This document shows, piece by piece, positions 1 to 43,041 of a DNA stretch of 43,041 nt. The notes beneath the pieces are model-generated. The model searched no databases and was not told the DNA's origin. It worked only from the letters and a program-made list of their open reading frames with translations. The stretch is taken from positions 120,791 through 163,831 of the forward strand of contig JAQVNC010000001.1 in the NCBI GenBank assembly GCA_028703305.1, given 5' to 3'. Within the stretch, counting starts at the first letter, position 1. The number at the start of each line of letters is the position of its first letter. A program made the translations under genes and the position numbers. The stretch is from Patescibacteria group bacterium (GTDB taxonomy: Bacteria > Patescibacteriota > Patescibacteriia > Patescibacteriales > GWC2-42-12).

Positions 1-359
1 ACTTGGCCGATTAAGCTGATCAAAAGTATTTTATGGCCGTTTGTTTCCAGAACTATGAAGCCTTTGCCCGGCGCTTTTTCAGAATAGTTAGCCGGGCGCA
101 AGAGCGGCAAATCATTATCATAAACATTAAGCGAACCGATGTTGCCAAAGCAATGGTCGCCGCCGGTAAAAGCGTCAACTCCGGCCGTGATCATTTCTTT
201 AATGGTTGCCTCTGATACGCCGTTGCCATGGGCTAAATTATCAGCGTTAAGAATAACCAAATCAGGCTTAAGCTCTTTTTTTAAGCCGGGCAATAATTCT
301 TGAATGGCTCGCCGCCCGATTTTACCGTTGGCTTCGCCGATGAATAAGATGTTTAACAT
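1..359 (-). CDS. ymdB: YmdB-family metallophosphoesterase, N-terminal part (runs off window)
   Basis: The first 119 residues can be read on the minus strand from an ATG at 359; the rest lies beyond base 1. YmdB enzymes hydrolyse 2',3'-cyclic nucleotides in a binuclear metal centre. The opening MLNILFIGEANGKIGRR, NADNLAHG, the GGDHCFG segment and RPANYSEKAPGKGF follow the family layout (FIGDVVG, NGENAAHG, GNHTWD, RPANFP..TPGKG). Three expected metal ligands appear conservatively changed (Asp to Glu in GEANG, Glu to Asp in NADN, Asn to Asp in GGDH) while the His is kept. It lies just downstream of rny on the same strand, the same rny-ymdB pairing known from Bacillus. Family assignment is firm from the motifs; activity is not certain because of the ligand changes. 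Confidence 0.85.
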   Translation of the reverse strand, partial: MLNILFIGEANGKIGRRAIQELLPGLKKELKPDLVILNADNLAHGNGVSEATIKEMITAGVDAFTGGDHCFGNIGSLNVYDNDLPLLRPANYSEKAPGKGFIVLETNGHKILLISLIGQ

Positions 360-369
360 AAATAAGATT

Positions 370-468
370 GTCATTGCGAGGAGCCACGTACTCGTGGCGA
401 CGCGGCAATGTCTGGTTAATTTCCGAGTACGTGAGATTGCTTCGCTCCTTTTAGTCGCTCGCAATGAC
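370..468. repeat. Dispersed palindromic repeat, family A (GTCATTGCGAG type)
   Basis: Begins GTCATTGCGAG and ends GCAATGAC, with inner GAGATTGCTTCG. It fills the rny-ymdB gap. Family A copies or half copies also occur at 6460-6497, 7463-7575, 7931-8021, 17598-17636, 23468-23564, 34861-34903 and 37771-37895. The two ends are inverted relative to each other, so a transcript can fold into a long hairpin. Confidence 0.85.
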
Positions 469-476
469 AAATAAAT

Positions 477-1991
477 TTATCTGGCGTATTCAGTTACCCG
501 CATTTCCCTAATGACATTAACTTTGATTTCGCCCGGATATTTTAATTCTTGTTCAATTTTTTGGGCGATTTCTTTGGCTAAATTTATGGCCGCCAGATCG
601 TCAATTTTTTCCGGGGTGACAAAAATTCTGACTTCACGTCCGGCTTGGATGGCGTAAGCTTTTTCAATGCCTTCAAACGAAGTGGCGATTTTTTCCAGCT
701 CTTCCAAGCGCTGGATGTATTGGTCAAAAGTATCGCGTCGCGCTCCGGGGCGAGCCGCGGAAATGGCGTCGGCCACTTTAACGATGACGGAAATTAAACC
801 GTCTGGCCGGTCTTCGTGGTGGGTTAAAATTGGGGCGATAACTTCAGCGGACAAGCCGAATTTTTTGCCGATATTGGCGCCGATTTCCGGATGCGTGCCC
901 TGGACTTCATGGTCAACCGCCTTGCCGATATCATGCAAGAGCCCGCTTTTTTTAGCCAGGGTAACGTCCACGCCCATTTCTTCGGCGATTAAAGCGGATA
1001 AATGCGCGACTTCCACCGAGTGCTTTAGGGCGTTCTGCCCATAGCTGGAGCGGTATTTAAGCCGGCCGATAATATTCACTAATTTTGGATCAAAGCCGGC
1101 CACGCCGACTTCATACATGGCTTCTTCGCCGGCTTTTTTAATGTCTAAGGCCAGCTCTTCTTTAGCCTGCTTAATGGCGTCTTCAATTTTAGTCGGGTGA
1201 ATGCGGCCGTCTTTAATTAAATGGTCTAAAGTCCTTTTGGCAATATGGCGCCTGATTGGTGAAAAGCCGGAAATGGTGATGGCGTTAGGCGTGTCATCAA
1301 CGATAATTTCCACGCCGGTTAACTGCTCAATAACTTTAATGTTCCGGCCTTCGCGGCCGATAATGCGGCCTTTCATTTCATCGTTAGGCAGGTCAACGGT
1401 CGTAGTGGTGATTTCCGTGGCGTAAGTTGAAGCCAGCCTCTGAATCGCCCCGGCCATTAAGTCGCGCGCCTTATCATCTAAAGCGTCTGAAGATTCTTTT
1501 TCCAATTTGTTGATTCTAATAACCAAGTCGTTTTTAATGTCGCTTTCAACGTTTTTAAATAAAACTTGCTTGGCTTCTTCTTTTGATAGGCCGGCGATTT
1601 TTTCCAGTTTAGCCAGCTGTTCTTCATGAATCTGCTTAATTTTTTCCTTAACTTCCTCAACTTTATTGACTTTGTCATAAAGCTGCTGCTGCTTGTCCTG
1701 CAGTTCCAATAATTTTTGGGAAAAGACGGTTTCCCGTTTTTCCAGCCTGGATTGCAAGCCGTTGATTTCCCGGCGCCTTAGCTCGTCTTCTTTTTTAGCT
1801 TCTTCAATAATTTTTAGGGCTTTTTCCTGGGCTTCTAAAAGCAGTTCTTTTTGCTTGCCTTTAGTATCGGTTAGGATTTTTTCCGCGTGAACCTCGGCGC
1901 TGGTAACTTGGCCTAAAGCCCGTTTTTTTCTGGTCCAATAGCCAACAAAAAAACCGCCGGCTAAAGCCAAAATTGCATAAACATACATCAT
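477..1991 (-). CDS. rny: Ribonuclease Y
   Basis: Membrane-anchored endoribonuclease that starts mRNA decay. The 504 residues are close to the family norm. Order: N-terminal membrane segment (about residues 3-19), long charged coiled coil (about 30-170), KH domain with the GREG loop at 212-215, then an HD domain with H324, the HD pair at 353-354 (LLHDIGK), HHEDRP at 391-396 and D408 (KVADAISAARPGARR), and the conserved C-terminal EIKVNVIREMR. The start is the first of two adjacent ATGs; no clear Shine-Dalgarno precedes it. The downstream neighbour is ymdB, separated only by a family A repeat, so co-transcription is likely. No oddity beyond the spacer repeat. Confidence 0.97.
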   Translation of the reverse strand: MMYVYAILALAGGFFVGYWTRKKRALGQVTSAEVHAEKILTDTKGKQKELLLEAQEKALKIIEEAKKEDELRRREINGLQSRLEKRETVFSQKLLELQDKQQQLYDKVNKVEEVKEKIKQIHEEQLAKLEKIAGLSKEEAKQVLFKNVESDIKNDLVIRINKLEKESSDALDDKARDLMAGAIQRLASTYATEITTTTVDLPNDEMKGRIIGREGRNIKVIEQLTGVEIIVDDTPNAITISGFSPIRRHIAKRTLDHLIKDGRIHPTKIEDAIKQAKEELALDIKKAGEEAMYEVGVAGFDPKLVNIIGRLKYRSSYGQNALKHSVEVAHLSALIAEEMGVDVTLAKKSGLLHDIGKAVDHEVQGTHPEIGANIGKKFGLSAEVIAPILTHHEDRPDGLISVIVKVADAISAARPGARRDTFDQYIQRLEELEKIATSFEGIEKAYAIQAGREVRIFVTPEKIDDLAAINLAKEIAQKIEQELKYPGEIKVNVIREMRVTEYAR

Positions 1992-2317
1992 AGATTTATC
2001 AATTTTGTTGCCAGAGGTTATCGGGAAATTATAAACAGCCGTTTTAGTCGCCTAAAACAGTTGTTTTTCTCACAATAAATTTTAGTAAAGAAGATTTGAT
2101 TATTAGATTCACAAAATTTACTTCAATTTTAGGGAAAATATCTTCAAAATTTACTGTTTGCCTGACAACAAAATACTTAATTTAAGTTATAAAAATATCC
2201 TAACATAATGCGAGTTGCTTGGCAAGGGGCAAGAGAATAGAATATAAAATGGTAAAAATCTTATTAATTTATTTTGTTTAATATTAGCATAAAATAGTAA
2301 AAAAATAATTATTACTA
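1992..2317. other. AT-rich intergenic region between divergent rny and the 2318 promoter
   Basis: No gene is supported here. It must contain the rny promoter on the minus strand, but I could not pick a convincing pair of boxes. A short hairpin, GTTTTAG/CTAAAAC with a 4-base loop at 2041-2058, is followed by TTGTTTTTCT on the plus strand and might act as a weak terminator. Confidence 0.5.
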
Positions 2318-2346
2318 TTGACAAAATTTAAAATGTATGTTATATT
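2318..2346 (+). promoter_or_regulatory. Strong sigma-70-type promoter with extended -10
   Basis: TTGACA at 2318-2323, a 17-base spacer, and TATATT at 2341-2346 preceded by TG-T (extended -10). Transcription would start near 2353 and give a roughly 320-base leader before the first gene at 2674. It is the only strong promoter seen for the three-gene island. Confidence 0.8.
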
Positions 2347-2404
2347 GAAACATTAAATAAATGAGCCTTTAAAATTTAAAAAATAGTGGAAGGAGAGAGC
2401 CATT

Positions 2405-2478
2405 ATGTGTGAATAAATAAAGCGATAATTATTATGGCATTTCCTTTCGGGAAATTCTTTGATAGTTGTCGCTTTTTT
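2405..2478 (+). terminator. Leader terminator preceded by a three-codon ORF
   Basis: A 13-bp stem (2420-2432 with 2462-2474, including G-U pairs) is followed by TTTTTT at 2473-2478; an inner ATTTCC/GGAAAT hairpin sits in the loop. Just upstream, AAGGAGAG at 2390-2397 is correctly spaced before ATG TGT GAA TAA (2405-2416), which ends 3 bases before the stem. The arrangement suggests attenuation of the downstream genes; that is inference. More hairpins follow (GGAGGATA/TATCCTCC near 2501-2519, ATTCCC/GGGGAAT near 2619-2639). Confidence 0.6.
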
Positions 2479-2673
2479 GTTGGACACGAGAATAATGTGG
2501 AGGATAGAGGTTATCCTCCTTATGGAATTAGGCACTTAATTATTTAATCGGCCTTTAAATTTCATAATCGTCCCCCGCATTATCCTCGTGTTTATTTGAG
2601 GAATGATCTTTAGAAAAAATTCCCACTCGCTAGGGGAAATAAAAATACAGTGAGGAAAAAAGAAGGAGGAGAG

Positions 2674-3006
2674 ATGAAGATTTTTTCGAGAATAAAAGGT
2701 TATTTAAAGAGGTTGTTTGTAGAGGTTCCTTCTGTGGGGATAGCATACCCCATGAAGGAGAATATAGTTGCTTCGGCAGAGCTTTTGGCTGCCGAAATTG
2801 AAAAGGGAGGATTTTATGAGCGTTGTGAGGCGGTCATGAGAGCTCCGGAAATTTACGACGCAGCGTCCCTGCGTCGTAAAACGATTCGGATCGCCGAAGA
2901 GGCGAGCCGGATTATCAAAGAAAGGAGCGGCGAAGAATACGTCGTCTCTTTTGAGGGCGGAGAGTTAGGTGGGAACATCATGCTGATGTTTTCTGTAAAG
3001 AAATAA
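2674..3006 (+). CDS. Hypothetical 110-residue protein
   Basis: I do not recognise the family. The start chosen is ATG 2674 because AAGGAGG lies a few bases upstream; a GTG at 2650 would add eight residues (MRKKEGGE) made from the ribosome-binding site itself and is unlikely. The protein opens MKIFSRIKGYLKRLFVEVPSVG and is otherwise mixed alpha/beta (ELLAAEIEKGGFYERCEAVM, KTIRIAEEASRIIKERSGEEY, VVSFEGGELGGNIMLMFSVKK), with no membrane segment. The coding sequence contains a 9-bp perfect inverted repeat (ACGACGCAG/CTGCGTCGT, about 2858-2880). It is the first gene of the island transcribed from 2318 and is followed by the first 170-base structured element. Strong Shine-Dalgarno use differs from most of the window. 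Confidence 0.7.
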   Translation: MKIFSRIKGYLKRLFVEVPSVGIAYPMKENIVASAELLAAEIEKGGFYERCEAVMRAPEIYDAASLRRKTIRIAEEASRIIKERSGEEYVVSFEGGELGGNIMLMFSVKK

Positions 3007-3077
3007 ACCCCGCTGGGCATATTATCTTCGAGTGTAGTATGCCGACCCCTGATTAGAAGGGAACAAAGCTCGAACTG

Positions 3078-3247
3078 CAATTATACCTTTTAATTTTCCG
3101 GGGAGCATGCTCGCAATTTAAGCATAGCTCCCCATCCATTCTAAAATCATAAAGCAATTTGTGGTTTTAGAAAGGGAGACAATCCCGAGTTCTTTTAAAA
3201 AATTTAGAGGTTTGCGAACCTGAAACCCGCTCGGGCACCATCCCGTT
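3078..3247 (+). ncRNA. Structured intercistronic element, copy 1
   Basis: This 170-base stretch is repeated at 4338-4507 with 4 differences, all in the first 45 bases. Visible hairpins: GGGGAGC-ATGCT with AGCAT-A-GCTCCCC (3100-3133), CTAAAATCA with TGGTTTTAG (3141-3170), and CCCGAG with CTCGGG (3184-3235) enclosing AGGTT-TGCG-AACCT (3208-3221). It lies about 50 bases before the Shine-Dalgarno of the DHH-like gene. It could be a cis-regulatory RNA, an RNA-processing site or a mobile repeat. I recognise no known riboswitch class. No function is claimed. Confidence 0.6.
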
Positions 3248-3299
3248 CAATTGGTAATTAAAACCGCCCCGAAAAAATTGTGGGCAAAAGGAGAAAAAG

Positions 3300-4331
3300 A
3301 TGGAACAGAATGAATGGGAAGTAGGGATAAAGAGTTTGTTTAACAAATTAACCGGTCAAGCGGATGTCAGTTGGGAATTTTTGAAAAGTGCCCACCCGCA
3401 GGATTTTTGCAGTTGGTGGGACTGTCTAGAATTTCTGGTAAGGGCGAAGGATCGTCGGGAAGTCCGGATTGGCCCGAAGGTTGACCTTGATACCGTCGGC
3501 ACGGCATTTTTGCTCGGGATCAACAGGGCAGATAAGGTGATCGTTCTACGTAATGGCCAGGCTTCCGAAGCTGAATTGTCCGATCCCGGTATTACTTGCA
3601 TCGAGGTCGGCGGCTCTGGTCGCACGACCGAAAATAACTGGGATCATCATGATCCCGATGGGCCGAAAGAGTCAGCTACCAAACAAGGGGCTAATGAAGC
3701 GGTAAAATTTCTTACCACTCACCAGCAAGAGTCGGTAGCAAAATTAAAGCTGGTCGATTATATTGAGACTCTTGATGTCCTCGGCCCCCAAGCCCTACCC
3801 GAATACGGACAGGTCGAGTTTCCGACTTTTTCGGATATTTTTGCGGGCATGTGTCTGATCACCCGCGACCCGGTAGAGCAGTTCCAAAAAGGCGTAGAGA
3901 TAATCAGCCAGATAGTCATGGGAAATTATCAAAGTTTTTTTGGAACTATCCGAGGGTTTGAAAAATATTCCGATGCAAAAGCCAAAAACAACCGGCAAAT
4001 TGCCGAGGCGGTTCAGTTGGCCAAGTGGTCAACCACAAAGGCTGGGCGGAAGCTCGGCTATCTGGAAACCGATTTCTTCGGGACCCCGGGTGCGCTTTAT
4101 GGTAAGGGCGCGGAAATCGTGGTGGCGTTCGCGCCGCGGTTCGGCAACCCGCCGGTTCCAAAGTTCACTATCGGTGGCAACGGCATCCGGGTAGATGCGG
4201 CGCTTGCGTCGTTGAATGCCTTGGAGCCAGGCTGGGGTGGACCGCCCACCGGTACGATCATCGGTTCGCCGCGTGAGGGCTCCAAGCTCTCGCTAGAGCA
4301 GGTGGTCAGTGTCGTTAAGGAAGTCCTTTAG
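3300..4331 (+). CDS. DHH-family phosphoesterase-like protein
   Basis: Likely a metal-dependent phosphoesterase of the DHH superfamily (exonucleases, nano-RNases, pyrophosphatases); the substrate cannot be told. Motifs in order: PKVDLDTVGTAFLLG (residues 60-73, the D-x-D motif I), a possible motif II near GITCIEVGGSG, NNWDHHDPDG with DHH at 115-117, DYIETLD near 153-159, and a C-terminal Gly-rich segment PGWGGPPTGTIIGSPREGSK where DHHA1 domains bind substrate. At 343 residues it is a usual length. ATG 3300 is preceded by AGGAGA. Codon use is clearly more GC-rich than in neighbouring genes, suggesting transfer. It is bracketed by the two copies of the 170-base element. Confidence is moderate: the spacing fits DHH, but the overall sequence is diverged from RecJ or NrnA. 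Confidence 0.65.
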   Translation: MEQNEWEVGIKSLFNKLTGQADVSWEFLKSAHPQDFCSWWDCLEFLVRAKDRREVRIGPKVDLDTVGTAFLLGINRADKVIVLRNGQASEAELSDPGITCIEVGGSGRTTENNWDHHDPDGPKESATKQGANEAVKFLTTHQQESVAKLKLVDYIETLDVLGPQALPEYGQVEFPTFSDIFAGMCLITRDPVEQFQKGVEIISQIVMGNYQSFFGTIRGFEKYSDAKAKNNRQIAEAVQLAKWSTTKAGRKLGYLETDFFGTPGALYGKGAEIVVAFAPRFGNPPVPKFTIGGNGIRVDAALASLNALEPGWGGPPTGTIIGSPREGSKLSLEQVVSVVKEVL

Positions 4332-4337
4332 GATTTC

Positions 4338-4507
4338 CAATTGTACCTTTTAACTTTTCGGGGAGCATGCTTGCAATTTAAGCATAGCTCCCCATCCATT
4401 CTAAAATCATAAAGCAATTTGTGGTTTTAGAAAGGGAGACAATCCCGAGTTCTTTTAAAAAATTTAGAGGTTTGCGAACCTGAAACCCGCTCGGGCACCA
4501 TCCCGTT
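4338..4507 (+). ncRNA. Structured intercistronic element, copy 2
   Basis: Second copy of the 170-base element, starting 7 bases after the stop of the DHH-like gene. The last 125 bases are identical to copy 1 and all three hairpins are kept. It precedes the small membrane-protein gene by about 50 bases, the same placement as copy 1. Confidence 0.6.
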
Positions 4508-4560
4508 ATAATTGATTGACCTGCAGGCGGTCTATTAGAACGTCGGGGTTAGGAGAAAAA

Positions 4561-4848
4561 ATGGACCAATTATTGTTGATATACTTTGTCACATTGGCCT
4601 TAGGGTTAGCGAGGGTTATGTATTATGCTATTAGGAAAAAGACTTCCAAATGGCACAAGAACATAATCAACGGACACGAGGCAGGTTGTTCCTGTTATAA
4701 TTGCGTGTTTGATTACATACTCAATCACGTTACCTGCACCTTAATTTTTTGGCCAATATATCTTTCTGCGTTTATAGTAAATAGTTTTATAAACGCGAAT
4801 GGTACCAAGGCAATAAGGGGTATCTCAATGAGAAAGGAGAATGGATAA
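4561..4848 (+). CDS. Small membrane protein with a CSCYNC motif
   Basis: A 95-residue protein of unknown family. ATG 4561 is chosen because TTAGGAGAA precedes it; the 15 upstream codons in frame overlap the leader and look non-coding. Two hydrophobic segments are visible (LLLIYFVTLALGLARVMYYAI near the N-terminus; HVTCTLIFWPIYLSAFIVNSF near the C-terminus), separated by a hydrophilic loop with HEAGCSCYNCVF, a possible metal-binding or redox Cys cluster. It is the last gene of the island; the next strong terminator is at 5131-5162. The function is not inferable. Confidence 0.65.
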   Translation: MDQLLLIYFVTLALGLARVMYYAIRKKTSKWHKNIINGHEAGCSCYNCVFDYILNHVTCTLIFWPIYLSAFIVNSFINANGTKAIRGISMRKENG

Positions 4849-4910
4849 TGATTTAGCCCCTTCCTGGAGTGGTGACGACAAAACTAAAATGTTTTTCACC
4901 GCTCTCTTCC

Positions 4911-4998
4911 CAAAACCATAATTTAGATCCTGAATCAAGCTCAGGATGACAATATAATTGTGGTTTCAGAAAGGGAAAAGAGAAATCCCCCTAACCCC
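4911..4998 (+). repeat. Possible degenerate third copy of the 170-base element, interrupted by a family B repeat
   Basis: AATTGTGGTTTCAGAAAGGG and following AATCCC resemble the second hairpin and linker of the 170-base element. The 5' strand of that hairpin seems to be interrupted by GATCCTGAATCAAGCTCAGG (from 4926), a family B repeat. The match is short, so this is tentative. Confidence 0.35.
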
Positions 4999-5034
4999 TT
5001 TATTAAAGGGGGCAGAAATAAAATTATCGTCAGC

Positions 5035-5116
5035 AGTCTGTAGGGCGAGAGGAGCAGATGGCCTTTAAATCTCTCTCCTCAATTCAATCTGCTCTTTATT
5101 AAACGTTCTACAGACT
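5035..5116 (+). other. Long imperfect hairpin after the island genes
   Basis: AGTCTGTAG at 5035-5043 pairs with CTACAGACT at 5108-5116. Inside, GAGCAGAT can pair with ATCTGCTC, or GAGAGGAG with CTCCTCTC-like bases, giving two alternative folds. It sits just before the terminator at 5131. No known RNA family is recognised. Confidence 0.4.
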
Positions 5117-5130
5117 TTTGGCGGTAAAAT

Positions 5131-5162
5131 AAAAACACGCCCCCATATGGGGCGTGTTTTTT
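5131..5162. terminator. Bidirectional intrinsic terminator
   Basis: AAAAACACGCCCC-ATAT-GGGGCGTGTTTTTT: a perfect stem with T-runs on both strands. It closes the plus-strand island and the minus-strand hicBA pair. Confidence 0.9.
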
Positions 5163-5171
5163 AAGTGAAAA

Positions 5172-5387
5172 TTATACTATAAATTTTTCCTTCGGTATTT
5201 TCGACTGTTTAATTATCGCCAGTAATGTGCCAATAAATATCGGTCGATTTTTTCCATGCAAGGGAACGGCGACCATGATATTAGTTTTTTGATGAGTAAA
5301 AATTTAATGGCTACCTTTCTGGCGCGACAATCTAAAACCGTTAGCCAATAAAACTGTAATCAATTTTTTAGCAGTTATTGGCCGCAT
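5172..5387 (-). pseudogene. hicA: HicA-type toxin with an in-frame nonsense codon
   Basis: HicA toxins are small mRNA interferases with a double-stranded-RNA-binding fold and a catalytic His in GSH. The minus-strand frame from ATG 5387 reads MRPITAKKLITVLLANGF RLSRQKGSH, then TAA (5304-5306), then continues in the same frame IFTHQKTNIMVAVPLHG and GTLLAIIKQSKIPKEKFIV to TAA at 5172. All family landmarks are present (GF..RQ-GSH, VP-H-GK, GTL..I-KQ). One stop falls directly after the catalytic His, so only a 27-residue fragment would be made. It overlaps the hicB end by 20 bases. A sequencing error, genuine loss of toxin or readthrough are all possible; TAA excludes UGA recoding. Confidence 0.85.
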
Positions 5388-5652
5388 AAGTGATTTTTAT
5401 TTTAGACGGCAGGTTCACTCTGATGGCGTCAATAATCGGACGATCATAATAGGCGGGAATATTTTTCTTTTGGCTGGCTAATTCTTCGAGCCAAAGCTCT
5501 AAGACTTCACCGGCCTTATTTTTTGCTTCTTCAAAAGTCTTGCCGAAAGTAACACAGCCGGGAAAAGCGGGGAAAGAAACACTATAGCCGCCTTCATTGG
5601 CCGGCTCAAAAATAGCCGGATATTCTAAAATTTTATGTTGTGATTTATTCAT
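5368..5652 (-). CDS. hicB: HicB-family antitoxin
   Basis: A 94-residue protein with the HicB fold signature: FEPANEGGYSVSFPAFPGCVTFGKTFEEAKNKAGEVLELWLEE is the classic partly degraded RNase H-like antitoxin core (residues about 15-58). HicB proteins bind and neutralise HicA and often repress the operon; here there is no obvious DNA-binding tail after the core. The gene order hicB-hicA is seen in many hic loci, and the 20-base overlap with the toxin frame indicates coupled translation. Because the toxin frame is interrupted, this may be an orphaned antitoxin. ATG 5652 is followed by MNKSQHKILEYPAI. Confidence 0.9.
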   Translation of the reverse strand: MNKSQHKILEYPAIFEPANEGGYSVSFPAFPGCVTFGKTFEEAKNKAGEVLELWLEELASQKKNIPAYYDRPIIDAIRVNLPSKIKITYAANNC

Positions 5653-5720
5653 AGATTTAATTAATTTTCTATATTTTTACTATAACAAAAGAGTTTATGG
5701 CAGTCAAATTGAGATAAAAC

Positions 5721-5764
5721 AAAAACACGCTCCGATTCGCCAGTTGGCGGAGGAGCGTGTTTTT
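5721..5764. terminator. Bidirectional terminator between clpP and hicB
   Basis: AAAAACACGCTCC pairs with GGAGCGTGTTTTT around an inner CGCCAGTTGGCG hairpin; T-runs flank both sides. It lies downstream of clpP and upstream of hicB on the minus strand. Confidence 0.85.
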
Positions 5765-5776
5765 AATATAAGGAAA

Positions 5777-5804
5777 TGGATCCCGGCGCGGAGGCCGGGA
5801 TGAC
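5777..5804. repeat. Family B repeat fragment
   Basis: ATGGATCCCGGC-GCGGAG-GCCGGGATGAC is a half copy of the second dispersed family (ends GGAATGAC or GGGATGAC), seen also near 4926-4950, 10011-10097, 11431-11520, 13069-13095, 24380-24408 and 33028-33085. Confidence 0.6.
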
Positions 5805-5815
5805 AAAATAAAATA

Positions 5816-6394
5816 TTATTTTACAATCACTTTATCAACAATCCCGTACTTGACCGCTTCGTCCGCGCTCATAAAATGGTCGCGGTCAGTATCTTTTTCA
5901 ATCATGGAAATCGGCTGGCCCGTATGCTTAGCTAAAATTTTATTTAATTTTTCCCTGACTCTTAAAATATGTTCGGAATGGATTTTTATATCCGAGGCTT
6001 GGCCTTCAAACCCGCCCATGACCTGATGGATCAAAATTTCTGAATTAGGCAGGCTGAACCTTTTGCCTTTAGCGCCGGCGGCTAGTAAAACCGCGCCCAT
6101 GCTTGCGGCTAGCCCGACGCAAATGGTGGAGACGTCGGATTTAACATATTGCATGGTATCGTAAATCGCCATGCCGGCCGTAACCGAGCCGCCGGGCGTG
6201 TTGATGTAAAATTTTATATCTTTGCCTTTGCTCTCGGCGTCTAAAAATAGAAACTGGGCGATAATGATATTGGCCGTATGGTCGTTAATGGGTTCGCCTA
6301 AAAAAATGATGCGATCTTTTAAAAGGCGCGAATAAATATCGTAGGCGCGTTCAATCTGTCCGGATTTTTCAATGACTGTTGGGATTAAGCTCAT
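5816..6394 (-). CDS. clpP: ATP-dependent Clp protease proteolytic subunit
   Basis: Barrel-forming serine protease subunit that degrades proteins fed by Clp ATPases. The 192 residues match the usual length. The catalytic triad is visible: S98 in GLAASMGA, H123 in ILIHQVMGG and D172 in DRDHFMS. The N-terminal [31 protein letters not shown], the [15 protein letters not shown] segment and the SEILIHQ handle region are standard. No propeptide is evident. A family A half repeat lies upstream; nrnA-like, rbfA and infB follow in the upstream direction on the same strand. No Clp ATPase is nearby. Confidence 0.98.
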
Positions 6395-6459
6395 AAATTT
6401 AAAATTAGATTAATAATTATTAGTGAATTTTATGAAATTTAGGTTAAAGTGTCAATGTT

Positions 6460-6497
6460 CGTGAGATTGCTTCGTCGCTGGCGCTCCTCGCAATGAC
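6460..6497. repeat. Family A repeat, half copy
   Basis: GTGAGATTGCTTCGTCGC to CTCCTCGCAATGAC; the right half of family A only, ending just before the stop codon of the nrnA-like gene. Confidence 0.75.
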
Positions 6498-6499
6498 AG

Positions 6500-7453
6500 T
6501 TAAATAATTTTCCATCCCTTGTCGGTTTCTTCAATCTTGCCCTCTACCGTGAAGCCGGCCGCTTTAGCATGCCCGCCGCCGCCCAGGGCGCGAGCCAGTT
6601 TGGAAATATCCACGTTAGGTTTGGAAGTGCGCAGGCTGCCTTTAATCCGTCCGTCAGGCAGTTCGCGCAGAAGTAAAATACCGTTAACATCATTTAAGTT
6701 GCTTAAAAATCCGGACATGCCTTCAAGCTCTTCTTCGGTAACTTCGGCCGGCACGTCTTCGCTTTTTAAAACCGTAAAGCCGAATTTGTATTGCGGATTT
6801 ATTTTTAAGCGCGCCATAGCCTTGCCCCAGGTTTTCATGGAAGCGATTGATTTATTGCGCCAGGTATTTTCCATGATTTGCGGGAGCTTAGCTCCATTAA
6901 CCAGCATTTCCGAGGCGATGTTAATAGTCTCCGGAGAAGTTGACGGGTAAAGAAAATTGCCCGTATCGGTTAAAATTCCGGTCAAGACGCAACCGGCCAT
7001 ATCTTTGTTGATTTTTATTTTATTGGCCTTAAGAAAATAATATAATATTTCGGTAGTGGCGGCCGCGGCCGAGTCGCGGATTTCCAAATCAGCGTAGCCT
7101 TTAATTTTCGGGTGATGGTCAATTTCTATAACTAACTGGTTAGGCCTACGGCTTAAAATTTCTTTATCCAGCTTGGTGCGTTCTACCGAGCCGCAGTCAA
7201 GGACGATAATTAAATCAAAATCAAAATTTTCGTAAGAATTTTTTAATTCATTAAGATGCGGCAAAAAGCCATATTGGTGATTAACCCGGTCGTAGCAGTA
7301 AAGAGTATATTTTTTATTAAGCTGGGTTAGAATTTCCGCCATTAAGCAAAGCGAAGCCAAAGCGTCGCCATCCGGCTGTTCATGAGTGACAACCAGAATA
7401 TTATTTGAAGTTTTTATTTGGCTATAGGCTTTGGTATATAAGGAAGTGTCCAT
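6500..7453 (-). CDS. nrnA: Bifunctional oligoribonuclease / pAp phosphatase-like DHH protein
   Basis: NrnA-type enzymes degrade 2-5-nucleotide RNAs and dephosphorylate pAp. The 317 residues carry THEQPDGDALAS (23-34, motif I with H24, D28, D30), LDCGSVERT (D86), IDHHP with DHH at 112-114, LTDTGNF (D163), and a C-terminal DHHA1 domain ending in ALGGGGHAKAAGF (289-301). This is the complete motif set. The location next to rbfA and infB is the usual one for this family. Neighbours on both sides are separated by family A repeats, so the operon is transcribed through them or each gene has its own promoter. The annotation is firm at family level; the RNA versus pAp substrate is not distinguishable. 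Confidence 0.92.
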   Translation of the reverse strand: MDTSLYTKAYSQIKTSNNILVVTHEQPDGDALASLCLMAEILTQLNKKYTLYCYDRVNHQYGFLPHLNELKNSYENFDFDLIIVLDCGSVERTKLDKEILSRRPNQLVIEIDHHPKIKGYADLEIRDSAAAATTEILYYFLKANKIKINKDMAGCVLTGILTDTGNFLYPSTSPETINIASEMLVNGAKLPQIMENTWRNKSIASMKTWGKAMARLKINPQYKFGFTVLKSEDVPAEVTEEELEGMSGFLSNLNDVNGILLLRELPDGRIKGSLRTSKPNVDISKLARALGGGGHAKAAGFTVEGKIEETDKGWKII

Positions 7454-7462
7454 ATTGTAATG

Positions 7463-7575
7463 TCATTGCGAGCTTCTGGAAGAAGCGAAGCAATCTAACG
7501 TATAAATTATCTTAAGCAAAAGTTTGTTGTTCGCGAGATTGCTTCGTCGCCCGATTACAGGCTTCTCGCAATGAC
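7463..7575. repeat. Family A repeat, full copy
   Basis: From GTCATTGCGAGCTTCTGG to CTTCTCGCAATGAC. It fills the whole gap between nrnA and rbfA, ending two bases before the rbfA stop. Confidence 0.85.
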
Positions 7576-7577
7576 AA

Positions 7578-7919
7578 TTAAAGCTCTTCCTCTTTTATCC
7601 GTTTAATCACTTCTTCAATCTCGGCCGCGCGGCTTTCGGTCGTATCTAAAACCCAATGGAATCTTGGGATCTGCCTGATTCTTAATTTATTTTTTAACTC
7701 GCGGCTCATTAGGCCGGAGAGTTTCTGCAGCTTTCTTAAAGTTGATGGGCCGAATCTATCCGGCAAAACCGAAATGGCGACTTTGGCGTGTTTTAAATCG
7801 GTTGAGCAATTAACAAAACAAACGGTTATTAGGCCGTTGTCTAAGGCCACCTCTTTTATTATCAGATTGGCCAATTCTTCTTTTAGTTGTTCATTTAATT
7901 GTTCAATGCGCCTTGGCAT
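7578..7919 (-). CDS. rbfA: Ribosome-binding factor A
   Basis: RbfA is a KH-fold protein that helps 16S rRNA mature and is important at low temperature. The 113-residue sequence has the RbfA pattern: MPRRIEQLNEQLKEELANLI start, FVNCSTDLKHAKVAISVLPD in the middle and LRIRQIPRFHWVLDTTESRAAEIEEVI near the end (the R-x-P-x-x-x-F-x-x-D segment with a normal C-terminal helix). It lies downstream of infB in the conserved infB-rbfA order. Confidence is high from order plus motif. Confidence 0.93.
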   Translation of the reverse strand: MPRRIEQLNEQLKEELANLIIKEVALDNGLITVCFVNCSTDLKHAKVAISVLPDRFGPSTLRKLQKLSGLMSRELKNKLRIRQIPRFHWVLDTTESRAAEIEEVIKRIKEEEL

Positions 7920-7930
7920 AATACTATACT

Positions 7931-8021
7931 GTCATTGCGAGCGACCGGAGGGAGCGAAGCAATCTCACATACTCGGAGCTTAACCAGAGATTGCTTCGTC
8001 GCTAATGCTCCTCGCAATGAC
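7931..8021. repeat. Family A repeat, full copy
   Basis: GTCATTGCGAGCGACCGGAG to CTCCTCGCAATGAC, filling the rbfA-infB gap. Confidence 0.85.
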
Positions 8022-8033
8022 AAAAAGTGTTAA

Positions 8034-9998
8034 TTATTTCTTTTCTTTTTCCATTTTATAAAACTGTAAAATATCATCAACCTGGATAACCGGCTTACCT
8101 TCAAAATTAATGCCGCATTCCTGGTTAACGTCAACCACGCTAACATCCTGCTTGGCAATTTGCAGCTTAGCCAATCTGCCTTCGGCCATAATCTGTTTGT
8201 CGCGCATAACTTCAATCAAAGAATTAGCTTCAACTTTGCCGTCAATAATCCTGCCGCCAACGATTTGGCTGGATTTTTCCGTCCGGAAAATGGCCAGAAC
8301 TTTCATTCTGCCCAAATCCGCCCTAACCATTTTTGATTCAATTAAACTGTCCACTTCGGCTTTAAGATCATTAATCAATTCATAAATTACTTTATAGCTT
8401 TTAACTTCAACATTTTTTTCCCTGGCTAATCTTTGCGCTTGCGGAGTCATTTTAACATTAAAGCCTAAAATTTTAGCCTTACTGCCTTCGGCTCGCGCGA
8501 TATCGCCTTCGGTAATATTGCCGAGTCCTTTGGCGATAATGTTTATTTTAACTTCTTCCTGGTCTATTTTCGCGAGCGACCCTTCAATGGCTTCGCCCGA
8601 ACCCAGGACGTCGCTTTTTATAAGCAGATTTATATTTTTAACATCAGCCGCGGCTTTTTTTTCTTCCGCCGGCTTGGCCGTTTCGCCGGTGCGAGAGAAG
8701 ATTTTACTGGCTTTGATTTTTTCGCCTTGGCCTATTTGCAGAATATCGCCGATAACCGGAGCCATTTTCAGGCCGATGATTTTTACCGGCATAGCAGGCT
8801 TGGCCTCTTTGACATTTTTACCGGTGTAATCTTCCAAGGCCCTGACTTTGCCGTAAAACAATCCGTTAAAAATCATGGGATCGCCGACGCTTAAAGTGCC
8901 GTTTTGAATTAAGACGGTGGCCACCGGACCCTGGCCTCGGTCAATATGAGATTCAATAATCGTGCCCGAAGCGCTTGAGCCGGGGTTGGCTTGAATATTT
9001 TTAGCTTCCATTTCCGCGGTAAGCAAAAGCATATCCAGAAGTTCGTTTATACCCGTGTTATTTTTAGCCGAAATCGGCAAACAGACGGTTTTGCCGCCCC
9101 AATCTTCAGGTATGATATTAAGCTGTTCTCCCAATTCGCGCTTGACCATATCAAGATTGGCTTCCGGCTTATCAATTTTATTTATAGCTACGATAAAAGG
9201 CAATTTAGCCGCTTCAATAATGCGGAAAGCTTCTATGGTTTGCGGCTTAACGCCGTCGTCAGCGGCCACGACTAAAATGGCGATGTCGGCGATTTTAGCG
9301 CCGCGGTTTCTCATGGCCGTAAAGGCTTCATGGCCGGGAGTATCTATAAAAGTAATGGGTTTATTTTGGTGGATTATTTGATAAGCGCCGATATGCTGGG
9401 TAATGCCGCCGGCCTCGCCCGCCACCACGTCGGTTTGCCTGATGGCGTCCAATAATTTCGTCTTGCCATGGTCAACATGGCCCATGACAACGATAATCGG
9501 CGCTCTGGCCATTAAATCGGTTTGGTTTTCCTGGCTTAAAACTTGTTTTAAAATATCGGCATCAGCTTCAGCTTTAGCTTCGCTTTCTTCGGCCGGAATT
9601 ATATTCAAGCCTAAATCAGCCCCGATAATGGCCGCGGTATCAAAATCAATTTTTTCATTTAGCGAACTGAAAATGCCGTTTTTCATCAGCTCGGATAAAA
9701 TTTTATTTATCGGCGAGCCGGTGATAATGGAAAAATCCCTGACTGTGATGAATTTAGGAATTTTTATTTCTGGTTTTTCTTGAGTTGAAATGGCGCTGAC
9801 GGCCTCTGTTTTTTTGGCCGCCAGTTCTTTGGCCGCCAGCTGCTTAATTAAAATCGGCCATTCCCTGATAATCCTTTGGGCGGTTACGTTATCAACTTTA
9901 ATGGCTTTTTGGCCAATATCAAAACCGATGAGCGGCAGCTTGTCGCGCAGCTCCTGGGTCGGGACTTTTAAAATTCTGGCTAATTCGGTTATGTTCAT
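8034..9998 (-). CDS. infB: Translation initiation factor IF-2
   Basis: GTPase that brings fMet-tRNA to the small subunit. The 654 residues make a short form. Order: N-terminal IF2-N domain (MNITELARILKVPTQELRDKL), short linker, a second IF2-N-like segment (KFITVRDFSIITGSPINKIL, 82-101), G domain with GHVDHGKT (173-180), DTPGH (219-223) and NKID (273-276), then domain II, the IF2 domain and the C-terminal tRNA-binding domain (KVEANSLIEVMRD...ECGINFEG). The long charged linker of E. coli IF2 is missing, as is common in reduced genomes. The stop TAA is next to a family A repeat. A family B repeat lies upstream, so any promoter is within or beyond it. Confidence 0.98.
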   Translation of the reverse strand: MNITELARILKVPTQELRDKLPLIGFDIGQKAIKVDNVTAQRIIREWPILIKQLAAKELAAKKTEAVSAISTQEKPEIKIPKFITVRDFSIITGSPINKILSELMKNGIFSSLNEKIDFDTAAIIGADLGLNIIPAEESEAKAEADADILKQVLSQENQTDLMARAPIIVVMGHVDHGKTKLLDAIRQTDVVAGEAGGITQHIGAYQIIHQNKPITFIDTPGHEAFTAMRNRGAKIADIAILVVAADDGVKPQTIEAFRIIEAAKLPFIVAINKIDKPEANLDMVKRELGEQLNIIPEDWGGKTVCLPISAKNNTGINELLDMLLLTAEMEAKNIQANPGSSASGTIIESHIDRGQGPVATVLIQNGTLSVGDPMIFNGLFYGKVRALEDYTGKNVKEAKPAMPVKIIGLKMAPVIGDILQIGQGEKIKASKIFSRTGETAKPAEEKKAAADVKNINLLIKSDVLGSGEAIEGSLAKIDQEEVKINIIAKGLGNITEGDIARAEGSKAKILGFNVKMTPQAQRLAREKNVEVKSYKVIYELINDLKAEVDSLIESKMVRADLGRMKVLAIFRTEKSSQIVGGRIIDGKVEANSLIEVMRDKQIMAEGRLAKLQIAKQDVSVVDVNQECGINFEGKPVIQVDDILQFYKMEKEKK

Positions 9999-10010
9999 GC
10001 AAGTTAATTT

Positions 10011-10097
10011 GTCATTCCGGCCTTTGAGCCGGAATCCAGAAACGCGGTGATTGCAACCAATGGTGATTTTCTGGATTCCTGCTTACGCAGGAATGAC
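10011..10097. repeat. Family B repeat, full copy
   Basis: GTCATTCCGGCCTTTGAGCC at the left end and CTGCTTACGCAGGAATGAC at the right end, with CCAGAAA...TTTCTGG pairing in the middle. It occupies the divergent infB/GH1 intergenic region. Confidence 0.8.
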
Positions 10098-10175
10098 GAT
10101 TTAAAATTTATTCCATTACTTTACAATAAAATTAGCCTAAAGTCAATTAAAAATGGTAATTTAAAAATTAAATGT

Positions 10176-10181
10176 TATAAT
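10176..10181 (+). promoter_or_regulatory. Extended -10 box, leaderless start
   Basis: TG-T-TATAAT ends 8 bases before ATG 10190, so the transcript would begin at or one or two bases before the start codon. No Shine-Dalgarno is present. No good -35 is seen. Confidence 0.6.
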
Positions 10182-10189
10182 ATTGTTAT

Positions 10190-11404
10190 ATGCCAAACAA
10201 AATTTTTAAATTTCCTCCCGGCTTTTTTTGGGGTGCCTCTACTTCGGCTTATCAAGTTGAAGGCGGGATTACCAATGATTGGAGCCAGTGGGAGAAATCA
10301 GGGGCTAGAATTAAGGAATTAAAAGCTAGGGGCAAAAATCCGGATGATTATATTTCCGGGTTGGCTTGTAATTCTTACGAAATGTTTGCCGAAGATTTAG
10401 AATGCTTGAAAGAATTGGGCGTATCGTCTTATAGATTTTCCATTGAATGGTCGCGGGTTGAGCCGGAAGAAGGCAAGTTTAACAATGAAGCCATTAGCCA
10501 TTATCAAGAACAAATTAAATTATTGCGGCAAAATAAAATTGAGCCGTTTGTTACTTTATGGCATTATCCTCTGCCTTTGTGGCTTAAAAACAAAGGCGGC
10601 TGGGAATCAGGGGATATGGAAAAGTATTTTTGCCGTTATGCTGAAAAAGTTGTTTCTGAATTTAAAAATGAGGTTGTTTTTTGGACGACTTTAAACGAGC
10701 CGGATATTTATTGCGGTTTTTCTTACTTAACCGGTAAATTTCCGCCTAACAAAAAAAATCCATTGGCTTATTGGCGCGCGCTTCATAATATGATAAAAGC
10801 CCATCGCTCGGCTTATAAAAAAATTAAAGCCATTTCGCCCAAGGCTAAAATAGGCGTATCCAAGCACAATATTTATTTTGAAGCTTATAAGAACAGATTG
10901 GCAAACGTTATTTTAAAAAAAATGGCTGATTGGTGGTGGAATTTTTATTTTTTAAATAAAATAAAAGATTATCAGGATTTTATCGGCTTGAATCATTATC
11001 GGCGCGATACTATTAATTATGGATTTAATAAAAATGAAAATAAGATTGTGTCAGATTTCGGCTGGGAGCTATATCCCGAGAGCATTTATTATGTTTTGCG
11101 CGATTTAAAAAAATATCATAAGCCGATTTATATAACCGAGCATGGCGTTTCTGACGGCCAAGACAAGCATAGAAGCTGGTTTATAAAAGAGACTTTAAAA
11201 AACGTTCATCAAGCCATAAAAGAAGGAGTTGACGCGCGCGGTTATTCATATTGGTCGCTATTGGACAATTTTGAATGGGCCGACGGTTTTACGCAAAAAT
11301 TCGGCTTGTATGAAGTGGATCGGAAAACTTTCAAGCGAACGGCGCGGCCGAGCGTTAAAGTCTACGCCGAGATTTGCAAAAATAACGAGGTTAGAGTAGA
11401 TTAA
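10190..11404 (+). CDS. Glycoside hydrolase family 1 (beta-glucosidase-like)
   Basis: Retaining beta-glycosidase; the sugar preference is not predictable. The 404 residues are somewhat shorter than the usual 440-480. GH1 landmarks: FFWGASTSAYQVEGG (12-26, with the sugar-binding Gln), SYRFSIEWSRVEPEEG, TLWHYPLPLWL (122-132), TLNEP with the acid/base E170, IGLNHYRRD, ITEHG with the nucleophile E317 (family usually ITENG), and YWSLLDNFEWADGF (354-367). There is no signal peptide, so the enzyme is cytoplasmic. It has its own promoter and is divergent from infB. Family B repeats bracket it. The His after the nucleophile is a mild departure also known in some GH1 clades. Confidence 0.93.
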   Translation: MPNKIFKFPPGFFWGASTSAYQVEGGITNDWSQWEKSGARIKELKARGKNPDDYISGLACNSYEMFAEDLECLKELGVSSYRFSIEWSRVEPEEGKFNNEAISHYQEQIKLLRQNKIEPFVTLWHYPLPLWLKNKGGWESGDMEKYFCRYAEKVVSEFKNEVVFWTTLNEPDIYCGFSYLTGKFPPNKKNPLAYWRALHNMIKAHRSAYKKIKAISPKAKIGVSKHNIYFEAYKNRLANVILKKMADWWWNFYFLNKIKDYQDFIGLNHYRRDTINYGFNKNENKIVSDFGWELYPESIYYVLRDLKKYHKPIYITEHGVSDGQDKHRSWFIKETLKNVHQAIKEGVDARGYSYWSLLDNFEWADGFTQKFGLYEVDRKTFKRTARPSVKVYAEICKNNEVRVD

Positions 11405-11430
11405 ATGCATAAAAATAATTACAAAAAATT

Positions 11431-11520
11431 GTCATGCCGGGCTTGACCCGGCATCCAGTTTAATCGCAATAACCTTGATTGTCGCCGACACTCCTGGATT
11501 CCCGCTTTCGCGGGAATGAC
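11431..11520. repeat. Family B repeat, full copy
   Basis: GTCATGCCGGGCTTGACCC to CCCGCTTTCGCGGGAATGAC. It lies between the GH1 gene and guaB. Confidence 0.8.
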
Positions 11521-11532
11521 AAATAAGAATAT

Positions 11533-13062
11533 ATGACAAATATAAAAACAGTTTTTAAAAAAGATAAATTTTTTGAAAAAATTGAAGCTTTGGGTTTGGC
11601 TTTGTCTTATGGCGATGTCCGGTTAAAAACTTCTCATTCCGAGGCCGGGCCAAACGAAGTTAATTTGGCCAGTAAGTTTTCCCGCCAGGTGCCTTTAAAC
11701 GCGCCGCTCATAAGTTCGCCAATGGATATGATAACCGAACACAGTATGGCTATCGCTTTGGCTTTAAACGGCGGCTTAGGCATAATCCACCGCGCGCTTG
11801 CGCCCAAAGATCAGGCCAAAGAAGTTTCACGAGTGAAATTTCATTTAAACGGATTGATTGAAAGGCCAATCTGCCTGGAAAGTGGGCAAACGGTTAAAAG
11901 CGTTTTAAAAATGATAGAGGAGAAGGACTATGCTTTCCATAGTTTTCCGGTGTTGGACGGACGCGGAAAATTAGCCGGCTTAATTTCCGGCAATGACATT
12001 GAATTCTGCCCGGACACTCGCCTAAAAGTCGCGCAAATCATGACCAAATTTAAAAATTTAGTAACCGCGCCCGGCGGAATTTCGCTTAAACAGGCTTTCG
12101 CGCTGATGCAAAAAACCAAGAAAAAAATTCTGCCGCTTATAGACAAGCAAAATAAAATAGCCGGCATGTATGTTTATTCCGACGTCAAAAGAATCGTAAC
12201 CGGCGGTTCGCCGTTTTATAATCTGGATGAACATGGCAATCTGCGGGTTGGCGCGGCCGTGGGCGTGGGGCAAGACGCCTTGGAGCGCGCCGAGCAGTTA
12301 AGCGATCGCGGCGTTGACGTTTTAGTAATTGATACGGCCCATGGCGATTCGCGCGCGGTTTTGGAAACTTTAAAACAGCTTAAGCAAAAATATCCTAAAA
12401 TTGACGTGGTGGTGGGTAATGTCTCCGAAGCCGAGTCAGCCGAGCGTCTGGCTAAAGCCGGCGCTGACGGCATTAAAGTCGGCCAAGGGCCGGGTTCAAT
12501 TTGCACCACGCGGGTGGTAGCCGGCATCGGCTGCCCGCAGGTCACGGCCGTTTATAATTGCGCGCGCGCGTTAAGAGGCTCGGACGTGCCGGTTTGCGCC
12601 GATGGCGGCATTGAATACTCCGGCGATATAACCGTGGCGCTGGCGGCCGGCGCCGATTCGGTTATGCTGGGCAAAATGCTGGCCGGTACAACGGAAACGC
12701 CCGGCGAGGTTTTTATAAGGAATGGCATGCCGGTTAAGCAGTATCGCGGCATGGGGTCTTTGGCCGCCATGCAGGCTAGCGCCGCGGCTCGCGAAAGATA
12801 CGGGCAAAAAGAAACCGGCAAAGATAAATTAGTGCCTGAAGGCGTGGAGGCGGTCGTGCCTTTTAAAGGCGAAGTGGAGAAAATTATTTTTCAAACTTTG
12901 GGCGGGTTGCGTAGCGGCCTAGGCTATATCGGCGCGGCCAATATTAAAGAATTGCAGGAGAAAGCGGATTTTTATTACATATCTTCGGCCGGCTTAAGCG
13001 AGTCGCATCCGCACGGCATTACTATGGAAAAAGAAGCGCCGAATTATTTTGGGCGAGCGTAA
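11533..13062 (+). CDS. guaB: Inosine-5'-monophosphate dehydrogenase
   Basis: Oxidises IMP to XMP, the committed step to GMP. The 509 residues include the TIM-barrel start [19 protein letters not shown] (25-43; the family usually has DV-L-P), two CBS regulatory domains (about 107-222; [22 protein letters not shown] and [20 protein letters not shown]), DTAHGDS (267-273), the catalytic Cys loop GPGSICTTR with C324, the GGI and MLGKMLAG phosphate-binding segments and the flap Arg-Tyr (ERYGQ, 421-425). All key residues are present. Some CPR organisms keep guaB as part of a patchy nucleotide salvage. A family B repeat directly precedes it; no clear promoter or Shine-Dalgarno. Confidence 0.97.
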
Positions 13063-13068
13063 AATTTT

Positions 13069-13095
13069 GTCATTGCGGCCCCCGAGCCGCAATCC
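13069..13095. repeat. Family B-like repeat fragment
   Basis: TTGCGGC-CCCCGA-GCCGCAAT hairpin preceded by GTCA; equivalent to the fragment at 24380-24408. Confidence 0.55.
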
Positions 13096-13180
13096 AAGAT
13101 CCATCGGTAGATATATAAAATTCAGCTTAACCTATTTACCTATTACTCATTTGAAAATTTATTTGTACTTATTTATAAAA

Positions 13181-13331
13181 TTTGGAGTTCGTGACGCTGC
13201 GCTAGGCGTTACTTTCTTGTAATCAAGAAAGTAACCAAAGAACTTTCGGGGGTTTCCGATTGGCTATCACGCTGATTTATCTTGGTTGCTGTAAGCCTTG
13301 GCGCCAACTCCAACCCCCGAACCCTTTGGTG
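13181..13331. repeat. Structured palindromic element
   Basis: No gene is seen in this 313-base gap (13063-13375). Nested pairings are visible: GGAGTT 13184-13189 with AACTCC 13306-13311, CGGGGGTT 13247-13254 with AACCCCCG 13312-13319, CCAAAG 13235-13240 with CTTTGG 13324-13329, and a 12-bp hairpin GTTACTTTCTTG/CAAGAAAGTAAC at 13208-13235. From memory the GTTACTTTCTTG...CAAGAAAGTAACCAAAG core resembles a repeat widespread in other bacteria; this is not verified. Confidence 0.6.
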
Positions 13332-13361
13332 ATTTTTAAGAGAGATGATAAATAAATATTT

Positions 13362-13367
13362 TAAATT
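13362..13367 (+). promoter_or_regulatory. -10 box, leaderless start of speB
   Basis: TAAATT ends 8 bases before ATG 13376, the same spacing as at 10176, 15394, 19118 and 31042. No Shine-Dalgarno. Confidence 0.45.
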
Positions 13368-13375
13368 AATCATAT

Positions 13376-14236
13376 ATGCTATATAAAACTAACTTTGGCG
13401 ATTTGCCAAAAGAAAATTCAAAATTGGAAACCGCCAAGGTTGTAATTTTGCCCGTGCCTTACGACGGCACTTCAACCTGGGGCAAAGGCGCCGATAAAGG
13501 TCCGGCCGCGATTTTAGAAGCTTCGGCCAATATGGAGTTATACGACATAGAAACCGACTCGGAAATTTATAAGCAAAACATTTTTACGGCTAAGCCGATA
13601 GTGGAAAAAGGCGCGCCGGAAAAAATGGTAAAAAAAGTTAATTTGGCCGCCGCCGGATTTTTAAAGCAAAATAAATTTATCGTGACTTTGGGCGGCGAAC
13701 ATTCGGTTACGGCCGGAGTGGTAGAGGCTTACGCGGAAAAATATAAAAATTTATCGGTTTTGCAATTGGATGCGCACTCGGATCTGCGTCCGGAATATCA
13801 TGGCTCAAAATATAATCATGCTTGCGTGATGTCGCGCGTTCGCGAATTATGCCCGATCGTGCAAGTTGGCATCAGAAGCATGGATGTAATAGAAAAGCCG
13901 TTTATTGATAAAACCCGAGTTTTTTTCGCCGAAGATATTTATAATAAAATCGGCTGGATGGATAAAGCGATTTCTAAATTAACCGATCAGGTTTATATTA
14001 CCATTGACCTGGATGTTTTTGACCCGTCAGTTTTGCCCTCTACCGGCACGCCCGAGCCGGGCGGCTTAAGCTGGTATCAGGTTTTAGAATTTTTGAAAAA
14101 AGTTATTATTAACAAAAATGTCGTGGGCTTTGATATAGTGGAGCTAGCCCCTGATAAAAACGAAAGATCATCGGATTTTTTAGCCGCTAAATTAGTTTAC
14201 AAATTATTAAGTTATAAATTTTATGGCAAAAAATAA
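13376..14236 (+). CDS. speB: Agmatinase (ureohydrolase family)
   Basis: Mn-dependent ureohydrolase; agmatinases split agmatine to putrescine and urea. The 286 residues hold every metal-ligand motif: GGEHS (H109), LDAHSDLRPEYHG (D132, H134, D136), TIDLDVFDPSVLPSTGTPEPGG (D211, D213) and FDIVELAP (E256). The N-terminal VPYDGTSTWGKGADKGPAAILEAS (28-50) is typical of agmatinases rather than arginases. It overlaps the next gene by 14 bases, implying a two-gene operon. With the deoxyhypusine-synthase-like neighbour, putrescine supply for polyamine synthesis is the natural role. No arginine decarboxylase is in the window, so the agmatine source is unknown. Confidence 0.92.
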   Translation: MLYKTNFGDLPKENSKLETAKVVILPVPYDGTSTWGKGADKGPAAILEASANMELYDIETDSEIYKQNIFTAKPIVEKGAPEKMVKKVNLAAAGFLKQNKFIVTLGGEHSVTAGVVEAYAEKYKNLSVLQLDAHSDLRPEYHGSKYNHACVMSRVRELCPIVQVGIRSMDVIEKPFIDKTRVFFAEDIYNKIGWMDKAISKLTDQVYITIDLDVFDPSVLPSTGTPEPGGLSWYQVLEFLKKVIINKNVVGFDIVELAPDKNERSSDFLAAKLVYKLLSYKFYGKK

Positions 14237-15326
14237 ATTTGAGAAGCTCTCGCCGGGCTTAAGGAAATTGATCGTGCCGGATAACGGCAAGGCCTCTAAT
14301 AAAACGCTAAGCGCTGATATAAAAGCGAGCCGCATGCCGGTTTCCGCTTTCGCCGAGAAAACTTTAAATCATTGCAACGGCGGCTCTACCATGCAAGCGG
14401 CTTTATGGCTAAAAGATCATTTGGCTAACGGCGGTAAATTAGTAGTTACCTTGGCCGGAGCTTTAAGCTCATTCCAGGTCGGCGTCATGCTGGCCGAGTT
14501 AATTAGGCAAGACAAGGTTCATTTAATTTCCGCGACCGGCGCCAATCACGAAGAATCATATTACCGCTACGTTGCCCATTCCCATTATGCCAATATTCCC
14601 CGCTATACCGAATTAACGCCGGAGCAGGAAGCTGAATTGCGTGATGCCGGCTTAAGGCGCATTACCGATACTTTTTTGCCGGAAGACGAAAGCGTGCGCA
14701 TCATGGAGCCGCATTTATTAAAGATGTGGCAGGAAGCCGAGAAAAAAGGCGAACGATATTTTCCGCATGAGTATTTCCGCCGGCTATTTGCCGAGAAATT
14801 GATTGCCGCGGACAAAGGGGCCAACCCTAAAGATTGTTGGACTCTGGCGGCTTATGAAAAAAACATACCCATAGTCATTCCCGGCTTTGAAGATTCCACC
14901 ATGGGCAATATTTTTTCCAGTTATATTTATAACGGGCCGCATAAGAAAAAAGGCGATATTATGGTTGATCAAAAAGTTATGAAAACCGGTTTGGAATATT
15001 TTCATTTAATGTACGATTGGTATATGAAAGAATCTAAAAACAGCCCGATCGCTTTTTTGCAGCTGGGCGGCGGCATTTCGGCCGATTTTCCGATTTGCGC
15101 GGTGCCTTCTTTAAAGCACGATTTAAGGCTGCATGATAAAGTAAGGGATTGGGCCGGCTTTATTGAAATCGGCTCTTCGCCCATGTCATACGGCTCATAT
15201 TCCGGCGCCGGCGGCAAGGAAAAAATAACTTGGGATAAATTATCAACCAAGAGCTATTATCAGATAATCCAGTCGGATGTCACCGTGGCCTTCCCCTGGA
15301 TCGCGGCGGTGTTATTAGAGTTATAA
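14223..15326 (+). CDS. Deoxyhypusine synthase-like protein (probable polyamine aminobutyltransferase)
   Basis: DHS enzymes move the aminobutyl group of spermidine, via an enzyme-lysine imine, to eIF5A. Bacteria lack eIF5A, and bacterial homologues are thought to use putrescine or other small amines, giving for example homospermidine. Of the 367 residues, the NAD-fold segments VVTLAGALSSFQVGVMLAELI (74-94), SATGANHEESYYR, PIVIPGFEDSTMGNIF and FLQLGGGISADFPI match the family, and the catalytic Lys is kept as K339 in KITWDKL (SWGKI in eukaryotes). The gene overlaps speB, so putrescine as acceptor or product pathway is likely. Followed by a strong terminator. The reaction is inference; the family is firm. 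Confidence 0.88.
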   Translation: MAKNKFEKLSPGLRKLIVPDNGKASNKTLSADIKASRMPVSAFAEKTLNHCNGGSTMQAALWLKDHLANGGKLVVTLAGALSSFQVGVMLAELIRQDKVHLISATGANHEESYYRYVAHSHYANIPRYTELTPEQEAELRDAGLRRITDTFLPEDESVRIMEPHLLKMWQEAEKKGERYFPHEYFRRLFAEKLIAADKGANPKDCWTLAAYEKNIPIVIPGFEDSTMGNIFSSYIYNGPHKKKGDIMVDQKVMKTGLEYFHLMYDWYMKESKNSPIAFLQLGGGISADFPICAVPSLKHDLRLHDKVRDWAGFIEIGSSPMSYGSYSGAGGKEKITWDKLSTKSYYQIIQSDVTVAFPWIAAVLLEL

Positions 15327-15343
15327 ATTAACCGTCGGATTTT

Positions 15344-15379
15344 AAAAGGATTCATTAGAAAGATGAGTCCTTTTTTTTA
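15344..15379 (+). terminator. Intrinsic terminator after the polyamine pair
   Basis: AAAAGGATTCAT with ATGAGTCCTTTT (one G-T pair) and a run of eight T. It separates the speB operon from the transporter gene. Confidence 0.9.
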
Positions 15380-15393
15380 TTAAATTATAGTGT

Positions 15394-15399
15394 TAAAAT
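15394..15399 (+). promoter_or_regulatory. Extended -10 box, leaderless start
   Basis: TG-T-TAAAAT ends 8 bases before ATG 15408. No Shine-Dalgarno. Confidence 0.55.
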
Positions 15400-15407
15400 A
15401 ATAATAT

Positions 15408-16376
15408 ATGTATTTACTTCTAGCTGTTTCCGCTTATTTCATCAATGCCGGCGTTTATGTGGCCGACAAATTTTTGCTATCTAAAAAAATCCACTCTTCC
15501 ATCGCTTATGCTTTTTACGTGGGCGTCTGGAGTATTTTTAACGTGGTTTTGTTATTTTTAGTTCCCTGGTGGCTGCCGAATCCGCGGGAGATAACCCTTG
15601 ACTTATTGGCCGGTTTTTTATTTTTAGTAACTTTGGTGTTTTGGTATAAGGCCTTGCATCAGAGCGAAGCTTCGCGCGTGGTGCCGATCGTCGGCGCTTT
15701 AGTGCCGATTTTCAGCTTTATCTTGTCATTTGTTTTTTTAGGCGAAACTTTAAGCCAGCGGCAATTATTGGCTTTTATCATTTTAATCTGCGGCGGCGTT
15801 TTAATTTCAATCAAGCAGACTAAAGTGTATTCATACCAAAAAGCCATAACCAGGATCAGGGAGGTTGTCGGCGACATTTTCGGCGAAGTGCCGGCCGGCG
15901 CCCAGCCGACCAGCCGCTTGCTCATTAATTCAGTGGCTGCGGCGGTGTTCTTCGCCGCTTATTATGTTTTAATGAAATTTATTTATATGTACCAGCCGTT
16001 TGTCGGCAGTTTTGTCTGGTCGCGCCTGGGATCTTTCGTCGGCGTCTTGCTTATGCTGTTTGTGCCGGATTGGCGGCGAGTAATTTTTGAACAGCAGCGC
16101 GGCGCGAAAACTCCAAAAAATTTACTTTTCTTTTTAACCGTCAGGCTTTTGGCCGCGGCCGCTTTTATCATGCTTAACTGGGCGATTAGTTTAGGCAATG
16201 TCGCTATCGTCAACGCTCTCCAGGGCGTGCAATATTTATTTTTATTTTTGATTATTTTAATTGTTTCCGCCAAATTTCCCAAAATGCTTAATGAACAGCT
16301 TGGCGGCGGCGTATTGCTTCAGAAATTAATCGGTACGGTTATGATTTGCCTGGGGCTGTATTTATTTATTATCTAA
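15408..16376 (+). CDS. EamA/DMT-superfamily transporter
   Basis: Integral membrane protein, 322 residues, with about ten hydrophobic helices in two halves, the arrangement of EamA drug/metabolite transporters. The first half contains ALHQSEASRVVPIVGALVP and FLGETLSQRQLLAFIILICGG (about 106-127), a very typical EamA repeat end; the second half begins after a hydrophilic loop near residue 155-165 and has NWAISLGNVAIVNALQGVQYLFLFLII. The substrate is not predictable. It starts leaderless after the terminator of the polyamine operon and is followed within 8 bases by the O-antigen ligase gene, so the two are probably co-transcribed, hinting at an envelope role. Confidence 0.88.
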   Translation: MYLLLAVSAYFINAGVYVADKFLLSKKIHSSIAYAFYVGVWSIFNVVLLFLVPWWLPNPREITLDLLAGFLFLVTLVFWYKALHQSEASRVVPIVGALVPIFSFILSFVFLGETLSQRQLLAFIILICGGVLISIKQTKVYSYQKAITRIREVVGDIFGEVPAGAQPTSRLLINSVAAAVFFAAYYVLMKFIYMYQPFVGSFVWSRLGSFVGVLLMLFVPDWRRVIFEQQRGAKTPKNLLFFLTVRLLAAAAFIMLNWAISLGNVAIVNALQGVQYLFLFLIILIVSAKFPKMLNEQLGGGVLLQKLIGTVMICLGLYLFII

Positions 16377-16383
16377 ATTCAAG

Positions 16384-17796
16384 ATGCTTTATTTAGTTTT
16401 TCTATTTATCGTTTTATTTTTTATCCTGGCTTGGCGCCGTCCGGATCTGGCGGTTATGTTTTTAATCGCGGCTTTGCCGGCTTATTTAATCAGGTTTAAT
16501 ATTTCCGGCCTGCCCGCCACTCTGCTGGAAGCAATGATCTGGATTGTATTTTTGGTTTGGGCAATTAAAAATTTCAGCCGTGTTAAAAATAATTTTTTAG
16601 AAAATTTTAAGAAAGAAAATAAAAAAATCAAAATCAGCTATCCGTTTGATTGGGAAATTGTTTTACTTCTCTTGGTTTCTCTGGCGGCCGCGGGCGTGGC
16701 CGGTTTTAGCGCCTCATCATTGGGTGTCTGGAAGGCTTATTTTTTTGAGCCGATTATGTTTTTTATTGTGGTTGTGAATATCATGAAAGGCGAGAAAGGC
16801 CGGGAGAAAATTTTGTGGTCGCTGGCGGTAAGCGCTTTGGCCGTATCGGCGCTGGCGATTTATCAAAAATTTACCGGCGCTTTCATAGGCAACCCTTTAT
16901 GGGCGGCGGAAAGCACGCGGCGGGTAGTGTCATTTTTCGGCTATCCTAACGCGGTCGGATTGTATTTAGGGCCAATTGTATTGTTGCTGGCCGGGTGGCT
17001 GGCCTCTGTTATTGCTTATGCGAGGAATGGCAAAATTAAGATTATTTTTATCAGCCTAACAATTATTTTGTCTTCGCTGTCTATTTATTTCGCTAAATCA
17101 AAAGGCGCTTTGCTCGGGGTGGCGGCGGGGCTGATTATTTTTGGATTGTTGGTTAATAAAAAAATAAGATGGGCGACGATTATTTTTCTAATTATAATGG
17201 GCCTTGGCGTGGCGGCTTACCGGCCGGCCAGGGATTTAGGGGTTAGCAATTTTACTTTAACCAATAAGTCCGGCCAAATCAGAAAAGCCGGTTGGTCTGA
17301 TGCTTGGAGGATGTTAAAAGACGGCCATTTGATTACCGGCGCCGGCTTAGCTAATTTTCAGGCCGAGGTCGCGCCTTATCATACAGAGGGCATATTTATT
17401 AAAGATTTTAGCGATCCCGACGCCCAGCGCAAGCTGGTTTTTAATGAAGTTTATCGCGTTGCCCATTGGCAGCCGCTGGAAATTTATTTATATCCGCATA
17501 ATATTGTATTAAACTTTTGGTCGGAGCTAGGGCTGATCGGGTTGTTGCTATTTGTTTGGATAATCGGAAAATTTTTTTGGATGGGAATACGCCTTTTGTC
17601 ATTGCGAGGGAGCGTAAGCGACCGAAGCAATCTCACGAATAAAAAATTTATAATCATTGGTTTAATCTGCGCCATGGCCGCTATCGTCGCGCATGGTTTA
17701 GTTGACGTGCCATATTTTAAAAATGATTTGGCGGTGATGTTTTGGCTATTGGTTGCCATGATAAGCATGGTAAAATTAGAAAGTGTTAATAATTAA
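16384..17796 (+). CDS. O-antigen ligase / polymerase-family membrane protein
   Basis: 470-residue polytopic membrane protein of the Wzy/WaaL type, which joins or polymerises surface glycans on the outer face of the membrane. About ten to twelve hydrophobic segments surround a large loop with STRRVVSFFGYPNAVGLYLG, GAGLANFQAEVAPYH (from about residue 319) and YPHNIVLNFWSELGLIGLL (from about 370), the conserved Wzy_C motifs. The tail loop GIRLLSLRGSVSDRSNLTNK (about 399-418) is encoded by an inserted family A repeat (17598-17636), in frame and in a likely cytoplasmic connector between the last helices. It probably shares a transcript with the EamA gene. The exact glycan is unknown. Confidence 0.85.
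   Translation: MLYLVFLFIVLFFILAWRRPDLAVMFLIAALPAYLIRFNISGLPATLLEAMIWIVFLVWAIKNFSRVKNNFLENFKKENKKIKISYPFDWEIVLLLLVSLAAAGVAGFSASSLGVWKAYFFEPIMFFIVVVNIMKGEKGREKILWSLAVSALAVSALAIYQKFTGAFIGNPLWAAESTRRVVSFFGYPNAVGLYLGPIVLLLAGWLASVIAYARNGKIKIIFISLTIILSSLSIYFAKSKGALLGVAAGLIIFGLLVNKKIRWATIIFLIIMGLGVAAYRPARDLGVSNFTLTNKSGQIRKAGWSDAWRMLKDGHLITGAGLANFQAEVAPYHTEGIFIKDFSDPDAQRKLVFNEVYRVAHWQPLEIYLYPHNIVLNFWSELGLIGLLLFVWIIGKFFWMGIRLLSLRGSVSDRSNLTNKKFIIIGLICAMAAIVAHGLVDVPYFKNDLAVMFWLLVAMISMVKLESVNN
17598..17636. repeat. Family A repeat inside a coding region
   Basis: GTCATTGCGAGGGAGCG with CGAAGCAATCTCACG, a partial family A unit like those at 7931 and 23468, read in frame as residues of the O-antigen ligase. 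Confidence 0.8.
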
Positions 17797-17845
17797 ACGC
17801 AGTCCTTGTAATTTTAGCGTATTTAGGATTAAAATAAGATGAATT

Positions 17846-17935
17846 GGAGAGGTGCCAGAGTGGTCGAATGGGCCGCACTCGAAATGCGGTGTGCTCGCAA
17901 GGGTACCTAGGGTTCGAATCCCTACCTCTCCGCCA
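17846..17935 (+). tRNA. tRNA-Ser (anticodon CGA)
   Basis: Class II tRNA. Acceptor stem GGAGAGG/CCTCTCC, discriminator G, and encoded CCA at 17933-17935. Anticodon stem CCGCA/TGCGG holds loop CTCGAAA with anticodon CGA at 17880-17882, reading UCG. The long variable arm (GTGCTCGCAAGGGTACC region) and T loop GGTTCGAATCC fit serine. Confidence 0.97.
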
Positions 17936-18023
17936 AGAATTACATTCAGCGAAATTGAAAAATGTTGTCTCGGCGCACGCAAAAACAGACGGCAGAAATG
18001 ATTTTTGCTTAATTATGATGAAA

Positions 18024-18029
18024 TATCAT
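18024..18029 (+). promoter_or_regulatory. -10-like box before the C39-like gene
   Basis: TATCAT ends 8 bases before ATG 18038; the spacing matches the other leaderless starts. The -35 is weak. Confidence 0.4.
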
Positions 18030-18037
18030 TATAAAAC

Positions 18038-19069
18038 ATGATTAAAAAAATAAAAATTTATCTTGTTAGTTGTATCGTCTTAATTATCTTAGCGGTTTTT
18101 GGCTATTTTTACCTTACAAAAAATAATTATTCTTATCCGGCGGAATATAAAATGAATCTTACTCATATTTCTGATATCGCGGAAACTGCCAAATCTGGCA
18201 AAGCGGCTGGCGGCAACTGCTATTTAGCGACAACCGCTATGCTCTTAAAACATTTTGATCCCGCCATAGAATTTTGGAAAGTTTTTGTCTATCAAGGAAA
18301 TGCCGTTAGCTTTTCATATTATTGGTCCAATGGCGGCACAAAGGCCAATTTAGCTGACGGTTCAACGGATATTTTACTGACGGCGGCCAGTAATTTGGGA
18401 TATAAACCGCATGTCAGAATGAATAAATTTGTTAATGGAGGCATGGGAACGTGGAGAGATAAAATTAAAGAGCTCGGTGGTGATTTTAGCTATTATTATT
18501 TTTTCCAACCAATGGACGAATATAAAAGCGTTATCGCTTCGGGTATGCCCCTGGGTACTTCCGGTTCGCCTTGCCATGATGATTTTAATGTGATTGAAGG
18601 TTACAGCGAGAAGGAACTATTTGCCATTATTCCCGATCCGAGCGATGTTAAGCGTACTGATCCAAAAATAAATTGTCCGATTGGCTTGGGACTAACGCAT
18701 ACGGTTTTTTGGTTCACGCCCGACGGAAATAAAATCAGCGGCAAAGATTTGATGTTAAAAATGAAAAGCACGGTCAATGAATCATTGGAAGTTATGGAAA
18801 GATATATTAAAAATTTGAAAGAGGGGGCGGATGTCATTGAATTTTCGCAAAAAATATATTTGGGTCGTGAATTCGCGTCTATGTATTTTCAAGAACAGGG
18901 TTATTCTGAATTGGCGGCGGGATATAAAAAGTCAACTGGATTATTATTGCCTTTGGCCAATATTTATCCGCCGGATATCAATAAGCATAAAGACGAAATA
19001 ATTTCGCAAATGGAAAAAGTGCTGGAAAATGAAAAGAGCTTAATTAAATACTGGGAAGCGGTTAATTAG
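18038..19069 (+). CDS. Membrane-anchored papain-like (C39-type) cysteine peptidase-like protein
   Basis: 343 residues. An N-terminal membrane segment (about 7-26, IYLVSCIVLIILAVFGYFYL) is followed by a domain with GGNCYLATTAMLLKHF (C61 at a helix start), HDDFNVIEGYSEKELFAIIPDPSD (H180 and D200), the Cys-His-Asp order and the H-x-x-V-x-x-GY...DP pattern of C39-like peptidases and BtrH-like acyltransferases. The C-terminal half is helical and unrecognised (SQKIYLGREFASMYFQEQGYSELAAGY). The enzyme would face outside the membrane. No ABC transporter or peptide substrate lies nearby, so it is not an obvious bacteriocin-leader peptidase. The family is tentative; catalytic residues are assigned by pattern only. 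Confidence 0.55.
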   Translation: MIKKIKIYLVSCIVLIILAVFGYFYLTKNNYSYPAEYKMNLTHISDIAETAKSGKAAGGNCYLATTAMLLKHFDPAIEFWKVFVYQGNAVSFSYYWSNGGTKANLADGSTDILLTAASNLGYKPHVRMNKFVNGGMGTWRDKIKELGGDFSYYYFFQPMDEYKSVIASGMPLGTSGSPCHDDFNVIEGYSEKELFAIIPDPSDVKRTDPKINCPIGLGLTHTVFWFTPDGNKISGKDLMLKMKSTVNESLEVMERYIKNLKEGADVIEFSQKIYLGREFASMYFQEQGYSELAAGYKKSTGLLLPLANIYPPDINKHKDEIISQMEKVLENEKSLIKYWEAVN

Positions 19070-19117
19070 TTTTTAGGCGGCGCGCCGGTTTTCAACCAGA
19101 ACAAAATTATAAAATAA

Positions 19118-19123
19118 TATAAA
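19118..19123 (+). promoter_or_regulatory. -10 box, leaderless start of tspO
   Basis: TATAAA ends 8 bases before ATG 19132. No Shine-Dalgarno. Confidence 0.45.
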
Positions 19124-19131
19124 ATAAACCT

Positions 19132-19536
19132 ATGAACACCTACAATTGGTACTCACAACTTATCAAACCATCGTGGTCGCCGCCGAGCTGGCTTTTTGGG
19201 CCGGTGTGGACGGCGCTGTACGCGATTATTGCCGTTACTTTCGGAACCGTTTTTTATAAGGCATTTACAGGCAAGCTGGCATGGATGGTGGCATTGCCGT
19301 TTGCGCTCAATTTGATTTTTAACTTCGCCTTCACGCCTTTGCAATTCGGACTGAAAAATAATCTTTTGGCGGCGATTGATATTTTGCTTGTGCTTGGTAC
19401 GCTCATCTGGGCGCTTATTGCTTTGTGGCATGCTTCGCCGGATTTACGCTGGGCTTTTTATGCTAATATCCCGTATTTACTCTGGGTTTCGTTCGCGACA
19501 GTTTTGCAATTAACCATAACTTTTTTGAATAGATAG
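19132..19536 (+). CDS. tspO: TspO/MBR-family membrane protein
   Basis: Five-helix membrane protein of the tryptophan-rich sensory protein / peripheral benzodiazepine receptor family, which binds tetrapyrroles in other organisms. The 134 residues are slightly short of the usual 150-160. Signature segments: WYSQLIKPSWSPPSWLFGPVWTALYAIIAV (6-35), PFALNLIFNFAFTPLQFGLKNNLLAAIDI (the family W-N-x-x-W-S-P-x-F-F segment, here with Phe replacing Trp), LWHASPDLRWAFYANIPYLLWVSFATVLQ. The role here is unknown; no haem or porphyrin genes are in the window. A remnant of a small SRPBCC-type gene follows. Confidence 0.9.
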   Translation: MNTYNWYSQLIKPSWSPPSWLFGPVWTALYAIIAVTFGTVFYKAFTGKLAWMVALPFALNLIFNFAFTPLQFGLKNNLLAAIDILLVLGTLIWALIALWHASPDLRWAFYANIPYLLWVSFATVLQLTITFLNR

Positions 19537-19555
19537 TCGCCGCGCCAATAAAATT

Positions 19556-19672
19556 ATGAAAGAAAAAATCACTCTTCATGCCAAGTGGCTTATCAAGGCT
19601 CCTCTGGCGGAGGTTTTTAATATAATGACTGACTTTGAAAAATGGCCTAAGTATTTTTTGAAAGTCGCGTAA
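19556..19672 (+). pseudogene. Remnant of an SRPBCC/START-type protein (38 codons)
   Basis: An open frame from ATG 19556 encodes MKEKITLHAKWLIKAPLAEVF then NIMTDFEKWPKYFLKVA and a stop. This matches the first strand and helix of polyketide cyclase/START-like (SRPBCC) domains (I-A-P-x-E-V-F-x-x-x-x-D-F-x-x-W-P-x-Y), whose full length is about 140-150 residues. The rest of the domain is missing and the next gene begins 11 bases later, so it looks like a deletion remnant. Confidence 0.65.
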
Positions 19673-19683
19673 TTTATTTTTTT

Positions 19684-20166
19684 ATGGCTATGCCAAGCAA
19701 AAAATTTTTTAAAATTATTTTAGTGTTTTTACCCTTAACGCTTTTGGCCGCGATTATTTTTTTGGCGGCCATGGTGGTTATAACTTATAAAACAAACCCT
19801 GATTATGGCTTTATTTTATCTCAAAAAATAAGAAGCCGGGCCTATGCTTTAAGCGAAAAACAATATAATGAAAAATTTAATTTAAATAAAAATTTCGGCG
19901 AATTTTGCTATCGTTTTTTCGGCGACGAGTTGAATGCTAAAAAGATACGGCTTTCCTTAGACGAGCAAATGATCAGGGGGTCGGTTTATGCCGGGTCTAA
20001 TTTATATGGAGCGAAAGTTGACCCGAAAACCTTAAATTTGGAAATTGAGAGCCAGCCGGCAACTTGGCACTGGCGCTGGTATAATTGGCTTGGTATCGGC
20101 TTGGATAAAGTTTATCAGCAAACCTTGGAAGAAATGGTTAATTCGCCTTTGCCGGTTAGAAAATAA
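19684..20166 (+). CDS. Hypothetical membrane-anchored protein
   Basis: 160 residues, family not recognised. A strong N-terminal membrane segment (about 8-35: FFKIILVFLPLTLLAAIIFLAAMVVI) follows a basic start, so the rest (YKTNPDYGFILSQKIRSRAY...) is probably outside the membrane. The remainder is polar with several aromatic clusters (ATWHWRWYNWLGIGLDKVY) and no Cys pair. ATG 19684 follows the START remnant without a clear Shine-Dalgarno; a second ATG lies two codons on. It is followed 28 bases later by the HD-domain gene on the same strand. Confidence 0.6.
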   Translation: MAMPSKKFFKIILVFLPLTLLAAIIFLAAMVVITYKTNPDYGFILSQKIRSRAYALSEKQYNEKFNLNKNFGEFCYRFFGDELNAKKIRLSLDEQMIRGSVYAGSNLYGAKVDPKTLNLEIESQPATWHWRWYNWLGIGLDKVYQQTLEEMVNSPLPVRK

Positions 20167-20194
20167 AATTTTATTTTTATATTAAAATTAATTT

Positions 20195-21145
20195 ATGAGA
20201 TTATTTAAAAACTTGTTTGAACCAATCGCCCGGCCCAATGAACTTAAGCCCGCAGAGCGAGAAAAAAATCTTGAAGAAATAAAAATAAATTACGGGCCGG
20301 TGCTGGATTTGCTTAAAGGCCAATATGATCAAGACGTGGCGGCCAAGCCGGAAATGAAAAATCAGCGGCTTAATTTGGATACGCACAACCAGATAGTTTT
20401 AGACTATGCTGATGAGCTGATTAAGGCGCACGATTTATCCCAAGCGGATAAAGCGGCCGCCTATTTAGCGGTTATTTTTCATGACAGCGGCAAATTAGCC
20501 GCCGGCTTGATGGAACATCATTTAAAGAGCAAAGAATACGCCGAAAAGCTGCTTGATAAGCTAGGGCCGATTAAACAAGGCGGAGAAATAATTGAAATTA
20601 CGCCGGAGCTTAAAGAAAAAGTTTTACAAGCGATTGAGCGCCATATGAATCACCCGTTTTTAGTCAATTTAAACAAAGGCCGGCGCTTCCCCGAGCCGGA
20701 AAACGAGACAGACAAGATAGTTTTTGACGCGGACATGATGGCTAACGTGGGCTTTAAAAATGTCTGTTTTCGCTTAATCAATGAAGGCTATATGAAAGAA
20801 GACGCGGCCGCGGCTTATAAAAAAGGCATAACGGCGCTTGAAGAATCTTTTAATAATGTTATGGCCGGCGTTAAAGTTTTAGGCGAGGTTGTTTTATCCG
20901 AGCCGGCTAAAAAGCAAACTAAAAAATTAGCGGAAGATGCCGTAGAGATATTCAATTATTTAAAAGCTAATCGGATATTTCAAGAAATTCAAGATAAATA
21001 TTCTGAAAATAACGAATTTAATTCAAAGACTATTAACCAAAAAGGCGGCGTGCCGGCGCTTAAAAAAGAATTAAACGCCGCCATCATAAAAGCGGCCCAA
21101 GCCTTGAATATTGATAGAAAAATTGCTGAAAATTTTATTATGTAA
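20195..21145 (+). CDS. HD-domain phosphohydrolase
   Basis: 316-residue cytoplasmic protein. The HD metal-binding motifs are visible: H64 in LDTHNQIVLDYADELI, H96-D97 in AVIFHDSGKLAAG, H108/H109 in MEHHLKSKEYAEKLL, H150 or H153 in IERHMNHPF, and D178/D180 in IVFDADMMANVGF. The spacing suits a two-metal HD hydrolase. The substrate (nucleotide, cyclic dinucleotide or other) cannot be told. A TAAAAT box ends 6 bases before ATG 20195, consistent with a leaderless start. The next gene begins 9 bases after its stop and is probably co-transcribed. Confidence 0.85.
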   Translation: MRLFKNLFEPIARPNELKPAEREKNLEEIKINYGPVLDLLKGQYDQDVAAKPEMKNQRLNLDTHNQIVLDYADELIKAHDLSQADKAAAYLAVIFHDSGKLAAGLMEHHLKSKEYAEKLLDKLGPIKQGGEIIEITPELKEKVLQAIERHMNHPFLVNLNKGRRFPEPENETDKIVFDADMMANVGFKNVCFRLINEGYMKEDAAAAYKKGITALEESFNNVMAGVKVLGEVVLSEPAKKQTKKLAEDAVEIFNYLKANRIFQEIQDKYSENNEFNSKTINQKGGVPALKKELNAAIIKAAQALNIDRKIAENFIM

Positions 21146-21154
21146 GACAAGACT

Positions 21155-21493
21155 ATGCAATTTAAGGCGCCGAAAAATAATGACAAATATTTTTGGACCG
21201 GACACGCGCTCGGGAAAATGCAGTATTACGGCTTAACGGCGCAGAGAATTTTGCGCGTTATAAATAAGCCGATGAGAATTGAAGAAGGCGTGGCTGAAAA
21301 AACGACCGCGGTCATGCAACCCGGTCCGGTTAGCCGAAAAGACGGAAAATGGCACCGGGAAATCTGGGCGATGTACCAGCTAATTGATAAAAAATACAAA
21401 ATTATCAGCGCCTGGCGCTATCCGGGCGTCAGTCCGAAGAGAAACGCCGTTCCGGAGGAGATTATGGAAGAAGTGAAAGATTTTATCAGTTAA
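21155..21493 (+). CDS. Conserved-looking small protein of unknown function
   Basis: 112 residues. The N-terminal part (YFWTGHALGKMQYYGLTAQRILRVINKPMRIEEGV) resembles the H-x-x-x-R-M-x-x-R-x-I-x-x-x-x-V-x-x-x-I-x-x-P pattern of DUF4258/BrnT-like proteins; the middle and end (WHREIWAMYQLIDKKYKIISAWRYPG) could supply the following beta strands. BrnT-like folds are often toxin or RNase-like, but no antitoxin is next to it: it sits between an HD phosphohydrolase and engB. The function is not claimed. Confidence 0.6.
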   Translation: MQFKAPKNNDKYFWTGHALGKMQYYGLTAQRILRVINKPMRIEEGVAEKTTAVMQPGPVSRKDGKWHREIWAMYQLIDKKYKIISAWRYPGVSPKRNAVPEEIMEEVKDFIS

Positions 21494-21507
21494 TAATAGA
21501 AATATAA

Positions 21508-22101
21508 ATGAAAAAATCCAACCAAAAAAATATAATTTCGGCCGTATTTATAAAAGGCGTTGTCGGAGCTTGCGAAGAATTGGAAAATAACATTCCGCAA
21601 ATCGCTTTTATCGGCCGCTCTAACGCCGGCAAATCCAGCGTTATTAATTCCATAACCCGCCAAAAAGATTTGGCCAGAATCAGCTCCTCGCCGGGCCGCA
21701 CCAGGGAAATAAATTTATTTCTAATAAATAAATCTTTTTATTTGGCCGATCTGCCGGGCTACGGTTTTGTTAAATCGTCGCGCGAGGCGCGCGAGCGGCT
21801 GGAGCAATTGATTAATTGGTATTTATTTTTATCCGGCTACGCGCAAAAAATGGTTGTGCTTATTATAGATGCTGAAATAGGCCTGACCGAGAGCGATTTA
21901 GAAATACTGGAGAGTTTAAAAGAATATAAAAAGAATATTATTATCGTAGCCAATAAAATAGATAAAGTTAAAAAATCAAGCCTTGAAAAACAGCTGGAAA
22001 AAATTCAGAATCAAGCGGGCGGGCTTAAGGTCATGCCATATTCGGCTAAAAAGAAAATCGGCGTTAGCATGTTAATCAGTGAAATTTTTAAAGCCTGTTA
22101 A
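21508..22101 (+). CDS. engB: Ribosome-biogenesis GTP-binding protein EngB/YsxC
   Basis: Small GTPase needed for 50S subunit assembly. The 197 residues show the family motifs: IAFIGRSNAGKSSVINSI with the P-loop at 36-43, SSSPGRTREINLF (switch I Thr), DLPGYGF (81-87), NKIDK (149-153) and PYSAKKKIGV (G5). Length is normal. It is the last gene before the promoter of the RRM gene. The target, the large subunit, connects with other ribosome genes in this window (rpmF, rnc, 23S). Confidence 0.97.
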   Translation: MKKSNQKNIISAVFIKGVVGACEELENNIPQIAFIGRSNAGKSSVINSITRQKDLARISSSPGRTREINLFLINKSFYLADLPGYGFVKSSREARERLEQLINWYLFLSGYAQKMVVLIIDAEIGLTESDLEILESLKEYKKNIIIVANKIDKVKKSSLEKQLEKIQNQAGGLKVMPYSAKKKIGVSMLISEIFKAC

Positions 22102-22112
22102 ATATCGCGGCC

Positions 22113-22141
22113 TTGACATTTTCGCTAACTCCTGCTATACT
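22113..22141 (+). promoter_or_regulatory. Consensus promoter of the RRM gene
   Basis: TTGACA 22113-22118, 17-base spacer, TATACT 22136-22141. Start near 22149 gives a leader of about 113 bases. Confidence 0.85.
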
Positions 22142-22167
22142 TCTTTTGTAAGAGTTATTTTACTTTT

Positions 22168-22259
22168 CTTATGCTTTTAGCTAAGAAGTCAAAATAAAGA
22201 AAGTCGACTTACATTTAATTATTATGGGATTTAGAATATCCCTAAAAGCGTAAGGAAAG
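22168..22259 (+). promoter_or_regulatory. Structured 5' leader, possible thermosensor or cold-shock leader
   Basis: CTTATGCTTTTAG (22168-22180) can pair along 13 bp, one G-U, with CTAAAAGCGTAAG (22242-22254). The closing end covers the first bases of the Shine-Dalgarno AAGGAAAG (22252-22259). A small GGGAT/ATCCC hairpin lies inside at 22226-22242. Opening of this stem would expose the ribosome-binding site 22262 bases downstream start at ATG 22262. Confidence 0.55.
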
Positions 22260-22261
22260 TT

Positions 22262-22600
22262 ATGAACAAAAAATTATACGTAGGTGGTTTGTCTTATTCA
22301 ACCACTGAAGGCGGTTTGAAAGATGCTTTTTCACAAGCCGGAAACGTTGTCTCAGCCATTGTTATCATGGATAAAATGACTGGCAGATCAAAAGGTTTCG
22401 GTTTCGTTGAAATGTCAACGGAAGAAGAAGCCACAGCCGCTATTGATATGTTTAACGGTAAAGAACTTGATGGACGCGCAGTTACTGTCAATGAGGCCAG
22501 ACCTCAAGAAGACAGGCCGAAAAGAAGTTTCGGTGGTAACGGCGGCGGCAGAAGTTTTGACCGTAACCAAGGCGGAAGCCGCGGTGGAAGCAATTGGTAA
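22262..22600 (+). CDS. RRM-domain RNA-binding protein with Gly/Arg-rich tail
   Basis: 112-residue single-RRM protein of the type found in cyanobacteria and CPR, often linked to cold or RNA chaperone roles. RNP2 is LYVGGL (5-10) and RNP1 is KGFGFVEM (44-51), with the aromatic residues that stack on RNA. After residue 85 the tail is Gly/Arg/Asn-rich (GGNGGGRSFDRNQGGSRGGSNW), like eukaryotic glycine-rich proteins. It has a clear Shine-Dalgarno, a strong promoter, a structured leader and a strong terminator: a highly expressed single-gene unit. Codon use is cleaner than in its neighbours, consistent with high expression. Confidence 0.95.
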   Translation: MNKKLYVGGLSYSTTEGGLKDAFSQAGNVVSAIVIMDKMTGRSKGFGFVEMSTEEEATAAIDMFNGKELDGRAVTVNEARPQEDRPKRSFGGNGGGRSFDRNQGGSRGGSNW

Positions 22601-22617
22601 TCAGTTACTTCAAATAT

Positions 22618-22650
22618 AAAAAACACCCTCGAGCAATCGGGGGTGTTTTT
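22618..22650 (+). terminator. Intrinsic terminator of the RRM gene
   Basis: AAAAACACCC...GGGGTGTTTTT with an 11-base loop, 17 bases after the stop codon. Confidence 0.9.
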
Positions 22651-22658
22651 AAATCTTT

Positions 22659-22763
22659 AAAACCTTTTTTAGAAAAAGGTTTTAATATTTCCAAAAATAC
22701 AAGGTATCAAATTATTATTTAATAGCGGGCAAAGCCCTACGGCCATTAAATTATAATTTGATA
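22659..22763 (+). ncRNA. Two-hairpin covarying element, copy A
   Basis: Hairpin 1: AAAACCTTTTT / AAAAAGGTTTT, 11 bp, 3-base loop (22659-22683). Linker AATATTTCCAAAAATA. Hairpin 2: 22705-22723 with 22745-22763, 19 positions and one T-T mismatch, loop of 21 bases starting AGCGGGCAAAGCCC and ending TACGGCC. The copy at 37160-37261 has the same layout and an identical 21-base loop, but different stem sequences that still pair. Could be an RNA or a mobile palindrome. Confidence 0.7.
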
Positions 22764-22874
22764 AATAGATGTGGGGCGAGGCTTGTAAGCGGCTAGCCCT
22801 ATTTTCTTATTGATTGTTTTTGCTTCGGTGATTTGTTATAATTAACAGGTAAAACTTGTTTTTTATTATATTGT

Positions 22875-23447
22875 ATGTCAAATAAAAAAAATAAATTTCC
22901 TAAAAATGCCAAAAGAGTTTTTAAGGGCGAGATTTTTGAAGTTTGGCAATGGCCGCAAAAAATGTATGACGGCTCTAAAGAAATTTTTGAGATGTTGACG
23001 CGTTCGGATACGGCTCAAGTTATCGCGGCGGTTGATGATAAAATATTAATTTTAAATCAAAGGCAGCCGGATAGCGCTTCTGCATTTTTGTCATTGCCGG
23101 GAGGCAGGCGTGAAAAAAATGAAACGGTTTTAAATACGGCCAAGCGTGAGCTCTTGGAAGAAACCGGTTATGTCTCGCGCGACTGGAAATTATTTAAAAA
23201 AATCAGTCCGTCAAGGAAAATCGTTTGGACGATACATACTTATATTGCCCGTGATTGTATTTATTGGCAGACGCCGCGATTGGACGCGGGAGAAAAAATA
23301 ACTTTCAAGCTGATTAGTTTTGACGAATTTCTAGGCTTGGCCGATGAGCCGGATTTTTATGATCCGGAATTAACTAATTATATGCTAAGGGCGAGATTTG
23401 ATAAAAAAATCTACAAAAAATTTCATAAATTATTATTTGGAAAATAA
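22875..23447 (+). CDS. Nudix hydrolase (ADP-ribose pyrophosphatase-like)
   Basis: 190 residues. A perfect Nudix box, G-x5-E-x7-R-E-x-x-E-E-x-G-Y, spans residues 77-99 (GGRREKNE...RELLEETGY) in SLPGGRRE. The N-terminal WQWPQKMYDGSKEIFEMLTRSDTAQVIAAVDDKILILNQRQP resembles the ADP-sugar pyrophosphatase subgroup, which forms domain-swapped dimers and hydrolyses ADP-ribose or related compounds. The C-terminal half (IHTYIARDCIYWQTPRLDAGEKITFKLISFDEF) completes the fold. It has its own upstream AT-rich region; the gene stands between repeats rather than in an operon. Confidence 0.9.
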   Translation: MSNKKNKFPKNAKRVFKGEIFEVWQWPQKMYDGSKEIFEMLTRSDTAQVIAAVDDKILILNQRQPDSASAFLSLPGGRREKNETVLNTAKRELLEETGYVSRDWKLFKKISPSRKIVWTIHTYIARDCIYWQTPRLDAGEKITFKLISFDEFLGLADEPDFYDPELTNYMLRARFDKKIYKKFHKLLFGK

Positions 23448-23467
23448 CTAATTATAACGAACCTACT

Positions 23468-23564
23468 GTCATTGCGAGCGACCGGAGGGAGCGAAGCAAT
23501 CTCACGTACTCGGATTTTAACAAGAGATTGCCGCGTCGCCTGGTTACAGGCTCCTCGCAATGAC
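23468..23564. repeat. Family A repeat, full copy
   Basis: GTCATTGCGAGCGACCGGAG to CTCCTCGCAATGAC, nearly the same left half as the copy at 7931. It fills the Nudix-exonuclease gap. Confidence 0.85.
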
Positions 23565-23576
23565 AAGTAAATACCT

Positions 23577-24374
23577 ATGCCAAAAACAAAAAAAATAAAT
23601 GACTTGATTTCTTTGGATAAGCCGTTGGTGATTTTTGATTTGGAAACTACCGGCCTGGCTGTTAATTTAGATAGAATCGTGGAAATCGCTTATTTAAAAA
23701 TTATGCCGGATGGCGAAATTTTAAAAGGCGATTGGCTTTTAAATCCGGAAATGAAAATACCGGCCGAAGCTTTCGCCATCCATGGAATTTCCGATGAAAA
23801 GGTAAAAGACGCCCCGACTTTTAAAGATAAGGCCGAAGAGCTTTTTAACATATTTAATGATTGCTATTTTAGCGGCTTTAATGTTTTATCGTTTGATTTG
23901 CCTATGCTTAAAAGAGAATTTTTAAGGGTCGGCAAGGATTTTAATTATGAAAACGCGAAAATTATAGATGCCAAGGTAATTTATCATTTTATGGAGCCGC
24001 GCACCTTGTCGGCGGCTTATCAATTTTATTGCAAAAAAGAGCATGTTGACGCCCATAACGCTTTAGCCGACGTTGAGGCCACGGCTGAAATTTTAAAACA
24101 GCAGCTTAAGCAATATAACGAGGTAAGGGATTGGGATTTTATTTATAAAATTCATCATGCTTTGGACGACCGCTTCGTTGACCGGGACAGGAAATTTTAT
24201 TGGCGCTCGGGCGAAGCTCATTTTTCATTTTCCAAGCATAAAGACAGAACTTTAGCCGAAATCGCCGAAACAGATCCCGGTTTTTTAAATTGGATCTTAG
24301 GCGCGGATTTTTCCGACGAGACCAAAGAAATAGTTAGAAAAGCTTTAGAAGGGGAAATGCCGAAAAAGGTATAA
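23577..24374 (+). CDS. DEDDh 3'-5' exonuclease with ExoX-like C-terminal domain
   Basis: 265 residues. The exonuclease domain has Exo I VIFDLETTGLAV (D21, E23), Exo II GFNVLSFDLPMLKREF (D107) and Exo III HVDAHNALADVEATAEIL (H160, D165), the DEDDh set. IHGISDEKVKDAPTF is typical of DnaQ/ExoX proteins. The C-terminal part (about 205-255: FSFSKHKDRTLAEIAETDPGFLNWIL) matches the short domain found after ExoX-type nucleases and in some free-standing small proteins. It acts on DNA ends in repair or proofreading; which one cannot be told. Confidence 0.92.
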   Translation: MPKTKKINDLISLDKPLVIFDLETTGLAVNLDRIVEIAYLKIMPDGEILKGDWLLNPEMKIPAEAFAIHGISDEKVKDAPTFKDKAEELFNIFNDCYFSGFNVLSFDLPMLKREFLRVGKDFNYENAKIIDAKVIYHFMEPRTLSAAYQFYCKKEHVDAHNALADVEATAEILKQQLKQYNEVRDWDFIYKIHHALDDRFVDRDRKFYWRSGEAHFSFSKHKDRTLAEIAETDPGFLNWILGADFSDETKEIVRKALEGEMPKKV

Positions 24375-24379
24375 GTATT

Positions 24380-24408
24380 GTCATTGCGGCCTTTGAGCCG
24401 CAATCCAG
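24380..24408. repeat. Family B-like repeat fragment
   Basis: GTCATTGCGGC-CTTTGA-GCCGCAATCC hairpin, the same as at 13069. Confidence 0.55.
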
Positions 24409-24480
24409 GAGAGAACCGCAGGAAGATTTAATTCCTTGGCAAGAAGAATTTTTATGTTATAATTAAAGCATAATAATTTA

Positions 24481-24486
24481 TATAAT
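24481..24486 (+). promoter_or_regulatory. -10 box close to the lipase-like gene start
   Basis: TATAAT ends 6 bases before ATG 24493, so transcription would start at the ATG. An alternative extended -10 (TG-T-TATAAT) lies at 24459-24464. Confidence 0.5.
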
Positions 24487-24492
24487 TATTTT

Positions 24493-27324
24493 ATGAAGAG
24501 GAGGATTTTTTTACTTAGCATGCCGATTATGCTTTTGGCATGTTTTTTTGTTTTTGGCGTATCAATTAAAAATGTCGCGGCCGAGGAGATAGCCATTGAT
24601 ACGGTTTGGAATAAAGACGAAGTAAGAGTTATAGATGACGGCGGCTTAGTAATCATGCCGGGCGTGAAGTTAACGGTTGAGGCCGGGACAATAATTAAAC
24701 TGGCGCCCAATAACATGATCTTGGCCATGGGAGAATTGGATATTAGAGGCAATGCGATTGAACCGGTAATTATAACTTCTCTAAGGGACGATAGCACTGG
24801 CGGAGATACTAATGGAGATGGCGCTGCTACCGCGCCGGCGCCAGGCGATTGGTATGGCGTAATGGCAAACAGCTCTAACGCTAAAATAAAAATTGATTAT
24901 GCTAAAATCAGCTACGGCGGGTCATATGATGATAGCCCCGCGTATTTATTAGATATTAATCAAGGCGCGGAATTTAGCCTTGAGCATAGTTCGGTCATTA
25001 ATAATAACGGCTATATGATGTTCGCCCAAGCGCCGAGCGTTAAAATCAATTATTCAAATATTTATAATCCTGATTTTTGCCTTAGCGAAGATCCTTTCGG
25101 CATGGGCGTTGCCATGGCTTATTGCGGCGGGTCGGCGCTAATGAATATGGGCGGTAATTCAATTGACGCGGCTAATAATTATTGGGGGCATGAAAACGGG
25201 CCGACTATAGCAGAGCAAGTCAGCGGGCCGGAGGATATTAAAGGCACGTTAATCGGTGGTAATATTAATTATCAGCCATTTTTAATTGAACCTTGGGTAT
25301 CGGCATTAGAATCGGCCGAACCGGATCCGGTGATAATAGTGCCGGGAATTATGGGGAGTTATAACATTTCCGGGCGGTGGCAGATTGATCCGATTTTTCA
25401 TACTTATGATAATTTAATGGAAGCATTAGTCGCCGCCGGCTATAAAGAAAATAGTTTAGGCGAAGCTAAGCCTACGTTATTTACCTTTCCTTATAATTGG
25501 CGGGTTGGTAATAATATTACGGCGAATTTACTTAAAGAAAAGATTCAACAGGTTAAAGAGATTAGCGGCCGGGATAAGGTGGATATTATCGCTCATAGCA
25601 TGGGCGGGTTGGTAACGCGCTCGTATGTTGAAGGGAGCGATTACCAAAATGACATTGACCAAGTAGTATTTTTAGGCACGCCGCATTTAGGAGCGGTTAA
25701 AACATATTTAAGTTATGAGGGGGCAGTCTTTTCTGGAGGATGGGACTGGTTGCAAAAATATTTATTCCAAACTGAAGCTGCGCTTAATGGTTATTTTGAT
25801 TTAGCTGATTATATAAGGGCTAGAGTATTAACTGTTGAGCAGTTATTACCAATATATAATTATTTAAAAGATAAACAATCTGATAATTCCTGGCTGTTGC
25901 GAATCTATCCATTAAATTATTCGCAAAATAATTATTTAGAGAATTTAAATAGTCCGGAAAATATTGAATTATTAAAACAAAGAGTAAAAATTACCAATAT
26001 TGTAAGTGATTTAGGGGGCAATAGTACTTTAAATAATATTAAAGTCATACCTGATCCGGACATAACCGATAATAAATGGCAAAGCGGTTATCCGGAAAAT
26101 TTGGAACAAAATTTGGATAGCTTGGAAAAAGGCAATGGAGATAGCACCGTGCCTCTTAATAGTGCTAATAGTTTGAATGGAGTTGAGACTATAATGTCCG
26201 GAATTTCTGATCATGAAAATCTGCCCACCATCATGCAAAAGGAAATTATTAAGTCGCTTACAGGAAAAATGCCAGAAAATTATTATAACAGCAGACTTAC
26301 TTCAGCTTTCAAGCGCTGGGCGTTTTTCCGAGTCTATTCGCCGGTTGACTTTATTGTCATCGCGCCTAACGGCAATAAAATAGGCAAAGATTTTAATAAT
26401 AACACAGAAATTAATGAAATCCCGGACGCTTTTTATAGCGGCTTTAATGATCAGGCCGAGTTTGTCTTGATTCCCAATCCGCAAGACGGAGAATATAAAA
26501 TAGAGATACAAGGCGTGGATAATGGCGGAGAATATGTTTTGGCCAGTAGCATAATTAACGACAATTCGGAAATTAGTAAAGAATTTAAAGGCACTATCGC
26601 ACCGGAGCAAGCAAGAGAATTTAATATTACTTATTCGGCCGCGTCTGAAAATCCGATCGGTGACCTAGAGCCAGTAGATACCGTGCCGCCGATAGTGATA
26701 ATTAATAAGCCGGCAGAAAACGAAAAATATTTGCATAGCGAAAATTTAATAATAGATTATATTGCTACCGACGATTTTTCCGGTCTAGCTACTACCACCA
26801 TAATGATTGATGATCAAATCTTAGCTACGGCTACGATTGATTTATTTAATTTTTCCTTAGGCCGGCATGATTTAATAATTCAAGCCAGAGATAAGTCGGG
26901 AAATCTAAAGCAAGCGCAAATTAAATTTGAAATAATCGCTAATATAGATAGTACGATTAGCGATATTGAAGAAATTCATAGCCGCGGTTGGTTAAAGGGC
27001 AGAATTTATAAGCCGTTATTAGCTAGCGCTTTTAGGCTTTTAAAGATAGAAGCTAAATATTTTGAAAAAGAGCAGGCTTTATTAGAAAAATTAATTAGAA
27101 AAACGCGGGACGATAAAAAATTATCGGACAAGCAGAAGCAGAAATTGATTGAACAATATAATAAAAATCTTGATAAATTAAAAAAGAACCGGATTAAAGC
27201 GATTGATAAAAGTTTAGACGCGATAGTTAAACTGCTTAATCTGGCCAAAAAGCAAAACCAGATAAATCAGGCTGGATATGATATAATAATAAATGACATT
27301 AATTATTTAAAATTAAATTTATAA
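24493..27324 (+). CDS. Large secreted alpha/beta-hydrolase (lipase/LCAT-like) with beta-helix and Ig-like parts
   Basis: 943 residues. Signal peptide (about 1-30, ending NVAA|EE). Residues about 35-265 form a repeat-rich, beta-helix-like region (GVKLTVEAGTIIKLAPNN, WYGVMANSSNAKIKIDYAKI, NNYWGHENGP). The hydrolase domain starts at PVIIVPGIMGSY (279-290) and carries IIAHSMGGLVTRSY with nucleophile S369, GTPHLG, GNGDSTVPL with probable acid D550, and SDHENLP with H574: a lipase/lecithin-cholesterol-acyltransferase-type triad. Then comes an Ig-like domain (about 735-820: PPIVIINKPAENEKYLHSENL) and a basic/acidic coiled-coil tail (about 840-943). It is probably secreted or cell-surface. Substrate unknown; a role in using host or community lipids is inference. 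Confidence 0.88.
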   Translation: MKRRIFLLSMPIMLLACFFVFGVSIKNVAAEEIAIDTVWNKDEVRVIDDGGLVIMPGVKLTVEAGTIIKLAPNNMILAMGELDIRGNAIEPVIITSLRDDSTGGDTNGDGAATAPAPGDWYGVMANSSNAKIKIDYAKISYGGSYDDSPAYLLDINQGAEFSLEHSSVINNNGYMMFAQAPSVKINYSNIYNPDFCLSEDPFGMGVAMAYCGGSALMNMGGNSIDAANNYWGHENGPTIAEQVSGPEDIKGTLIGGNINYQPFLIEPWVSALESAEPDPVIIVPGIMGSYNISGRWQIDPIFHTYDNLMEALVAAGYKENSLGEAKPTLFTFPYNWRVGNNITANLLKEKIQQVKEISGRDKVDIIAHSMGGLVTRSYVEGSDYQNDIDQVVFLGTPHLGAVKTYLSYEGAVFSGGWDWLQKYLFQTEAALNGYFDLADYIRARVLTVEQLLPIYNYLKDKQSDNSWLLRIYPLNYSQNNYLENLNSPENIELLKQRVKITNIVSDLGGNSTLNNIKVIPDPDITDNKWQSGYPENLEQNLDSLEKGNGDSTVPLNSANSLNGVETIMSGISDHENLPTIMQKEIIKSLTGKMPENYYNSRLTSAFKRWAFFRVYSPVDFIVIAPNGNKIGKDFNNNTEINEIPDAFYSGFNDQAEFVLIPNPQDGEYKIEIQGVDNGGEYVLASSIINDNSEISKEFKGTIAPEQAREFNITYSAASENPIGDLEPVDTVPPIVIINKPAENEKYLHSENLIIDYIATDDFSGLATTTIMIDDQILATATIDLFNFSLGRHDLIIQARDKSGNLKQAQIKFEIIANIDSTISDIEEIHSRGWLKGRIYKPLLASAFRLLKIEAKYFEKEQALLEKLIRKTRDDKKLSDKQKQKLIEQYNKNLDKLKKNRIKAIDKSLDAIVKLLNLAKKQNQINQAGYDIIINDINYLKLNL

Positions 27325-27337
27325 TTAAATAAAAAAT

Positions 27338-27727
27338 ATGCTTGAAAACAAATCTGTGTTATTAACTTCAGTTTATTCTTTACTTGCTGCGATTATCAGT
27401 TCATTAATTTTTTCTTCATTATTTGGCAAGTTATATATCATTATTTTTAAACCAATTCAAATGTGTGGTTTACTCGGGTTTGGTTGCCCGGCTATTTTAG
27501 GAATAATTCAGAATTCAATTTTTGCTTATCTTTTTTTCTTGCCGTTATTTATTATGGTTTTTGTATTTAGAAAGCAATGGTTGGCTTGGTTAATTTTAAT
27601 CTTTATACCTTTTACTATGGTTTTGTCCGGCGGCAGTAAACACATCCTTTGGTTTTTTATCTTTACACTCGCTGGCGGCCTAATAGGTTGGTTAATTAAT
27701 TTGGCGATAAAAAAGTTGAAAAAATAA
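27338..27727 (+). CDS. Hypothetical membrane protein
   Basis: 129 residues, about four hydrophobic segments (SVYSLLAAIISSLIFSSLFGKLYIIIF; GFGCPAILGIIQNSIFAYLFFLPLFIMVFVF; WLAWLILIFIPFTMVLSGG; ILWFFIFTLAGGLIGWLINLAI) and a basic C-terminus. No family is recognised. It starts 13 bases after the lipase-like gene and is followed by a strong terminator, so it is probably the second gene of that transcript. Confidence 0.7.
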   Translation: MLENKSVLLTSVYSLLAAIISSLIFSSLFGKLYIIIFKPIQMCGLLGFGCPAILGIIQNSIFAYLFFLPLFIMVFVFRKQWLAWLILIFIPFTMVLSGGSKHILWFFIFTLAGGLIGWLINLAIKKLKK

Positions 27728-27739
27728 ATTTTTAATAGC

Positions 27740-27770
27740 AAAAAACACTGCTCTCGTTGCAGTGTTTTTT
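27740..27770. terminator. Bidirectional terminator
   Basis: AAAAAACACTGC-TCTCGTT-GCAGTGTTTTTT, closing the lipase transcript. Confidence 0.9.
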
Positions 27771-27784
27771 GTATTTTAATAAAG

Positions 27785-27813
27785 TTGAAATATTAGCGGA
27801 TAAATGATAGAGT
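27785..27813 (+). promoter_or_regulatory. Promoter of the restriction-modification gene, leaderless
   Basis: TTGAAA 27785-27790, 17-base spacer, TAGAGT 27808-27813, ATG 6 bases later. The AAAGTTGAAATATTAG block recurs before ruvB (33777-33791), with the same spacing to the ATG. Confidence 0.65.
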
Positions 27814-27819
27814 AAAAAC

Positions 27820-30534
27820 ATGAATAGACAAGAAGCTAAACAGCAAATTGAGCGGCTGGTAAAAAAATTTAGCGATTTAACGCCGGTTGAATTTAAGAAA
27901 AAGAACGAGTCAATGACTTGTAAGGATTTTATTTTGCCTTTATTTCAGGCTTTAGGCTGGGATGTTTATAATAATATTTCCAATCACGAGGTTACTTCGG
28001 AAACGCAAGTTTCCGGCGGACGGGCCGATTATGCTTTTCATATAAATGATGTCATAAAATTTTTTGTTGAGGCCAAAAAGCCGAGCGTGGACTTAAGAGA
28101 GGCTAAACATGCCGAACAGGCTATTTCTTACGCTTGGCACAAGAGCGTGCCTTGGGCGATTTTAACCGATTTTGAAGACATAAAAGTATATAACGCCGAA
28201 TGGGACGAGCCAGACGCTGAAAGAAGCTTAATTTTTGAAATAAATTATAAAGATTTTTTGAAAGACGAGAAACTTTGGTGGCTGTCTAAAGAGTCAATGT
28301 TAAAAGGCGAATTGGATAAATACGCTGAAGCCAATTTTAAAAAGCCGAAAAAAGAAGCGGTAGATAAATTATTAGCCAATGATTTGGTAAAATGGCGCAT
28401 GTTGCTGTTTAATGATTTAAAAGGTTGGAACAGCGATAAGAATTTAAGCGATAAGCAAATCGCCGAGAGCGTGCAAAGACTTTTAGATAGGTTGATTTTT
28501 ATAAGAACGACTGAAGACAGAAAAATAGAAGGGGAAAAATTAAGAGAAATTGTCAGAAATTGGGAAGACGGCAAGGGTAAATTAAATTTGGCGGACGAGA
28601 TGAAAAAACTGTTTAAAGATTATAATGACGGCTATAACAGCAAGCTGTTTGAACCCGCCATTTGTGACGCACTGGAGTATGAAGATGAATTGTTGGCGAG
28701 AATAATAAAAGAATTATATAAAAATGCCAAAGGCATTCGCTATGATTTCGCTTCCATTAACGCCGATATTTTAGGCAGTATTTACGAGCAATATTTAGGA
28801 CAAATTCAGCAGGAAGAAAAAGATAAAAAATCAGGCAAACGAAAATCGCAAGGCATCTATTATACTCCTAGATATATCGTGGATTACATCGTAAAAAATA
28901 CTTTGGGCGAATTATTAAAAGGCAAATCAGGCTTTGAGGCTTCAAAAATTAAAATTTTAGATCCGGCTTGCGGTTCAGGTTCGTTTTTAATCAAGGCTTT
29001 TGAAGTTTTGGATAATCATATCAAGAGAGAAAACAATCAGCAGGAAGCGGATGTTATGAAAAATTATTTGAGGAAAGTAAATATTTTAACTTCAAATATT
29101 TACGGCGTGGATTTAGACCAAGAAGCCGTGGAAATCGCGCAATTGAATTTACTATTGAAAGTTTTAGGACGGAGGGAACTTTTGCCGAATTTAGCCCATA
29201 ACATAGAAAACGGCAATTCTTTGATTTCAGGGAAAGGAGATGAATTAAAAAAATATTTCGGTGAAAATTGGAAAGACAAAAAGCCGTTTAACTGGCAGGA
29301 AAAATTTGAGTCGGTTTTTAAGCAGGAAGGCTTTGACGTGATAATCGGCAATCCGCCGTATATAAGAAATAGAGAACTCAATACTAAAGATAAAGATTTT
29401 TTTGGCGAATATTTTAAAACTTCATCCGGCCAATACGATATTTACCAATTATTTTTTGAATTATCAATAAATTTATTAAAGGACGGAGGATATTTAGGTT
29501 TTATAACTTCAAATAAATACGCCATTGCCGACTACGGTAAAAAATTAAGAGAATTTATTTTAGAAAATTGTAAAATCGTAAAAATTTTAGATGTTTCCAA
29601 TTTACAGGTATTTAAAGATGCTTCAACCTATCCTTACGCGATTATTTTACAAAAGACCAAAAATAATAAAAATCATATTATGAAAGGCTATAAAGTTTTA
29701 GATGAGCTGAAATTAAATAATAATGAAATAAAAATAAACCAGGAAGATATTAAAAATAGTTCCACCAAAAATTTTACAGTTAAAAAAGAAATTGATTTTT
29801 TAACAAAAATGGAAAGCGCGTCGGAAAAATTAGGCGATATTGCTACCATAAAAGAAACTATCCATACCGGCAATGTTAGAAATAAGCTGATAACCGATAA
29901 AAAAGATAATGATAATTGTAAAAAATTATTAGCCGGCCGAGATTGCCACCGATATAATTTTAAGTGGGGTGGTAAATATATTAGGTATGATAAAAATTTA
30001 ATTGAAAAAGATAAAGGTGAATATGGTAATTTATGTGATAAAAAATATTTTGAATTGCCGAAAATTTTATTAAGGGATATTTCGTTGAGACCCGAAGCTG
30101 TTTTAGATAATGATAAATATTATAGTGTTAATACTTTGTATTCCGTGCAGGCTGTTTCAAAAAAATATCATTTACTTTATTTATTAGCCGTTATTAATTC
30201 AAGTTTAATAAATTTTTATTTTAAACAAAAATTTGAAGACGCTCATGTCAGCGGTGGTTTTTTAAGATTTAAAAAAATATATACCTCGCAAATTCCGATT
30301 TATAAAATAGATTTTAAAGACAAAAAAGAAAAAGCCAAGCACGATGAATTAGTTAGGCTATCCGATAAAATGTTAGAAAAAAATAAAGAACTGCAAAAAT
30401 TAGATCCGATTATGGATGATAAAGAATATAATGAAGTTAAAAAAGAAATAGAAAAAACGGATAAAGAAATTGATAAAAAAGTTTATGAGATTTATGGGTT
30501 GGGGGAGGGGGAAATTGAAATCGTAGAAAAATAA
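27820..30534 (+). CDS. Type IIG-like restriction-modification enzyme
   Basis: 904-residue single polypeptide that combines cutting, methylation and recognition. N-terminal nuclease domain of the HsdR/type IIG PD-(D/E)XK kind: GGRADYAF (D70) and FFVEAKKPSVDL (E84, K86). A helical connector follows. The N6-adenine methyltransferase has ILDPACGSGSFLIKAF (motif I, 381-389 core) and DVIIGNPPYIRN (motif IV NPPY, 511-514). The C-terminal target-recognition part (SGQYDIYQLFFE, SGGFLRFKKIYTSQIPIYKI) resembles TaqI-type C-terminal specificity domains. All catalytic motifs look intact. No separate specificity or nuclease gene is needed. It is leaderless and followed by a bidirectional terminator. It opens a defence-like segment together with the LexA/MazF/DinD operon. 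Confidence 0.9.
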   Translation: MNRQEAKQQIERLVKKFSDLTPVEFKKKNESMTCKDFILPLFQALGWDVYNNISNHEVTSETQVSGGRADYAFHINDVIKFFVEAKKPSVDLREAKHAEQAISYAWHKSVPWAILTDFEDIKVYNAEWDEPDAERSLIFEINYKDFLKDEKLWWLSKESMLKGELDKYAEANFKKPKKEAVDKLLANDLVKWRMLLFNDLKGWNSDKNLSDKQIAESVQRLLDRLIFIRTTEDRKIEGEKLREIVRNWEDGKGKLNLADEMKKLFKDYNDGYNSKLFEPAICDALEYEDELLARIIKELYKNAKGIRYDFASINADILGSIYEQYLGQIQQEEKDKKSGKRKSQGIYYTPRYIVDYIVKNTLGELLKGKSGFEASKIKILDPACGSGSFLIKAFEVLDNHIKRENNQQEADVMKNYLRKVNILTSNIYGVDLDQEAVEIAQLNLLLKVLGRRELLPNLAHNIENGNSLISGKGDELKKYFGENWKDKKPFNWQEKFESVFKQEGFDVIIGNPPYIRNRELNTKDKDFFGEYFKTSSGQYDIYQLFFELSINLLKDGGYLGFITSNKYAIADYGKKLREFILENCKIVKILDVSNLQVFKDASTYPYAIILQKTKNNKNHIMKGYKVLDELKLNNNEIKINQEDIKNSSTKNFTVKKEIDFLTKMESASEKLGDIATIKETIHTGNVRNKLITDKKDNDNCKKLLAGRDCHRYNFKWGGKYIRYDKNLIEKDKGEYGNLCDKKYFELPKILLRDISLRPEAVLDNDKYYSVNTLYSVQAVSKKYHLLYLLAVINSSLINFYFKQKFEDAHVSGGFLRFKKIYTSQIPIYKIDFKDKKEKAKHDELVRLSDKMLEKNKELQKLDPIMDDKEYNEVKKEIEKTDKEIDKKVYEIYGLGEGEIEIVEK

Positions 30535-30568
30535 AAGAGAATAAATTTTATATTATTCTCTTTTATTT
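30530..30568. terminator. Bidirectional terminator between convergent genes
   Basis: AATAAAAGAGAATA...TTATTCTCTTTTATT, an A/T-rich 15-bp stem between the restriction gene and the minus-strand GIY-YIG-like gene. Confidence 0.75.
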
Positions 30569-30571
30569 AAT

Positions 30572-30877
30572 TTATGCGTTTTCTTCGGTGTAGGATGTTT
30601 TTTCGTAAATATAGACATATTTAGAATAACCATCGCCGCCACCCGTTCCGCCGTCGGTGCCAATTAACTCTACGTAGTATTTTTCTGCGGCACGCGCAAA
30701 ATCAGCGCTTATGGCCTCCCAATAATCATAAACGCCATTTCTGCTAACTTTATGTTCGTCGAACAGTCTTTTTTCAGGATCGCTAGTAACTCCCACATAA
30801 TAATCTGATGATTTACCGCCGTTTTGAGAAATAAAGTTTTTAATAGCGTTTATTATTGTGTCTTTTGTTTCCGCCAT
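30572..30877 (-). CDS. Small GIY-YIG-like protein
   Basis: 101 residues from ATG 30877 (26 further upstream codons are open, but their MQLTLSLGGELINLAYSPRR looks non-coding and sits in the promoter region). DYYVGVTSDPEKRLFDEHKV (25-44) matches the second half of GIY-YIG nucleases (YVG, then the catalytic Arg, here R37, and H42); E65 or E70 may be the metal ligand. The first GIY half is not obvious, and the Gly-rich GTDGGTGGGDG replaces the usual helix. It could be a reduced or inactive member. It is divergent from the LexA-like gene and shares its control region. Confidence 0.5.
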   Translation of the reverse strand: MAETKDTIINAIKNFISQNGGKSSDYYVGVTSDPEKRLFDEHKVSRNGVYDYWEAISADFARAAEKYYVELIGTDGGTGGGDGYSKYVYIYEKTSYTEENA

Positions 30878-30989
30878 ATTACTTATATTTGGCCAACGCC
30901 TTGGGCTATAGGCCAGGTTAATTAACTCGCCCCCAAGGGACAGAGTGAGTTGCAACTCTCAATATTTAATGATAGCAGAAATAAAATAT

Positions 30990-31025
30990 TTGTCAACAAT
31001 TAAGTTTTGTTAATATTATTGACAA
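30990..31025. promoter_or_regulatory. Inverted repeat, candidate operator
   Basis: TTGTCAACAAT (30990-31000) and ATTATTGACAA (31015-31025) are inverted with 14 bases between; 10 of 11 positions match. The right half-site overlaps the -35 box of the LexA-like gene, and the whole lies between divergent genes. Confidence 0.6.
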
Positions 31026-31047
31026 GATGTGGGAAAGAATATATAAT
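31019..31047 (+). promoter_or_regulatory. Perfect consensus promoter, leaderless
   Basis: TTGACA 31019-31024, exactly 17 bases, TATAAT 31042-31047, then 8 bases to ATG 31056. A perfect promoter under a probable operator is what a repressed stress operon would have. Confidence 0.85.
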
Positions 31048-31055
31048 TCCAATAT

Positions 31056-31802
31056 ATGCATATAATTCAACAAAAATTGCTAAATTTAGCTAAAGAACAT
31101 AATTTAGCCGATTTAACTTTAAGAAAAATTGGAGAATTGATAAGCGAACCAGGAAGTCCTCAGAAGATAAAGCACCATCTTGATAAACTCATGGAAAAAG
31201 GGCTTTTGCTGGTAGGTGGAGACGGTAAAACTCTAAAGCCTGCTGCCGGCGGCATGGATAAAAAGTCAAAAATTGTTTCTTTGCCGATTGTCGGTTCGGC
31301 TAATTGCGGCGAGGCTTTAACTTTCGCCGACCAAAAAGTTGAAGGCTATTTAAAAGTGTCCTTAAAAATTTTGGGCGATAAATTTAAAAATCGGTTGAAC
31401 GATTTATTTGTTTTAAAGGCCGTGGGCGATTCAATGAATCGGGCGAATGTTAATAATAAAACTATTGAAGACGGTGATTATGTCATAGCCGAAAAAACTG
31501 CTAGCCGGCCTTTAAACGGGGAATATGTGGTTTCAGTTATTGACGGGCTGGCTAACATAAAAAAAATAATTATAGATGAAAAAAATAAGCAGATAATTTT
31601 AAACTCCGAATCAAGCCTTGATCTGCCGCCGATTTATATTCATACGGATGATTATTCTAATTATCTGGTTTGCGGCCGAGTAGTCGAGGTTATGAAAAAA
31701 CCCGACGAATTTTCATTTATGAGAGATCAATCGGCTAAAGATATTTTAAAAGATTTAGGACCCATTTCAAAAGAAGAAGTGGATTATTATGAAAGTTTAT
31801 GA
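31056..31802 (+). CDS. LexA-like self-cleaving transcriptional regulator with extra C-terminal tail
   Basis: 248 residues. An N-terminal winged-helix-type DNA-binding part (LADLTLRKIGELISEPGSPQKIKHHLDKLMEKGLL, 17-51) is followed by an S24 peptidase domain: cleavage loop VGSANCGEAL with the scissile C84-G85, the nucleophile S126 in KAVGDSMN and the general base Lys (K169) in GLANIKKI. These match the LexA/UmuD/CI arrangement, and cleavage at Cys-Gly is known for UmuD. The S24 domain should end near residue 214 (LVCGRVVEVMKK); 34 extra, acidic residues follow (PDEFSFMRDQSAKDILKDLG...). Its stop overlaps the start of the MazF-like gene by 4 bases. Probably autoregulated by the inverted repeat at 30990. 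The tail may bind the toxin; this is inference. Confidence 0.88.
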   Translation: MHIIQQKLLNLAKEHNLADLTLRKIGELISEPGSPQKIKHHLDKLMEKGLLLVGGDGKTLKPAAGGMDKKSKIVSLPIVGSANCGEALTFADQKVEGYLKVSLKILGDKFKNRLNDLFVLKAVGDSMNRANVNNKTIEDGDYVIAEKTASRPLNGEYVVSVIDGLANIKKIIIDEKNKQIILNSESSLDLPPIYIHTDDYSNYLVCGRVVEVMKKPDEFSFMRDQSAKDILKDLGPISKEEVDYYESL

Positions 31803-32152
31803 ATAATCGAGTAAAATTAAAACAGGGCGACCTGTGTCTTTTTAATCTTAACCCCAGTACCGGCCATGAGTTTAATGGTAAGAGACCGGCCGTAGTAGTC
31901 CAATCAGACCGGCAGATACGAAGGTCAAGTTTGGTAACCGTTATTCCGCTAACTTCTAATTTAGGTAATCGCGTAGATGATGACATTGTCATAGCTAGCG
32001 ATGATAAAAATAAACTTATTTCAGATTCGGTAATTAAGGTATATGATATAATCTCGCTTGATTATCAAAGATTTATAAATAAAATAGGCCGAGTTGATAG
32101 TGATATATTAGCAAGTATAAAAAAGTATTTAAAAAAACATTTTGAGATTTGA
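31799..32152 (+). CDS. MazF/PemK-family endoribonuclease toxin
   Basis: 117 residues. KQGDLCLFNLNPSTGHEFNGKRPAVVVQSD (8-37) is the MazF core, with catalytic R29 in GKRP and T52 in VIPLTSN, both present. MazF toxins cut single-stranded RNA at short sequences. Its start codon overlaps the stop of the LexA-like gene (ATGA), so translation is coupled. No MazE-like, PemI-like or other small antitoxin gene is adjacent; the only partner is the S24 regulator. The length is normal for MazF. Frame is intact, so some neutralising partner must exist. Confidence 0.9.
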   Translation: MNNRVKLKQGDLCLFNLNPSTGHEFNGKRPAVVVQSDRQIRRSSLVTVIPLTSNLGNRVDDDIVIASDDKNKLISDSVIKVYDIISLDYQRFINKIGRVDSDILASIKKYLKKHFEI

Positions 32153-32179
32153 TATTAGGTTATTGCTATTGTTAATAAT

Positions 32180-32992
32180 ATGGGTGAAAATTTATTTGAA
32201 AAAATTAAGCGGATTGATAATAATGGCAAAGAATATTGGTCATCGCGAGATTTGGCTAAAGCCTTGGAATACACGGATTATCGCAAGTTTTTAAATGTTA
32301 TTAATAAGGCAGAAATTGCATGTGAAAACAGCGGAGAGGTTATCCACAACCATTTTGTCCATATGGACGAAATGGTTGATATCGGCTCCGGAGCAAAAAG
32401 GACGATTGATACGATTTATCTTTCACGCTACGCATGCTATTTGATAATGCAAAATTCTGATCCCACAAAAGTAGTAGTCGCCAAAGGCCAGACTTATTTT
32501 GCCATTCAGACTCGCCGGCAAGAAAAGACTGATAATCTGGTTGAAGATAATAAAAGGGTATTTTTAAGGGAAGAAATGAAAAAGCATAATAAGAGTTTAA
32601 CGCAAGCGGCCTCAATGGCCGGAGTGGAAAATTACGCGATTTTCCAAAATTACGGTTATAAAGGATTGTATGGCGGCCTTAACATGCAGGATATTCATGG
32701 CCGCAAAAACCTTAAGAAATCACAACATATTCTTGACCATATGGGTAGCGAGGAGTTGGCGGCAAATTTGTTCCGCGCCACGCAAGCAGACGCCAAGATA
32801 AGAAGGGATAATATAAAAGGAGAAACCAGCGCAAATCTGGCGCATTATGATGTCGGACAAAAAGTTAGAAACACTATTAATAGTTTAGGCGGCAATATGC
32901 CCGAGGATTTGCCAACGCATGATGGCATTAGCAAAGCGCATACGCGCGTAAAGAAAGCCGAAAAAGTAAGGAGAATAAAAAGTGCTAAATAG
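32180..32992 (+). CDS. dinD: DinD-like damage-inducible protein with BRO-N domain
   Basis: 270 residues. The N-terminal half (EYWSSRDLAKALEYTDYRKFLNVINKAEIACENSG) is a BRO-N DNA-binding domain, and the pattern HNHFVHMDEMVDIGSGAKRTIDTIYLSRYACYLIMQNSDPTK...GQTYFAIQTRRQE is that of E. coli DinD, a LexA-controlled protein that modulates RecA. The C-terminal part (LYGGLNMQDIHGRKNLKKSQHILDHMGSEELAANLFRATQADAKIRRD) also matches. It starts 28 bases after the MazF-like stop, so it is likely in the same transcript. A damage-inducible partner next to a LexA-fold regulator supports an SOS-type response. Confidence 0.9.
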   Translation: MGENLFEKIKRIDNNGKEYWSSRDLAKALEYTDYRKFLNVINKAEIACENSGEVIHNHFVHMDEMVDIGSGAKRTIDTIYLSRYACYLIMQNSDPTKVVVAKGQTYFAIQTRRQEKTDNLVEDNKRVFLREEMKKHNKSLTQAASMAGVENYAIFQNYGYKGLYGGLNMQDIHGRKNLKKSQHILDHMGSEELAANLFRATQADAKIRRDNIKGETSANLAHYDVGQKVRNTINSLGGNMPEDLPTHDGISKAHTRVKKAEKVRRIKSAK

Positions 32993-33027
32993 TTTATGGT
33001 GCAGATTTTAGAGTAGAAATAAGAAAT

Positions 33028-33085
33028 CCTGGATTCCCGCTTTCGTCCGCCTCGGCTCGCACCGACGCGAGACGGGCGGGAATGA
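33028..33085. repeat. Family B repeat with a second palindrome inserted
   Basis: CCTGGATTCCCGCTTTCG...CGGGAATGAC is family B, but the central loop carries an extra TCCGCCTCGGCTCGCACCG-type palindrome ending CGGGCGG. It looks like one repeat nested in another. Confidence 0.55.
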
Positions 33086-33094
33086 CATATATAT

Positions 33095-33121
33095 AAACAC
33101 CGCTCCGGCCGCGGTGTTTTT
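33095..33121 (+). terminator. Terminator downstream of dinD
   Basis: AAACACCGC-TCCGGCC-GCGGTGTTTTT. Confidence 0.85.
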
Positions 33122-33126
33122 CGTAT

Positions 33127-33153
33127 AAAAAAATCAGCGCTTGAGGCGCTGAT
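33127..33153 (-). terminator. Terminator of the minus-strand frameshifted gene
   Basis: On the minus strand ATCAGCGC-CTCAA-GCGCTGAT is followed by a run of T. It lies 13 bases beyond the stop at 33166. Confidence 0.75.
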
Positions 33154-33165
33154 GTAAAGCATAAA

Positions 33166-33710
33166 TTATTTTAACTCCTTAAGACACTCCTTGGTTATCT
33201 CGGCCATGGGTTTGAATTTTTGGCTCATGTGATAAGCGACAACCGTGCCGGTTTGGCCGTAATAATTAAAGTACATACTCCTCCCTATCGCCTCGTAGTC
33301 TCCCATCTTCATGCACCTAATCTGGCCCCTTTTTGGGAAAACGGCGCAGATTAGAAAACAGATGTCAGCTCCTTGCTTTAAGGCTTTCGGTTTGTCTTCG
33401 GTTTCAGACTTTATGAAATAATCAACCGCGTACCAGCTTTCGGGGGGGTATTGCCGATGTCCGTCAACAGGCCGGCGATGTAGGTGCCGCAGAGAAAAAA
33501 ATCTACTCCGATGTTTTTGCTTGTTAAAATAACATCGGCAAGCCTGCTTTCAAAAAGGCGCTTTAAGCCAGCAAAATTCATTACCATAACAGCTTCTTTA
33601 ATCTCCTCCCGTTTTTCCCGCAGAATCGTTGCCATTTTCAGCAACTCAGTTAGATTATCTGCCTGTGATTTTTTCCTTGTGAAAGTGCTTAGATCAATTA
33701 TCTTACTCAT
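33166..33710 (-). pseudogene. Unknown protein gene interrupted by a frameshift at a C7 run
   Basis: From ATG 33710 (AAAGGAGG well placed upstream) the frame reads MSKIIDLSTFTRKKSQADNL... to FLCGTYIAGLLTDIGNTP and reaches CCCCCCC at 33442-33448. In that frame it soon stops at 33411. One frame away the reading continues ESWYAVDYFIKSETEDKPKA, KQGADICFLICAVFPKRGQI, SMYFNYYGQTGTVVAYHMSQ and KPMAEITKECLKELK to TAA at 33166. One added base gives 181 residues. The second half has normal codons and a proper stop. I do not recognise the family. Loss, sequencing error, or slippage-based switching at the homopolymer are possible. Strong Shine-Dalgarno use resembles the island genes at 2674-4848. Confidence 0.8.
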
Positions 33711-33749
33711 GGCATTCCTCCTTTCAGCAGTTTAGTAACATTAATACAA

Positions 33750-33778
33750 ATAGTACTCCGTCTAGTGAAGTTTGTAAA
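33750..33778 (-). promoter_or_regulatory. Promoter of the minus-strand frameshifted gene
   Basis: Minus strand TTTACA (33773-33778), 17-base spacer, TACTAT (33750-33755). It is divergent from and adjacent to the ruvB promoter. Confidence 0.6.
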
Positions 33779-33779
33779 G

Positions 33780-33808
33780 TTGAAATATTAGTATATAAAT
33801 GTTAAATT
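33780..33808 (+). promoter_or_regulatory. Promoter of ruvB, leaderless
   Basis: TTGAAA 33780-33785, 17-base spacer, TAAATT 33803-33808, ATG 6 bases later. Shares AAAGTTGAAATATTAG with the promoter at 27785. Confidence 0.6.
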
Positions 33809-33814
33809 GAATAC

Positions 33815-34828
33815 ATGACAGACACTAACGATCGCGTCATCGCCCCTGAAGAGGCGGCTGATGATAAAACCCTTGATTTAACTCTGCGCCCGAAGAAATT
33901 AAGCGAATTCGTGGGCCAGGATAACATTAAGAAAAATCTGCGGATTTTTCTTGGCGCCGCCCAGGGTCGGAATGAAGCCATTGAGCATGTTTTATTATAC
34001 GGTTCTCCCGGGCTGGGTAAAACCACTTTGGCGCATGTTATCGCCAATGAACTCAACGCCAATATCCGGGTAACTTCCGGACCGGCCATTGAAAAATCCG
34101 GCGATTTGGCCGCGATTTTAACTAACCTTAACGCGGGCGATATTTTATTTATTGATGAGATTCACCGGCTTAATAAAACCATTGAAGAAATTCTTTATCC
34201 GGCCATGGAAGATTATGCTTTGGATATTATTATTGGTAAAGGACCGTCGGCCAGAACTTTGCGCTTGGATTTGCCGCGCTTTACTATTATCGGCGCTACT
34301 ACGAAAATTAGCCTGCTGTCCTCACCTCTGCGCGATCGCTTCGGCATGACTTATCATTTGGACTTTTACCAGAATTTGGATATTAAAAAAATTATTGAAC
34401 GAAGCGCGCGGATTCTGAACATCAGCCTGCCGGCCGAGCCGGCCGAGGAAATCGCCAAGCGTTCGCGCCGCACGCCCAGAGTAGCTAATAGGTTATTAAA
34501 ACGGGTGCGCGATTATTGCCAGGTTGAAGGCGACGGCCGCTTAAATCTTAACCATTGCCTGGAAGCGTTTAATTTATTGGAAGTTGACGAGTTGGGGCTT
34601 GATTGGATTGACCGGAAAATTTTAGAAGTTATTATTGATAAATTTAATGGCGGCCCGGTCGGGCTGTCCGCCATCGCCGCTAGTACGGCCGAAGATATCG
34701 CCACGGTTGAAGAAGTCTACGAGCCGTATTTAATGCAGCTTGGCTTTTTAGACCGGACGCCTCGCGGCCGCGTGGCCACGGATACGGCTTATAAGCATTT
34801 AGGCAGGAAAAAAAGCGGGGCAGAGTAA
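33815..34828 (+). CDS. ruvB: Holliday junction branch-migration helicase RuvB
   Basis: AAA+ motor that drives branch migration with RuvA at recombination junctions. The 337 residues are standard: [12 protein letters not shown] (24-35), Walker A GSPGLGKT (63-70), Walker B LFIDEIH (111-117), GATTK sensor 1, LRDRFG with the Arg finger, and a C-terminal winged-helix domain with [12 protein letters not shown] and [12 protein letters not shown]. The start is supported by the promoter 6 bases upstream. ruvA and ruvC are not in the window. Followed after a family A half repeat by two membrane proteins and queA; ruvB-queA proximity is common in bacteria. Confidence 0.98.
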
Positions 34829-34860
34829 AATAATTTAATTATTAATTTAGCAAATAGTCC

Positions 34861-34903
34861 GTGAGATTGCCGCGTCGCCCGATTACGGGCTCCTCGCAAT
34901 GAC
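34861..34903. repeat. Family A repeat, half copy
   Basis: GTGAGATTGCCGCGTCGCCC to CTCCTCGCAATGAC, the right half of the family, between ruvB and the next gene. Confidence 0.75.
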
Positions 34904-34914
34904 AGATAAATCAT

Positions 34915-35175
34915 ATGACCATACCTTTATACGCATTTTTGTTTCTATATTTATTGTTTGTTTTAATTTGGCTGATTTTCAGCTTGATCGCGCTTTATCA
35001 TATGATAAGATACGGCCAAATTAATTTTATAACTTTTATAACCACTTTCGCTTACCTGGTCGGCGCGGCCTTGATTTTATTTTTTTCTTATGAATATCTA
35101 AGCCAAATTGATTGGAGCGTCGGCTTAACGGTTATGCAAGGCGGCGCTGAAATTTTTGGCACCAGTAATTTTTAA
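34915..35175 (+). CDS. Small two-helix membrane protein
   Basis: 86 residues with two hydrophobic segments (LYAFLFLYLLFVLIWLIFSLIALYHMI, about 5-31, and FITFITTFAYLVGAALILFFSYEYL, about 38-62) and a short polar tail. The family is not recognised. It begins 11 bases after the family A half repeat and is followed closely by the PH-domain gene, with which it is probably co-transcribed; the two may act together at the membrane. Confidence 0.65.
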   Translation: MTIPLYAFLFLYLLFVLIWLIFSLIALYHMIRYGQINFITFITTFAYLVGAALILFFSYEYLSQIDWSVGLTVMQGGAEIFGTSNF

Positions 35176-35215
35176 AAGCCTTAAAACTTTTTCCCGCGAG
35201 GGGATGATAAATATT

Positions 35216-35752
35216 ATGCTAAAATATCGCTTGCCCGGCGCTATGCCCGGCGAAAAAATTATAAAAATTATCAGAAAAGACGGTTTTGTTTTTTTCAGTA
35301 AATTTATTCTAGTGCTCCTTTTGACCGGTTTGCCCGCTTTAGTCGGTTTTATCATGCTTAATATTTATCCCAATTGGCTTAACGGCGAAATTTCTTATCC
35401 CTTAATCGCTTTGGCGGTTAGCGGCTACGTTTTATTCATTTGGCTGTTTTTGTTTTTTTCTTTCATAGATTATTATCTGGATGTCTGGCTTATTACCAAT
35501 GAAAGGATTATTGATATCAGGCAGGAAGGCTTTTTTTCGCGCGTCGTCTCCGAATTAAAGCTTTTTCAGATCCAAGATGTCACCAGCGAACTTAAAGGCG
35601 CTTTAAAATTTATTTTTAAATACGGCGACGTTTATGTGCAAACCGCGGCCGAAACGCAGAGATTTATGTTTAGGCAAATTCCTCATCCGGAAGGGATCAG
35701 GGATATTATAATTAAATTGGCCGAGGAAAATAAAAAAATACATGCGGCTTAA
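35216..35752 (+). CDS. Bacterial PH-domain (bPH2/YdbS-like) membrane protein
   Basis: 178 residues from ATG 35216, chosen because GAGGGG lies about 11 bases upstream and MLKYRLPGAMPGEKIIKIIRKD is the usual opening of this group; ATG 35204 is an alternative, and an upstream ATG at 35156 would overlap the preceding gene. Two membrane helices (about 26-50 and 62-84) precede a PH-like domain: YYLDVWLITNERIIDIRQEGFFSRVVSEL (86-114) and FQIQDVTSELKGALKFIFKYGDVYVQTA, the characteristic L-T-N-x-R-I-I...I-Q-D-V pattern. It overlaps queA by 11 bases. The function of such proteins is poorly known, possibly membrane stress. Confidence 0.85.
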   Translation: MLKYRLPGAMPGEKIIKIIRKDGFVFFSKFILVLLLTGLPALVGFIMLNIYPNWLNGEISYPLIALAVSGYVLFIWLFLFFSFIDYYLDVWLITNERIIDIRQEGFFSRVVSELKLFQIQDVTSELKGALKFIFKYGDVYVQTAAETQRFMFRQIPHPEGIRDIIIKLAEENKKIHAA

Positions 35753-36809
35753 AGATTTTGATTATTATCTGCCGAAAAATTTAATCGCGCAAAAACCCTT
35801 GAGCCCGCGAGACAAGTCGCGGCTTTTATTATTGGCCAAAAAAACCGGTAAAATTGAGCATAAGCATTTCTATAACATTGTTGATTATTTTAATAAAGGC
35901 GATGTTTTGGTTTTAAATAATACTAAGGTTATGGCGGCCAGGCTGATTGGCCAGCGGGCGGAAACCGGCGGGAAAGTGGAAGTATTTTTATTGAAAAAGA
36001 TAAAGCCCGGCGTTTGGCAATGCCTAATCGGCGGACACAAAAGAAAAGAGAATTTGCAGGTTGAATTCAGCCAAGGGCTTAAAGCAAAAATTTTAAAAAA
36101 TAATTTAGATGGAACCTGGAGCGTTGAATTTAATCGCACCGGCGAGGCTTTTATGAAGCTTATAGAAAAAATCGGGCGAGTGCCGCTGCCGCCGTATATT
36201 AAATCCTCCTCCGCCAAGGCTTCGGAGGACAAGGCTAACTATCAAACTGTCTATGCTGATGATAAAAAAATCGGTTCGGTGGCCGCGCCCACGGCCGGCT
36301 TTCATTTCACGCCAGGGCTTATGAAAAAACTGAAAAATAAAGGCGTGCAATTTGAATGTGTGACTTTGCAGGTCGGGCTAGGCACGTTCGCGCCGGTAAA
36401 AGTTGATGATATCACCGAACATAAGATGCATGCGGAATATGTGGAAGTAAATAAAATAACTATGAGAAATATTATTAAAGCTAAACAAGAAGGCAGGCGA
36501 GTTATTGCCGTAGGGACTACTAGCGCAAGAACCTTGGAAAGCGTTTTTAATAAAAAGGAGTTACGAGATTATAAGGGCTGGACCGATATTTTTATTTACC
36601 CGGGCTATAAATTTAAAATCATTGACGGTTTGATAACTAATTTTCATTTACCCAAATCAACGCTCATAATGCTTGTCTCCGCCTTCGCTAAAGCTTCGGC
36701 GGACAAGTCGGCGCTTGCCGGCAGGAATAAAATATTTAAAGCTTACGAGGAAGCGATTAAGAAAAAATACCGTTTCTTTAGCTATGGCGATGCCATGCTG
36801 ATTGCGTGA
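35742..36809 (+). CDS. queA: S-adenosylmethionine:tRNA ribosyltransferase-isomerase
   Basis: QueA transfers and isomerises the ribosyl part of SAM to preQ1 in tRNA, making epoxyqueuosine. 355 residues with MRLKDFDYYLPKNLIAQKPL (start), DVLVLNNTKVMAARL (54-68), GRVPLPPYI (145-153), AAPTAGFHFT (181-190), TLQVGLGTFAPVKVDDITEHKMHAEY (208-233), AVGTTSARTLES (256-267) and LITNFHLPKSTLIMLVSAFA (297-316). Two insertions, KSSSAKASEDKANYQ (about 154-168) and FAKASADKSALAGRNK (about 315-330), are encoded by dispersed palindromes (see repeats at 36208 and 36671), replacing short surface loops. The rest of the frame is intact, so the enzyme is probably active. Confidence 0.96.
   Translation: MRLKDFDYYLPKNLIAQKPLSPRDKSRLLLLAKKTGKIEHKHFYNIVDYFNKGDVLVLNNTKVMAARLIGQRAETGGKVEVFLLKKIKPGVWQCLIGGHKRKENLQVEFSQGLKAKILKNNLDGTWSVEFNRTGEAFMKLIEKIGRVPLPPYIKSSSAKASEDKANYQTVYADDKKIGSVAAPTAGFHFTPGLMKKLKNKGVQFECVTLQVGLGTFAPVKVDDITEHKMHAEYVEVNKITMRNIIKAKQEGRRVIAVGTTSARTLESVFNKKELRDYKGWTDIFIYPGYKFKIIDGLITNFHLPKSTLIMLVSAFAKASADKSALAGRNKIFKAYEEAIKKKYRFFSYGDAMLIA
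36208..36233. repeat. Family C palindrome inside queA, copy 1
   Basis: CCTCCG...CGGAGG hairpin followed by ACAAG; it encodes SSAKASEDKA in frame. The same AGCT/GGCTT-CGG-GGACAAG signature occurs in the 23S inserts. Confidence 0.7.
36671..36707. repeat. Family C palindrome inside queA, copy 2
   Basis: CTTGTCTCCGCC pairs (with a 2-base bulge) with GGCGGACAAG around TTCGCTAAAGCTTC; encodes SAFAKASADKS in frame. Confidence 0.7.
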
Positions 36810-36948
36810 TGCTCCGCAATCTTGACTTCGCGTTAATTTTTAGGTTATAATTAGATTAATTAATAACTAACAGAATCATGAATAATGAATTATGAATCAT
36901 GTAAATCCAAATTCTTAATTCATAATTCTTAATTCGTAATTCATTCCT

Positions 36949-37149
36949 ATGTCCGTACCAGCCAAACGAAGGTCTAGAAGCGAAGCCCGCCGCGGCCGCT
37001 CGCACCAAGCCTTAAAAAAAGTGAAATTAAACAAATGCCCGAAATGCGGTAAAGCCGTCTTGCCTCATACCGCCTGCAAATTCTGCGGATCTTATAAAGG
37101 CAAGCAGGTTTTGAAAATAAAAAGCAAGATTAAGAAAGAAAAGAAATAA
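36949..37149 (+). CDS. rpmF: 50S ribosomal protein L32
   Basis: 66 residues: MSVPAKRRSRSEARRGRSHQ start and a zinc-finger pattern C30-x2-C33...C43-x2-C46 (CPKCGKAVLPHTACKFCGSY). A typical zinc-binding L32. The basic C-terminal tail KIKSKIKKEKK is normal. It is preceded by an AT-rich stretch (36876-36948) with repeated ATTCATAATTC/GAATTATGAAT-like inverted units, and followed by copy B of the two-hairpin element. Confidence 0.95.
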   Translation: MSVPAKRRSRSEARRGRSHQALKKVKLNKCPKCGKAVLPHTACKFCGSYKGKQVLKIKSKIKKEKK

Positions 37150-37159
37150 AAAAACCTTT

Positions 37160-37261
37160 GAAAACTTTTTTTAAAAAAGTTTTCAATACTTTCAAAAATA
37201 TATTGTATCAGATAAAATTTTATAGCGGGCAAAGCCCTACGGCCATAAAATTTTATCTGAT
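37160..37261 (+). ncRNA. Two-hairpin covarying element, copy B
   Basis: Hairpin 1: GAAAACTTTTT / AAAAAGTTTTC, 11 bp with a 3-base loop (37160-37184). Linker AATACTTTCAAAAATATA. Hairpin 2: 37207-37223 with 37245-37261, a perfect 17-bp stem, and the same 21-base loop as copy A (37224-37244). It lies between rpmF and nusB, ending 14 bases before the nusB ATG. Confidence 0.7.
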
Positions 37262-37275
37262 TAATTGAAGAGTTT

Positions 37276-37752
37276 ATGTCCAATAGACATTTAGCCAGAA
37301 CGATTGCCATGCAAACTCTGTTTTCTTGGGATTTTAATGATAAGCAAGAAAAAGATTTAAATGGTTTGATTGAACAGAATTTTAAGCAGTTCGCGCCAAA
37401 GTTTAACGACCACGGGTTTGTTAAAAGCATAATTAACGGCGTGATAAAGCATGAAGCGGAAATTGACGGCTATATTACCAAGTATGCCACCGAGTGGCCG
37501 CTGGATCAGATTACCATCGTAGACAGAAATATCCTACGTATCGGCGTTTACGAGTTGATTTTTGACCAGGATATACCTTCAAAAGTAGCCATTAACGAAG
37601 CCATTGAAATCGCCAAAACTTTTGGCGGCGAATCGTCCGGCAAGTTCGTTAACGGCGTTTTGGGCGCGATTTATAAAGACGTGGCCGGAACTCTTAAAAA
37701 AGCGGAAAAGCCCCATGCCGAAATTTTAGAAGAGCCAATTAATAATCAATAA
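37276..37752 (+). CDS. nusB: Transcription antitermination factor NusB
   Basis: All-helical RNA-binding protein that with S10 binds boxA in rRNA leaders and prevents early termination. The 158 residues have the N-terminal [18 protein letters not shown] (3-20) and the C-terminal signature [21 protein letters not shown]...[32 protein letters not shown]. It is encoded 2.2 kb before a boxA-like sequence at 39956 in front of the 23S gene. The tail after 135 is slightly extended and charged. No Shine-Dalgarno is clear. Confidence 0.95.
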
Positions 37753-37770
37753 GCGATTAAATAAATTTTT

Positions 37771-37895
37771 GTCATTGCGAGCTTCTGAAAGAAGCGAAGC
37801 AATCTTACGAATGAGACGTTTAAAATAAAGTGGTAATTTTTGTGATATGTAATTATACGTGAGATTGCTTCGTCGCTATCACTCCTCGCAATGAC
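37771..37895. repeat. Family A repeat, full copy
   Basis: GTCATTGCGAGCTTCTGAAA to CACTCCTCGCAATGAC, in the nusB-rnc gap; the left half matches the copy at 7463. Confidence 0.85.
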
Positions 37896-37904
37896 GGCGA
37901 ATGT

Positions 37905-38597
37905 ATGAAAGATTTTTCAAAGCTGGAAGAATTAATGGATGTTAAATTTAAAAATGTTGACCTGCTAAAGCAAGCGGTCGTGCACCGGTCGTATTTAAAT
38001 GAGCATCCTGATTTTGAGCTCTCCCATAACGAACGCCTGGAATTTCTGGGCGACGCGGTTCTGGAAATTATCGTTACGGAAATTTTATTCCATGATTTTA
38101 TGGAGACGCCGGAAGGCGATCTGACAAACTGGCGGGCCAGCTTGGTAAATTACCGGATGCTGGCCGTAATCGCCAACGAACTCGGCGTTGATAAGTATTT
38201 ATATCTATCCAAAGGGGAATCAAAAGATAAAAATTCAAAGGCGCGGCAAATTATTTTAGCCAATGCCATGGAAGCGATAATCGGCGCGATCTATTTAGAT
38301 CAGGGAATTAAGCCGGCAAAAAAATTCGTTAAAGCCTTCATAATTTCCAAACTGGACAATATTTTAAAAAATAAGCTTTATCTTGACCCCAAATCAAAAT
38401 TTCAAGAAAAAGCCCAGGAAATTTACGGCGTGACCCCGCACTATAAAGTTTTAAGCGAGTCCGGCCCGGATCATGCCAAAGAATTTATCGTCGGTCTTTA
38501 TCTAAATAATGAGCTTATATCCCAAGGCAAAGGCACTTCAAAACAAGAAGCCCAGGTTGATGCCGCTTCACAGGGGCTTATAAATAAAGGCTGGTAA
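37905..38597 (+). CDS. rnc: Ribonuclease III
   Basis: Double-strand-specific RNase that processes rRNA precursors and structured RNAs. The 230 residues comprise the catalytic domain with HNERLEFLGDAVLE (41-54; E43, D50) and NAMEAIIGAIYLD (120-132; E123), and a C-terminal dsRNA-binding domain (about 157-228: DPKSKFQEKAQEIYGVTPHYKVLSESGPDHAKEF, GKGTSKQEAQVDAASQGL). Complete. Its likely targets include the long hairpins inserted in the 23S gene 3 kb away and the many palindromic transcripts. A full family A repeat separates it from nusB. Confidence 0.97.
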   Translation: MKDFSKLEELMDVKFKNVDLLKQAVVHRSYLNEHPDFELSHNERLEFLGDAVLEIIVTEILFHDFMETPEGDLTNWRASLVNYRMLAVIANELGVDKYLYLSKGESKDKNSKARQIILANAMEAIIGAIYLDQGIKPAKKFVKAFIISKLDNILKNKLYLDPKSKFQEKAQEIYGVTPHYKVLSESGPDHAKEFIVGLYLNNELISQGKGTSKQEAQVDAASQGLINKGW

Positions 38598-38610
38598 TTT
38601 ATAACTTAAA

Positions 38611-38616
38611 TAATTT
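38611..38616 (+). promoter_or_regulatory. Weak -10-like box before pilT
   Basis: TAATTT ends 8 bases before ATG 38625, the spacing of the leaderless group, but the box is weak. Confidence 0.3.
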
Positions 38617-38624
38617 TCAATCAT

Positions 38625-39680
38625 ATGATCATGCAAGAAATTTTTCAATTATCAGTTAAGAAAGGCGCCTCGGACATCCATCTGGTTGTTGACGCCCCGG
38701 CTTTATTAAGAATTGACGGCGAATTAATTCCGATAGACCCTAAAAAAGTTTTATCAAAAAAAGATATTGAGCAAATGGTTTTGCCGCTGCTCTCCGAAGA
38801 GCAGAAGAAAAGATTGATTGCCGAGAAAGAATTGGATTTTGGCTATGAAGATGATCATGAAACCAGATTTAGAATAAATTTGCTTTACGAAAGAGGCAAT
38901 CTGGGCTTGGTGGCGAGAGTCATAACCGATGCTATCCCCACCTTGGAAGATTTGGGTATGCCTAAAGTGGTTTATGATTTGCTTAATTTGCAGCAAGGCT
39001 TGATTTTAGTAACCGGCCCGACCGGTTGCGGCAAATCATCCACTTTAGCCGCCATGATAAATTATATCAATCAGCAAAGAAGCTGCAGTATCGTTACGCT
39101 TGAAGATCCGATTGAATTCAGGTTCAAGCATGATAAAAGCGTTGTTACGCAAAGGCAGTTGGGCAGTGATATGGTTTCTTTCGCCGACGGCTTAAAGCAT
39201 GTTTTAAGGCAAGACCCGAATGTGATTATGGTGGGCGAGATGCGCGACCTGGAAACTATCGGCACAACCATTACTTTGGCCGAGACCGGGCATCTGGTTT
39301 TAGCCACTTTGCATACTTACAGCGCGGCGCAAACGATTGACCGCATCATTGATATTTTTCCGCCCCATCAGCAGACGCAAGTCAGGATGCAATTGTCCAT
39401 GACGCTGGCGGCGGTCATTTCCCAGCGCCTCTTAGTTAAAAACGGCGGCGGACGCATCGCGGCCAGAGAGATTCTAATCAATACTCCGGCCGTTTCCAAT
39501 TTAATCAGGGAAAGTAAAATCGCCCAGATTAAAACCGTGATTGAAACCAGCTCTAAAGAAGGCATGGAAAGCCTGGATCATAATTTAAAAAGGCTGTATG
39601 ACGCCAAAATTATTTCCAAAGAAAACGCGCAAGCCCATATGAATAATCCTGAATTATTGGAAAGGTTTAGGATAATATAA
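38625..39680 (+). CDS. pilT: Type IV pilus retraction ATPase PilT
   Basis: Hexameric ATPase that retracts type IV pili. 351 residues: N-terminal ASDIHLVVDAPALLRIDGEL (15-34), Walker A GPTGCGKS (131-138), the Asp box TLEDPIEF (158-165), Walker B VIMVGEMRD (200-208), the His box TGHLVLATLHT (221-231), and the PilT-type motif AVSNLIRESKI (usually AIRNLIRE), which separates it from PilB. ATG 38631 is an alternative start two codons on. Many CPR keep type IV pili, probably for attachment to hosts. No other pilus gene is in the window. It ends before the rRNA promoter. Confidence 0.95.
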   Translation: MIMQEIFQLSVKKGASDIHLVVDAPALLRIDGELIPIDPKKVLSKKDIEQMVLPLLSEEQKKRLIAEKELDFGYEDDHETRFRINLLYERGNLGLVARVITDAIPTLEDLGMPKVVYDLLNLQQGLILVTGPTGCGKSSTLAAMINYINQQRSCSIVTLEDPIEFRFKHDKSVVTQRQLGSDMVSFADGLKHVLRQDPNVIMVGEMRDLETIGTTITLAETGHLVLATLHTYSAAQTIDRIIDIFPPHQQTQVRMQLSMTLAAVISQRLLVKNGGGRIAAREILINTPAVSNLIRESKIAQIKTVIETSSKEGMESLDHNLKRLYDAKIISKENAQAHMNNPELLERFRII

Positions 39681-39720
39681 ATAGCTAATTTTAGATAATA
39701 TTTTTTAGCGGTTAAAGCAC

Positions 39721-39748
39721 TTGACATATTTTATACATCCTGTATAAT
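39721..39748 (+). promoter_or_regulatory. Strong promoter of the 23S rRNA unit
   Basis: TTGACA 39721-39726, 16-base spacer, TATAAT 39743-39748. The predicted start is near 39755, giving a 330-base leader before mature 23S. Confidence 0.85.
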
Positions 39749-39778
39749 ACCAGTTAGTTAAATCTTCAATACCATTAT

Positions 39779-39820
39779 ATGAAAATACTTTCATTATTCA
39801 TTAAACTTACAAGCGGTTAA
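39779..39820 (+). CDS. Possible 13-residue leader peptide
   Basis: ATG 39779 to TAA 39818-39820 encodes MKILSLFIKLTSG. There is no Shine-Dalgarno, and it begins about 24 bases after the predicted transcript start. The last codons (AGC GGT TAA) are part of the 5' strand of an antiterminator-like stem. It is supported only by this arrangement; it may not be translated. Confidence 0.35.
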   Translation: MKILSLFIKLTSG

Positions 39821-39869
39821 GTCTGGCTGATTTTTGCGCATTAACTTACCGCTTGACAGGCGGTTTTTT
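39811..39869 (+). terminator. Attenuator-like terminator/antiterminator pair
   Basis: Terminator: ACCGC (39848-39852) with GCGGT (39860-39864), T6 at 39864-39869. Competing stem: AAGCGGTTAAG (39811-39821) with CTTACCGCTT (39845-39854), one bulged T. The two structures share ACCGC and cannot form together. Confidence 0.5.
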
Positions 39870-39905
39870 GTTTCTCTAAAAATTTTTTCTCGTAGCTCGT
39901 AATTA

Positions 39906-39967
39906 GCAACTCACAACTCTGGGTTGCAAATTACAGGTTATGAAAATAACGCGAACTTTAACAATCA
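39906..39967 (+). promoter_or_regulatory. boxB/boxA-like rRNA antitermination signals
   Basis: Hairpin GCAAC/GTTGC (39906-39927) followed by CTTTAACAAT (39956-39965), which matches the core of bacterial rrn boxA (GCTCTTTAACAAT). A boxB-then-boxA order is that of rRNA leaders. A CACACTTTT/AAAAGTGTG hairpin (40059-40081) then abuts the 23S 5' end. Confidence 0.55.
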
Positions 39968-40318
39968 GTTAAATAAAAATAAATAAAAAGTAAAAAGTAA
40001 TTAGAGAACTAAGCATCTAAAATATTATTAGCTATTAATAATAGATAAAAACAATACACACACTTTTAAAACAAAAGTGTGGGAAAATCTCATTAAGGGT
40101 ATATGGTGGATGCCTTGACTCAAGAAGACGATGAAGGACGTAGCAGCCTGCGATAAGCCTCGGTTAGGTGGCAAGCAACCTTTGACCCGAGGATGTCCGA
40201 ATGGGGAAACCTGTTCCGATTAATATCGGAACGTCCGCCAGCTGAATACATAGGCTGGTGAGACGATTACCCGGCGAATTGAAACATCTTAGTAGCCGGA
40301 GGAAAAGAAAAAAATAAT

Positions 40319-40367
40319 GATCTCTAATCAGATGGTGAAAATCGATGTTCGCATCTGATTAGCGATC
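40319..40367 (+). other. 23S extra helix 1
   Basis: GATCTCTAATCAGATG with CATCTGATTAGCGATC, about 15 bp, inserted where E. coli has a short AAATCAACCGAG segment (near base 155-160). Confidence 0.6.
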
Positions 40368-40709
40368 TGCATTCTCCTAGTAGTGGCGAGCGAACGGGGA
40401 ACAGTCTAAACCTTTTAAACCGCGTATTTCTGATCCACTTCGGTGGAGAGGTTATATTGAAGGATCTGGGTCCATATGTTTATTAGGGGTTGCAAGATAT
40501 TTGTTATTGCTTCCAGAAAAGCAAGGTAGAGGTAAACATAAGATAATTCACTAGTTGAAGCGAGCTGGAAAGCTCTGCCAGAGCGGGTGATAGCCCCGTA
40601 AGCGAAAGGAATTATTACTCTGCGATAACTATCTTAAGTACTGCGGGACTCGTGAAATCCCGTACGAAGCCGGGTCGACTATGACCCAAGACTAAATACT
40701 TCTTGAGAT

Positions 40710-40746
<37 letters not shown>

Positions 40747-40805
40747 CATCCCGTTAAGGGAGATGAAATAGTATCTGAAACCATATACTTACAAGGAATC
40801 GGAGT

Positions 40806-40908
40806 CCCCCTACGCTCTTTGCTCCGCAAAGAGCTACGGAGGACAAGCCCGTTAAATTTTAGCGGCTTGTCCTCCGTAGCTCCGAACGAAGTGAGGAGCG
40901 TAGGAGGA
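40806..40908 (+). repeat. 23S insert 2: family C cruciform
   Basis: Outer stem CCCCCTACGC with GCGTAGGAGG. Hairpin GCTCTTTGC-TCC-GCAAAGAGC. Central stem TACGGAGGACAAGCC with GGCTTGTCCTCCGTA. Third hairpin GCTCC...GGAGC. It is at the E. coli helix 25 region (about base 545). Confidence 0.75.
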
Positions 40909-41024
40909 TGACGGTGTGCCTATTGAGGAATGAGCCAACGAGTTTGCTGTATGTGGCTTACATAATTCCGCAAAGCGGAAGCATGTGTAGTGAAAGCGAG
41001 GGTTAATAGCCCGTCTCTTACTTA

Positions 41025-41054
41025 TTAGAAAGTAGGTTTAAACCTCCTTTCTAA
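41025..41054 (+). other. 23S extra helix 3
   Basis: TTAGAAAG-T-AGGT...ACCT-C-CTTTCTAA, an A/T-rich insert between conserved segments. Confidence 0.5.
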
Positions 41055-42137
41055 TTTTTAAGAAAGTCGCATATACAAGACCCGAAGCCGTGTGATCTAG
41101 CCATGATCAGGTTGAACCCTCGAGAAATCGAGGGGGAGGACCGAACCCACTAGCCGTGCAAAACTAGGGGAAGAATCGTGGTTAGAGGTGAAATTCCAAT
41201 CGAACTCGGCAATAGCTGGTTCTCCTCGAAATAGCTTTTGGGCTAGCCTCGAGTGTTTCTTTCTGGGGGTAGAGCACTGAATGAGGACAGGTCGCAAGAT
41301 ACTGTCCTTAACCAAACTCCGAATACCAGAAAATTAAGCTCGGGAGTCAGACTATGGGCGCTAAGGTTCATTAGTCTAAAGGGAAACAGCCCTAATCGCA
41401 ATCTAAGGTCCCTAAATATATGCTAAGTGTGAAAGGTGGTGTCGCGACTGCGACAACTAGGAGGTTGGCTTAGAAGCAGCCATCCTTTAAAGAAAGCGTA
41501 ATAGCTCACTAGTCAAGTTGCCGCGCGCCGAAAATATATCGGGGCTAAGCATATTACCGAAGATGCGGGTTTCCTCGCTTTACGCGAGGGAGCGGTAGAG
41601 GAGCATTCTAAATCCGCTGAAGCTTAAATGTGAATTTGGGTGGAGGATTTAGAAGAGAGAATGTTGGCATGAGTAGCAAAAAGGCAGGTTAAAACCCTGC
41701 CCACCGAAAACTTAAGGTTTCCTGGGCAACGCAAATCGACCCAGGGTTAGTCGGTCCTAAGACGAGGCCCGTGTAGTGCGGGCGTAGCCGATGGATGAGC
41801 TGGTTAATATTCCAGCACTGCCGTAATCTCCGATGGGGGGACGCGGTTTAAAAGTTTGAGCGTTTTTAATGGTATGAACGTTAATGGCGTAAGAAATAGG
41901 CCCAGGCAAATCCGGGCCAACATTTTCTCGCGTTGTTAAAAGACGAAACCTCTGGTGGAGTCAATTCAGATGGATAAACCGCCCAGAAAAACCTCTAGGT
42001 CGCCGCAAGGCGAAAGGATTATGGCAACCGTACCGTAAACCGACACAGGTAAGTGAGGCGAGAAGCCTAAGGTGTACGAGAGAACCTTCGTTAAGGAACT
42101 CGGCAAAATAGCGGTCGTAAGTTCGCAATAAGACCTG

Positions 42138-42250
42138 CCCTCCTACGCTTTTTACTTCGTAAAAAGCTACGGAGGGCAAGCCCTCTTGGCATTTAAATGC
42201 TTAAAGGGGCTTGCCCTCCGTAGCCCGAAACGGAGTGAAGGGCGTAGGGG
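42138..42250 (+). repeat. 23S insert 4: family C cruciform
   Basis: Same layout as 40806-40908: outer CCCTCCTACGC with GCGTAGGGGGG; hairpin GCTTTTTAC-TTC-GTAAAAAGC; central TACGGAGGGCAAGCCC with GGGCTTGCCCTCCGTA; third hairpin GCCC...GGGC. It is at the helix 63 region (about E. coli 1720-1740). Confidence 0.75.
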
Positions 42251-42416
42251 GGCCGCAGCTAAAGAATCCAAGTGACTGTTTAACAAAAACACAGCTCCCT
42301 GCTAACTCGTAAGAGGATGTATAGGGGGTGATGCCTGGCCAGTGTCCGAACGTTAAGGGGAGAGGTCATTCCGTAGCAATACGGAGGCAGCTTTAAACCT
42401 AAGCGCGGATGAACGC

Positions 42417-42491
<75 letters not shown>

Positions 42492-42991
42492 AACTTGGAT
42501 ACTGTCTCAACGAAGGACTCGGTGAAATTGCAAGACGAGTAAAGATGCTCGTTAACCATAGTTGGACGAAAAGACCCCGTGAAGCTTTACTATAGCTTGA
42601 TATTGAGTTAGGGGTACGCATGTTCAGTATAGGTGGGAGTCTGCCGCAAGGCAGACGCCAGTGAGATACCACCCTTGTGTGCTTTTAATTCTAACCCTTG
42701 TCCGTGAATCCGGACTGGGGACAGTATCTGGTGGGTAGTTTGTCTGGGGCGGATGCCTCCCAAAGAGTAACGGAGGCGTTTACAAAGGTTGGCTATCCCG
42801 GGATGGAAATCCGGGAGATAGTGTAAAGGCACAAGCCAGCTTTACTGCAAGACCTGCAAGTCGAGCAGTCGCGAAAGCGGAACTTAGTGATCCGACCGTA
42901 CGAAATAGGACGGCGGAAGCTCATCGGATAAAAGCTACTCCGGGGATAACAGGCTAGTCACGCCCAAGCGTCCACAGCGACGGCGTGGTTC

Positions 42992-43024
<33 letters not shown>

Positions 43025-43041
43025 GTGGAGAAGCTCCCAAG

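Follow-up and report, generated by a model that had tools for sequence, protein, structure and literature searches.

We analysed a stretch of 43,041 nt from a Patescibacteria group bacterium (hereafter the window) and found that a 170-nt non-coding sequence is repeated at the gene junctions of a small operon of mostly orphan genes. The element has a defined position and a stable structure, its architecture recurs in other Patescibacteria, its counterparts there are under selection for structure, and it is outside every family tested. With a probability of about 0.5, we consider the repeat to be a transcribed cis-acting RNA that marks the cistron junctions of one long transcript, with hairpins serving processing or stability and a boxA-like sequence serving antitermination. 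Judged from its sequence, its most likely function is that of an intercistronic signal for processing or stabilising the long transcript, and its action is probably similar to that of intercistronic hairpins already known. The preliminary description had already proposed a cis-acting intercistronic element, and this proposal is supported by the finding of the same architecture with unrelated sequences in other Patescibacteria and by the enrichment of repeats in their islands.

The repeated element and its operon

The operon is arranged in the order promoter, GGAGAGAG leader, gene 1, copy 1, gene 2, copy 2, gene 3, third copy, trailer and terminator (Table 1). That the element lies between the genes of an operon with one good promoter supports its reading as a junction signal. 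No match above cut-off in Pfam, NCBIfam or PHROG was obtained for genes 1 and 3, and gene 2 encodes DHH-type motifs, yet gave no match in the family libraries. The trailer contains AAATCTCTCTCCTC, whose core lies at 5071-5078. After the island, on the opposite strand, a HicA/HicB-like pair was recognised by eye (5200-5652), as it was in the Falkowbacteria locus L041 (7430-7890).

Table 1. Positions of the operon's features in the window
Feature	Position	Strand	Basis
Sigma-70-type promoter, TTGACA-17-TATATT, TG before -10	2318..2346	+	11/12 consensus bases
GGAGAGAG leader motif, found repeatedly after promoters of this type in Patescibacteria	2392..2399	+	pattern search
Structured leader: long hairpin (2412-2481), then domain closed by ACACGAGAATAATG/CATTATCCTCGTGT	2412..2594	+	folding
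Gene 1, orphan protein of 110 aa	2674..3006	+	ORF list
Intercistronic element, copy 1	3078..3247	+	self-comparison, folding
Copy 1 hairpin 1, GGGGAG..CUCCCC, purine 5' arm	3100..3133	+	folding
Copy 1 hairpin 2, UUCUAAAAUCAUAAA-GCAA-UUUGUGGUUUUAGAA, pyrimidine 5' arm	3136..3175 (15-bp stem 3139-3172)	+	folding
boxA-like GTTCTTTTAAAAAATTTA, copy 1	3189..3206	+	motif search
Gene 2, DHH-like protein of 343 aa, patchy in Patescibacteria	3300..4331	+	VDLDT and NNWDHH motifs
Intercistronic element, copy 2	4338..4507	+	self-comparison, folding
Copy 2 hairpin 1	4360..4393	+	folding
Copy 2 hairpin 2	4396..4435	+	folding
boxA-like GTTCTTTTAAAAAATTTA, copy 2	4449..4466	+	motif search
Gene 3, small orphan, a probable membrane-spanning protein	4561..4848	+	ORF list
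Third copy, diverged; arms of hairpin 1 GGAGUGGUGA/UCACCGCUC, insert in the loop of hairpin 2	4866..4976	+	alignment, folding
Trailer domain, AAAT-CTCTCTCC-TC enclosed by a long helix	5030..5124 (CTCTCTCC 5071-5078)	+	folding, motif search
Terminator hairpin ending the operon, AAAAACACGCCCCCATATGGGGCGTGTTTTT	5131..5161	+	folding

The direct repeat is genuine, the two copies being 98% identical (4 of 170 positions differ) at a spacing of 1260 nt. As described before, the differences are clustered towards the 5' end; all four fall within the first 35 bases, and the final 135 bases are identical. A stretch of 173 nt per copy folds better than 200/200 dinucleotide shuffles (z -5.42 and -5.34). When the window was folded in 100-nt segments over its first 40 kb, the sense strand reached z -8.4 at both copies, among the lowest values, whereas the antisense fold of the copies was weaker (z -2.8 and -5.6).

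Three hairpins had been drawn in the preliminary description, of which two stand. Hairpins 1 and 2 are strong, and both are larger than first given: hairpin 1, with arms GGGGAGCAUGCU..AGCAUAGCUCCCC, has about 12-14 bp instead of 7-12 bp, and hairpin 2, first assigned 9 bp, has a perfectly paired stem of 15 bp plus CC/GG, capped by GCAA. The supposed third hairpin, CCCGAG/CTCGGG, is no better than chance, with z -0.9 when folded alone and about -0.9 to 0.3 in 100-nt segments across it. The stretch assigned to it instead holds GTTCTTTTAAAAAATTTA, which closely resembles the boxA known from rRNA operons of bacteria; besides the sites of the two copies, there is one similar boxA-like site in the whole 43 kb. 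No U-run directly follows the hairpin stems of the window copies, and thus the hairpins are not intrinsic terminators. A diverged third copy, absent from the preliminary description, is located 3' of the operon's last gene, gene 3. Both hairpins are kept in this copy (z -5.8), and the 3' arm of its hairpin 2 equals that of copy 1 at 18/19 nt, with an inverted repeat inserted in the loop.

A search of the whole genome (925 kb, 98% complete) revealed no close full copy elsewhere, the two copies alone matching at E <= 0.001. In agreement with the earlier remark that no known riboswitch was recognised, no Rfam covariance model matched the element at gathering score; the Rfam search of the element and of the islands L041 and L051 found tRNA and 23S rRNA alone. 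Neither the exact core pattern of the element nor relatives of the DHH-like gene 2 protein were found in viral contigs. Among related genomes (13 from the family and 111 from the order) there was no full copy and one convincing partial match, a hairpin-1-like remnant beside clpP in the family member G001 (74% over 66 nt, E 8.7e-5). Since this remnant has the same relative orientation as in the window, the site in G001 may once have held an island. Other weak matches in the family and order genomes were rejected as short AT-rich stretches.

Other repeats are also present in the window. REP-like TGTCATTGCGAGC.. / CTCGCAATGACA repeats lie between genes at 7461, 7930, 23467, 37770 and further positions and are unrelated to the 170-nt element, and the 23S rRNA gene contains two similar long inverted repeats (40805-40908 and 42137-42253), possibly inserted helices.

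Related islands in other Patescibacteria

Gene 2 is rare, being present in 8/381 genomes of the class, with relatives in metagenome-assembled genomes of Falkowbacteria, Jorgensenbacteria and Uhrbacteria. These relatives, together with the searches at class level, are the basis for placing the genome in the Patescibacteria. Several of these relatives are located in similarly built operons with different element sequences, namely L041/L050 in Falkowbacteria, L042 and L043 in Uhrbacteria and L051 in Jorgensenbacteria; a like architecture is less clear for L044-L046. The common plan is a sense-oriented pair of hairpins 3' of one gene and 5' of the next Shine-Dalgarno, similar within an operon. In L041, three junctions have most of hairpin 2 in common, two of them at 98% over 49 nt, and the sequence of hairpin 1 varies between junctions with its pairing kept. 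L042 has two junctions with two long hairpins each, where hairpin 1 is altered on both arms, and in L051 a hairpin is present five times. The junction hairpins are thus alike within an island and unrelated between islands, and even within the single genome G401 the islands L042 and L142 differ in their element sequences. Two further features of these loci were observed. A GTGACGCCGAC..ACGGGCGAGCCA motif is located just 5' of the Shine-Dalgarno of genes in L041 (5180-5300) and L051 (5600-5655 and 7105-7160). In both Uhrbacteria islands a further protein, possibly also DHH-like and bearing the motifs GGSPSS and DEHEPERWE, is encoded after the gene 2 relative (L042:6009-7022 and L043:3931-4908).

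The junction hairpins favour the transcribed strand. Both strands were folded for 32 elements, some of which had been selected by eye from the sense strand, and copies within one island are not independent. The sense fold was the more stable one in 23 elements, among them all three copies of the window, and the antisense fold in 6 (Wilcoxon p 3e-4; mean difference 4.6 kcal/mol); elements found by self-comparison show the same lean. The test of arm polarity likewise included elements chosen by eye: the 5' arm is purine-rich in 14/16 cases for hairpin 1 and pyrimidine-rich in 27/27 untied elements for hairpin 2, the sequences being unrelated. Furthermore, nine hairpin-2 sequences from three islands showed strong covariation, with 91.5% of cells paired and changes on both sides in 11/16 pairs, compared with 0-4 such pairs when the partner was slid by 1-3 columns. 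These covarying hairpins have a 5'-AGAG/5'-CUGC motif in common and a conserved internal loop. Hairpin 2 of the window lacks this motif and falls outside the covarying group, and the two window copies are too alike for covariation. When a covariance model was built from the AGAG/CUGC hairpin, it retrieved the sequences it was made from, a few weak additional members at most, and not the window, so we regard this hairpin as a subfamily.

The non-coding parts that flank the genes recur in other Patescibacteria. The promoter plus GGAGAGAG pattern occurs in 87/381 genomes of the class with >100 matches, compared with 3 matches for the reversed pattern. Within 5 kb downstream, CTCTCTCC is present on the sense strand in 33 of 78 fetched loci vs 6 for the reversed motif (38 vs 7 when occurrences are counted); its form is frequently AAATCTCTCTCCTC, and several loci have it within a long helix just before a terminator. 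GGAGAGAG and CTCTCTCC are mutually complementary and both are enriched. Pairing between leader and trailer is possible on this basis, without covariation support; the flanking complementarity was 58 vs a permuted mean of 56, and 829/2000 permutations were as high. As matched pairs are no better than permuted ones, we do not claim a leader-trailer helix. In four loci (L103, L104, L105 and L106), each in a different genome, a GAGGAGAGAG..CTCTCTCCTC bracket surrounds a structured RNA of ~285 nt after the GGAGAGAG leader. This RNA has no evident ORF, a conserved GAGTAGACA near its 3' end and no Rfam match, and is possibly a new ncRNA family.

The preliminary description had argued that the placement of the copies was not random, and the delimited islands bear this out: direct repeats were found in 10/20 islands vs 1/20 equal-length stretches just beyond, and junction hairpins recur. 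The totals were 19 vs 3 for direct repeats and 7 vs 6 for inverted repeats. Most of the direct repeats are hairpins at gene junctions; the repeat in L135 is coding. The genes themselves are mostly unrelated, with three similar pairs alone among 45 ORFs of 20 islands, and 9/10 island proteins tested had no Pfam match. In the sister species G006, locus L165 has a trailer and three related hairpin repeats, with different genes.

Possible function and competing explanations

A long transcript from the single promoter would span all three genes. The twin hairpins could then be RNase III-type sites or exonuclease blocks, by which the messages of individual genes would be cut or protected, and the boxA-like sequence 3' of hairpin 2 would let RNA polymerase pass the structured junction without losing processivity, as boxA does in rRNA operons. 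Intercistronic RNase III sites, with hairpins between the genes of a polycistronic transcript, are found in the early region of bacteriophage T7. The elements described here are likewise hairpins between genes of one presumed transcript, in sense orientation and with different flanking genes. They differ in that the hairpins come in twos with opposite purine/pyrimidine polarity, are nearly the same throughout an operon and are carried on a bacterial chromosome. An intercistronic RNase III site has a long near-perfect stem of about 20 bp, compared with 15 bp plus CC/GG for hairpin 2 and about 12-14 bp for hairpin 1 in the window. The best-known sites also have an internal loop, whereas hairpin 2 of the window is perfectly paired; this speaks against the RNase III reading, and cleavage at the element is something that we infer. 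The window encodes RNase III (37926-38576; TIGR02191, 229 bits) and NusB (37294-37677; PF01029, 138 bits), both near-universal in bacteria. The nusB gene and that of RNase III are neighbours and precede the 23S rRNA gene by about 1.5 kb.

Within the proposed mechanism, the boxA component is the weaker one. By analogy with rRNA operons, where boxA keeps RNA polymerase processive, the element perhaps takes part in antitermination. boxA-like sequences are present in 15/78 leader spacers vs 2.5 in shuffles, and within 4 kb of leaders there are 14 such sites in sense and 0 in antisense orientation (7/0 in L165 and 4/0 in L046). Inside the delimited islands there are five strict sites, two of them the window's own, and boxA at junctions is therefore not general. 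Bacterial rRNA operons have boxA antitermination and a leader-trailer helix (PMC10250234). The islands resemble these operons in their promoter, boxA-like motifs, complementary motifs in 5' leader and 3' trailer and structured spacers. In contrast to rRNA operons, they carry protein-coding orphan genes, their GGAGAGAG-CTCTCTCC pairing is without covariation support, and boxA is inconsistent.

The hairpins might also stabilise or insulate without any cleavage, by blocking 3' exonucleases or shielding cistrons, a reading that we consider unlikely but that several observations would fit. The hairpins are often about 4-30 nt from the upstream stop, as at copies 2 and 3 of the window and at several junctions of L041 and L042, the distance from hairpin to next start varies, and there is no terminator U-run. 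REP/BIME sequences are such hairpin repeats after genes and are dispersed at many genomic loci. The window element is likewise a hairpin repeat 3' of genes; it is, however, confined to one operon, with an island-specific sequence and no genome-wide dispersal. Moreover, two hairpins of fixed opposite polarity, together with the internal loop of the subfamily, exceed what a simple barrier needs. It is improbable that the repeats are DNA-level cassette boundaries, recombination sites that let orphan genes enter or leave the operon. In integron cassette arrays, one promoter serves orphan genes with structured attC repeats in between, and it is the cassette's bottom strand that folds. The islands are alike in having one promoter, a single gene direction, variable orphan cargo in a constant framework and near-identical flanking repeats. 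Their structure, however, is that of the RNA strand: the better-folding strand is the transcribed one, and its G-U pairs become A-C mismatches on the other. Neither strand of the three window copies holds an RYYYAAC/GTTRRRY core site, no integron integrase above cut-off is present in the genome (the best tyrosine recombinase scored 122.6 bits, cut-off 265), and the two islands of G401 carry different element sequences. An attC-like recombination site was thus rejected on core sites, integrase and strand.

A recent segmental duplication with functionless hairpins would explain why the window copies are nearly identical and why relatives hold no full copy. We give it little credence, as the diverged third copy retains both hairpins, the same plan is found elsewhere with compensatory changes, and direct repeats are enriched in islands. 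The covariation in the hairpin-2 subfamily and the stability of the transcribed strand favour a cis-acting RNA over a bare duplication. Finally, it is very improbable that the element is a riboswitch or controls the translation of the gene after it. In favour of this, the copies end 52-53 nt 5' of the next ATG (the preliminary description gave about 50 bases to the Shine-Dalgarno), and a GGGA could pair with either of two UCCC segments. However, a special tie to the start of the next gene is not supported, the spacing being variable in other islands, and the same element stands before unrelated genes and once after the last gene. In addition, Rfam gave no match and the third stem is no better than chance.

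Proposed RNA-scaffolded operons in Patescibacteria

Alongside the reading of the element as a junction RNA, we tentatively propose, at somewhat less than even odds, that Patescibacteria have widespread undescribed RNA-scaffolded operons, in which a constant framework (promoter, GGAGAGAG leader, twin-hairpin junctions, CTCTCTCC trailer and terminator) surrounds changing orphan genes, and the framework rather than the genes would be under long-term selection. From the loci compared, such a constant non-coding framework around changing orphan genes looks new: it has no Rfam entry, and a limited search of titles and abstracts of open-licence papers found no paper on the framework or on such elements. 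That operons whose unrelated genes are separated by RNA elements recur across Patescibacteria suggests that gene expression is organised there in a manner not yet described.

The Patescibacteria are a very large and mostly uncultured group, with genomes rich in genes whose function is unknown. If sets of such genes can be recognised by their RNA framework, this would offer a way to find and delimit them, and the constant non-coding parts merit a systematic survey. The framework predicts long, processed and possibly abundant transcripts from the islands, and it would show how minimal genomes organise the expression of variable genes.

Follow-up and report, generated by a model that had tools for sequence, protein, structure and literature searches.

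The window analyzed here, a stretch of 43,041 nucleotides, is the terminal part of a 163,831-base contig from a 925-kb Patescibacteria (CPR) genome (G000) and closes within a 23S rRNA gene (positions 40083 to 43041, + strand; Rfam RF02541, 2094 bits), which is truncated by the window end. This gene stands alone, the sole 16S gene found being located approximately 137 kb away on the same contig (C37:23678 to 25166), and it contains two palindromic inserts of approximately 100 nt (40805 to 40908 and 42137 to 42253), the arms of which are 81 to 84% identical and which resemble a repeat element that has spread to two 23S sites.

Upstream of the 23S gene, a gene for a T2SSE-family (PilT-like) ATPase (38625 to 39680; Pfam PF00437) is followed by a sigma-70-type promoter, TTGACA-N16-TATAAT (39721 to 39748, + strand), which matches the consensus at 12 of 12 positions and from which an RNA start at approximately 39755 is predicted. 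On the same strand lies a leader ORF of 13 codons, encoding MKILSLFIKLTSG (39779 to 39820; ATG at 39779 to 39781, TAA at 39818 to 39820), whose last sense codons and stop codon fall within strand 1, AAGCGGTTAAGT (39811 to 39822), the 5′ strand of an antiterminator assigned by folding and covariation. Strand 1 is predicted to pair, with one bulge, with strand 2, ACTTACCGCTT (39844 to 39854), which may alternatively pair with strand 3 to form an intrinsic terminator (39848 to 39869), an ACCGC..GCGGT hairpin with a T-run that is supported by sequence and by its pairing in 78 leaders; the ACCGC segment (39848 to 39852) is common to both structures. The loop between the stop codon and strand 2 carries a T-tract (39831 to 39835, + strand), inferred to be a possible RNA polymerase pause site. 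A preliminary description of this DNA had listed a strong promoter, a 13-codon ORF, an antiterminator whose 5′ strand includes the end of that ORF, and a terminator sharing its ACCGC strand, all of which were recovered. Between the terminator and the 23S gene are found GAACTTTAACAAT (39953 to 39965, + strand), a putative boxA-like site of which a similar version occupies the same place in most relatives inspected, and, immediately 5′ of the 23S gene, a hairpin (inverted repeat, 40059 to 40081, + strand), similar in the relatives inspected, which by inference is probably part of 23S 5′ processing.

The promoter at 39721 to 39748 was the best of nine promoter-like sites within positions 38600 to 40200, and no site scoring 9/12 or more was detected on the + strand from the terminator to the 23S gene, in keeping with the earlier claim that no better promoter occurs there. 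Across the order, the promoter hexamers match at 12/12 in 77 of 78 leaders, with a spacing of 16 in 75, while the best promoter-like site from the terminator to the 23S gene (n = 76) scored below 9 in 41 leaders, 9 in 24, 10 in 10, and 11 in 1. Because perfect upstream hexamers are thus retained and the downstream sites are weak, the upstream promoter very probably drives 23S transcription, as judged from sequence.

Considered in isolation, the window is not decisive: the leader fold has a z score of -1.71, with 13 of 200 shuffles folding equally well, and two terminator-like sites were found against 1.8 expected. It is through sequence comparison among genomes that chance is excluded. Rfam reported no known leader or riboswitch at gathering score within the window, and below that score only chance-level matches (E values of 2.2 to 8).

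Conservation and distribution of the leader arrangement

A DNA search of 41 genomes recovered the full arrangement in 26 of the 27 loci that included a 23S 5′ end, the exception being locus L017 of genome G019, which has the promoter and no switch. The covariance model built on those leaders matched 78 of the 111 genomes of the order, once per genome, with the 23S gene located 77 to 655 nt downstream in 76 cases and the other two matches lying at contig ends. The 33 order genomes without a model match comprised 19 without a 23S 5′ match, three with weak matches that were excluded, and 11 that were read by eye, nine of which harbor a diverged version of the switch and two of which (G019 and G044) possess a 23S gene and no switch. 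Overall, the arrangement is carried by 85 of the 87 order genomes for which a 23S 5′ end was readable; it is present in the window's genome and in all three other genomes of the same genus that were searched, such that the refuting condition named in the preliminary description, disappearance of the ORF or stems from close relatives, was not fulfilled. Loci L017/L255 (G019) and L265 (G044), in which the 23S promoter occurs without the leader-ORF switch, represent natural losses and offer a useful comparison. Among named records matching the element, 14 were of Patescibacteria type, several of them Candidatus Falkowbacteria, which NCBI places in the Parcubacteria group, three of the 14 being included by inference as order genomes G039, G021, and G010; three further records were unrelated and were taken as chance.

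Beyond the order, the 78-sequence model matched at least 78 of the 380 genomes of the class, including 48 outside the order, and at least 26 of the 379 genomes of the phylum, including 21 outside the class, these counts being lower bounds due to strict filters and the scoring of 10 candidates per genome. A 23S gene was located downstream in 32 of the 33 out-of-order matches examined, the exception being L180. In a phylum sample of 60 23S upstream regions, for which the 23S gene was located by DNA query, the model matched 22 at an E value of up to 1 and 20 at an E value below 0.1, the matches at L224 and L242 being weak (E values of 0.2 and 0.37). A strict, model-free detector for the complete arrangement, which misses 13 of the 78 known cases, recovered 15 of the 60 regions against 1 of 1,200 dinucleotide shuffles; a relaxed version recovered 18 of 60 against zero to two per 60 in shuffles, its additional finds at L195 and L230 being weak. 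The background of the detector amounted to one other site on both strands of the window and two sites in 212 kb (counted strand-wise) of Patescibacteria contig sequence. Combining model matches with E values below 0.1 and strict detector finds gave 23 of the 60 regions, and in the remaining 37 no switch was detectable by these stricter criteria. Two detector finds, L234 and L236, display the same anatomy built on an unrelated stem sequence, CCCTTT. The 3′ end of a 16S gene was located upstream of the 23S gene in six of the 60 loci, none of which was switch positive. By eye, L226, L235, and L253 appear to hold further diverged or non-ATG switches missed by both detectors, and these were excluded from all counts. 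A separate motif, ACCTCT(G), which we presume to resemble the anti-Shine-Dalgarno sequence, was observed between the promoter and the 23S gene in L195, L197, L198, L211, L213, L179, L188, L215, and L243 of other Patescibacteria.

The model-free detector found no leader-ORF switch ahead of 16S genes (0 of 20 16S upstream regions). The 16S leaders (L031 of the window's contig, G000:C37, approximately 340 nt ahead of 16S, and L033 to L051) carry a terminator-like hairpin of their own, most commonly of the form ACAGUGAU..AUC(C/U)CUGUUUUU and often with a retained mismatch, a loose pattern for which occurs in 15 of 20 leaders and in none of 400 mononucleotide shuffles; this hairpin possibly represents a second, different control, acting on 16S.

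Selection on translation of the leader ORF, and predicted alternative pairings

In all 78 covariance-model matches, the ATG nearest to the model start opens an ORF of 10 to 14 codons, the length being 13 codons in 58 leaders, 12 in 15, 14 in 3, and 11 and 10 in one each, with TAA (50), TGA (17), or TAG (11) as the stop codon. Between the ATG and strand 1, a distance of 28 to 37 nt which the ORF spans, stop codons occupy 2 of 824 codons in the ORF frame, one of them arising from a misassigned strand 1 in L097 (a row retained in the counts), against 153 of 823 and 111 of 771 in the other frames, which rules out a chance ORF. Of the 52 leaders whose strand 1 core lies in codon phase 1, 46 have a stop codon that begins 5 nt into this core, whereas in the 25 with codon phase 2 it begins at 7 (22 leaders) or 4 (3 leaders) and never at 5. 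Given that the stop tracks the frame whenever the latter is displaced against the stem, selection acts on the presence of a stop at strand 1 as well, and translation of the leader ORF is, on this comparative sequence evidence, selected.

The same cannot be said of the encoded peptide. Substitutions at codon positions 1, 2, and 3 numbered 101, 86, and 99 of 442 each, and synonymous changes numbered 43 against 39.6 expected (47 pairs, not independent), while 76 of the 78 peptides are distinct. No shared codon run and no control codons were found among the leader peptides, whose composition is led by K, L, I, S, and R; 72 of the 78 have a Lys or Arg within five residues of the C terminus, the C-terminal residues being dictated by the stem sequence. 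An arrest peptide of the TnaC, ErmC, or tlrB type was rejected because the peptide sequence is not conserved, and an amino acid attenuator of the trp/his type because no codon run is shared and the downstream gene is 23S rRNA rather than a biosynthetic operon. Cells thus seem, from these patterns, to need the arrival of a ribosome at the stop codon and not a particular peptide. Shine-Dalgarno-like sites precede 4 of the 78 leader ORFs and 2 of the 31 window genes; as the window genes also rarely possess such sites, there was no signal of a weak or special leader translation start. At L217 (G479), the leader ORF apparently begins with GTG after a Shine-Dalgarno-like AAAGGAG, while leader ORFs of the order mostly have an ATG without such a site.

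As the RNAalifold consensus on the MAFFT alignment (A1) paired strand 1 with strand 3 and was uninformative, pairs were tested on a model-based alignment (A2), which was fitted to the 1:2 structure and is, therefore, biased towards it. On A2, strands 1 and 2 are paired in 80.2% of cells, and the paired cells, double-change cells, and covariation score each exceeded all 500 shuffles; two coarser measures, double-change pairs and further pair types, remained within the shuffles (196 and 148 of 500). The terminator pairing between strands 2 and 3 is intact in 390 of 390 cells across the 78 leaders. In the window, the free RNA is predicted to form the 1:2 helix with a probability of 0.98 and the terminator with a probability of 0.017, the latter rising to 0.999 when a ribosome placed at the stop codon covers strand 1, and such masking yields the terminator in all 78 leaders, although such a fold partly presupposes its outcome, strand 1 being masked by design. 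Folding, covariation, and masking together describe an ORF overlapping an antiterminator and an intrinsic terminator that exclude each other. The translation-controlled switch that had been suggested from the single sequence is supported, over a chance ORF, by selection on frame and stop position and agrees with the masked folds.

Without a ribosome, the equilibrium fold of 41 of the 78 leaders favors the 1:2 helix and that of 33 the terminator, whereas in RNA ending just past strand 2 the 1:2 helix is formed in 75 of 78; because equilibrium favors the 1:2 helix in just 41, many leaders would need a cotranscriptional folding order. Of the 78 leaders, 63 have TTTT in the loop that separates the stop codon from strand 2, where 36 would be expected; the tract mostly lies 8 to 13 nt past the stop. 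A pause there would, by analogy with the NusG-dependent pausing described for the tlrB leader (PMC6851288), aid the cotranscriptional folding order.

Proposed mechanism and rival explanations

It is considered likely that transcription from the 23S promoter passes through an attenuator which reads general translation, with translation lowering 23S output in a negative feedback. RNA polymerase would produce strand 1, comprising the end of the ORF and its stop codon, followed by strand 2 and then by strand 3 and the U-tract. In the absence of a ribosome at the stop codon in time, the 1:2 helix would form as the RNA emerges, thus blocking the terminator and allowing 23S transcription, while a ribosome at the stop codon would hide strand 1, leaving strands 2 and 3 to pair and transcription to end after approximately 115 nt; a pause at the loop T-tract would synchronize the ribosome and polymerase. 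Abundant active ribosomes would thereby yield less 23S and scarce ribosomes more, a direct negative feedback. That translation should lower 23S output follows from the position of the stop codon within strand 1, where a ribosome frees strand 2. The preliminary description had proposed that translation favors termination: the geometry and the masked fold agree with this, while the polarity remains a geometric inference without experimental support. The parts, their conservation, a selected open frame, a selected stop at strand 1, and two exclusive pairings are what genome comparison establishes at the level of sequence; termination in cells, polarity, the ribosome-supply signal, and the synchronizing pause at the T-tract are all inferred, no transcript, ribosome-profiling, or reporter data being available. 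Several further points weigh against the feedback reading: G019 and G044 have a 23S gene and lack the switch, most 23S upstream regions of the phylum sample showed no detectable one, an amino acid shortage that slows elongation would under this logic raise 23S, which looks unhelpful, and the switch is found on 23S and not on 16S, which leaves subunit balance unexplained. The idea that the switch substitutes for a missing stringent response was rejected, as RelA/SpoT is present in G000 and in 93 of the 111 order genomes.

The same parts could operate with the opposite polarity, leader translation favoring readthrough, for example through a trailing ribosome which suppresses termination or pausing, so that 23S rises. 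We regard this as unlikely, even though it would fit a growth-linked rRNA output, has a counterpart in the Escherichia coli ampC attenuator, where ribosome binding is said to favor readthrough, and draws support from the 33 leaders whose ribosome-free equilibrium favors the terminator. What speaks against it is that nearly all leaders have their stop codon in or beside the antiterminator strand, and that the ORF extends over the 28 to 37 nt from the ATG to strand 1; a ribosome there frees strand 2 and cannot cover the 2:3 pairing. It is also conceivable, if very unlikely, that readthrough is set by a factor bound to the antiterminator or its T-rich loop, either a ligand or a protein (for example a Nus factor or ribosomal protein), the ORF modulating this or merely opening the structure. 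The excess of T-tracts in the loop (63 observed, 36 expected) and the boxA-like site downstream would be explained in this manner, yet that site lies 3′ of the terminator, no known leader or riboswitch family is matched in Rfam, the statistics on frame and stop indicate selected translation, and the stem sequences differ in the distant lineages L234 and L236.

A separate small gene or RNA, encoding a microprotein or producing a terminated sRNA and situated by chance 5′ of a 23S gene with another promoter, is highly improbable: while such a unit would account for the possession of a promoter and terminator of its own, the element is linked to 23S in 76 of 78 cases (the other two being at contig ends), its peptide is not conserved, and just 11 of 76 regions from the terminator to 23S contain a promoter scoring at least 10/12. 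Scarcely tenable is an amino acid or antibiotic attenuator, in which stalling at particular codons or on the nascent peptide controls 23S; the Lys or Arg residues near the C terminus of 72 of 78 peptides do recall basic arrest motifs, yet those residues are set by the stem sequence, and the peptide, distinct in 76 of 78 leaders, displays neither purifying selection nor a shared codon run.

Relation to known attenuators and biological meaning

In trp/his-type attenuators, a short leader ORF precedes exclusive hairpins, and the position of the ribosome selects the terminator or antiterminator. The proposed translation-sensing 23S switch shares the leader ORF, the two exclusive hairpins, and the choice by ribosome position, but it lacks control codons, its own stop codon lies in the antiterminator strand, and its target is a structural RNA rather than an amino acid operon. 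Elongation within bacterial rRNA operon leaders is controlled by Nus/boxA antitermination, to which the 23S switch is similar in acting on elongation within an rRNA leader and from which it differs in being built on an ORF; that mechanism was rejected as the explanation because it needs boxA 5′ of the terminator to be overridden, whereas the boxA-like site (39953 to 39965) follows the terminator (39848 to 39869). The growth-rate attenuator of E. coli ampC (Jaurin 1981) reportedly senses ribosome availability, with ribosome binding favoring readthrough. That system resembles the 23S switch in sensing general ribosome availability and not one amino acid, and differs from it in controlling a protein gene, in its readthrough upon ribosome binding, and in having no such alternative antiterminator helix.

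The earlier statement that known attenuators control amino acid operons proved too narrow, given that attenuation is described for an antibiotic resistance gene (PMC6851288) and also for ampC (PMC9241650). The former, Bacillus subtilis tlrB (yxjB), is under a leader-peptide attenuator with a NusG-dependent pause between the ORF and the gene, in which a ribosome stalled by the drug keeps termination from occurring and the arrest motif is important (PMC6851288). The tlrB attenuator and the 23S switch are alike in leader peptide, terminator, and ribosome-polymerase timing, the pause in the 23S switch being inferred, whereas in the latter a ribosome is expected to bring about termination and the peptide lacks conservation. 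In the B. subtilis rplJL attenuator, the operon is reported to be autoregulated by its own ribosomal protein complex (PMC4538822), and this represents attenuation of a ribosome component, though not of an rRNA gene. In a full-text search of the open-licence literature, no publication describing an attenuator or a leader ORF upstream of 23S rRNA was found.

It has long been asked how bacteria adjust rRNA synthesis to translation, and the 23S switch, if true, would be a leader-ORF attenuator on rRNA itself which senses translation generally with a device of a few dozen RNA bases, spread through a large, mostly uncultured group with reduced genomes. It would also offer a compact natural sensor of ribosome activity. 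The 16S and 23S genes lie apart in 27 of 34 circularized CPR genomes (PMC8172020), and organisms in which they do so would lose the balancing of subunits afforded by a shared operon. A broader reading, which we regard as about as likely as not, is that wherever Patescibacteria have a 23S gene standing on its own, rRNA synthesis is set by a direct RNA feedback loop, 23S transcription being ended by a ribosome through translation of a peptide that is itself dispensable; such a system would constitute a protein-independent ribosome counter, possibly inherited from an ancestor of much of the phylum.
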